Positions 1 through 36,034 of a stretch of DNA of 36,034 nucleotides are shown piece by piece. Both the position numbers and the translations under genes were made by a program. The notes beneath the pieces are model-generated. The model did no database searches, had not been told where the DNA came from, and worked only from the letters and a program-made list of their open reading frames with translations. Each line of letters begins with the position of its first letter. Position 1 is the stretch's first letter. This stretch comes from Candidatus Parcubacteria bacterium. Its GTDB lineage: Bacteria > Patescibacteriota > Minisyncoccia > UBA6257 > 2-01-FULL-56-20. The stretch lies in the NCBI GenBank assembly GCA_027324805.1, contig DAHVRZ010000007.1, positions 1 to 36,034 of the forward strand, written 5' to 3'.

Positions 1-233
1 GATGATGTCCCTATTCCACTTCCCGAAACATCATCCTCATACATGCTGATCGCGGAATTCAACGTGGAAAGATCCGAAACCCTGTTCGAATCCCTTGATT
101 GGGCAAGAAGCTGGGCAGGATTGAGGACGAGAACGACCACCACAGCGAGGATCGCGATGATGGCGATCACGATGAGAAGCTCGATGAGGGTAAATGCTCT
201 GCTGGAATGCGAATGGGGATGAAGGATGGACAT
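1..233 (-). CDS. Type IV pilin-like/pseudopilin protein, partial (C-terminus beyond window)
   Basis: Reverse-strand translation from ATG at 233: MSILHPHSHSSRAFTLIELLIVIAIIAILAVVVVLVLNPAQLLAQSRDSNRVSDLSTLNSAISMYEDD; class III prepilin motif followed by hydrophobic helix. Absent from the ORF track because it is open at the window edge. Confidence 0.9.
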   Translation of the reverse strand, partial: MSILHPHSHSSRAFTLIELLIVIAIIAILAVVVVLVLNPAQLLAQSRDSNRVSDLSTLNSAISMYEDDVSGSGIGTS

Positions 234-424
234 AACGGACGTCGCTATTCGCCCGGGTCATTGCTATTCCCCGCCCCAAACATGAGGCTTGCCGCCGAAA
301 CCTTAATGAGCGGCGATGAGGTGCCCCGGCGCGACTGTGCGATAACTATTCTATTGATGTTGATTATATCATGACCAAGCCTCTGAGAATGCAGGCTGGG
401 TTCGAATACGCGAGTGTGTTTTTG

Positions 425-497
425 TGCCCCCACCAGGATTCGAACCTGGGACCTTCTCCTTAAGAGGGAGCAGCTCTACCAACTGAGCTATAGGGGC
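425..497 (-). tRNA. tRNA-Lys (anticodon CUU)
   Basis: Reverse complement GCCCCTATAGCTCAGTTGGTAGAGCTGCTCCCTCTTAAGGAGAAGGTCCCAGGTTCGAATCCTGGTGGGGGCA folds as a cloverleaf; loop CTCTTAA gives anticodon CTT. Confidence 0.93.
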
Positions 498-576
498 GGA
501 AAAATTCCGCACTGTAAATTTACTACAATTCCAAAGTCTTGTAAAACACATTGCTCTTGTTTGCTATAATTGCTAT

Positions 577-1839
577 ATGGATCCCCGCTCCCCAAAAGAT
601 GGCTTCACGCTCATCGAACTCCTTACCGTCGTCGCCATCCTCGCCCTTCTCATGGTGGTCACGATACTCAAGCTCAACCCGGCACAGCTTTACGCGCAGG
701 CCGCCGACGCGAACCGTCTCTCCGATATCTCAACCTTGAACTCCGCCCTCGGCCTTTACTCCGCCGACCAGTCCGGCAAGCCGAGCTTTTCGCTCGGCAG
801 CTCTTCCGTCGCTTATATTTCGGTTCCCGACACTTCTCCAACGTGCGCAAACCTCGGCCTCCCTGCCCTGCCATCGGGATACTCCTATGGTTGCGCATCC
901 TCGACCCCCTCGCAAAACACCAACGGAACCGGATGGATCCCGGTGAACTTCAGCGCCATAACCACAGGGAGCCCGTTCGGATCGATCCCGACCGATCCGT
1001 CCAATCAGACATCCTCCGATCTTTTTTATACCTATTCGACAGACGGCATGAACTACGAGGTCACCGCCCTTCTCGAATCGAACAAGTATCGCCCGCAGAT
1101 CATCGCTAAACACGCGATCCACGACTACCCTGGAGTCGTCGCCCAAGGATCGTCCCTTGCCCTCTCCCCTCTCTTCAACCCATCCGGCTTCTATGGATAC
1201 TGGCCGCTTAATGAAGGGACCGGAGGGACCGCCCTCGACGAGTCGAACAGCAACAACAAAGGGACGTGGAATGGCGGCCTGGCGGGAACGTCAGGATATT
1301 ATTCCCCCGGCAACGAGGGCGTATGGGCCGGGACGTTCGACGGCGGAACAACGTATGTAAGCACTGCGGATGCCTTCTCGGGACCGACGGTATATTCCAT
1401 CGCGGTATGGTTCAAAACGGCCAGCACAAGCGGTGGGAAGCTGGTGGGATTCGGGGGTTCGCAGACAGGATCGAGCGGCAGTTACGACCGTCATATTTAT
1501 ATGATGAATGACGGGCAGCTTATTTTCGGGAATTGGACCGGAAGCGCCCAGATCGACACATCTCCCTCTTCTTATAATGACGGCAGGTGGCACTTTGTGG
1601 TGGGAACGCTTTCGAGCGCCGGCCAATATCTCTATGTCGACGGAAATCTTGTGGCGAGCAACTCGAACACCGGCGCACAGGTCTATTCCGGCTATTGGAG
1701 GATCGGCTATGACAACCTGGGCGGCTGGCCCAATATTCCAAGCAGTTACTATTTCGGCGGTCTTATCCAGGGAGTCCGCATCTACAGCAGGGCGCTTTCC
1801 CCGGCAGAGGTCCTCGCTATTTATAACGCCGAAAAATAG
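577..1839 (+). CDS. Prepilin-like N-terminus fused to LamG/concanavalin-like domain (pilin-adhesin)
   Basis: PKDGFTLIELLTVVAILALLMVVTILKLNPAQLYAQAADANRLSDISTLNSALGLY at N-terminus; GYWPLNEGTGGTALDESNSNNKGTW...GVRIYSRALSPAEVLAIYN is LamG-like. Confidence 0.9.
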   Translation: MDPRSPKDGFTLIELLTVVAILALLMVVTILKLNPAQLYAQAADANRLSDISTLNSALGLYSADQSGKPSFSLGSSSVAYISVPDTSPTCANLGLPALPSGYSYGCASSTPSQNTNGTGWIPVNFSAITTGSPFGSIPTDPSNQTSSDLFYTYSTDGMNYEVTALLESNKYRPQIIAKHAIHDYPGVVAQGSSLALSPLFNPSGFYGYWPLNEGTGGTALDESNSNNKGTWNGGLAGTSGYYSPGNEGVWAGTFDGGTTYVSTADAFSGPTVYSIAVWFKTASTSGGKLVGFGGSQTGSSGSYDRHIYMMNDGQLIFGNWTGSAQIDTSPSSYNDGRWHFVVGTLSSAGQYLYVDGNLVASNSNTGAQVYSGYWRIGYDNLGGWPNIPSSYYFGGLIQGVRIYSRALSPAEVLAIYNAEK

Positions 1840-1846
1840 CCGCAGT

Positions 1847-2851
1847 TCATTCCATCGCCTTCAGAACCTCGAGATACATATCTTCGACGATCTTTTGCTG
1901 GGCTTTGCCGGTCTTCACATAATGATCAAGTCCGGGAGCCGCGTTCACTTCGAGGACATGCCAGCGCGGCGTCGGCAAGGCGATGTCGCCTTCCACTATA
2001 AGGTCCACACCGCAAATGCGCAGGCCCATGTCGCGCGTGAGGCGCGCCGCACGTTTCTTGAACCTAGGATTGATCGTGTCCGTCACATCCACCGCATCGC
2101 CGCCCGTCGAAAGGTTCGCATTATCAAGAAGGAATATCCGCTTGTCGTGCTGCGGGACCGAACTCATTGAATATTTTTGCCGTGCGAGATTCTCCCCGAT
2201 GCGCGGGTCGTCCGTGCGAAGCGCGGTGTCGCGTCCATCTCTTTCGAACTGCGCCTGCTTCTTTGCGAGAAGGCGCGCGATTGTGGAACGCCCGTCGCCC
2301 GTCACACAGAGCGGGATGCGCTCGTACGCAGAGATCACCCGGCCATCAAGTACGACGATCCGGTAATCCCTCCCCACGATTGGTTTTTGAACAAGCGCGA
2401 TGCGATCCTGTCCGAATGCGGCGCGCATGGCCCGATAGAATTCTTTTTTGGTATGAGCCTTCGCAACGGCAATACCCTTGCTCCCGCTATTCGGCTTCAC
2501 GAACACCGGAAAGCCGATCCTTTTTGCGTAGCGGTACGCCGCGTCGATGTTGCGCCGCGATCCGATGGCGCGACACCACGCATCGGAATAGAATGCCTTG
2601 CCGGGCACGATCGGATATCCCATCCTTTTCATAAAGAAATTCGCGTAATCCTTGTCCTTTGCAATATCGGACGCGCCGACCGGATTGAGGTCGATCGTCG
2701 AATCGCGGAAGTAACGTTTTCTGCCATTCTTGAAAACGATCTGGCCCGTCACCCCCCATTCCGGTTCCATAATCACGCGCGCGCCGATCTTCGGCGCTAT
2801 TTTTTTGAAAAGCTCCCCAAGGAACGGCGGCGCTTTGCGTTTCTTCGGCAT
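1847..2851 (-). CDS. ATP-grasp domain protein
   Basis: 334 aa; FPVFVKPNSGSKGIAVAK, RIVVLDGRVISAYERIP, WHVLEVNAAPGLDHY are ATP-grasp-type motifs (cyanophycin-synthetase/GshAB-like). Confidence 0.8.
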   Translation of the reverse strand: MPKKRKAPPFLGELFKKIAPKIGARVIMEPEWGVTGQIVFKNGRKRYFRDSTIDLNPVGASDIAKDKDYANFFMKRMGYPIVPGKAFYSDAWCRAIGSRRNIDAAYRYAKRIGFPVFVKPNSGSKGIAVAKAHTKKEFYRAMRAAFGQDRIALVQKPIVGRDYRIVVLDGRVISAYERIPLCVTGDGRSTIARLLAKKQAQFERDGRDTALRTDDPRIGENLARQKYSMSSVPQHDKRIFLLDNANLSTGGDAVDVTDTINPRFKKRAARLTRDMGLRICGVDLIVEGDIALPTPRWHVLEVNAAPGLDHYVKTGKAQQKIVEDMYLEVLKAME

Positions 2852-2895
2852 GTATCATTTGTTATATCCCATGTGGTATAATTACGGCAAATCAG

Positions 2896-5109
2896 ATGCC
2901 CCAGGTTGCCCTCGATACGCCTCTCTTTGAAGTCGTAGGAGCACGCTCCCCGTCCTTGCGACGGCTGGAGAAGATGGGCATCCGCACCGTGCGGGACCTC
3001 CTTTGGCACTTTCCTTCGCGCTACGAGGATTTTACGAAGATCTACACCGTTGCCGAGATCGAACCGGGACAGCAGGCGACCGTCCGCGCCGCGGTCGAAG
3101 AGATCCGCGCGCGGCACAGCTTCCGCCGCCATATGAGCATCATCGAGGCGACGCTCGCCGATGCTTCCGGCTCCATCCGTGCGGTTTGGTTCAACCAGCC
3201 ATACATCGCGAACACGCTCCGTCCCGGGCGCGAAGCGAACTTCTCCGGCAAGGCGTCCATCTCCGAGGAGGGCGATCTTTATCTCAACAATCCAACCTAT
3301 GAACTCGTCCGCCTGCGGCCCGGGATGAGCCGGGGCGGCGCGGATGGCGACGAACAGGAATTCAGCCACACCGGCCGCCTCGTGCCGGTCTATCCGGAAA
3401 CGCAGGGACTTACCTCGCGCGGGATCCGCTTCGCGCTCCAGCAGGTGTTCCGGCGTCTGCCGCCGCTCAAGGAATGGATACCCGAAAGCGTGCTCGACGC
3501 ATTCCACTTCCCGCCGATCGAAGAGGCACTCCATGGGATCCATTTCCCCCACTCCATCGAAGAGGCAAATGGAGCGCGCGCGCGATTCTCATTCGAGGAC
3601 CTTTTTCTCCTCCAGCTCATCACGCTCCAGGAGAAACTGAAACTCGCGGTCAAACACGCGCCCGCGCTGCCGGCAGATATCGAATGGGTGAAGTCATTCC
3701 TCGCGCGACTCCCTTTCGAACTCACGACATCGCAAAAAAAATCCCTCTGGGAGATCATCCGCGACATGGAGCGCACGCATCCCATGAACCGCCTCCTGCA
3801 GGGCGACGTCGGCTCCGGAAAGACGATCGTCGCTGCGCTCGCGGCGCTCATCGCCGCCCGCAACGGATATCAGGCGGCGTTCATGGCACCGACGGAGATC
3901 CTCGCGCGGCAACATTTTGAAACAATGAAAAAGCTTGGCGTCGGCGGCGGGTTCCCTGTCTTTGGCCTCCTCACCGCTTCTGCCGCCGTCATCCACTACG
4001 GCGAGGATGGCCTTGAATCTAAAATTTCAAAGAAAGAATTCGGCGATAAGGCCGCGCGCGGCGACATTCCCATCATCTTCGGCACGCACGCGCTCATCCA
4101 GCGCAGTGTCAATTTCAGCAAGCTCGGCCTCGTCGTTATCGACGAACAGCATCGCTTTGGCGTAAACCAGCGCGCCGAGCTCGCCGCAAAGGCAGGTCCC
4201 GACGGCATCGTCCCCCATTTCCTCAGCATGTCGGCCACGCCGATTCCCCGCACGCTCATGCTCTCCATTTTCGGCGATCTCGACCTCTCGCTCATCACCG
4301 AACTTCCGGCAGGCCGCAAACCGATCGAAACGAAAATCGTGCCGCCCAACGAACGGAAGGGTGCATACCAATTCATCCACAAAGAGGTGAAGGGCGGGAG
4401 GCAGGTATTCGTGATCTGCCCGCGCATCGATCCGGCCGAGGAGAACGACGCTTCCGCCGCAACAGGAGGCATGGCGCCCGTACCGTCACCCGCCCGCCTC
4501 CGCGCGCTCCAGACGGCGCTCGACCTCAAATCCGTCAAGGAAGAGTTCGACCGGCTCTCCAAAGAAGTATTTCCCGACCTGCGCATCGCAATGCTCCACG
4601 GGCAAATGAAGGCGAAAGAAAAGGAAGATGTCATGAAGCGATTCAAGAGCAAAGAGTTCGATATTCTCGTCTCGACGAGCGTCGTCGAGGTCGGTGTTGA
4701 TGTACCGAACGCGACGATCATGATGATCGAAGGCGCCGAGCGGTTCGGCCTCGCCCAGCTCTATCAGTTCCGCGGACGTGTCGGCCGCGGCGAATATGCG
4801 TCGTACTGCTATCTCATGACGACGACCGCGGCGCAATCGACGAATGCGCGGCTCAAGGCGATCATCGAGGCAAAAAACGGATTTGAACTTGCCGAGAAGG
4901 ACCTCCAGCTCCGCGGCCCGGGACAGTTCTTCGGCCAGGTGCAGACCGGTCTCCCCGACGTCGCCATGGAGGCGTTGCGCGATCCCGAGCTCGTCAAACA
5001 TTCACGCGAAGCAGCGATGAGGGTACTTCAGGAAAATCCCTCGCTCAAAAAAACTCCTCCACTCAAGAAGCGAGTGGAGGAGTTCCGTGCGAAACTTCAC
5101 AGGGAATAG
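2896..5109 (+). CDS. recG: ATP-dependent DNA helicase RecG
   Basis: 737 aa; LLQGDVGSGKTIVA (Walker A), VVIDEQHRFGVNQR, SATPIPRTLMLSIFGDLDLS, RFGLAQLYQFRGRVGRG. Confidence 0.97.
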   Translation: MPQVALDTPLFEVVGARSPSLRRLEKMGIRTVRDLLWHFPSRYEDFTKIYTVAEIEPGQQATVRAAVEEIRARHSFRRHMSIIEATLADASGSIRAVWFNQPYIANTLRPGREANFSGKASISEEGDLYLNNPTYELVRLRPGMSRGGADGDEQEFSHTGRLVPVYPETQGLTSRGIRFALQQVFRRLPPLKEWIPESVLDAFHFPPIEEALHGIHFPHSIEEANGARARFSFEDLFLLQLITLQEKLKLAVKHAPALPADIEWVKSFLARLPFELTTSQKKSLWEIIRDMERTHPMNRLLQGDVGSGKTIVAALAALIAARNGYQAAFMAPTEILARQHFETMKKLGVGGGFPVFGLLTASAAVIHYGEDGLESKISKKEFGDKAARGDIPIIFGTHALIQRSVNFSKLGLVVIDEQHRFGVNQRAELAAKAGPDGIVPHFLSMSATPIPRTLMLSIFGDLDLSLITELPAGRKPIETKIVPPNERKGAYQFIHKEVKGGRQVFVICPRIDPAEENDASAATGGMAPVPSPARLRALQTALDLKSVKEEFDRLSKEVFPDLRIAMLHGQMKAKEKEDVMKRFKSKEFDILVSTSVVEVGVDVPNATIMMIEGAERFGLAQLYQFRGRVGRGEYASYCYLMTTTAAQSTNARLKAIIEAKNGFELAEKDLQLRGPGQFFGQVQTGLPDVAMEALRDPELVKHSREAAMRVLQENPSLKKTPPLKKRVEEFRAKLHRE
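5046..5084 (-). terminator. Rho-independent terminator for the minus-strand beta-propeller gene, embedded in recG 3' coding sequence
   Basis: 13-bp perfect inverted repeat aactcctccactc(5052-5064)/gagtggaggagtt(5072-5084), followed on the minus strand by a run of T's. Confidence 0.8.
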
Positions 5110-5112
5110 CGG

Positions 5113-7173
5113 CTAGCGTGCCGAGGAAATATATGACCGCAGTTCGTTGATGTCCACGGCACGGATGAGGGACGCGCCTGGCGTAAGCGTCGGATCGGTG
5201 TACGTCGGAACGGATTGACCGCACGCCGCATATACGTCCGCGAGGGCGTTGCGGAGGTCCGTGATATGGATGGCACGGATCGGCGTCACTCCCGGAGTGA
5301 TCGTCGGGTCGGTGAAGGAATATGCCGAAAGTCCGGCATCACTCCTCAGAGTATTGATGTCGGTCCTCAGTTCGGTGATGTCGACCGCACGAATGATCGA
5401 CGTACCTGGCGTAAGCGTCGGATCGGCAAAGGTGAAGGTGAATGGACCCGTACAGGTCGTTGGCGGCACCGCCGACCAGACGTCATTGTAATACTGCGCA
5501 CTGCTTTGACCGTCCGTACCGCCCAACAACCATATCGCATTGTTGAATGAGGCGACGGACGTACCATACCTTCCCGCCCACGGGGCGCTCATTGCCGCCG
5601 CGGTCCAGGTGACGCCGTCGGTGGAATACCACGCATTATTGGTGGTTGAATCGATGACCCACATTTCATTGTCGTATATCAAAAATGATTCGTTGGCGTT
5701 CCTCGGGAAATGCGTGCTCGGCGCATAAGTCCCCGGCCACGGAGCGTTCGCGGTCGCCTCGGTCCAGGTGACGCCGTCCGATGACGACCAGACGTCGTTA
5801 TAATACGCCGACCCGGCGGCCTCTCCTCCCATGACCCATAACTCGTTATTAAACACGAAGATCGACGCTCCATCCCTTCCTGCCCACGGAGCATTCGCGG
5901 TCGCCTCGGTCCAGGTGACGCCGTCCGAGGACGACCAGACATCGTTTTCAGAACCAGAGCCAAAACCGCCCAACAGCCACATCTTGTTATTGAACACGAC
6001 CGCGCCGGCGCCACACCTCCCTCCCCACGGAACTGACGAATTCACAAGATTCCAGTTGGTGCCGTCCGAGGAAGACCAGACATCGGTATAACAGGAAGTG
6101 CTGGTACTGAGCGTTCCATATCCATCGCCTCCCATGATCCATAATTTATTGCCGTATGACAGGACGGAAGCATCCGCTCTCGACGGCCACGGACCTATCG
6201 TGGTCTCCTTGGTCCAGGTGACGCCGTCGGGGGAAATCCAGACATCGTTGTATTTATCCGATTCGGTCGAACCCATGACCACTATGTCGCCATTGAACGC
6301 AGTCGCGTATCCTTCGGTCTCATACGGTACATTCGAAGACGCCTTGGTCCAGGTGACGCCGTCCGAAGATGACCAGATATTATTGCCATTGTTATAATTC
6401 ATGATCCATAGCTTGCTGTTAAAGACGATCGCATCCCCTACGACTCCTGGAAGCGATGCCGTCACCTCGGTCCAGGTGACGCCGTCCGTCGATGACCAAA
6501 GATCACCGCTCGAAGAATCCATGACCCACATCTCGCCGTTATAAGAGAGAAAATAGTCGGTGTCGTAGCCCGCCATGTCGTAAGGACTATAAGCCGTGTG
6601 CGTCCACGGAGTGTTCGAATCCACCTCGGTCCAGGTGACGCCGTCCGATGACGACCAGACGGTATTACCACTCACGGAATCTATAATCCACAATTTATTG
6701 TTATATACGACGGGAACCACTCCGGACCCTGCCGGAAATGGAGCGTTCGCGGTCACCTCGGTCCAGGTGACGCCGTCCGATGACGACCAGACGTCGTTAT
6801 ATCCATAGCCGCCGATGATCCACAATTTATTATTAAAGACTACCGGGGTCACGCCCGCTCTCCCTTTCCATGGAGTGTTCGCGGTCACCTCGGTCCAGGT
6901 GACGCCGTCCGATGACGACCAGACGTCGTTATAGAGAGAAGTGCCGAGATAATCGGTTATGGGTTCTCCCCCATAGCCGCCAATGATCCATAATTTATTA
7001 TTGAACACCACAGGAGGTTCCATCCGCCACGGCAGCGTAGGTGAGATGGTCCAATTAAGGGCCGTGCCTGCCGCTTTTGCCGCCGGCTGCCGCGGAAATT
7101 GCATAATCCACGCCGCCGCGAGCACCACGGCGGTAAGAGCGATGATCGCAAAATAATACTTCTTACGGAGCAT
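5113..7173 (-). CDS. Secreted beta-propeller (kelch-like) surface protein with three C-terminal DPTLTPG...IRAVDITELR repeats
   Basis: ORF to 7209; start at MLRKKYYFAIIALTAVVLAAAWIM preferred because it places the signal/TM segment at the N-terminus. About ten VWSSSDGVTWTE blocks alternating with VFNNKLWIIGG blocks. Confidence 0.88.
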   Translation of the reverse strand: MLRKKYYFAIIALTAVVLAAAWIMQFPRQPAAKAAGTALNWTISPTLPWRMEPPVVFNNKLWIIGGYGGEPITDYLGTSLYNDVWSSSDGVTWTEVTANTPWKGRAGVTPVVFNNKLWIIGGYGYNDVWSSSDGVTWTEVTANAPFPAGSGVVPVVYNNKLWIIDSVSGNTVWSSSDGVTWTEVDSNTPWTHTAYSPYDMAGYDTDYFLSYNGEMWVMDSSSGDLWSSTDGVTWTEVTASLPGVVGDAIVFNSKLWIMNYNNGNNIWSSSDGVTWTKASSNVPYETEGYATAFNGDIVVMGSTESDKYNDVWISPDGVTWTKETTIGPWPSRADASVLSYGNKLWIMGGDGYGTLSTSTSCYTDVWSSSDGTNWNLVNSSVPWGGRCGAGAVVFNNKMWLLGGFGSGSENDVWSSSDGVTWTEATANAPWAGRDGASIFVFNNELWVMGGEAAGSAYYNDVWSSSDGVTWTEATANAPWPGTYAPSTHFPRNANESFLIYDNEMWVIDSTTNNAWYSTDGVTWTAAAMSAPWAGRYGTSVASFNNAIWLLGGTDGQSSAQYYNDVWSAVPPTTCTGPFTFTFADPTLTPGTSIIRAVDITELRTDINTLRSDAGLSAYSFTDPTITPGVTPIRAIHITDLRNALADVYAACGQSVPTYTDPTLTPGASLIRAVDINELRSYISSAR

Positions 7174-7636
7174 AGGTCGCATAATACCCCGCTGGAGACG
7201 TAGAGGCATATCCGACTTTCAATGCGGCGTCATTCGTCCCGTTCGCTTCAAGATTTATCCCGCCGGCCACATCAAGCACCGCGCCCGGACTCGCCGTACC
7301 GATGCCAAGACTCCCCGGGAAGCTGTAATTCCCTCCTCCCGTATTCGAACCGAAGGAGCCCGCGGAGACATTCCCGGCGCTCATTGTGCCGGTGTACGTA
7401 CCGCTGATCGTGCCGGCCACGGTAAGATTGCCGCCCATGCCCACATTGCTGCCGCTCACACTGATCGCGCCGGAGCCGTTCGGTGGTGCCTGGCTCGGGC
7501 CGGTGAACGCGGCCACAATTCTTACCGTGACGAATGCCGCGAGGGATGCTCCAAAGAGCGTTGCCGCAAACGTCATCCACCGCGGAACTATCAATTTGTT
7601 CTTTTGTTCTTTTTTCATGTTTCGGTACGATGCCAT
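7163..7636 (-). CDS. Membrane-anchored fibre-like surface protein
   Basis: TM segment followed by VAAFTGPSQAPPNGSGAISVSG, GNLTVAGTISGTYTG, GSLGIGTASPGAVLDVAGG (tail-fibre-like). Slightly overlaps the start of the 5113 gene. Confidence 0.8.
   Translation of the reverse strand: MASYRNMKKEQKNKLIVPRWMTFAATLFGASLAAFVTVRIVAAFTGPSQAPPNGSGAISVSGSNVGMGGNLTVAGTISGTYTGTMSAGNVSAGSFGSNTGGGNYSFPGSLGIGTASPGAVLDVAGGINLEANGTNDAALKVGYASTSPAGYYATYAP
7308..7447. repeat. 140-bp near-identical repeat, copy 1
   Basis: Matches 8364-8503 at a constant offset of 1056 with one mismatch seen (7415 g vs 8471 a). Confidence 0.93.
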
Positions 7637-7660
7637 GCGCTCCTTAATGGCGATCTTTCC

Positions 7661-8782
7661 CTATGCGTGATGGAGATGGCAATACGCGGACGGGGTCTCG
7701 TTGCCGCCACCGTCGGACATCACCTGAACAACCTCGTAACCGAACGAGTTCGTATTGACCGACGTAATATCCATCGCATCCGCCGCAGTATTGGTCGTCC
7801 TTACCGTGCAGGTAATATAGTAGTTGGTGTCAACGAATGCCGGAGAGAACGATTCCGTGCCGGCACAGCTATAAAGGTTGCTCCCGCTGGTTATGGCACA
7901 GGTGGAGAAATTGAGGTAGAGGTCCGTCCCCGAGGAACTTCCCGACGGCCATGCAGTGATGCAGTTGGCGCCCGCGATGCAGTACTGCGTCGCGTTCACG
8001 GCACCGTTCACGTCGAGCGGATATCCCGGGTTTGCCTTTCCGACGCCCACATTACCGGTACCGGTCACAAGAGAAGCTCCTCCCCCATTATTACTGAAGT
8101 ATCCTCCTGCGCCGCTTCCCAATGCCGCGGAGGAATAACCGCTCACTCCATACGTCGTTCCTACACCGTCCACCCCTATACCCGCTCCCGAACCATATAC
8201 GCCTATCTGACCGCTTGCACTGCTTCCTTCTCCCCATACGCCTATCCCGTTACTCGCACTCGAATAGCCCTGTACTCCGGCATAACTGGCACCACTTGCG
8301 CTCGTTGCGCCGTATACCCCACTCCCCACGCTGCTCGAACTGTTCGTCACGCCGTTCACCGTGAGACTCCCCGGGAAGCTGTAATTCCCTCCTCCCGTAT
8401 TCGAACCGAAGGAGCCCGCGGAGACATTCCCGGCGCTCATTGTGCCGGTGTACGTACCGCTGATCGTGCCAGCCACGGTAAGATTGCCGCCCATGCCCAC
8501 ATTACCAGTCTGGGTACTCGCACCCGATACCGTCATATTGCCGCCTATCGTCGTATTGCCGGTCAATGTACTTTGGCTGCTCACGGTAAGATTGCCTGCG
8601 ACACCAATGCTTGTCCCGCTCGCAGTGAGCACGCCGTTTCCCAAAGGCGGTGCCTGGCTCGGACCGGTGAACGCCCCGACGACGTTTACCGCAAAAAACG
8701 CCGCAAGGAATGCACCGAATATCGCCGTAAAAAAGCCGGCGGCCATGCTGAACATACGGTTGCGGGGATTTGTGTTGTTCAT
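7661..8782 (-). CDS. Membrane-anchored fibre-like surface protein (paralogue of 7163-7636)
   Basis: 373 aa; same TM + GAFTGPSQAPP start, stacked GNLTV/GNTTIGGNMTV units, GVYGATS...GVQGYSS...GVWGEGS repeats, GNVGVGKANPGYPLDVNG. Confidence 0.85.
   Translation of the reverse strand: MNNTNPRNRMFSMAAGFFTAIFGAFLAAFFAVNVVGAFTGPSQAPPLGNGVLTASGTSIGVAGNLTVSSQSTLTGNTTIGGNMTVSGASTQTGNVGMGGNLTVAGTISGTYTGTMSAGNVSAGSFGSNTGGGNYSFPGSLTVNGVTNSSSSVGSGVYGATSASGASYAGVQGYSSASNGIGVWGEGSSASGQIGVYGSGAGIGVDGVGTTYGVSGYSSAALGSGAGGYFSNNGGGASLVTGTGNVGVGKANPGYPLDVNGAVNATQYCIAGANCITAWPSGSSSGTDLYLNFSTCAITSGSNLYSCAGTESFSPAFVDTNYYITCTVRTTNTAADAMDITSVNTNSFGYEVVQVMSDGGGNETPSAYCHLHHA
8364..8503. repeat. 140-bp near-identical repeat, copy 2
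   Basis: See 7308-7447. Confidence 0.93.
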
Positions 8783-8839
8783 TTTTCTTTTATTTTAGTG
8801 TATCAAAATCGGGAACGTGACGCTTGTTCATTCCTTCCT

Positions 8840-10465
8840 TTAGGGACTCCAGTCCACAATCACATTGTTGACGATCGGCGTGTGGACGGGCGTGGCGATA
8901 AGCGTCACGAGGTAGCGGAAATAACGATAATTGCTGTAGAGATTGTAATTGAGAGGGAACGTCACACCGGGACCGGTCGGGACATAATAGGTGTTCGGCG
9001 TGCCGTCCGGGCCGGTGAAATTCCATGGACCGCTCGATGAATTGCTTACGGCAAACTGGAATTCGACCGACGTCCCCGACGGCTGCGTCCCCTGCCATTG
9101 GACCGAGTCGAGCTGGGCGCCTTGTACGTCGCCGGTGTCATACGGAATGGATTCGAGCACTCCGATGGTTCCCGTCGCCACCCATCCCGTCGAAACATAA
9201 TAATTCGAGGTTGAACAGGTGTTATTGTTCGCACAGTTGAAATCGATCCAGCCGACCGCGTCATTCCACGCCCAGCCATGGAAGTTGCCGTTCGAATCGA
9301 CCGTCACCTGATACGGCGTCGTCCCCGGACAAGTTGACGTGCTCTGTCCGCCGCAGAAGCTGACCCAACCGACTGCGTCATTCCACGCCCAGCCGGAAAA
9401 GTCGCCTGCGCCGTCATTCACGACCGCATAAGTACTCGATGATATGTTATTTGTACTCTTTGTGAGAGTGACCGGCCCGAGATAAAGACGCGTACAGTCG
9501 GCGATATCGCCGACGCCGGAATACATCCCGTTCTTGCCGCCCCCGACAACCGACCACCCTGCGCCGCTCGTATAGACCGGCGTGAAAGGGGCGTTGGGAA
9601 CCGACGGCTGAACACAATAATACGGCGGATTACTGTTGGTATTGCCGTCGAATTCCTGGAGACCGACTCCCTGGATGGTGATGGTGTCCCCGGGATCGGG
9701 CAAGGGTCGCGTATTCACGGCGACCTGATACATGGAATGGCCCGGATCGGAACCTGCATTCACGATGTCACCGACGAGCGGCGACCAGCCCACATCCCCT
9801 TCCGCATCGGTGTTGTTTGTTCCGGCCGCAATGTCGCTTGCCCACGGCGTCCAGCCCCAGGGACCCCAGCCGCCGGGCTGCTTCGGATTCTGCATGCGCA
9901 CGCCGAGCTGGAAGTCCTGGGTGAATGGTCCCGTTCCCGAGAGCCAGATTGCCGCGCAATCGGTATTGTATACGGGCTTCCCGTCAGATCCGGTGCTGGT
10001 ATAGCCGTCGGCTCCCGCATACGTGATGGGATTCGGATTCGTGGTGTTCGCGTTGCTCAGGGAGTAATCGGTGTAATCCGATGCATACGTACTGGGGATC
10101 TCGGCACAACTTCCGCCCTGCTGGATCTCGACGCCTATCGTCGGCGAAGAGGTGGCGGTTGCCGATTGCCCATTAACGCTGGGGCCGGCAAAGGACACTG
10201 GTCCCAACGATGAACTCGCATAGCCCGTGATTCCATAGCCATTCACCTCCACCGTTCCTGGCGTATAAAAATCCATCCATCCGATCGCATCATTCCATGC
10301 CCAGTGCGCATTACCGGCAGAACTTATATTCGTAGAAGCCAACGCAACTTCCCGCGGGGTATGCAAAAACACAAGCGTCGCCATCATCACACCCGCCACA
10401 ACGGCACATACCATAATGCACAGGCCGGGAATGAAATAACGATGATGGATGACACGGCGGATCAT
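8840..10465 (-). CDS. Secreted protein with WAWNDAxGW repeats
   Basis: 541 aa, N-terminal TM; AHWAWNDAIGWMDF, SGWAWNDAVGWVSF, HGWAWNDAVGWIDF. Confidence 0.85.
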   Translation of the reverse strand: MIRRVIHHRYFIPGLCIMVCAVVAGVMMATLVFLHTPREVALASTNISSAGNAHWAWNDAIGWMDFYTPGTVEVNGYGITGYASSSLGPVSFAGPSVNGQSATATSSPTIGVEIQQGGSCAEIPSTYASDYTDYSLSNANTTNPNPITYAGADGYTSTGSDGKPVYNTDCAAIWLSGTGPFTQDFQLGVRMQNPKQPGGWGPWGWTPWASDIAAGTNNTDAEGDVGWSPLVGDIVNAGSDPGHSMYQVAVNTRPLPDPGDTITIQGVGLQEFDGNTNSNPPYYCVQPSVPNAPFTPVYTSGAGWSVVGGGKNGMYSGVGDIADCTRLYLGPVTLTKSTNNISSSTYAVVNDGAGDFSGWAWNDAVGWVSFCGGQSTSTCPGTTPYQVTVDSNGNFHGWAWNDAVGWIDFNCANNNTCSTSNYYVSTGWVATGTIGVLESIPYDTGDVQGAQLDSVQWQGTQPSGTSVEFQFAVSNSSSGPWNFTGPDGTPNTYYVPTGPGVTFPLNYNLYSNYRYFRYLVTLIATPVHTPIVNNVIVDWSP

Positions 10466-10489
10466 AGAATCAGTATACCATTTACATCA

Positions 10490-11101
10490 TCAAAGGCCGT
10501 TTACTTTAATGGATCCGGGCGAGGAATAATTTATGTTCGAGGAGGAAGAAAACTCGAAATTGGTCGTTGATACGGCGCCAGCCGTGCTCGAAGGACCATC
10601 CGTCCAGTCGGTCTGACTGTACACCTGCTGCTGGTTGCGCGTGATATATTCCGAAGCGGTTCCCGTCGGACTCCCCGGCCAGCCATAGTCCACGGTCACT
10701 TCTTTGGTGGACGGATCGTACGTCCCGCCGCTCTGGACGATATTCCCACCCGCATCGCGTTCGACATCGGTCAGATAGAAATAACGCCAATAGGTGCTCG
10801 TTCCGACGCTTACCGATTCGATACCGGATGTCGCGACATACGGCGACGATGACGCTATAAGATAATACTGGTACGCGGTACCTGTCGAAAGGGCGAGAAC
10901 GCTATGCCAGTCCCCGTCCGACCAGGTCTGCACGTTCGACAGAAGCCCCTGCGCGAGCCACGCCGCCGACTGCGTCCTAGCCGCCTGCGATCCCGCCCGA
11001 AGCGCGGGCGCAATCGCGGCGACCGCAGCAAAAATAAAAATTACGCCGATGGCGGTCCCCACGAGAATATCAATAAGCGACTGTCCGTTTCTGCTTTTCA
11101 T
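10490..11101 (-). CDS. Type IV pilin-like minor pilin
   Basis: MKSRNGQSLIDILVGTAIGVIFIFAAVAAIAPALRAG: atypical prepilin-like N-terminus. Confidence 0.7.
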   Translation of the reverse strand: MKSRNGQSLIDILVGTAIGVIFIFAAVAAIAPALRAGSQAARTQSAAWLAQGLLSNVQTWSDGDWHSVLALSTGTAYQYYLIASSSPYVATSGIESVSVGTSTYWRYFYLTDVERDAGGNIVQSGGTYDPSTKEVTVDYGWPGSPTGTASEYITRNQQQVYSQTDWTDGPSSTAGAVSTTNFEFSSSSNINYSSPGSIKVNGL

Positions 11102-11117
11102 TGCGAATCATCGGAAA

Positions 11118-11582
11118 CTAATGCGCCGCCGGAACGCTCGATGTTGCCGCGGGAAGAGTTGCCGCCGAAGACTGCGTCACCGGCTGCTGCTGTTGGACCA
11201 GTGACGGATTCTCCATATCGGCGACGAGCTTGCTCGAGTTGCTGAGATTCGTCCAGAAAAGTATCTGCCGGGAATTGAATGTTATTTCATTGACCGGCCC
11301 CCAGAATACGCCATTGAGCGGAGCGACGGAGACCTCCGACTGTCCATTCGCTCCCACTGAGCGGTTGAGATACCATACATCGGTCATGTGCGGTTCCGGG
11401 AACCATGAAAGCTTCCCGAAATAGACATCGCCGCTCGTAAGATAGACCGCGGAATACGGCGACGGGCCATCCGGGCTGTGCATCGCAATGATCGCTATCC
11501 ATGTCCACACCGCAACAGCAACCACAACCACGATGACCGCGATGATCCAAAAGATCTTTTTCCCCGTTATCGTTACCTCCAT
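11118..11582 (-). CDS. Hypothetical protein with N-terminal TM helix
   Basis: 154 aa; MEVTITGKKIFWIIAVIVVVVAVAVWTWIAIIAM; collinear with neighbours. Confidence 0.75.
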   Translation of the reverse strand: MEVTITGKKIFWIIAVIVVVVAVAVWTWIAIIAMHSPDGPSPYSAVYLTSGDVYFGKLSWFPEPHMTDVWYLNRSVGANGQSEVSVAPLNGVFWGPVNEITFNSRQILFWTNLSNSSKLVADMENPSLVQQQQPVTQSSAATLPAATSSVPAAH

Positions 11583-11602
11583 GATCTACGATTTTTAGGA
11601 AT

Positions 11603-12187
11603 TTATTTTGCCACCACTTCTATATATCCCACAGGCCCCTTCGCCGGACCCCCACAGGAAGAACAATAGAATGTGAACTTACCCGACAAAAGGGCATCAA
11701 ACTGCACCAATTTCGTCTGCCCCGACTTCAATGCAAGCCTGAGTCCCAGATCCGGTTGAGTAAAGTCGTACGCACCGCCCTGTGCCGTAAGATTGATATG
11801 CACCGTATCGCCCTGATTCACAATGATCGTCGCCGGACTGAACGCCGTTGCCGTTTCCGTAATATTAAATGACCGGAAGCTCGTCACTCCCGACACACTG
11901 CCCGAAGCGACAATGGTCGGCGCCGCGATGCCCTGAGAGACGCTCGTCGCATTTTGACCCGGCACCGCAATATTCGCGCCTCCCGACGGAAGCGGCTGGG
12001 CGGTCGTGCTCGATGCCACGCTTCCTTGCGCCGAGGATGCTCCGTTTGGGCCACTACCATTCACGCCCGATCCGGGCAATGGCGTACCCGTCGCGAAATA
12101 GTAGGCGACCACACTCACGATAACAACAACCGTCACAACCCCGATCCATATCAGCGTTCTTTTGCTCATGCCTCTATTATATAACAA
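11603..12187 (-). CDS. Cupredoxin-like membrane-anchored protein
   Basis: FSPATIIVNQGDTVHINLTAQGGAYDF...SGKFTFYCSSCGGPAKGPVGYIEVV resembles a cupredoxin fold. Confidence 0.72.
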   Translation of the reverse strand: MLYNRGMSKRTLIWIGVVTVVVIVSVVAYYFATGTPLPGSGVNGSGPNGASSAQGSVASSTTAQPLPSGGANIAVPGQNATSVSQGIAAPTIVASGSVSGVTSFRSFNITETATAFSPATIIVNQGDTVHINLTAQGGAYDFTQPDLGLRLALKSGQTKLVQFDALLSGKFTFYCSSCGGPAKGPVGYIEVVAK

Positions 12188-12253
12188 ACCGCCCCGCAGG
12201 GACGACGGGGGTGTGGATAAAACTCCGAAAACGGATGGATGGAACCTCCTTTG

Positions 12254-13054
12254 TTAGGGCGTAGAACAACTCACCGATGCAGTACCCAGGGTTCCGCTCG
12301 CATTCACCGATATCTCCCAGCATCCTCCGCTTGGATCACGGAGTGTCACAAACGAAGCACCCAACGGGTTGTACACGAAAATATCGCTCCCCTGCACTTC
12401 GAGCGGGGCGAGCGCAGACGGAGTCCCGATGCCGACGTTCGATCCGTTGAAATAGATGATGTTGTTGATGTTATTCCACACGCTCCCCACCGTGCCAAGG
12501 CTGTAAGTGTTCGTTGACGACGGTACGATATTCGAATCGAACGAAGCCGCAGAGACCTGCGTCACCGTCGTATTGAATGCCTGAGAGAAGAGCTGTTGGA
12601 GATTCGTCGTTTTCAATGTCGCGGTGAACGCGATACTCACACTGTCATGCGCCGGCGGGTTCGAGTGTCTCGTGAAGGTGAGGTTTGAGATGACGATCCG
12701 GTTCGAGGTGAGCGGCTGCGGCGTCCCGCCGCCCTGCTGGATGTAGACCATACCCGTCGATGATGAAAGCGTTATCGTCGTCGGATCAACCGATCCGTTC
12801 CCCATGCGGAGCAAGAGCGTACTCGTCGGCGTGTCCATAGGAATATCCACGAGCGATGCGTTCTGCACATAATACTGGATCTGTTGAAGGAGTGCGGTAC
12901 TGTCCGTTTGTACCTCGGCTGACGAGGACTGGCCCACCTGGAGACGCAGCACGACGATAAGAATGCCTACGAACGCCACAATAGCGATCGCGGATATCGC
13001 AACAAACACCAGAAGTTCGATGAGTGTGTACCCTGAGCGGGAAGTTGGCTTCAT
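12254..13054 (-). CDS. Type IV pilin-like (PilW-type) protein with fibre-like C-terminus
   Basis: MKPTSRSGYTLIELLVFVAISAIAIVAFVGILIVVLRLQ; C-terminus GSNVGIGTPSALAPLEVQG. Confidence 0.85.
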   Translation of the reverse strand: MKPTSRSGYTLIELLVFVAISAIAIVAFVGILIVVLRLQVGQSSSAEVQTDSTALLQQIQYYVQNASLVDIPMDTPTSTLLLRMGNGSVDPTTITLSSSTGMVYIQQGGGTPQPLTSNRIVISNLTFTRHSNPPAHDSVSIAFTATLKTTNLQQLFSQAFNTTVTQVSAASFDSNIVPSSTNTYSLGTVGSVWNNINNIIYFNGSNVGIGTPSALAPLEVQGSDIFVYNPLGASFVTLRDPSGGCWEISVNASGTLGTASVSCSTP

Positions 13055-13064
13055 TTCCCATTTA

Positions 13065-14717
13065 TTATACCAAATCCTTCGAACGGCTTTTGGGTGTGAC
13101 CCAAAAGCCTAGCCTATACTTTCCTCCGAGCGCGAGGCGGGTCTGCGCCTCGATCGCCGGGAACGCGCCGAAGATGATGAGTGTGATGGGAAGGAGTATC
13201 CATTGGAGGAAGTACCATGCATATTCCGCTATCTTTACCGGCTCGCCGCCGGGTTTCCTCGGCAGGAGAACGATGGCGAGGATTGCGGAGCTTGCGATGC
13301 CGACCGTCGAAAGCGTGACGATCCAGCGCGTGATGGTTGGCAGGTTGTATGCGAGGAGCGATATGCCGAATTTCCGCCCGCCGAGCCAGAGCGGCAGCCA
13401 GCCAAGCGCAAAGATGATGAGCGAGTTCGTTGCCCACGAATGGAACCCCTCTATCGAGTTGAATGTCCAATATCGCTTCTTGCCCGCGGATATCTCCGGG
13501 TCCTTCCTGAATCCTTCGAGCATATACGGAATATTCTCGCATCCCCACGCCCAGCGGCGCTGCTGTTTGTAGATGTTCTTCATCGTCCCCCAGAACGTCG
13601 GCGCGACGTTCGCGTCCATCGAAACCGGGAAGAAAAGCGGCTCGACGCGGAAGTCCGAATGGTAGCGGAGATATCCCTGCCAGAAGACGCGCGAATCCTC
13701 CGACACGATGTCGCGGTTCCAGAAACCGATATCGATGAGTGTCCGGAGCGGAATAGACTGCGACGAGAACGACGTGAGGCGCTCGGGCCGCGACTGCTGC
13801 ATCATCTGCCAGAACGTCATCGAGAACGCGACGACCCGCGCGAGCGCCGGCGCCTCGTAGATGTTGTTCGTGAGGAACGGGATCGGCTGGTAGATCGCCC
13901 TCAAAGGATCGCCTTCGGCGTGCAGGAAGACGTACGTGAGCCTGCTGAAATATTCCGGGAGCACCTGCGTGTCAATGTCGAATACCGACACCATCACGCG
14001 GTCATAGGGAATCCCCATCGCATCTATTATCTTTTCCTGCGCCTCGCGGCCGGCCCACGCCTCGTTTGAACCCTTGCCCGGAAGCTCGCCGGGGAGGCCC
14101 CGCGGATGTATCGTAACCATGAACTTCCCGAATGTCGCGCCGAACTCGTCAGCGATCCTCTGCCCCGTCCGCCGCGCCTCTTCGCCGCCGGCATCCTCAA
14201 GCGCGAGTACCACAAAAATGCGCTCCTTCGGGTAATGCGCCTTTGCGAGCGATTCGAAACTCTCCCGCACAAGCTCGTACGGCTCGTTGTACATCGGCAA
14301 AATGACGAGATGATGGATGTCCGCCCACGAACGTCCACGCACTTCGCCGGTACCGCGCGCCGTGCCCGTCGCGGGTCCCGTGAGGTCGGCCGCATACCGC
14401 GATTCCCCCTCCTCTTTCAATTTTTTGAGCCAGTCGATCTTCGTCGCCCGGCGCATCTCCACGAAGGTTGCGCGGAGATGGAATGACATATAGATCGTCT
14501 TCAGGAGCCAATAGGTATCGAAGAGAATTATGAAAATGGCGACCCAGAACGGCATGAGCCACGAGAGTCCGAACATGAGGATGAACGTCAGCCATGTGAG
14601 CGCGGCCGGAAGCACCTCGAACACGCGCTCAGCGCGCGAGCCGGTATGCGAACTCTCCGCCTCCCCCGGAGGGACAGCCATACTCCCGCCGCCGGCGATA
14701 GGATCCGGATAGGTCAT
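13065..14717 (-). CDS. Membrane glycosyltransferase, family 2-like
   Basis: Start at MTYPDPIAGGG preferred over 14795. HHLVILPMYNEPYELVRESFESL, VSVFDIDTQVLPEYFSRL, QQRRWAWGCENIPY, multiple TM segments. Confidence 0.88.
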   Translation of the reverse strand: MTYPDPIAGGGSMAVPPGEAESSHTGSRAERVFEVLPAALTWLTFILMFGLSWLMPFWVAIFIILFDTYWLLKTIYMSFHLRATFVEMRRATKIDWLKKLKEEGESRYAADLTGPATGTARGTGEVRGRSWADIHHLVILPMYNEPYELVRESFESLAKAHYPKERIFVVLALEDAGGEEARRTGQRIADEFGATFGKFMVTIHPRGLPGELPGKGSNEAWAGREAQEKIIDAMGIPYDRVMVSVFDIDTQVLPEYFSRLTYVFLHAEGDPLRAIYQPIPFLTNNIYEAPALARVVAFSMTFWQMMQQSRPERLTSFSSQSIPLRTLIDIGFWNRDIVSEDSRVFWQGYLRYHSDFRVEPLFFPVSMDANVAPTFWGTMKNIYKQQRRWAWGCENIPYMLEGFRKDPEISAGKKRYWTFNSIEGFHSWATNSLIIFALGWLPLWLGGRKFGISLLAYNLPTITRWIVTLSTVGIASSAILAIVLLPRKPGGEPVKIAEYAWYFLQWILLPITLIIFGAFPAIEAQTRLALGGKYRLGFWVTPKSRSKDLV

Positions 14718-14776
14718 TGTTTCTGTTTCCACGGACACCCTGTAATGATACGCAGAAAAGGGGCTTACGCAAACAA

Positions 14777-14810
14777 AAACTCCGTCCGATCTCAACCCGG
14801 GACGGAGTTT
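14777..14810 (-). terminator. Rho-independent terminator after the DoxX-family gene
   Basis: aaactccgtcc/ggacggagttt stem, then TTTTGTTTG on the minus strand. Confidence 0.75.
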
Positions 14811-14863
14811 CCGTCAAAACACCCCGTCGTACCGCTTACGGAATGTGCGGCGTTATTCCTCCT

Positions 14864-15268
14864 TTAATATCCCATAAAGAGGATCCGATCGAACACGAAG
14901 TGTCCCGCACCGATGCTCACAAAGAGGAGCAGTACCGCAAAGATGAGCAGATCGAATTCCCAACCGCCGATGAAGCGATGCCCTTTCGTAAGTCGCCAGA
15001 TAAGGATCACAAAAAACTCGCCGGCGAACAGGAACGCGAGCCATCCGGTGAAAATCCCGAAAAGGAATGCGATGCCGCCGAAGAATTCCAAGAGCGCGGC
15101 GATCGTTCCCCAGAACGCGCCGGGTCTGAAACCCATATTATTGAACGCCTCGGTGTTCTTTTTAAGGTCGCTCACCTTGGACCAGCCGTGCACAATGAAG
15201 ATCGCGGCGAGCACGACGCGCAGAGCGAGGAGTGCGAGATCGCCATAGCCGAAAAAGAGTGGATACAT
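14864..15268 (-). CDS. DoxX family membrane protein
   Basis: 134 aa; LALLALRVVLAAIFIVHGWSKVSDLKKN...GFRPGAFWGTIAALLEFFGGIAFLFG. Confidence 0.88.
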   Translation of the reverse strand: MYPLFFGYGDLALLALRVVLAAIFIVHGWSKVSDLKKNTEAFNNMGFRPGAFWGTIAALLEFFGGIAFLFGIFTGWLAFLFAGEFFVILIWRLTKGHRFIGGWEFDLLIFAVLLLFVSIGAGHFVFDRILFMGY

Positions 15269-15337
15269 TGAAGATGATGGATCATATCTCCGACCTTTGA
15301 AATCCGTGCTCTTTTATTATAGTATATGAGCGACCAC

Positions 15338-15409
15338 GGCCTCATCGTCTAACGGCTAGGACGGCGCCCTTTCACGGCGTAAATCGGGGTTCGATTCCCC
15401 GTGGGGCTA
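15338..15409 (+). tRNA. tRNA-Glu (anticodon UUC)
   Basis: GGCCTCATCGTCTAACGGCTAGGACGGCGCCCTTTCACGGCGTAAATCGGGGTTCGATTCCCCGTGGGGCTA; anticodon loop CTTTCAC. Confidence 0.93.
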
Positions 15410-15447
15410 CACAATACCTTCTCCACGCGCGGCATATGCCACCTTGC

Positions 15448-15480
15448 ATCAAAAACCCCGATAACATAGGGATTTTTGAT
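15448..15480 (+). terminator. Putative terminator downstream of tRNA-Glu
   Basis: atcaaaaacccc...gggatttttgat inverted repeat. Confidence 0.6.
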
Positions 15481-15566
15481 TGATAAAGGCTAAGCCCCAT
15501 ACACCTAAACTATCGGATCATCAGTGAGCGCGCGGGAAAGCCTACGCTAGCGAATCGCTACCGACA

Positions 15567-16118
15567 TTGGATGATAGATGCGATACCCCAAACTACTACT
15601 CGAGGAACATGTTAATCGCCGAGTGGGATCATGAAGAATACTTAGTAAAAGCGGTATTTGTCGTGAGTATTGCGACGCTCTTATTTGGTATCGCCCTGTT
15701 TTACGTTTCAAACCGAAAAGACGATCTAAATACCACAATTATCGCAGCTGGCAATGCACGGATCCAATTCGAAGCGACTTCTGAAGACCTTCTGCTTGCT
15801 AACGACCTCCATAAATATGTAGGGACCGTGCCATTAAATTCGTTTATGTGGATGGCATATTATGGGCTCTCGGGGATTGAGCCAACTTCCTCACTATCTC
15901 CAACCAACAGCACAACTATGGCTGATTATCTCGTGCAGGTCAGCAACTCTATCAATGATTACAACAACGCCATCACAGCGCTCGATAACGAATCGCATTG
16001 GTACGGCGTTGCTCAGGATTTCCTTTTTTGGCTGGAAAGCATATTACAACTCATTACTGTTATATTAGCATCCCGCTTATCTGTCATAAGCGCCCGACGA
16101 CCGGCACGCCTTGGTTAG
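15567..16118 (+). CDS. Hypothetical membrane protein
   Basis: 183 aa with N- and C-terminal hydrophobic segments; start may be the internal M at MLIAEWDHEEY. Confidence 0.6.
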   Translation: MDDRCDTPNYYSRNMLIAEWDHEEYLVKAVFVVSIATLLFGIALFYVSNRKDDLNTTIIAAGNARIQFEATSEDLLLANDLHKYVGTVPLNSFMWMAYYGLSGIEPTSSLSPTNSTTMADYLVQVSNSINDYNNAITALDNESHWYGVAQDFLFWLESILQLITVILASRLSVISARRPARLG

Positions 16119-16165
16119 AGGTGTGCGCGGGTGGTGAAGTGAAACGGAATATCAAAGTTACTACT

Positions 16166-16987
16166 CTAGTAACCGACCGACTGAGTACCTGAGGATGTGG
16201 CCGTAGTAGAAGCGGTGGATGTCGCAACGAATGTCGCAGCCCGCGGCGCAAGTGCGGCCTGAACGGATTGGTAGCTATTTCTTGTATCGTGATCCTTCAC
16301 ATCATAACTCCAAAGAATCTCGTGGGGATACGCTGCTTGGAGTGCTATAAAGCGGTTATTTTGACTGGCAACTGCTTTCAGTTGATCCACACTCAAAGTG
16401 TTTGTCCCGCTGATTAAGGTTAACGCTCCGGCGTAGGGCCAGAGATCATAAGTCCCATTATTATAACGAGTCGCGAAAAGATAAGTATCTCCGGGCTGTA
16501 AGAGATAATTTGAGGAATTAATACTGCTGCTAGGCGCAAAAGTATCACCGCCTTGAACTACAAATAGTGAATTTCCTTCATAGCCTCCTACCTGATTTAC
16601 GGTGACCGTCTCTTGTAAGTTGCCCTTAATATTCGATATTACCTCTACCGAGAATTGGGTAATTGGGATGTTAAAGCGAGAATCAAGAGGAACTATTCTA
16701 GTGTTTACCCTTCCCACCACCTTCCCAACAAAGACATTATGAGAAGCGCCGAGGAGCACTCGATCATCAGCTAAATTTGAGGCAAACTGCATATCGATGC
16801 CGACAGTCTTGGAGTTTATGGGTGAGGTTGGGGCTTGAGAAGATGTTGTCGGAGTAGACATGTTACTCGAAGCCAACACTACATTTCCATTTGAGGAACG
16901 GTGTGACGTTGAGAACATAAATGCGAAAACTATCCCTGACAGCGCCAATCCAGAAATCCCTATCTTGAACAATATGGTTTTCGACAT
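16166..16987 (-). CDS. Hypothetical membrane-anchored extracellular protein
   Basis: 273 aa; N-terminal TM, then ADDRVLLGASHNVFVGKVVGRV...FSVEVISNIKGNLQETVTVNQVGG. Confidence 0.75.
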   Translation of the reverse strand: MSKTILFKIGISGLALSGIVFAFMFSTSHRSSNGNVVLASSNMSTPTTSSQAPTSPINSKTVGIDMQFASNLADDRVLLGASHNVFVGKVVGRVNTRIVPLDSRFNIPITQFSVEVISNIKGNLQETVTVNQVGGYEGNSLFVVQGGDTFAPSSSINSSNYLLQPGDTYLFATRYNNGTYDLWPYAGALTLISGTNTLSVDQLKAVASQNNRFIALQAAYPHEILWSYDVKDHDTRNSYQSVQAALAPRAATFVATSTASTTATSSGTQSVGY

Positions 16988-17012
16988 TTCAGTGTCCTCT
17001 TCTAATTACGAC

Positions 17013-17507
17013 TTATTGTCCTTGAAGGGTCGTACAATTGTATGTTGAAAGATCTACAGAAGGCGCCGGCCGAGGGCCTTCATCAGTGAACGTATCCTCG
17101 GCGATCTGCCTTCCTGAAGCATCGTAATAAAAAGTAGTTCCGCTATACCCACTACTAGTGACAATTACGTAGATGACCTGACTATTCTTAACACATCTTT
17201 TAAGAGAGCTGAGGGAGCTCGAAACTTGATTATATTTGTCTTGTACCGAAACGGGTACCATAGCCGAGACGCTCGACGACGCAATAACCGAAGAAGATGT
17301 CGATTGCAATGCGGGGGTAGAAGACTGAGACAACCCGGTTTGACTTCCTCCAGTCGATACCGAACTAGATCCCTGAGGCTGACCCTGCCCTGCAGGGGGC
17401 AAAGATACGTTTTGACGACCCATCCAAAAGAACCAGACTCCCACCACGAGAACCGCTATACCAATCGCAGCGATGATATATGATTTCATATGTTTCTTTA
17501 GTTTCAA
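17013..17507 (-). CDS. Hypothetical membrane-anchored protein, Ser/Gln-rich linker
   Basis: 164 aa; MKLKKHMKSYIIAAIGIAVLVVGVWFFWMG then low-complexity linker. Confidence 0.7.
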   Translation of the reverse strand: MKLKKHMKSYIIAAIGIAVLVVGVWFFWMGRQNVSLPPAGQGQPQGSSSVSTGGSQTGLSQSSTPALQSTSSSVIASSSVSAMVPVSVQDKYNQVSSSLSSLKRCVKNSQVIYVIVTSSGYSGTTFYYDASGRQIAEDTFTDEGPRPAPSVDLSTYNCTTLQGQ

Positions 17508-17523
17508 TTAGTTAATCGACTTA

Positions 17524-19716
17524 TTAATTCCCCCACAAATAATTATAGTCACTGATGTCCTGTGCCCCCAAAATGGTTTGTGAGGTTTGTGCATAATACA
17601 TAATATTCCCATAGACGCTATGATCTAGACCTAAAGCATGGCCCAACTCATGAGTTGCTGTATTTTGAATTTCATTTGAAGTGCTACTCGCAAGATAATA
17701 GGAATTAAAATCTATACCTCCTGGAGTGGTTCCGGATGCCGGATACCAAAGTGCCACAATATCCGTCCAAGGATAAGTAGAACTATCAACGTCATCTAAA
17801 ATTATGTTTGCAGTACTGGTGGAAGAAGTAGAGGCAATACTTATAGGACCTACAGCATTCCATGTATTAACTGCTGCATTCCATTGTGTAGAATATTGGG
17901 TTGAGCTTGCCCAAAGTATCTTTCCATTTTCCACCGAAGGCACCCATTGAAAATCTATATAGTGCGGCCCCATCGGCGAAGAACTCACAAAGGTTGGACT
18001 GCCATCCTGGGCGGATGTCGCATTACCACTCACTAATTCTGTAGAGGTGCCATTGAGCGGCCAGTAGGCAATCAATCCGGTACTGGTAGGTAAAATTTCC
18101 TCATTGGCGGTTGAGGTGATATCCGCCGCTGATCGCTGAATATCCCACAATCTCACCTCGGCCAGGTCACCGTTAAAGTAGTTCGTCGAAGATAGCGCGG
18201 ATCTTCCAAGCCACACCGAACTGGTAGTGGACGAATTGAAGCAATCGGTAGTGGTTTGTTCTTCGCCGTCAAACAGGAGCGAGAAAGGTGTCGAGATCGC
18301 AGACCCTTTTGTGATCGCAACCTGATGCCAATACCCCACCGCATCATCATTAGCCTCACGATCAGCAGCCTGAAGTTCAATCGACGAAGTTCCATTACAC
18401 GAAAGAGTTAGGTTGATTCCACTGCTATTTTTTGAAACCGTAAACCCTTCGCCGGTGCTCGTGCTTCGGTCATCAATGATCGTGCCTGCTGTCGATGTCG
18501 ATTTGTACCAAAACTCGATGGTAAATGGCCCCGTATCGGACAGCGCGGCGGTGGATACCGGCCACGCTAGCCCACTGCTTCCGTTGAAATACATACTCTC
18601 TTCGTTATTCGGAACGGCATTGATCGTAAAATCAACCGTGGAAGTTCCCGCAGGGCCGAACGATTGCCACGAAGAAGAACTCCCATCCGAAGCTACGGCC
18701 CTTGCTTGCCAATGATAATTACCGTTCGATGCAATATAGGGCGTAAATATGCCATCTCCATTAGAGACGAAGGAGCTGGCAACATTCGCCGTCCCAGTGA
18801 ATGGAAATCCCGTGGGTTTTATTTCCACTTGGAGTTGAACGGTATTTGACGTTGCCGTGCCAAGGGTGGCCCCAAATTCAACCGTGGTAGTGTCCACCAC
18901 GCCACCTTCGCTTATTGTAGTAGTTTGGTCTGGATAATACTGATTTAATGATGAAAAATAGGTGCCCAAATCACCGGTATAGAGACTGGAAATTTCTGTT
19001 GGCGTAAGTATGCGGGAAAAGAAGGCGAAATCATCCATATTGCCACTAAAGTAATGGTTTGTATCATTACTGTAGCCGTGCCAATCGCCGATCATGTTAT
19101 AGGTACCAGAGTAGGCACCCATAGTTCCGGAATATGATGCCACTTGGGTGCCATCCAGATAAACGGTCTGCGTTGAATTCCCATATGTGATAGCGAAGAA
19201 CTGCCATTGGCCGGCGGTGACGTTCCCTCCTTGAGCGCAACCGCTCAATCCCGCAAAACAAAAATAAAGTTCTCCCCCACTCCCAAGGCCGAATAAGAAT
19301 CCACTATTGTTCGATTCATTAATCGCTTCGACGATGCCCATTGTCGAAGATATGTTTTGTGGATCGATCCATCCGGTAATGGTAAAGGGACCTGCTGGCG
19401 GAGTCGTGGATAGCGTAATTACACTATTGCCACCATTGAGGTTTGCTCCTTGGCCGAATTTTCCATATTGCGTTCCATAGGAAACATTGGCACCGCTTCC
19501 ATTGTTATTTCCCATCGTATCACTCGCATTCCCTTCGAAGCGGTAATAGGAAACCAAATTCGCATCGTTATAAAGGGGTGTGTAATATAATTCTTCAGCA
19601 GCCGCATGCGCGGCGGAAGTCTTCAAAAAAACACCGCCCATTACAAAGGCGGCAGCTAAAAGCAATATTAGTGCATAACGCGATGACCATCTTCTCAAAC
19701 CAAGGGCATCGTTCAT
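17524..19716 (-). CDS. Secreted LamG-LamG-matrixin (M10-like) zinc metalloprotease
   Basis: Start MNDALGLRRWSSRYALILLLAAAFVMGG preferred over 19833. Two LamG-like domains; C-terminal HELGHALGLDHSVYGNIMYY = HExxHxxGxxH plus Met-turn-like motif. Confidence 0.85.
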   Translation of the reverse strand: MNDALGLRRWSSRYALILLLAAAFVMGGVFLKTSAAHAAAEELYYTPLYNDANLVSYYRFEGNASDTMGNNNGSGANVSYGTQYGKFGQGANLNGGNSVITLSTTPPAGPFTITGWIDPQNISSTMGIVEAINESNNSGFLFGLGSGGELYFCFAGLSGCAQGGNVTAGQWQFFAITYGNSTQTVYLDGTQVASYSGTMGAYSGTYNMIGDWHGYSNDTNHYFSGNMDDFAFFSRILTPTEISSLYTGDLGTYFSSLNQYYPDQTTTISEGGVVDTTTVEFGATLGTATSNTVQLQVEIKPTGFPFTGTANVASSFVSNGDGIFTPYIASNGNYHWQARAVASDGSSSSWQSFGPAGTSTVDFTINAVPNNEESMYFNGSSGLAWPVSTAALSDTGPFTIEFWYKSTSTAGTIIDDRSTSTGEGFTVSKNSSGINLTLSCNGTSSIELQAADREANDDAVGYWHQVAITKGSAISTPFSLLFDGEEQTTTDCFNSSTTSSVWLGRSALSSTNYFNGDLAEVRLWDIQRSAADITSTANEEILPTSTGLIAYWPLNGTSTELVSGNATSAQDGSPTFVSSSPMGPHYIDFQWVPSVENGKILWASSTQYSTQWNAAVNTWNAVGPISIASTSSTSTANIILDDVDSSTYPWTDIVALWYPASGTTPGGIDFNSYYLASSTSNEIQNTATHELGHALGLDHSVYGNIMYYAQTSQTILGAQDISDYNYLWGN

Positions 19717-19782
19717 GGTAACTTGGCTCGATTCAATTATAGCATACGTGCGATTTGCATTAATGCCACTATCACATCCATG

Positions 19783-20110
19783 CAAACCCCCAAATAAGTC
19801 TTTGTAAAAAACCACAATAAACGCTATACCCATACGACAGAGAAAGTTATGCCACCTTGTTCAGGTGGCATAACCCGGTACAATGCGAGAAGAACCTTCC
19901 CATTCTTCTATGCAATATGTAACATGTCGTCGCTCTCGATTGCTTTCGAGACCTCTCTCAGCAGCGGTTCCCAAGTTCGAGGTACGTCCTGATGTGGGCT
20001 ACGGATAGGCCGCCTTCAAAACACCAGTATTTATGCGGCTTTCTCAATCGCGAATATGATGACCCTTGCGGGGAATCGAACGTTCGGGATTTTCCGTATG
20101 CCCCACGGGA
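19783..20110. repeat. ~330-bp diverged direct repeat, copy A
   Basis: Shares with copy B: aagtctttgtaaa-type motif, the same hairpin, ccggtacaatgcgagaagaac, ccaagttcgaggtacgtcc-gatgtgggctac, taggccgccttcaaaacac-tatttatgcggct, gattttccgtatgccccac. Confidence 0.88.
19846..19874 (-). terminator. Hairpin/terminator within repeat copy A
   Basis: gttatgccacc-ttgttca-ggtggcataac; followed on the minus strand by TTTCT. Confidence 0.6.
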
Positions 20111-20131
20111 ATCGTTCCCGGGAAGCGGTGG

Positions 20132-20341
20132 CTATCTGAAGTCCTTATGGAAGGGCATCATCCGAAGCGGCAGGGCATCTCCCTTGCCGTCGTCCCCTTC
20201 GTATTTTTCCATCAAGCCACACAGGCTATCAAAGAGACTGAGCATGCGGAGCGCTTCCGGGTATGGGAGCACCACGCCGTACTCCTCCGCGTAGTCATCG
20301 ATGAAGTCCTGCACCACTTCCTCTGGGTAACCGTATCCCAT
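20132..20341 (-). CDS. Small hypothetical acidic protein
   Basis: 69 aa: MGYGYPEEVVQDFIDDYAEEYGVVLPYPEALRMLSLFDSLCGLMEKYEGDD; protein-like composition. Confidence 0.5.
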   Translation of the reverse strand: MGYGYPEEVVQDFIDDYAEEYGVVLPYPEALRMLSLFDSLCGLMEKYEGDDGKGDALPLRMMPFHKDFR

Positions 20342-20525
20342 GAGGAATGCATTGTATTATTTTCCCCGCCTCGATCCGACCTTTATAGCTCGAAGCGTAG
20401 GACACATCCTATCAGGTGGGTGGGATGCCTCAAGGTAGCATGATCTGCCGCTGGAGCAGGATTTACAGTCGCGACATATTACTGAATGATGATAACGCGA
20501 CCCAATCAGAGTCTAATTGCCACAT

Positions 20526-20870
20526 CTATAAACGAAACAGCGACATAAGGATTTGAAAGAGACCAACAAGCACTAAAGCTCCCGTCAGCCACATCATGGC
20601 TTTAGCATGCTTCTCATTGCTACGCGCAAGCCTTTCATTCGATTCAATGAGTAACTGAAAGGCTCGATCAAGAACGACCCTGTCCTGCATAGACGATTGC
20701 TCCATCTGGAGCGAGGCAATCTGTAATGATTCAGCAATATCCAACGAGGCTGAGGCGGTCGCAATACCAACATGGTGCGCAGATTGAGCACCAACGCCAA
20801 ACCTAGACGCCTTGAGATTCTCAATTGCTTCAACCACCTCTTCATTTCTATGTTTGTTTGTTAACTCCAT
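20526..20870 (-). CDS. Coiled-coil protein with C-terminal TM helix
   Basis: 114 aa; LLIESNERLARSNEKHAKAMMWLTGALVLVGLFQILMSLF; 23 bp downstream of the HATPase-STAS gene. Confidence 0.72.
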   Translation of the reverse strand: MELTNKHRNEEVVEAIENLKASRFGVGAQSAHHVGIATASASLDIAESLQIASLQMEQSSMQDRVVLDRAFQLLIESNERLARSNEKHAKAMMWLTGALVLVGLFQILMSLFRL

Positions 20871-20893
20871 TGCTCTAGAGTGGTCTGTTGCTC

Positions 20894-21916
20894 TTAACTC
20901 GGCTGGTTGGCCAACCCGCGCTTAATCATTGCTTCGACTTCTTCGTTTGCATTCACATATCGAATCATGATGTCCGGATGCTCGCCTTGAAAAACGCGAA
21001 ACACCTCGTCCACAAAAGCCTGGCCCACCGAGTTCACGCTACGGAAATCAAGCACTACCTGCCTGAATTTCTCAAGACCCATAAGGAGTCGCTTCGCCTG
21101 TGATCGCGATACGTGAGGATCATTCGGGTCTGAACTCAAGGCAACCGCCACAATAGTCTTGCCAAACCCTATTTCCTGATCCGAGTATTGATCCATCACC
21201 TCTTTCGGGGTGCGAGTGGCATTCAGCGACAGCACCATATCGATGCATGTGCCCTTGCCAAACGACTCCCTCTTTTCAGGGGATAGGAACCATTCCTCAC
21301 CCTGGAACGTGTAGAACAAGTCGTCTGAAAGAATCGAGAACTTATCGAAGATGCGCGAGGTGAAGAAAATACCCTCCCCCGTGTGCTTTGTGGGATCGGT
21401 GGTGAATTTGCCCTTCGAAAGATGGAGGATGGCTTCTCTCATGAAGTCCAAATGAAGAGCATCTTGAATCTTATGGAAAATGCCGACGCCATTATCCATA
21501 ATCATCAACTCAAGCTCATCCTCCCGGATATCAAGCGTCACAAAGAGTACTGTCCCCTCTGAATGGTCGATAACATTGTTTACCATTTCAGTGAAACCAT
21601 ACGCGCATATCCCCTGAATGTTCTCCGGGAAGCGTCGGAGTAATGGTCTGATGTATTGTGACCAGACACGATCTTCTGCAAGTGTTGCCGTGATTGGAAG
21701 AGCGAAGTCGATATGGTTTCCCGAAGCGCTGAAATAACGGGTCCACCGAGTCCGGCCAACTTGAATGATGGTTCCCGCCGCCGCCTCGCGCGCAATGTAT
21801 TCATGCGCGCGCTGACGGGAGAATCCAAAGCGATCAGCAACGACCGACACTATATCGGATGGATGGTCCGCAATATTCTCAAAGATGAAGTCGCGGACGG
21901 CGGGTGTATCTTGCAT
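20894..21916 (-). CDS. HTH - HATPase_c - STAS-like (DUF4325-type) regulatory protein
   Basis: 340 aa; VADRFGFSRQRAHEYIAREAAAGTI (HTH), YGFTEMVNNVIDHSEGTV (N box), MIMDNGVGIF (G1), HTGEGIFFTSRIFDKFSI (G2), RQVVLDFRSVNSVGQAFVDEVFRVF (STAS-like). Confidence 0.85.
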   Translation of the reverse strand: MQDTPAVRDFIFENIADHPSDIVSVVADRFGFSRQRAHEYIAREAAAGTIIQVGRTRWTRYFSASGNHIDFALPITATLAEDRVWSQYIRPLLRRFPENIQGICAYGFTEMVNNVIDHSEGTVLFVTLDIREDELELMIMDNGVGIFHKIQDALHLDFMREAILHLSKGKFTTDPTKHTGEGIFFTSRIFDKFSILSDDLFYTFQGEEWFLSPEKRESFGKGTCIDMVLSLNATRTPKEVMDQYSDQEIGFGKTIVAVALSSDPNDPHVSRSQAKRLLMGLEKFRQVVLDFRSVNSVGQAFVDEVFRVFQGEHPDIMIRYVNANEEVEAMIKRGLANQPS

Positions 21917-21917
21917 T

Positions 21918-21955
21918 AGGGTATATAGGGTATATAGGCTATATAGCTATATATT
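21918..21955. repeat. Short tandem AT-rich repeat directly upstream of the HATPase-STAS gene
   Basis: agggtatat-agggtatat-aggctatat-agctatatat. Confidence 0.85.
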
Positions 21956-21966
21956 ACGGCCTTATA

Positions 21967-22335
21967 AGTCTTTGTAAACCCCTAAATACTTCTTTGTAAA
22001 CCCTGCGGTAGAATCTATACCGTAAAGAAGGTTATGCCACCTTGTTCAGGTGGCATAACCCGGTACAATGCGAGAAGAACATTGTAGTTCCTCTACGCAA
22101 AGCGCAACGTTGCGTCGTTCTCGATTGCTTTTGAAATCTCTTTCAACAGTGCGTCCCAAGTTCGAGGTACGTCCCGATGTGGGCTACACAATACCGTTCC
22201 AAACCTGCCCCTCGAGGGCTACGCGTAGGCCGCCTTCAAAACACGAATATTTATGCGGCTCCCTCAATCTCGAATGTGATGATCCTTGCAGGGAATCGAA
22301 CTTTCGAGATTTTCCGTATGCCCCACAGGAAAGGA
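21967..22335. repeat. ~330-bp diverged direct repeat, copy B
   Basis: See copy A; same orientation. Confidence 0.88.
22031..22059 (-). terminator. Hairpin/terminator within repeat copy B
   Basis: gttatgccacc-ttgttca-ggtggcataac, then TTCTTT on the minus strand. Confidence 0.6.
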
Positions 22336-22368
22336 TATTCGCGTTATCTAATCCCAAAAGCCGCCGCA

Positions 22369-22545
22369 TCATGGACTGGTAAGCTCGACCGACATCTGCC
22401 CGACATCGGAGCCGTTCGTCACGAGTTGGAGAGTGTAGGCGCCTGTAGCAGGGAGAGTGAGATGGCTGGCAAGATTCCCGCTCCCAGGGGCCCAGGAACT
22501 CGCGATCTTGGAACCGCTGGGGCTGAAAATGGTAAAGCTAATTCG
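22369..22545 (-). pseudogene. Remnant of a secreted beta-sandwich (PPC-like) protein C-terminus
   Basis: Minus-strand frame ISFTIFSPSGSKIASSWAPGSGNLASHLTLPATGAYTLQLVTNGSDVGQMSVELTSP*; no start codon or upstream domain. Confidence 0.6.
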
Positions 22546-22790
22546 CCTTTTGTAAAGAGTTGGTTATCCATAGGGGCATAAGGCCCTATCCTGATGTGGG
22601 CTACTAACTGTATTTTTCGAACCGAAATCGATTACAGGCCTCTCTGCTTATATATTTGTGGTTCGAGGTTGGAAAATAGAATATCCCCACAATCGAAGGA
22701 ATATATTCCCGTTTGTATAACACCCCTACAGCGAGTACCATGAATGCATGGGTTCAAAGGTCGAAAGGGACCTTATTTCCTAAAACCATG

Positions 22791-22988
22791 AAAGCAATTC
22801 ATATGGTCGCTTTCATCCTGCTCGTGATAGGCGGCCTCAATTGGCTTCTCGTCGCGTTCGGATGGAATCTCGTCAGTGCTTTGTTCGGTTCGAGCGTAGT
22901 GGCCCAGCTGATCTATATATTGGTCGGCCTCTCCGCCCTCTGGGAGATCTTCACTCACAAGAAGAACTGCCGGACGTGTACCGCATAG
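22791..22988 (+). CDS. DUF378 family membrane protein
   Basis: MKAIHMVAFILLVIGGLNWLLVAFGWNLVSALFGSSVVAQLIYILVGLSALWEIF; the ORF extends upstream to 22713. Confidence 0.88.
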   Translation, partial: KAIHMVAFILLVIGGLNWLLVAFGWNLVSALFGSSVVAQLIYILVGLSALWEIFTHKKNCRTCTA

Positions 22989-23013
22989 GAGCGTTGCGTT
23001 TGCTCTTAAGACA

Positions 23014-23045
23014 TTCAAAACCGCATCATACGATGCGGTTTTGAA
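23014..23045. terminator. Bidirectional rho-independent terminator
   Basis: ttcaaaaccgcatc-atac-gatgcggttttgaa. Confidence 0.88.
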
Positions 23046-23119
23046 TTATTATTCATGGATGATTCTTTTCTTTGTTGCTGTGCGGCGGCAGATCGTATCT
23101 GTCCGTTCGGCGATATGTC

Positions 23120-24358
23120 CTACTTCTCTATATTATAGATCTGCTGGACCTCGGCACCGGAGAGTGCGCGGTCATAGATACGGACGTCCTGTATATTCCC
23201 GTTCCAATAATGATTGCATGAGCCGCCGGACGAAAGGTTCCCGATGGTTATCACGGACGCCCCGCTGTTCGAATTGTAGCCTGCGCTCACGGCCGCGGAA
23301 TTGACCTGGACGCCGTCGAGATAGATCGCGACGCTCGTACCGTTCCGCACTCCGACCAGATAATGCCAGTTGCCGTCATTGATGGTCCCGGGCGAGGTAA
23401 GGTATCCCGCGGAACCGGTGCCGAACGTGGAGAACGATGCTTTGTTATTATACGTTTCGAGAACCCATGATTCCGCAATGCCGCATCGGTTGGCGGACAC
23501 TGCCGCCGCTTCGCTGAGGGCCGCGGAGGTTTTGACCCACGCCCCCACGGAGAAACTGCCGGTACCGAACTGGAACTGCGACGTGTTCGGAATGGAAACG
23601 ATATCGTCACTCCCGTCGAAATTGCCCGCGTAGCTCTGGTTATATCCTGACGCATAGTATGGCGTCGTTCCACTCCATGTTCCCGTACTGTTATATCCCG
23701 ACCAGTCGATCGTCGAGGGTCCGCTCCCCTCGTTGAGCGGCCAGTATCCCACAAGCGCCCTGCCGGACACGGGGAGGCTTGAAAGGCCGCTGCCCACTTC
23801 GTAAAGGGTGGGGTCGACACCCCCGGAAGACCGTACCTGTCCCGCATACTTGTTGGATTCCATGAACGCCGTTATGACATATTTCGAACCGTCGGTGTTA
23901 TAGGTGTAATAGAGATTCGAGGAGGTCTGGTTGACCGGATCCCCCGAGAGCGCATTGAACGGGCTCCCGCCGCGGATGTTCTGGAAATTGATGGGGATCC
24001 ATCCCGCACCGGCGGTCGTCTTGAAATTCGTCACGCCGCTGCACGTATATGCATATGCGGATGTCGCAAGTCCGAGATCGCTGCAGTTCGTGTTTGCGGC
24101 CGGGACGGAAATATAGTTCATCGTCGTCGTGCCGATCGAATACCCCGGCATCAGTCCCTGGTCGGATTGATAGAGGGTGACGGCGGCATCGAGGGTGGCG
24201 AGATCGCTCACCCGCCGTGCGTCGCGCGACTGCTGAACAAGCTGGATGGGGTTCAGCGTCAGGATCACCATAAGGGCGAGGAGCGATATGATCCCGAGCA
24301 CCACGACCATCTCGAGCAACGAGAATCCGGAACGGCGCGTGCGCATTATTTGATGCAT
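23120..24358 (-). CDS. Prepilin-like N-terminus fused to LamG domain (paralogue of 577-1839)
   Basis: RRSGFSLLEMVVVLGIISLLALMVILTLNPIQLVQQSRDARRVSDLATLDAAVTLY; LamG part GYWPLNEGSGPSTIDWSGYNSTGTW...DVRIYDRALSGAEVQQIYNIEK. Confidence 0.92.
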   Translation of the reverse strand: MHQIMRTRRSGFSLLEMVVVLGIISLLALMVILTLNPIQLVQQSRDARRVSDLATLDAAVTLYQSDQGLMPGYSIGTTTMNYISVPAANTNCSDLGLATSAYAYTCSGVTNFKTTAGAGWIPINFQNIRGGSPFNALSGDPVNQTSSNLYYTYNTDGSKYVITAFMESNKYAGQVRSSGGVDPTLYEVGSGLSSLPVSGRALVGYWPLNEGSGPSTIDWSGYNSTGTWSGTTPYYASGYNQSYAGNFDGSDDIVSIPNTSQFQFGTGSFSVGAWVKTSAALSEAAAVSANRCGIAESWVLETYNNKASFSTFGTGSAGYLTSPGTINDGNWHYLVGVRNGTSVAIYLDGVQVNSAAVSAGYNSNSGASVITIGNLSSGGSCNHYWNGNIQDVRIYDRALSGAEVQQIYNIEK

Positions 24359-24418
24359 AGTATAAGTATATCAAACGCCCTCCCCTTTTTTATCTTCCTG
24401 TAGTATCGTTAGGTTCGT

Positions 24419-25498
24419 ATGAACATCCTCGCCATAGAGACATCGTGCGACGAGACCGGCGTTGCCCTTCTGAAGATAGGCGGCAGAGGCGCAGCACCCG
24501 GAACAAAGAACGGGACAATAAAAATCCCGAAGGTCGAAGTGCTCGAGAATTTCGTCGCCTCGCAGATCAAACTTCATCGCGAATTCGGCGGTGTCGTTCC
24601 GAACCTCGCGAAGCGGGAACATCTGCGCAACCTTCCCATTCTTTACGCACGCCTCGAGCGGCGGCTCCGCGCCAAAGGCAAACGGCTTTCCTTCGATATG
24701 ATCACGGTCACCGTAGGACCGGGACTCGAGCCGGCCCTTTGGACCGGCATCACCTTCGCAAAGGAACTCGCGAAGAAGACCGGAAAGCCGCTCGTCGGCG
24801 CCAATCATCTTGAAGGGCATCTCTACAGCTTTCTCCTGCCGGCCGGCAGAGATCCAAAGAAAGCCGCGCCGATCAAGTTTCCGGCGATCGCACTCATCGT
24901 CTCCGGCGGGCACACGATGCTTCTGAAAATGGATTCGCTCACGGCCCGGCGGACGCTCGGGGAGACCCGCGACGACGCGGCGGGCGAGGCGTTCGACAAG
25001 GTCGCGCGCCTGCTCGACCTTCCCTATCCCGGCGGCCCCGAGATCGAGAGGATTGCACACGAAGGCGATCCGCACGCAATCGAATTTCCCCGCCCCATGC
25101 TCCACGAGAAGAACTATGAGTTCAGCTTTTCAGGACTTAAAACGGCAGTGCTCTATTATATGCGGGATCACGCACCGGTGGCCGTTGCCGCAACGCCTTC
25201 GCGCGCGGACGTCGCGGCGTCATTCCAGGAGGCCGTGCTCGATGTGCTCACCAGAAAGACCATGCGCGCCGTCCGCGAGTACGGAGCCCATTCCGTGATC
25301 CTCTGCGGCGGCGTCGCGGCGAACAAGGCGCTCCGCTTGCGGCTCGGCCGCGAGACAAGGAAGGCCGGATGCTCTTTTCTTGTTCCTTTGTTCAAATATA
25401 ATCTCGACAATGCTGCGATGATCGGCCTTGCCGGTTATGTGACGCATCTCCGCGGCAAAAAATATCCGCTCCGCGCTGATGGCAGCCTCGGCGTCTAA
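24419..25498 (+). CDS. tsaD: tRNA N6-adenosine threonylcarbamoyltransferase TsaD
   Basis: MNILAIETSCDETGVALL, GGVVPNLAKREHLRNL, GANHLEGHLYS, LIVSGGHTMLL, GGVAANKALR. Confidence 0.97.
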   Translation: MNILAIETSCDETGVALLKIGGRGAAPGTKNGTIKIPKVEVLENFVASQIKLHREFGGVVPNLAKREHLRNLPILYARLERRLRAKGKRLSFDMITVTVGPGLEPALWTGITFAKELAKKTGKPLVGANHLEGHLYSFLLPAGRDPKKAAPIKFPAIALIVSGGHTMLLKMDSLTARRTLGETRDDAAGEAFDKVARLLDLPYPGGPEIERIAHEGDPHAIEFPRPMLHEKNYEFSFSGLKTAVLYYMRDHAPVAVAATPSRADVAASFQEAVLDVLTRKTMRAVREYGAHSVILCGGVAANKALRLRLGRETRKAGCSFLVPLFKYNLDNAAMIGLAGYVTHLRGKKYPLRADGSLGV

Positions 25499-25569
25499 CG
25501 GTCCCGGCGCTTCCGTATATCGGAGCAATATCCTGCCACCCCCCCTCCGTTGCATGCAATGGCGCCCAC

Positions 25570-25606
25570 TTGACTTCATATAAGTATATGCTAATATCTT
25601 TATATG
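25570..25606 (+). promoter_or_regulatory. Promoter with overlapping inverted repeat upstream of the ArsR-family gene
   Basis: TTGACT (25570) - 16 bp - TAATAT (25592-25597); catata-ag-tatatg palindrome at 25577-25590; ATG at 25604. Confidence 0.65.
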
Positions 25607-25900
25607 ACCGACCTATGCAAAGAGATCAACAAGTTCGGCAAGGGCATCGGGAACGAGGCGCGGTACCGGATCATCCAATCGCTCCTCAAGGGGCATAAAA
25701 CGGTGAGCGAGATCACCCGCATCGTGAAGCTCTCGCAACCGGCGGTGTCCCAGCACCTTGCTACGCTCAAATCGTGCGACCTCGTGATCGCGGAACGGAG
25801 CGGTAAAGAAGTGTTTTATGCGGTAAATGCCGAATATACCCTCAAGCTCCTGCAAAATCTCATCAAAGATATGGATAAAAAACCGTCCCGAAAACGGTAA
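25604..25900 (+). CDS. ArsR-family HTH transcriptional regulator
   Basis: 98 aa; ARYRIIQSLLKGHKTVSEITRIVKLSQPAVSQHLATLKSCDLVIAERSGKEVFYAVN. Confidence 0.9.
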   Translation: MTDLCKEINKFGKGIGNEARYRIIQSLLKGHKTVSEITRIVKLSQPAVSQHLATLKSCDLVIAERSGKEVFYAVNAEYTLKLLQNLIKDMDKKPSRKR

Positions 25901-25925
25901 TAACAACAATCATCATAAAAAAACC

Positions 25926-26492
25926 ATGCTGAAAATAAAAGTAGTATTGGCGAGCGTGCGCGAAGGCCGTTTCGGAGACAAACCCGCGAAGTGGATATTT
26001 GAAAAGGCAAAATCGAGGGAAGGGTTCGACGTTGAGCTCCTCGACCTCAAGGATTATCCGTTCCCCGTCTTCGCGGAGTCGCAGATCCCCGCAATGTTGG
26101 GAGGCAACTATACGAACGAGATCGCCAAGAAGTGGGCCGAGAAGATCGGCAATGCGGACGGCTTCATCTTCGTCACGCCGGAATACAATCACGGCTATCC
26201 CCCGTCTCTTAAGAATGCGATCGATTACATCTACGGCGAATGGGTCAACAAGCCGGTGGCGTTCGTGGGATACGGCGCAAACGGAGGCGTCCGTTCCGTG
26301 GAGCAACTGAAGCAGGTGGTGAACAGCAATCTTGCCATGCATCCGGTGCCGATCACGATCACTATGAACCACCCGTGGAACCTCATGAACGACCAGGGCG
26401 AGTTCGATACGTCATCGTTCGAGAAGCCCGGCAATGAGATGCTCGACCAGCTTGCGTGGCTCGGCGAAGCACTCAAAGCGGCGCGGAAATAA
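25926..26492 (+). CDS. NADPH-dependent FMN reductase family protein
   Basis: KIKVVLASVREGRFGDKPAKW...FIFVTPEYNHGYPPSLKNAIDYIYGEW; ATG at 25926. Confidence 0.92.
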   Translation: MLKIKVVLASVREGRFGDKPAKWIFEKAKSREGFDVELLDLKDYPFPVFAESQIPAMLGGNYTNEIAKKWAEKIGNADGFIFVTPEYNHGYPPSLKNAIDYIYGEWVNKPVAFVGYGANGGVRSVEQLKQVVNSNLAMHPVPITITMNHPWNLMNDQGEFDTSSFEKPGNEMLDQLAWLGEALKAARK

Positions 26493-26506
26493 GATCCTCG
26501 TCATCC

Positions 26507-26578
26507 CCTCGGAGACGAACGCCCGGCCAGAAGGCCGGGCGTTCACGTTCTTGGCGCCTGTGCGCCTCCGAGGTTTTC
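26507..26578. terminator. Nested hairpins between convergent genes
   Basis: Inner gaacgcccggcc-agaa-ggccgggcgttc (26517-26544); outer cctcggag/ctccgagg followed by tttt. Confidence 0.65.
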
Positions 26579-26600
26579 CCCGGAGAAGGCATGTATGGTT

Positions 26601-26849
26601 CTATCCTTCCGGGATTTCGATTGTCTTTTCCTTGCTACGCGCGCCGGAAACTATTTTGATTTTGGAGCGGGGCACTTTGAAGTGCTCCGCGAGCGCGGCG
26701 ACGATCGCCTCGTTCGCGCGGCCTTCAATGGCACGCTCGGTGACCGCGACGACAAACTTCCGTTCCGCCGCATTCTTGAAGAGTCCCCGTGGCTCTTCTT
26801 TTATGTAAGCCTTTTTGGCGCCCGGCTTCGCTTTCACGAGAACCTTCAT
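26601..26849 (-). CDS. DUF167 (YggU-like) family protein
   Basis: 82 aa; KVLVKAKPGAKKAYIKEE...AIEGRANEAIVAALAEHFKVPRSKIKIVSGARSKEKTIEI. Confidence 0.92.
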   Translation of the reverse strand: MKVLVKAKPGAKKAYIKEEPRGLFKNAAERKFVVAVTERAIEGRANEAIVAALAEHFKVPRSKIKIVSGARSKEKTIEIPEG

Positions 26850-26889
26850 TTTTTTACTATAGCATCCTCTGTCATTCTTTCCGCATCCG

Positions 26890-27963
26890 TCACGCCAATT
26901 TCTCCACGCGCACGCCGACGAGGCGGATCGCTTTGCGCCCCGGATTCTCGCGCTTGTCGAGGAATGGCATGAAAAGCCTCAATGTCTCAAAACGGATGAC
27001 ATCCGCACCGGATGCCGGCGCGGCGAGCGTCATGCTCCGCGTCTTTGTTGTGAAATCGAAGAAGCGCACCGTGATCGTTATGCCGCGGAACGATGCAAAA
27101 CCGCTTCTTTTGAAATGCGCGTGGACGCCGTCCGCGAGCGCCATCAGCCGCTCCTGCAGCACGATGGGATCGCGCGTGTCATGCGCGAAGGTCTCCTGTT
27201 CGCCTATCGACTTCGCTTCCCATTCCTCGACGAGCGGCGTATCGTACGTTCCGCGCAATTTTGCATACAGTTCACTCCCCCATTTTCCGAACATTTCGTA
27301 CAGCTCGGCTTCCGTAAAGCGCTTTGCATCCGCGACGGTGCGCACGCCAAGCCGTTTCAATTCCTCTTCCGTCTTCGGACCGACGCCCGGGATCGTACGG
27401 ACCGCAAGCGGCTCAAGAAATTTTTCCGCATCCCGAGGACGCACCACCGTAAAGCCGTCCGGTTTGTTCCTGTCGGATGCGATCTTTGCGACGAGCTTGT
27501 TCGGTCCGATACCAACCGACGCAGTGAGCCGCTCGCGCGCGCGGATCTCTTCCTTTATTGAACGCGCAGCCTCTGCCGCTTTCTCGTACGAACCGGCTGA
27601 TGAAAGGTCGAAGTATGCCTCATCCACACTCGCCTCCTCACTATGGTCCACGTGCGCTCGGAGTATCTCCATGATCCTGTGCGATACCGTTCCGTAACGA
27701 TGCATATCCACCGCAAGGAACACGGCGGGCGGAAGACCCTTCCCCCGCGCCGCTTCGGCGAGACGCCACGCCGTCGATATCGGCTGGGCCGAATGGATGC
27801 CGTATGCGCGCGCCGCATAGTTCGCGGTTGAGACGACGCCACGGCCGCGGCCCGCCTCCGGATCCGAACCTACCACGATCGGCCGTCCGGCAAAGCGCGG
27901 GTTGTCGCGCTCTTCCACCGAAGCGAAGAATGCATCCATATCGAGATGGCCTACGATGCGCAT
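26890..27963 (-). CDS. dinB: DNA polymerase IV (Y-family)
   Basis: VGHLDMDAFFASVEERDNPRFAGRPIVVG, SVDEAYFDLSS, SVGIGPNKLVAKIASD, IPGVGPKTEEELKRLGV. Confidence 0.96.
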   Translation of the reverse strand: MRIVGHLDMDAFFASVEERDNPRFAGRPIVVGSDPEAGRGRGVVSTANYAARAYGIHSAQPISTAWRLAEAARGKGLPPAVFLAVDMHRYGTVSHRIMEILRAHVDHSEEASVDEAYFDLSSAGSYEKAAEAARSIKEEIRARERLTASVGIGPNKLVAKIASDRNKPDGFTVVRPRDAEKFLEPLAVRTIPGVGPKTEEELKRLGVRTVADAKRFTEAELYEMFGKWGSELYAKLRGTYDTPLVEEWEAKSIGEQETFAHDTRDPIVLQERLMALADGVHAHFKRSGFASFRGITITVRFFDFTTKTRSMTLAAPASGADVIRFETLRLFMPFLDKRENPGRKAIRLVGVRVEKLA

Positions 27964-27966
27964 GGC

Positions 27967-28494
27967 CTACATCGGCTCATCGGCGGACGGCCCGAAGGAA
28001 CCCGGGATCGGCACATCGTTCAGCCGGAGATACACGCCGAGCTGAGCGCGGTGATGTATAAAATGATCGATAAACAGCGTCCGGTATGCGAGCGCACGCG
28101 GCCCTTTGAATATCCGACGCTTGTTCGTCCCGTCGTCAAAAACGAGTTCCCATTCCCCGGCGAGATGTTCGTCGGTCGTGCCTTCAAGCGCAGCGCGCGC
28201 CGCCTTCGCCTTCCCGTCAAAAAGCGCGACAAGCCCCGCCGCATCCTCCGGCTCCTCATTTCCCGCTCCGCTCCCCTTCGCACCGAACGCAAGCGAATCT
28301 TTTTCGACAATGTCCGCCACCAGGCCGGGCAACGTCGCCACGTGCTTTGCGAGCCTTCCGAGAAGCATCGATTTTTCGTGCGGCTTCCAATCCTTCTTCT
28401 CCGCGAGCGGGACGCGCTCGAGCATCTTCCGCGCCGTAGCCATCTCATGATCGAACTCCTGCAGTGAAATCTCTTTGAATGAAACCGTATTCAT
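27967..28494 (-). CDS. DinB/DfrB-like metal-dependent hydrolase superfamily protein
   Basis: 175 aa; LGRLAKHVATLPGLVADIVE...YRTLFIDHFIHHRAQLGVYLRLNDVPIPGSFGPSADEPM. Confidence 0.85.
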   Translation of the reverse strand: MNTVSFKEISLQEFDHEMATARKMLERVPLAEKKDWKPHEKSMLLGRLAKHVATLPGLVADIVEKDSLAFGAKGSGAGNEEPEDAAGLVALFDGKAKAARAALEGTTDEHLAGEWELVFDDGTNKRRIFKGPRALAYRTLFIDHFIHHRAQLGVYLRLNDVPIPGSFGPSADEPM

Positions 28495-28500
28495 GGAATT

Positions 28501-28722
28501 TTATTCTTTTTCGATGTCCGCTTTTATCTCTTCGAATTCGTTCTCAAGCTCCCCCAATCTTTTCTTGCTCGCCTTAATGAGCACCGCCGCCTTCTTCACC
28601 TTTTCCAGTGCCTTTTCCACATCCAGCTCCTCCTGCGAATCGAACCATTCGAGTATCTCCGCGATCTCTTCCAGATGATGTTTGAAATCCTTCGTCTTCT
28701 CCGTTTTTTCTTTTGCTGTCAT
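28501..28722 (-). CDS. xseB: Exodeoxyribonuclease VII small subunit
   Basis: 73 aa; LEEIAEILEWFDSQEELDVEKALEKVKKAAVLIKASKKRLGELENEFEEIK; adjacent to xseA. Confidence 0.85.
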   Translation of the reverse strand: MTAKEKTEKTKDFKHHLEEIAEILEWFDSQEELDVEKALEKVKKAAVLIKASKKRLGELENEFEEIKADIEKE

Positions 28723-28730
28723 AGATTTTT

Positions 28731-29912
28731 TTATTCGTTCCTATCCACATCTTCGACCTTCGAATGCACGCTTCCGTCGGTCAAGCGGATATCCAGCGTA
28801 TCGCCACGGGCGAGCGCGGCCGCGCTTTTCACTATCATACCATCGTGCCATACGATCGAATAACCAAGCTTCAATTGACGCATCGGATCATGGACCCGCA
28901 TGAGCTGTTCGGCCATGGCGAGCTTTTCCTTTGCGCGCATGATCAGCTCTGCGGCGTGATCGAGCACGGAACTTCGCGCTGCTTCGAGGTCCGTGCGGAT
29001 CCTGCGCAATTCTTCCCCGATGCGGATATGGATACGCGAAAACTGCTCGGTCTTCATGCGGGCCTCTTCCCACGATCGCCCCAAAAGATGCGCGGCCGCG
29101 GTCGGCGTACTCGTCATATAATCCGCCGCGAGCGCCATGAGCGGCACATCCTGGTCATGGCCGATGCCCGCGATCACCGGTACGGGGAAATCCACCGCCT
29201 CGCGCACGAGCATCTCGTTATTGAACGCCTGAAGCGATTCGAGCGAGCCGCCGCCGCGGATGATGACAAGCGCTTCGATCGCGCGATCCGGCGGCGCGCC
29301 GCCCGCTTCGGTCTCCTCGCGCATGCGCCGCATGGCCGCAAGGAGCGGCTTCGCCGCCTGCTGGCCCTCCACGCGCGAATCGATCCCGCGCACATGAAAC
29401 CCGAATCTGCCAAGATTGTTCATGAAGTCGTGGATCACCGCGCCTTTCATCGAAGTAATGACGCCGATGCGCGAAACATATTCCGGAAGCGCGCGCTTGC
29501 GTTCCTCGGCGAACACCCCCTCCGCTTCGAGCTTCTTCCGCAGTTCATCGTACGCTTTTTTGAGCGCGCCCTCGCCCACCAACTCCACCGTGTCCGCCAC
29601 GAACGAAAGCCGCCCGCTCGGCGGATAGATATTCGGATGGCCGCCCAGAATGATTTCCATGCCGACCTCGAGTGCCACGCCGCAGAGGTCGTAGTTGCGC
29701 GACCAGACAATGCAATCCATCACACCCTGCGCATCCTTGTCTTTGATCGTAAAATATACGTGTCCGGAGGCCGCACGCTTGAGCTCCGATACCTCTCCCG
29801 TGATCCGCACATTCTCCCGCTTGAAGAACGTATTGAGAACCTCTATATATTGGACGACAGTGAAGACCGTTTCCCCTTCCGCCGAAAAATCCAATCGCGT
29901 TCCGGTTGCCAT
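28731..29912 (-). CDS. xseA: Exodeoxyribonuclease VII large subunit
   Basis: FTVVQYIEVLNTFFKRENVRITGEVSELKRAASGHVYFTIKD, IGVITSMKGAVIHDFMNNLGR, IIRGGGSLESLQAFNNE, GIGHDQDVPLMALAADYMTSTPTAAA. Confidence 0.96.
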   Translation of the reverse strand: MATGTRLDFSAEGETVFTVVQYIEVLNTFFKRENVRITGEVSELKRAASGHVYFTIKDKDAQGVMDCIVWSRNYDLCGVALEVGMEIILGGHPNIYPPSGRLSFVADTVELVGEGALKKAYDELRKKLEAEGVFAEERKRALPEYVSRIGVITSMKGAVIHDFMNNLGRFGFHVRGIDSRVEGQQAAKPLLAAMRRMREETEAGGAPPDRAIEALVIIRGGGSLESLQAFNNEMLVREAVDFPVPVIAGIGHDQDVPLMALAADYMTSTPTAAAHLLGRSWEEARMKTEQFSRIHIRIGEELRRIRTDLEAARSSVLDHAAELIMRAKEKLAMAEQLMRVHDPMRQLKLGYSIVWHDGMIVKSAAALARGDTLDIRLTDGSVHSKVEDVDRNE

Positions 29913-29953
29913 GCGGATATTCTACCATAGGCACGCAGGGCGCCCAGCACAAA

Positions 29954-29983
29954 GCAAAAGCACCTTTTCCAAGGTGCTTTTGC
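29954..29983. terminator. Rho-independent terminator (bidirectional appearance)
   Basis: gcaaaagcacctt-ttcc-aaggtgcttttgc. Confidence 0.8.
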
Positions 29984-30009
29984 CGCACATATCCAGGCCT
30001 TCTTTATCT

Positions 30010-30189
30010 TTATTTGAGAAGTCCCGCAAGGTGCAGGGTCCAGAGGAAGACCCCGACCTCTATAAAGAAGAGTCCGAGGCCTACGGGAGAACCCCAACTG
30101 AACCATGAGCCCCACGCGCGCCAATGGGCCCAATGCTCCCCGTTATGCTTTTCATACCAATCCATCCACTCTTTGTTTTTGTCGTCCAT
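30010..30189 (-). CDS. Small Trp-rich membrane protein
   Basis: 59 aa MDDKNKEWMDWYEKHNGEHWAHWRAWGSWFSWGSPVGLGLFFIEVGVFLWTLHLAGLLK; shorter than the track ORF. Confidence 0.7.
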   Translation of the reverse strand: MDDKNKEWMDWYEKHNGEHWAHWRAWGSWFSWGSPVGLGLFFIEVGVFLWTLHLAGLLK

Positions 30190-30620
30190 GAACGTGTTTG
30201 GTTGATTTCGACCTTTGGGATACCGAACCCAAAGGTTGCGGAGGGGTGCGGCCTCTTGCGGACCGGGGTCGTCGGCCCGAGGTTTGCGATGACACCGCTT
30301 ATACCGTATTTCGATTATACCATCACTCGAGCATGCGGCGAACTGTTTTTTCGTGCATTCATCATGGCCCATATCCATGCTCCGTGGTATCATATGGGCA
30401 GAACATTCCATTATTTCATTTACGAGGCTGTATGGATCCCATATTGATCTCCGTCGTCGTCGCCATCACCATCTTCCGCCTATTGCCTTTCGCGTGCGAC
30501 ACGTCCCGGAAGTCCATAATGCTCGCCGCCGCGAGTATCGCCGTTCTGAAAGGAAAAAAGATTTCGCGCCAGACCGAATCTTCCTGATCACATCCATCGC
30601 CCTCCCCCATCAACCCCATC

Positions 30621-30655
30621 GCCTCCGCATCTTTTCTGATGCCGGAGGCTTTTTT
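30621..30655 (+). terminator. Rho-independent terminator
   Basis: gcctccgcatc-ttttct-gatgccggaggc-tttttt. Confidence 0.8.
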
Positions 30656-30691
30656 CTTCATGTTTTCTTGATAGTTCCTTGATGCGGTATA

Positions 30692-31480
30692 ATGACCGTT
30701 ATGGAACCGCTCTTCCCCGTCAAAAAACCCCGCACCCTTCTCTTCCTCGACACCGAAACGACCGGCATCGCCGAAGGACGTCTCATCCAGATCGCCTACC
30801 GAGCGCGCGGCAGGGCCGTGAACGATACTTCAATGCACGTCGAGTATTTCAAACCGCCGGTACCGATCGAGATCGAGGCGATGGCGGTGCACCATATCAC
30901 GGAGAAGCACATCGCCGAAAAGCCGGCATTCGACGGCTCGGATACGCATATCGCGCTCAAAGCATCCCTCGCCGATCCTGACACGATCCTCGTCGCTCAT
31001 AACGCGAAATTCGACATGGGCATCCTTGTGCGCGAAGGGCTCCCCTCGCCCGCCGGCGGGTTCATCTGTACGATGAAGGTCGCGATGGCGATGTATGATC
31101 TTCCGCAGTACAAGATGCAATACCTCCGCTATCTCTGGGGCATCGAGGACGATGCCGCCACCGCGCACGACGCCGAAGGCGACGTCGCTATCCTTGAAAA
31201 AGTGTTCGATCATATACTCGCGGAATATATGGAAACGGGCGGAGTGGACGCAAAAGGTCCGTTTACGGAAGAAACGGCGCTCGACGCGTTCATCGGTATT
31301 TCGAAACAGCCGGTCCTCCTTCGCCGCATGACCTTCGGCCAATATGCCGGCAAGACCTTCGCCGAAGTTGCCGGCGCGGACCGGAACTATCTCCAGTGGC
31401 TTTCGACACTCAAAGACAAAGGCGAAGATTTCGAATACACCGTGCAGCACTACCTGCAAGGGAGTGAGAAGGGGCAGTGA
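30692..31480 (+). CDS. DEDD 3'-5' exonuclease (DnaQ/ExoX-like) with C-terminal DUF3820-like segment
   Basis: TLLFLDTETTGIAEGRLIQIAYRARG, LVAHNAKFDMGIL, AHDAEGDVAILEKVF; C-term MTFGQYAGKTFAEVAGADRNYLQWL. Confidence 0.9.
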   Translation: MTVMEPLFPVKKPRTLLFLDTETTGIAEGRLIQIAYRARGRAVNDTSMHVEYFKPPVPIEIEAMAVHHITEKHIAEKPAFDGSDTHIALKASLADPDTILVAHNAKFDMGILVREGLPSPAGGFICTMKVAMAMYDLPQYKMQYLRYLWGIEDDAATAHDAEGDVAILEKVFDHILAEYMETGGVDAKGPFTEETALDAFIGISKQPVLLRRMTFGQYAGKTFAEVAGADRNYLQWLSTLKDKGEDFEYTVQHYLQGSEKGQ

Positions 31481-31503
31481 CGGCAGGGTGAAGGACCCGT
31501 ATA

Positions 31504-31935
31504 ATGGAATCAATGTCATTCATCCGAAAAGCTCAAGTCGCCCTGCGCGCACGAATCGGAAAATACCCCCTCCTTTACGCGCTCATCGGCGGCGTCGGCA
31601 TCGTTCTCTTCTGGCGCGGCGTTTGGTATGGCGCCGATTATATCTATGCGTTCATGGTGCCCACCGCCGCCGCCTCGTCCGGCATTTCGCTCGGCTGGCC
31701 GAACGCCATCGATGGCCTTGCCTCGATTATCATCGGCAGCCTGCTTCTCCTTTCGACGGGACTTTTCGTCACCGAACTCGCCGGCGGCGAGACGATGCTC
31801 CGCGAAGAAAAGAAAGAGGAGCAGACCGTAAAGAAGGAATCCACGGAACTGCCCGGTATCGAGACCGAGATCCGTCACATCGAAGAAGAATTAAAAGAGA
31901 TCCATAAAGACCTCCATCACGACGCAACTCCCTAG
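31504..31935 (+). CDS. Hypothetical membrane protein with C-terminal coiled coil
   Basis: 143 aa; two hydrophobic segments then IETEIRHIEEELKEIHKDLHHD. Confidence 0.7.
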   Translation: MESMSFIRKAQVALRARIGKYPLLYALIGGVGIVLFWRGVWYGADYIYAFMVPTAAASSGISLGWPNAIDGLASIIIGSLLLLSTGLFVTELAGGETMLREEKKEEQTVKKESTELPGIETEIRHIEEELKEIHKDLHHDATP

Positions 31936-32052
31936 GGATCCCCTTATCCGCATCCCGCCCTTTTTGAACTTTTTCCGCGAGTGGTTATATAATGCGAGAA
32001 GCGAAACGTCTTCGCTGTACGTGATTCCCAATTGGAGAGTAGGAGGGGCCTT

Positions 32053-32577
32053 ATGCCATCACACCGCGCCGCCATTGCGGTAGGCCCGAAAGCCGCCGGA
32101 AAGACCACATTCTGCCAATCGTTCGCCGCCGGGAGGTCCGACGCGATCCTTGTACGGTCCGTCAACAACGACGATTTCACCGAAGAGGGCATTTTGTGGA
32201 AAACCATCGTCCAAAACCTGCACGCTTGTACCGACAAAAGCGCGCACTTCATCTTGGATTGCCATTGCTGCAATCCAACGGAACGAAAGGAGGTCATCGT
32301 CCGGCTTCACTCCCTCGGCATCGCCGACGTGGAAGCATGGCACTTCGTGACGCCGGAGTTCATCTGCGTCAAATGGTTCATCGAACGGGATGAGCGCGAG
32401 GAGCACGCGCTCACCGACCCGCGCGATCGAAGATGGCGTGCACTCTTCAGGCCGCACGCCATAAAGGCCGTGCACCACGCATATATCGACTTCCCCACCC
32501 CAACAATCCAAGAAGGATTCTCACGGATACGGAGGATCGATCCCCGAACCCCGCATCTCCACATATCCTGCCATTAG
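32053..32577 (+). CDS. P-loop kinase/zeta-toxin-like ATPase
   Basis: ATG at 32053 preceded by AGGAGG; AIAVGPKAAGKTTF Walker A; AHFILDCHCCNPTERKEVI. Confidence 0.7.
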   Translation: MPSHRAAIAVGPKAAGKTTFCQSFAAGRSDAILVRSVNNDDFTEEGILWKTIVQNLHACTDKSAHFILDCHCCNPTERKEVIVRLHSLGIADVEAWHFVTPEFICVKWFIERDEREEHALTDPRDRRWRALFRPHAIKAVHHAYIDFPTPTIQEGFSRIRRIDPRTPHLHISCH

Positions 32578-32613
32578 CGGATATCGCACCGTCCATGGCC
32601 GGCATTTCCCACT

Positions 32614-32646
32614 GCACCCGAGGATTTTTTTCCGAGGGTGCTTTTT
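32614..32646 (+). terminator. Putative rho-independent terminator
   Basis: gcacccgagga...tccgagggtgc-ttttt. Confidence 0.65.
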
Positions 32647-32810
32647 AAATATCCAAAATGTTAGAGCCCCCGTCGAACTCTTGGTTCTTCGGGGGCTTAT
32701 GGCTACTCCACGATGGCTTCTGCATCCGGTTTTCCTGGTCTATGCCGGATACCGGCCTGTTTATTTATCGTCGGACGCAGCAGGCCCATCCCGACTAGGA
32801 AGAAGGAGAT

Positions 32811-33014
32811 TCAGCGCTTAGGCGGCTTACCACCCATGGGGATGCGCACAAGTTTCCGTTCGAAAACGGTCTGCTTGTACGACACCGCACCACGGGGTTG
32901 CCCATCGCGGCGGAATCCGTTCGACCGCAGCAAACGATCTGCTGCTTTAGTGAGGTCTCTCGGGGACATCGGCGGTTGAACTTGCATGACATCATTGGAA
33001 ATCCCATCTGTCAT
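32811..33014 (-). CDS. Small hypothetical basic protein
   Basis: 67 aa MTDGISNDVMQVQPPMSPRDLTKAADRLLRSNGFRRDGQPRGAVSYKQTVFERKLVRIPMGGKPPKR. Confidence 0.5.
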   Translation of the reverse strand: MTDGISNDVMQVQPPMSPRDLTKAADRLLRSNGFRRDGQPRGAVSYKQTVFERKLVRIPMGGKPPKR

Positions 33015-33150
33015 GCCGTGCCACCAACGTCAACCTCCGAGGAGAGGTCTTTAAAAGACCTTTCTATCACCTCACCAGCTGGGTACGACAATACCCCTCG
33101 GGCGTTTTTCCGTCAAGTCCTCGCCGGCGACGCTGTGCTATTATGGATAT

Positions 33151-33315
33151 ATGGAAAAAGTCTTTATAAACAAGCACAGCCATATGGGTATGATTTGGGT
33201 GATCGGATGGCTTTTCACGGTCGGGTTCTGCCACCTTAGTTTCTGGCAGGGCGTGGCCGCGATCATCATCTGGCCGTACTACATCGGCACGTGGCTGGCG
33301 GCGTTCCTGCACTAA
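33151..33315 (+). CDS. Small membrane protein (below ORF-track cutoff)
   Basis: 54 aa MEKVFINKHSHMGMIWVIGWLFTVGFCHLSFWQGVAAIIIWPYYIGTWLAAFLH, followed by a terminator. Confidence 0.75.
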   Translation: MEKVFINKHSHMGMIWVIGWLFTVGFCHLSFWQGVAAIIIWPYYIGTWLAAFLH

Positions 33316-33345
33316 GGTCCGTCGGCACTTCCGGTTTGCCGTTCC

Positions 33346-33371
33346 AAAAAAGACCCCGCAGGGGTCTTTTT
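33346..33371 (+). terminator. Rho-independent terminator
   Basis: aaaaagacccc-gca-ggggtcttttt. Confidence 0.88.
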
Positions 33372-33473
33372 AAATAGAAAAAAGCGGCGCGCAGGATGAT
33401 CTCTGCGCACCGCAAACGAAACGATACTCGCGCACTCCCCCGGGGGTCAGCGACGGTACTTTTTGCACTCCGG

Positions 33474-33656
33474 TCAGTCCGCCCACTTGCGGAACCCGTG
33501 CTGCGCGATGATGAAACCGGCAAAGAAAAAACCTATCGTCACCGTAATGCCAATGGCACCGAAGTTCACCACCTTGTGTTCGTCGAGAATCGCAAGGATC
33601 ACGCCGATGGCCATCACGCCGATGCCAGCGACGCCAAGCTTCAAATGTTTCGACAC
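33474..33656 (-). CDS. Small membrane protein
   Basis: 60 aa MSKHLKLGVAGIGVMAIGVILAILDEHKVVNFGAIGITVTIGFFFAGFIIAQHGFRKWAD. Confidence 0.75.
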   Translation of the reverse strand: MSKHLKLGVAGIGVMAIGVILAILDEHKVVNFGAIGITVTIGFFFAGFIIAQHGFRKWAD

Positions 33657-33744
33657 TTTATCAACCCTCCTGGAGAATATTATACCTAAAATATTGTATT
33701 AAAGCAAGTTACCGCTTTGGTATGCGTCGTGACCTCTTTCCTCT

Positions 33745-34770
33745 CTATCCCCACGGGAATTCCCTGCCGAAGTGGCCCCAGGCCGCGGTCGCCGACCAAT
33801 CCACCTCGCTGAGCTTGAGCGCATTGAAAATTCCGCGCGGCGAAAGGTCGTATTCCCCGGGGGCGATCACAACCTCGCGGCTCGCGCCGCCTTCGTTGCC
33901 GCCTCCCGAGGCGGCAAGCTCGAGCTCCGCGACGGCCATTACGGGTTCTGCGCGGCCGATGGCATACGCGAGTTTCACGCGAACCTTCGCCGCGTCCGCA
34001 TATTTTTCCAAATAATCCTTCGCGATGCGCCGCGCCATGTACGCGCCGCTGCGGTCCACCTTCGTCCAGTCTTTTCCGGAGAACGACCCGCCGCCGATCG
34101 CGACCTCGGGGCCGTAATTATCTACGATGAGCTTGCGACCCGAGAGGCCGGAGTCGGCATCGAAGCCGCCTTGCGACCAGTCGCCCGCGGGATTCACGAA
34201 GTATTCGCGCGCGCCGGGCAGGGCTTCGCGCACAAAGGCGAGGAGTTCCGCCGAGGGCGCGTTCTGAAAGCTTGCAACGACGGTCTCTACCTCGGCTTCC
34301 CCGCCGTCTGCGTTGCCGCCTCTTGGGGCGGCGTCCGAAAGCGTCACCTGCGTCTTCCCGTCGAACGGCCATTTCTCGTACACCTTGCGGCAAAGCTCGC
34401 GCGCAAGGACGTATTCGCGCGGCAGGCGCTCGGGCGTCTCGCGCGTAGCGTAGCCGGTCATGATCCCCTGGTCCCCCGCGCCGCCGCCGTCCACCCCGCC
34501 GCCGATCTCCGGGCTCTGCGGCACGAGATACACGTGCACCGCCGCATCCGCGGGGACGCCCGCCACGCTCCGCACCGCACGCTCGATGTCCACCTGCGCG
34601 GTACTCGTCACCTCGCCCGACACGGAAACATGCCCGTGTCCGCCCATCACCTCGACCGCCACGCGGCTCTTGGGGTCGGCCTTCATATATTCGTTGAGGA
34701 TGGTGTCGGCAATAATGTCGCAGATCTTGTCGGGATGCTTCGGCGACACGAACTCGGCGGTTTTTTTCAT
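33745..34770 (-). CDS. metK: S-adenosylmethionine synthetase
   Basis: MKKTAEFVSPKHPDKICDIIADTILNEYMKADP, GAGDQGIMTGYATRETPE, FVNPAGDWSQGGFDADSGLSGRKLIVDNYG, GGGSFSGKDWTKVDRSGAYMARRIAK. The track start at 34824 lies in riboswitch terminator/leader sequence. Confidence 0.96.
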   Translation of the reverse strand: MKKTAEFVSPKHPDKICDIIADTILNEYMKADPKSRVAVEVMGGHGHVSVSGEVTSTAQVDIERAVRSVAGVPADAAVHVYLVPQSPEIGGGVDGGGAGDQGIMTGYATRETPERLPREYVLARELCRKVYEKWPFDGKTQVTLSDAAPRGGNADGGEAEVETVVASFQNAPSAELLAFVREALPGAREYFVNPAGDWSQGGFDADSGLSGRKLIVDNYGPEVAIGGGSFSGKDWTKVDRSGAYMARRIAKDYLEKYADAAKVRVKLAYAIGRAEPVMAVAELELAASGGGNEGGASREVVIAPGEYDLSPRGIFNALKLSEVDWSATAAWGHFGREFPWG

Positions 34771-34812
34771 ATGATTTATTTTTAAAATTTTTATTATTTT
34801 TTTGCGACCCGG

Positions 34813-34847
34813 ACAACAAAACAACCGCCATCACGGCGGTCGTTGTT
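34813..34847 (-). terminator. Terminator of the metK leader (riboswitch expression platform)
   Basis: Minus strand AACGACCGCC-GTGAT-GGCGGTTGTTTTGTTG. Confidence 0.8.
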
Positions 34848-34862
34848 CGTTCCTGTCCCTGA

Positions 34863-34970
34863 ACATCTTCCCCGTGAAGGGTTGGATTTCGCACCTTCCG
34901 CCATTTTCATGACGGGGGTTGCGGGCGGAGCATCGGGCCAATTCCCTTTGCATCTCCGCGCTCGTGATGC
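34863..34970 (-). promoter_or_regulatory. SAM riboswitch (SAM-I/SAM-IV clan) upstream of metK
   Basis: Minus strand GCATCACGAGCGCGGAGATGCAAAGGGAATTGGCCCGATGCTCCGCCCGCAACCCCCGTCATGAAAATGGCGGAAGGTGCGAAATCCAACCCTTCACGGGGAAGATGT: matches the SAM-I core GGGA..GGCCCGATG..GCAACC..GGTGC.AA.TCC; P1 GCATC/GATGT. Confidence 0.9.
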
Positions 34971-35024
34971 TATGCGGTTGTAGGATTAATAATAATGTAT
35001 TTTTCTATGGCGTCAATAAGAAAA

Positions 35025-35048
35025 TTGACCACCCCAGAGGATGGTCAA
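35025..35048 (-). terminator. Rho-independent terminator of the 35069 gene
   Basis: Minus strand TTGACCATCC-TCTG-GGGTGGTCAA-TTTTCTTATT. Confidence 0.8.
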
Positions 35049-35068
35049 ATGACTTCAAAATGAAAGGC

Positions 35069-35470
35069 TTATATCGCCGGCTCTACCAGAATCCCTGAGA
35101 AACGGCGCGTCTCGCCATCAATGCGCAGGTAGATGAACTGATGGTGCATCTGCTCTGGCCGGACACGTAGATTACAGCGCTCCGGATGGAGAACGACCGG
35201 AACTTTCTTGCCAAGTCCGCAGGTGCAGCAATACGGGATAGGTTCGACCTTTTCGATCAGGAACGTGCGCGAGCCGCAACCATGCGGGACGAAATCGTAT
35301 TCCCGGGCATAGCCGCTGAATCGCACGCGTTCTCGCGAAGAAAAGTGATGCTGGCCCGTCGGGATGATGGTTGGTTCTTCCGGAATCCCTTCACGCGCAA
35401 GGAAATCCTGTACGTGATGCCAGCTGCGAGGTTGACCACTAAAAGCAACTTCAACTGTCTCGACCTTCAA
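35069..35470 (-). CDS. Hypothetical protein with CCTCG motif, possibly 5'-truncated at the junction
   Basis: 133 aa from TTG; the frame stays open upstream across the apparent junction near 35487; [21 protein letters not shown]. Confidence 0.6.
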
Positions 35471-35487
35471 ACCATACGTATACGCAC

Positions 35488-35643
35488 ATCGGTTCCGGTG
35501 GGCCCTTCGCTCAGGCGGCGGCTTCGGCGCTGCTGCGCAATACCGAGTTATCAGCCCGCGAAGTCGTCGCCCAGAGCCTGCGCATTGCCGGCGACATCTG
35601 CATCTACACCAACCAGAATCATACCTTCGAGGAGCTTGACTAG
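35488..35643 (+). CDS. hslV: HslV (ATP-dependent protease peptidase subunit) C-terminal fragment
   Basis: [51 protein letters not shown]; the N-terminal part is absent. Confidence 0.95.
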
Positions 35644-36034
35644 TGGCTTCCCTGACTCCCCGCGAAATCGTCAGCGAACTCGACCGCTACATCATCGGCC
35701 AGCACGACGCCAAGCGCGCGGTGGCGGTGGCCTTGCGCAGCCGCTGGCGGCGCATGCAGCTGCCCGCGGACATGCGCGCCGAGGTAGCGCCCAAGAACAT
35801 TCTCATGATCGGCCCCACCGGGGTCGGCAAAACCGAGATCGCCCGCCGCCTGGCCAAGCTGGCCGACGCACCGTTTCTGAAGATCGAGGCCACCAAGTTC
35901 ACCGAAGTGGGCTACGTGGGCAAGGATGTCGAATCGATCGTGCGCGATCTGGTGGACGTGGCCTACAAGCTGGTGCGCGCGCAGGCCGCCGGGCGCGTGC
36001 AGAGCCGCGCCGAGGATGCCGCCGAGGAGCGCCT
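35643..36034 (+). CDS. hslU: HslU (ATPase subunit of HslUV), N-terminal part, runs off window
   Basis: GTG start overlapping the hsl[106 protein letters not shown]. Confidence 0.97.

Follow-up and report, generated by a model that had tools for sequence, protein, structure and literature searches.

A split serine-integrase gene and its probable attachment arms at tRNA genes of Paceibacteria

Introduction

Most described genomic islands at tRNA genes carry tyrosine integrases. Integron gene cassettes form arrays of units with a repeated delimiter. Islands of the TIGER/Islander type, in the passages of PMC12884075 that cite them, lie at tRNA 3' ends with stacked arms. For recombinases that disrupt their own gene, passages of a review (PMC8371274) describe an exclusively archaeal distribution; the suicidal SSV-type tyrosine integrases treated there have attP in their own gene, which integration splits into two inactive halves, N-terminal and C-terminal. 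In mycobacteriophage BPs and its relatives, according to passages of PMC4557955 and PMC9262239, integration strips an ssrA-like tag from the repressor; attP lies in an ORF and attB in a tRNA gene, and the enzyme is a tyrosine recombinase with a tag of its own.

Few mobile elements have been described from Patescibacteria, whose genomes are tiny. Here we analyse a 36,034-nt stretch of a Candidatus Parcubacteria genome (contig DAHVRZ010000007.1; the window), whose diverged repeats are very probably the outer attachment arms (attL, P' side) of large serine integrase (LSR) elements inserting at tRNA gene 3' ends. Such elements would resemble the described tRNA islands in position and in their stacked arms, except that LSRs dominate the loci seen here. 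As in integrons, units are arrayed with a repeated delimiter, but the delimiter appears to be an LSR attachment arm and has no attC structure. With BPs, the proposed arrangement would have in common an attP in an ORF, an attB in a tRNA gene and the removal of a C-terminal tail; in BPs, however, the split gene is the repressor, and since here it is the integrase itself, repressor immunity of the BPs type does not apply. The SSV-type enzymes, likewise split at an attP in their own gene, differ in being cut into two halves, whereas the bacterial serine integrase would lose a terminal tail only. If true, this would be a bacterial serine-type counterpart to the archaeal self-disrupting recombinases described in passages of PMC8371274, and a testable case in which integration modifies the very integrase performing it. 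Open-access titles, abstracts and selected passages surfaced no description of a split-LSR arrangement.

Results

Two full copies and a decayed third in the window

The original prediction, made from the letters alone, proposed a cassette-like array delimited by two diverged but collinear repeats and a shrunken third. The repeats are as described: copies A (19783-20110) and B (about 21976-22331) align collinearly at 74% identity overall (E 1.6e-67), with two ungapped blocks at 83-89% identity, and C (22549-22605) is a real yet decayed copy in which the 16-nt TCCTGATGTGGGCTAC of A recurs exactly. The 13-nt core TGATGTGGGCTAC occurs three times in the window, against 0.02 expected. Apart from A and B the 876-kb genome has no full copy, nor did BLAST find one in seven congeners. 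The hairpin GGTTATGCCACC-N5-GGTGGCATAACC is present in both, but conservation is highest elsewhere in the repeat, over the 33-nt stretch CCAAGTTCGAGGTACGTCCYGATRYGGGCTAC. The whole repeat folds moderately better than shuffled sequence (z -2.6 to -4.3), no Rfam family matches it, and its minus strand holds a translated-looking ORF. The features below carry the labels of the reading argued for in this paper.

15338..15410, plus strand: tRNA-Glu (TTC) found by ARAGORN, 3' end GTGGGGCTAC; the acceptor 3' end equals the outer edges of A, B and C
15411..22605: inferred accretion island of about 7.2 kb, from tRNA-Glu to the outermost arm C; geometry as in genomes G145, G374, G030, G013 and G222
17524..19833, minus strand: unit A cargo, Laminin_G_3 plus M10/M43-type metallopeptidase (ORF as listed; its true start may be near 19718)
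19846..19875, minus strand: arm A hairpin GGTTATGCCACC-N5-GGTGGCATAAC, directly past the tail stop
19908..20003, minus strand: arm A tail ORF without a start codon, SPHQDVPRTWEPLLREVSKAIESDDMLHIA then stop
19973..20005, minus strand: arm A P' half-site and crossover edge (GGGCTAC)
20003..20111, minus strand: 109 bp outside arm A, with a homologous counterpart at B; probably the preceding unit's end
20132..20341, minus strand: unit B cargo, 69-aa ORF MGYGYPEEVVQDF..., read from the sequence
20526..20870, minus strand: unit B cargo, small membrane-type ORF with no family above cut-off
20894..21916, minus strand: unit B cargo, protein with HATPase_c and DUF4325 (STAS-like) domains (Pfam)
22030..22060, minus strand: arm B hairpin
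22093..22188, minus strand: arm B tail ORF without a start codon, SPHRDVPRTWDALLKEISKAIENDATLRFA then stop
22156..22190, minus strand: arm B P' half-site and crossover edge
22549..22605, minus strand: arm C, decayed; edge and partial half-site, tail deleted

Each repeat had been thought to follow the 3' end of a coding unit; on the minus strand it instead starts the unit, ahead of the cargo genes. The arm A hairpin is a possible terminator, though a terminator scan did not call it.

Relatives with other cargo in other Paceibacteria

Rather than being confined to this locus with invariant neighbours, as a single duplication would have it, related copies occur in nine other Paceibacteria genomes amid differing cargo and neighbours. 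The same delimiter thus stands beside different cargo in other genomes, in line with the proposed array. The 33-nt stretch is found again in further genomes of the class. A peptide profile search returned genomes G000, G030, G074, G098, G145, G222, G313 and G374, DNA comparison returned G013, and G022 was added later; the set comprises 10 genomes, the window's own included, and 14 copies with a tail. Every copy starts sharply at the conserved half-site—which is also where the outer boundary falls in pairwise comparisons—and continues on the opposite strand into a start-less ORF of 26-55 aa ('[GS]APHRDVPRTWDRLL...') with the common motif P-x-R-D-x-P-R-T-W-D-x-L-L. The cargo includes a pair of DUF5678 and aspartyl-protease-like genes in G013, a similar pair in G313, and a coiled-coil gene in G222. 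The G145 and G374 islands each contain SET-domain-type genes (loci L033, L037).

About 380 genomes of the phylum outside the class yielded a single marginal chance match, and searches of plasmid, phage and viral collections brought up no relatives. Protein matches in G183, G216 and G711 were judged to be chance, as was a 19-mer viral match to locus L003, which falls within coding sequence.

Arm edges repeat the last bases of a tRNA gene

In all six genomes with a tRNA gene in reach, the order is arm, cargo, the integrase where there is one, and an oppositely oriented tRNA gene (Arg in G374, Phe in G145, Glu in G030, G013 and the window, Ala in G222). The outer edge of the arm equals the last seven bases of its own tRNA at 67 of 70 positions, window included, reading GGGCTAC for Glu, GGCACCA for Phe, GGGCACC for Arg and GGTCCAC for one Ala arm. 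When edges and tRNAs were permuted at the genome level, no arrangement scored better and 6 of 720 tied, all of them exchanges within the Glu trio. In the tRNAs, the TTCGA block sits about six bases nearer the edge than it does in the arm, a shift that would fit the half-site offset known between attB and attP for large serine integrases.

Patescibacteria LSRs use many different tRNA genes. Among the Paceibacteria LSR ORFs of at least 430 aa that we surveyed, 26 of 41 end inside or against an opposite-strand tRNA, across 13 isotypes; one large serine recombinase near the G145 arm, 511 aa long, has its end within an opposite-strand tRNA-Phe.

In the window, the outer edges of A, B and C each end in GTGGGCTAC on the minus strand, and we infer that tRNA-Glu (15338-15410) is the integration target (attB). 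A DoxX-like gene still adjoins tRNA-Glu in congeners. In one of them (G004) a pilin-like gene lies about 0.3 kb from this tRNA, as against 7.7 kb in the window; the flanks are too diverged to give a base-exact empty site. Arm, tail and tRNA edge together form a recognisable signature with which islands could be found and dated.

The tail completes the integrase gene in frame

In G374 the copy forms one end of an element of 7.8 kb, with the arm 7 nt past the rpsT stop codon. At the other end lies an LSR with Resolvase, Recombinase and Zn-ribbon domains, which matches the TP901-1 integrase and has its 3' end inside tRNA-Arg, on the opposite strand; its frame contains no ordinary start codon ahead of the catalytic motif. 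Joining the two ends in silico at their common GGTGCCCC gives a predicted attP in which integrase and tail are in frame (...HPVLS-GAPDRDIPRTWDQLL...DAQLAA, then stop), and joining the outer flanks places rpsT beside tRNA-Arg, a predicted empty site. G030 holds an integrase remnant that shares 53% identity with the G374 enzyme and continues, again in this frame, into the tail of G030. The two further family members whose tRNA end is visible, in G330 (tRNA-Lys) and in G006, a congener of the window genome (tRNA-Arg), also enter their tRNA in that frame. With agreement in four of four (chance about 1 in 81), the tail can be read as the displaced C-terminus of the integrase gene. Over the 45 nt past the core, protein-level conservation appears in one of six frames (BLOSUM mean 1.42 versus 0.33 or less; reached in 0 of 500 shuffles), and that frame is the one of the integrase-tail join. 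A split integrase gene is well supported.

In G145 and G098, an older LSR end from a different family lies upstream of the arm in a different frame, as would follow from the insertion of a second element next to an earlier one. A +1 ribosomal frameshift from integrase into tail, which these two cases had prompted us to consider, was dropped because the cognate LSR family is in frame.

Stacked insertion as the preferred reading, and its rivals

The element geometry, the identity of the tRNA edge, the in-frame join in two elements and the coding signature of the tail were all computed directly. The G374 and G030 joins lead us to read A, B and C, very probably, as outer arms of elements stacked at tRNA-Glu. 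The free circle would carry attP within the integrase gene near its 3' end, such that the gene crosses the P' half-site and ends in a tail of 26-55 aa ('GAPHRDVPRTWDRLL...LAA'). Recombination with the tRNA end would then cut the gene in two and amputate the tail: the integrase would terminate inside the tRNA antisense, and the tail would stay behind at the element's other end as an ORF with no start codon. Successive integrations at one tRNA would push older arms outward, giving the order C, B, A, tRNA-Glu. A, B and C would have entered in this way, their integrases being lost later. We looked for an integrase or a recognisable remnant of one in the window and found none, so the three arms would be remnants, and the case for them is made by homology of arm, edge and orientation.

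The missing integrase would also suit a history in which A and B arose from a single remnant arm by plain segmental duplication, only the ancestral copy having come from an integrative element. So would the extent of their homology, which at 74% identity reaches about 210 bp inward from the half-site and about 110 bp outward. We nevertheless consider duplication unlikely. Arm C bears the same GGGCTAC edge as A and B next to an unrelated outer flank, and the outer flank of B matches the present tRNA-Glu flank over 15 nt spanning the edge (GGTATTGTGTAGCCC). Elsewhere, three arms stand in a row at separate spacings in G222, and the two arms of G374 occupy different loci. No codon position stands out in the differences between the A and B tail ORFs (about 4/6/8), suggesting that both are now unconstrained and probably drifting.

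A new integron-type system, in which a hairpin or cruciform serves as the recombination site of repeat-delimited cassettes, is very improbable. What could speak for it is a unit of about 780 bp common to G145 and G374, which are of different families: it runs from the arm to a 58-nt three-way junction about 0.75 kb further inside, past a 152-aa gene without known family, and similarity ceases outside it. The junction (L037, about 9743-9800, minus strand; L033, about 7185-7242) is 91% identical between the two and includes a compensatory change at one pair; it could be an RNA or a further mobile end. Among the regions checked, however, this cruciform was seen in G145 and G374 only, the A/B hairpin is missing from the other copies, no integron integrase was noticed, and the conserved part is an LSR half-site; the tRNA/LSR geometry already largely refutes the idea. 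The original prediction had itself set the hairpins apart from integron attC sites, and attC-like cassette sites were likewise rejected here on the missing Rfam match and the LSR half-site. Its suggestion of a new kind of cassette survives as regards the delimited array and fails as regards the hairpin as recombination site, the delimiter being in all probability the outer arm of a tRNA-targeting LSR element together with the integrase 3' end.

It is hardly credible that the start-less ORF has nothing to do with the integrase and is a gene in its own right or a tmRNA-like tag RNA: the conserved peptide, absent start codon and LAA-type ends would suit this view, but the ORF fuses in frame with the integrase in two elements, shows no conserved ribosome-binding or start signal, and tmRNA scores above cut-off elsewhere in 8 of 9 genomes tested, G145 giving sub-threshold matches only. 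A degenerate tRNA was also rejected; the T-arm is unpaired, and the weak model matches in G804 and G827 are real tRNA-Lys genes.

The tail as a candidate degradation tag

Returning to the split integrase, the sequence of the tail suggests a putative degron. Five of 14 tails end in [LK]AA, which is ssrA-like, and the viral-form tail in the passages on BPs cited above carries an ssrA-like tag (-LAA or similar); the tail of B ends in -RFA, similar to its host's -FAFA. Host tmRNA tags in these genomes end in -AFA, -AYA, -AMA or -SFA, not -LAA, and the host protease may thus or may not read -LAA. By analogy with BPs, the tail may be a degradation tag or a regulator that integration removes, which suggests that integration alters the stability or activity of the integrase. 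Tentatively, and with somewhat less than even confidence, we propose that the circle would encode a tagged, short-lived integrase, that integration would remove the tag or change the tail in a one-way or self-limiting switch, and that a family of such elements would accrete cargo at tRNA genes throughout Paceibacteria.

Further observations

Many members of the G145-type LSR family have a Trp codon that coincides with the CCA end (loci L079-L108, L139-L157). Orphan copies of the last ~33 LSR codons, with the rest of the gene absent, occur at loci L099, L107 and L090 and are probably scars of lost elements; one orphan LSR-end copy in G145 lies inverted beside the intact gene. In the window, the outer edge of B carries an extra 35 bp (22189-22223) flanked by two copies of GTAGCCC, possibly the remains of another att pair. 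The window also contains a 140-nt direct repeat (7308-7447 and 8364-8503) at 99% identity, 1056 nt apart.

Follow-up and report, generated by a model that had tools for sequence, protein, structure and literature searches.

A candidate self-operator of phased tandem repeats upstream of a bacterial HTH-GHKL-STAS-like fusion gene

Background

GHKL kinases and STAS domains work as partners in several described bacterial systems. In SpoIIAB-SpoIIAA and RsbW-RsbV the two are separate proteins, and the circuit includes a phosphorylatable serine, a PP2C phosphatase and a sigma-factor target. In CapK/CapS (PMC13373217), where helix-turn-helix (HTH), STAS and GHKL domains are used together with repression of the system's own promoter, two genes encode an HTH-STAS-GHKL protein and a STAS-wHTH protein: a conserved serine on the second STAS helix of CapS is phosphorylated by CapK, CapS oligomerises on DNA, the sites are palindromic, and the genes lie beside immune operons. 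VapKSC (PMC13373217) also has a GHKL kinase and STAS pair, in a set of three genes that includes a VapC-like nuclease. A winged HTH that oligomerises on DNA is further reported for RdfS (PMC11963761), an ICE excision factor for which no GHKL or STAS-like domains are known.

The Pfam family DUF4325 (PF14213, 'STAS-like') occurs together with HATPase_c and HTH domains in proteins for which the literature searched describes neither a function nor an operator. Literature searches for the architecture and for the repeat motif reported below returned nothing relevant except CapK/CapS and RdfS.

We analysed a stretch of 36,034 nucleotides, hereafter the window, which is one contig of the 0.88-Mb genome (60 contigs in total) of a Candidatus Parcubacteria bacterium and encodes a member of this DUF4325 family. 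As in SpoIIAB-SpoIIAA and RsbW-RsbV, a GHKL fold meets a STAS-like partner domain, here on the same chain; the fold is nearest to SpoIIAB and has the N, G1 and G2 boxes. Unlike VapKSC, the locus has no VapC-like nuclease. The comparison with CapK/CapS is the closest, since the same domain types recur and repression of the own promoter is probable here as well. However, the fusion is a single gene in the order HTH-GHKL-STAS, it carries alanine at the acceptor position (serine in 5 of 68 fused proteins), it is preceded by tandem direct repeats instead of palindromes, and no immune operon is adjacent. The best reading is of an autoregulated protein that binds both ATP and DNA, related to CapK/CapS but wired differently.

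Architecture and distribution of the fusion

The fusion gene (20894..21916, minus strand) encodes 340 residues from an ATG start. Pfam detects HATPase_c (PF02518) at residues 108-230 (E 2.9e-7) and DUF4325 at residues 273-327 (E 2e-14), both above the cut-off. No Pfam HTH match is obtained with the window protein as sole query; N-terminal MarR_2, HTH_24 or HTH_11 matches are found in up to 39 of 68 fusion homologues. In the alignment of these homologues, from which L087 was left out for a stop codon, all 68 members match PF14213 and PF13581, and 67 match PF02518. The AlphaFold2 model obtained with this alignment (pLDDT 88.8, pTM 0.78) comprises a winged HTH at residues 5-63, a GHKL domain at about 81-230 and a beta-alpha STAS-like fold at 255-336. 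Foldseek returns SpoIIAB as the top match (E 1.3e-5, TM-score 0.72 by target length) and also RsbW, and the catalytic boxes are conserved in the family: N box E110/N113/N114, G1 D141-x-G143-x-G145 and G2 G180-x-G182. On the minus strand, the winged HTH domain (residues about 1-66, recognition helix from S33-R34-Q35) corresponds to 21719..21916, the GHKL ATPase/kinase domain to 21227..21676 and the STAS-like domain (residues about 255-336) to 20909..21154.

HTH, HATPase_c and DUF4325 thus lie in one chain, in that order. This is the architecture read from the sequence in the initial annotation, which had remarked that kinase-like and STAS-like parts are unusually combined in a single protein and had proposed AlphaFold modelling as a check: both the GHKL and the STAS-like fold are present in the model. 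Its caution about function was also right.

This architecture is common and cross-phylum, not a local oddity. A scan of the contig collection identified at least 554 related stretches in many phyla, and within the window's own phylum the fusion is present in 25 of 380 genomes. The best-scoring 80 of the at least 554 loci were fetched for comparison, and the phylum set contributed 25 separately drawn genomes. Nine Patescibacteria-type proteins among these best 80 of at least 554 share 60-67% identity with the window protein; the remaining loci of the 80, at 40-48% identity, come from Chloroflexota, Pseudomonadota, Nitrospinota, Planctomycetota and others. The family tree has two deep clades. 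One of them is otherwise made up of bacteria from other phyla and includes, as a fully supported group, the window protein with its nine close relatives; the copy of a same-genus genome (G001) falls in the other. Both placements would fit a horizontal acquisition of the window gene.

A phased tandem repeat precedes the fusion gene

The most informative feature of the locus is a putative tandem operator, which the initial annotation had not noticed. GGTTTACAAAGANNTAT occurs twice at a distance of exactly 22 bp, in the region 48-86 bp ahead of the start codon of the window gene. Repeat 1 (GGTTTACAAAGAAGTAT, 21986..22002, minus strand) is followed by repeat 2 (GGTTTACAAAGACTTAT, 21964..21980, minus strand), and the pair has the top tandem score in the genome. 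A third, degenerate position follows 22 bp further. In each of the nine close relatives the window word occurs two or three times at the same period (10 of 10 members of the window clade with repeats).

Comparison across phyla indicates that a helically phased tandem GTTKACAAT directly upstream of the fusion gene is a feature of the family, and it is new here. Tandem GTTKACAA at 21-23 bp precedes 75 of 109 fusion genes versus 1 of 575 other genes in the same loci, and 87 of the 109 have pairs at any helical phase; about 20% of fusion loci have no GTTKACAA array. Since the word was first found by inspection, we ran a motif-free spacing test together with a control on other genes. Repeats spaced by 21, 22, 43 or 44 bp occur in 92 of 109 fusion upstream regions, the window's among them, versus 49 of 407 control windows; the same test on the upstream regions of other genes gives 68 of 575. 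Among the 109 upstream regions, direct repeats of any sequence occur in 53 loci at 21 bp (8 expected), in 66 at 22 bp (2.7 expected) and in 43 at 43 bp (1.0 expected), counts that are not independent, as the loci are related. No 22-bp-spaced pair was found elsewhere in the 1.97 Mb of fusion loci. Start codons were taken from the open reading frames and are set too far upstream in a few loci (L026, L028), which slightly lowers the array counts.

Spacing varies with the clade, from 22+22 bp in the window's and 21+22 bp in most others to an arrangement of often 11/21/11 in the Patescibacteria-type clade. Each of these distances approximates a multiple of 10.5 bp, which is what sites on double-stranded DNA should show. 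Since the array words are similar to a -35 box (TTGACA), promoter elements could contribute to the signal.

The repeated word varies with the recognition helix. A GTTKACAA array is found for 77 of 84 proteins with Gln35 (an S/T-R-Q recognition helix) and for 10 of 25 without it, an association whose Fisher value of 2.6e-7 is not a true probability because the sequences are related. A Nitrospinota/FCPU426 group of eight loci (L035, L036, L047, L049, L071, L073, L038 and L050), with RTT or PTT in the recognition helix, is devoid of GTTKACAA and has phased GTTATAA in seven of the eight, a pairing that has the appearance of a natural specificity switch. The simplest reading of this covariation, which largely rests on one clade, is that the fusion protein itself binds the array.

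Other leaders carry other words. Four Patescibacteria loci (L143, L144, L145, L150) are without GTTKACAA arrays and have repeated CTAACATAGA or TGACATA-like words. The separate-gene GHKL and DUF4325 loci L113, L115, L116 and L117, whose HTH is MerR-like, have yet another word upstream of the GHKL gene, in direct repeats phased at 20-21 bp; this suggests that operators of their own are more widespread among GHKL-STAS regulators.

The phosphoacceptor serine is replaced in most fused proteins

In the window protein, Ala300 (21017-21019) occupies the phosphoacceptor position, at the N-terminal end of the second STAS-like helix of the AlphaFold2 model and following Gly and Gln at 298-299. This column holds Ala in 54, Gly in 8, Ser in 5 and Pro in 1 of the 68 fused proteins; the equivalence of position 300 to SpoIIAA S58 and CapS S54 comes from profile alignment and from its location where the second helix starts, not from superposed structures. 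The separate-gene DUF4325 proteins of Patescibacteria, nearly always found beside a GHKL gene, have an invariant serine in this column (10 of 10 aligned members). In the PDB their profile matches VapS best (E 0.033) and CapS at rank 4, both weakly: the CapS match aligns the separate-gene serine with the second serine of the CapS 'DSS', and the stronger VapS match is offset by one residue. These alignments suggest that the fused family lacks the phosphorylation switch of its known relatives.

Searches of the window's own genome (96.5% complete) for a SpoIIE/RsbU-type phosphatase (PF07228, at E <= 0.1) and for a PF01740 STAS protein yielded none; both searches do give matches in control genomes. 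With no acceptor serine in the STAS-like domain, and neither of these components in the genome, the classical partner-switching frame in which the locus had initially been placed is not supported.

The first STAS-like helix has a conserved feature of its own. Ser270, Arg271, Ser272, Ala274 and Arg276 (window residues 270-276, SRSQAKR) are invariant in the 68 fused proteins, and the segment is possibly a functional site distinct from the SpoIIAA acceptor serine.

Neighbouring genes do not recur

The initial annotation had described the fusion as part of a defence-like module with a transmembrane (TM) partner, a 114-aa protein starting 23 bp downstream, followed by a 69-aa open reading frame. 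Both reading frames are there. The first (20526..20870, minus strand) has codon statistics that are compatible with coding, though not decisive, and is predicted to be all-helical with a single C-terminal TM helix, as annotated; the second (20132..20341, minus strand), which is acidic, has relatives in 0 of 101 genomes.

The partnership itself finds no support. Relatives of the 114-aa protein are absent beside the fusion at the best 80 of at least 554 loci and in the phylum set, and from the phages and plasmids searched. Among the 380 genomes only two have a relative, G560 (39% identity over 79 residues) and G524; both copies adjoin unrelated genes, and both genomes are without the fusion. The initial annotation had stated that its idea would fail if the TM partner never co-occurred elsewhere; this is essentially the outcome here, and a role as dedicated TM effector was rejected. 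The 114-aa reading frame is probably a coding neighbour, not a conserved partner, and is probably co-transcribed, and hence co-controlled, with the fusion.

More generally, the best 80 of at least 554 loci and the phylum set show no recurring neighbour family or conserved partner of the fusion, and the flanks vary; the largest near-gene cluster, a thermonuclease, mostly reflects shared Nitrospinota gene order. The window protein matches no PADLOC model. A few homologues have weak PADLOC matches to CARF, Csa3 and SoFic (best E 2.5e-5), which probably arise through the HTH. No relative of the window protein was found in 50,697 phage, 72,556 plasmid and 2.9 million viral records, and a Paraburkholderia member used as query gave no plasmid relatives either. 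A defence island was rejected on the PADLOC result for the window protein, the weakness of the homologue matches and the want of a recurring defence neighbour. With unrelated neighbourhoods, no shared partner and no tie to defence systems, phages or plasmids, neither 'module' nor 'defence' is a supported description.

A proposed mechanism and its alternatives

We consider it likely that the fusion is an autoregulated DNA-binding core, whose winged HTH would bind its own array and exert feedback on its own gene and perhaps on a few other promoters. The same phased repeats stand before the fusion's own gene in many phyla, which makes self-control the most likely function, not a phage-defence module with the neighbour. 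First, the winged HTH would bind the direct repeats, which recur as GTTTACAA(A/T) with a 22-bp period shortly before the start codon; the comparative evidence for this step is strong. Direct rather than inverted, and all on one helical face, the repeats would probably be occupied by several protomers side by side, in head-to-tail order. Inverted repeats are the usual target of symmetric dimers, and a chain of two different interfaces binds direct repeats; with both halves of a heterotypic interface on one chain, the fusion would be expected to bind the latter. The head-to-tail contact would most simply be the GHKL-STAS interface known from SpoIIAB-SpoIIAA and CapK-CapS, the STAS-like domain of one protomer resting on the GHKL domain of the next. 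Because the fused family has Ala or Gly in place of the acceptor serine, phosphorylation would not operate this interface. Assembly, and with it repression, would depend on nucleotide state (ATP, ADP or hydrolysis). The outcome would be negative feedback on the fusion gene and on any small set of other promoters reached, and we infer that the fusion is an autorepressor.

Head-to-tail binding, the GHKL-STAS interface and nucleotide control, taken alone, are tentative, and we would put them at rather less than even chances; independent monomers that make no contact with one another could also occupy the direct repeats. More doubtful again is the broader picture of a cross-phylum, one-protein form of GHKL-STAS signalling, whose kinase-substrate interface would have become a fixed head-to-tail contact gated by nucleotide and would yield a self-limiting DNA filament regulator that senses ATP state, its protomers assembling in register on the helically phased repeats at their own promoter.

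Three other readings were weighed against an autoregulated DNA-binding core. The 22-bp period is a typical iteron length and winged HTH domains occur in Rep proteins too, and TTGACA is the sigma-70 -35 box, so that the repeats might be a replication-type iteron array, or stacked promoter elements, read by another factor. We find this quite improbable: the arrays precede the fusion gene and only 1 of 575 other genes, the last copy is often merely 7-23 nt from the start codon and so too close for a -35 box, the word shifts with the HTH helix, and plasmid copies were not found. Least probable of all, and to our mind hardly credible, is a defence or toxin module with the fusion as sensor of a phage cue and the 114-aa coiled-coil TM protein as membrane effector. 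Its appeal lies in a helical TM protein encoded on the same strand after a 23-bp gap, yet that partner is absent at every other fusion locus examined and has relatives without the fusion, defence neighbours do not recur, the fusion's relatives have no phage, plasmid or viral record, and PADLOC offers nothing for the window protein beyond the homologues' weak, probably HTH-driven matches.

The most serious rival, though still unlikely, is a DNA-damage switch like CapK/CapS, where the GHKL domain would phosphorylate a STAS domain, its own or in trans, on a signal such as single-stranded DNA and thereby derepress a stress or immune operon. Ala300 in the fusion's own STAS-like domain weighs against this, as do a domain order different from the HTH-STAS-GHKL of CapK, a genome without PF01740 STAS and surroundings in which neither a CapS-like gene nor an immune operon is adjacent; no STAS-wHTH repressor gene adjoins the fusion in the window or at homologous loci. 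Its attraction comes from the published biology of CapK/CapS (PMC13373217), the identical set of three domain types, the intact GHKL boxes, and the separate-gene GHKL and DUF4325 pairs of related genomes, which retain the acceptor serine and whose profile leads, if weakly, to VapS and then, at rank 4, to CapS.

For a large cross-phylum DUF4325 fusion family, the conserved candidate operator offers a first concrete and testable activity, binding to the own array. Loss of the acceptor in fused forms and its retention in separate-gene forms provide a natural comparison for the way in which a kinase-substrate pair can become a non-phosphorylating regulator. The findings are also relevant to CapK/CapS and VapKSC, in which immunity is under the control of the same domains.

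Candidate targets in the genome and a probable duplicated leader

A matrix built from the window's clade was used to scan stretches that together span the 60 contigs of the own genome. The fusion array has a tandem score of 43.0 and the next sites 17.4, 17.1 and 16.6; a second strong array was not found in the 60 contigs, and the best single sites lie in or beside ordinary genes with no pattern. The autoregulated core may therefore act mainly on itself or on single sites, or through a further output of its GHKL domain. The site scoring 17.1, degenerate and tandem (19778..19813, minus strand), lies upstream of a LamG/metallopeptidase gene and could be a decayed operator; falling within the genome background (17.4, 16.6), it is only suggestive.

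Beside this site lies the first of two large direct repeats, which the initial annotation took as the borders of a mobile cassette. BLAST confirms the repeats. Copy 1 (19832..20115, plus strand) forms the leader of the LamG gene and copy 2 (22017..22331, plus strand) lies upstream of the fusion's operator; they measure about 284 and 315 bp, are 76% identical over the full BLAST alignment and are the sole two copies in the genome. Each has a strong hairpin (GGTTATGCCACC...GGTGGCATAACC or close to it), and a 34-bp core around AGTTCGAGGTACGTCCCGATNNGGGCT is also found next to hairpins in two other family genomes (L010, L011). The cassette fares less well: no integrase or transposase was seen in the unit, and no empty site was found for comparison with the repeat-flanked region. 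Integron or tRNA-type attachment sites were rejected as well, given two copies in the genome and no tRNA, Rfam match or recombinase. As the similarity extends into the operator region and a weak site accompanies copy 1, duplication of a leader accounts for the repeats better than cassette ends do, and a duplicated leader region is what they probably represent.

The unit is flanked on one side by the LamG protein (17524-19716, minus strand), which has a metzincin-like HExxH domain (Peptidase_M10/M43/M57 matches), and on the other by a LamG-bearing pseudopilin-like protein (23120-24358, minus strand); both are likely cell-surface proteins. Elsewhere in the window, positions 5137-6930 contain long runs of imperfect repeats in which a 47-nt unit occurs 10 times at intervals of about 123-162 nt; the repeats read VWSSDGVTWT-like on the minus strand and probably belong to a large repeat surface protein.
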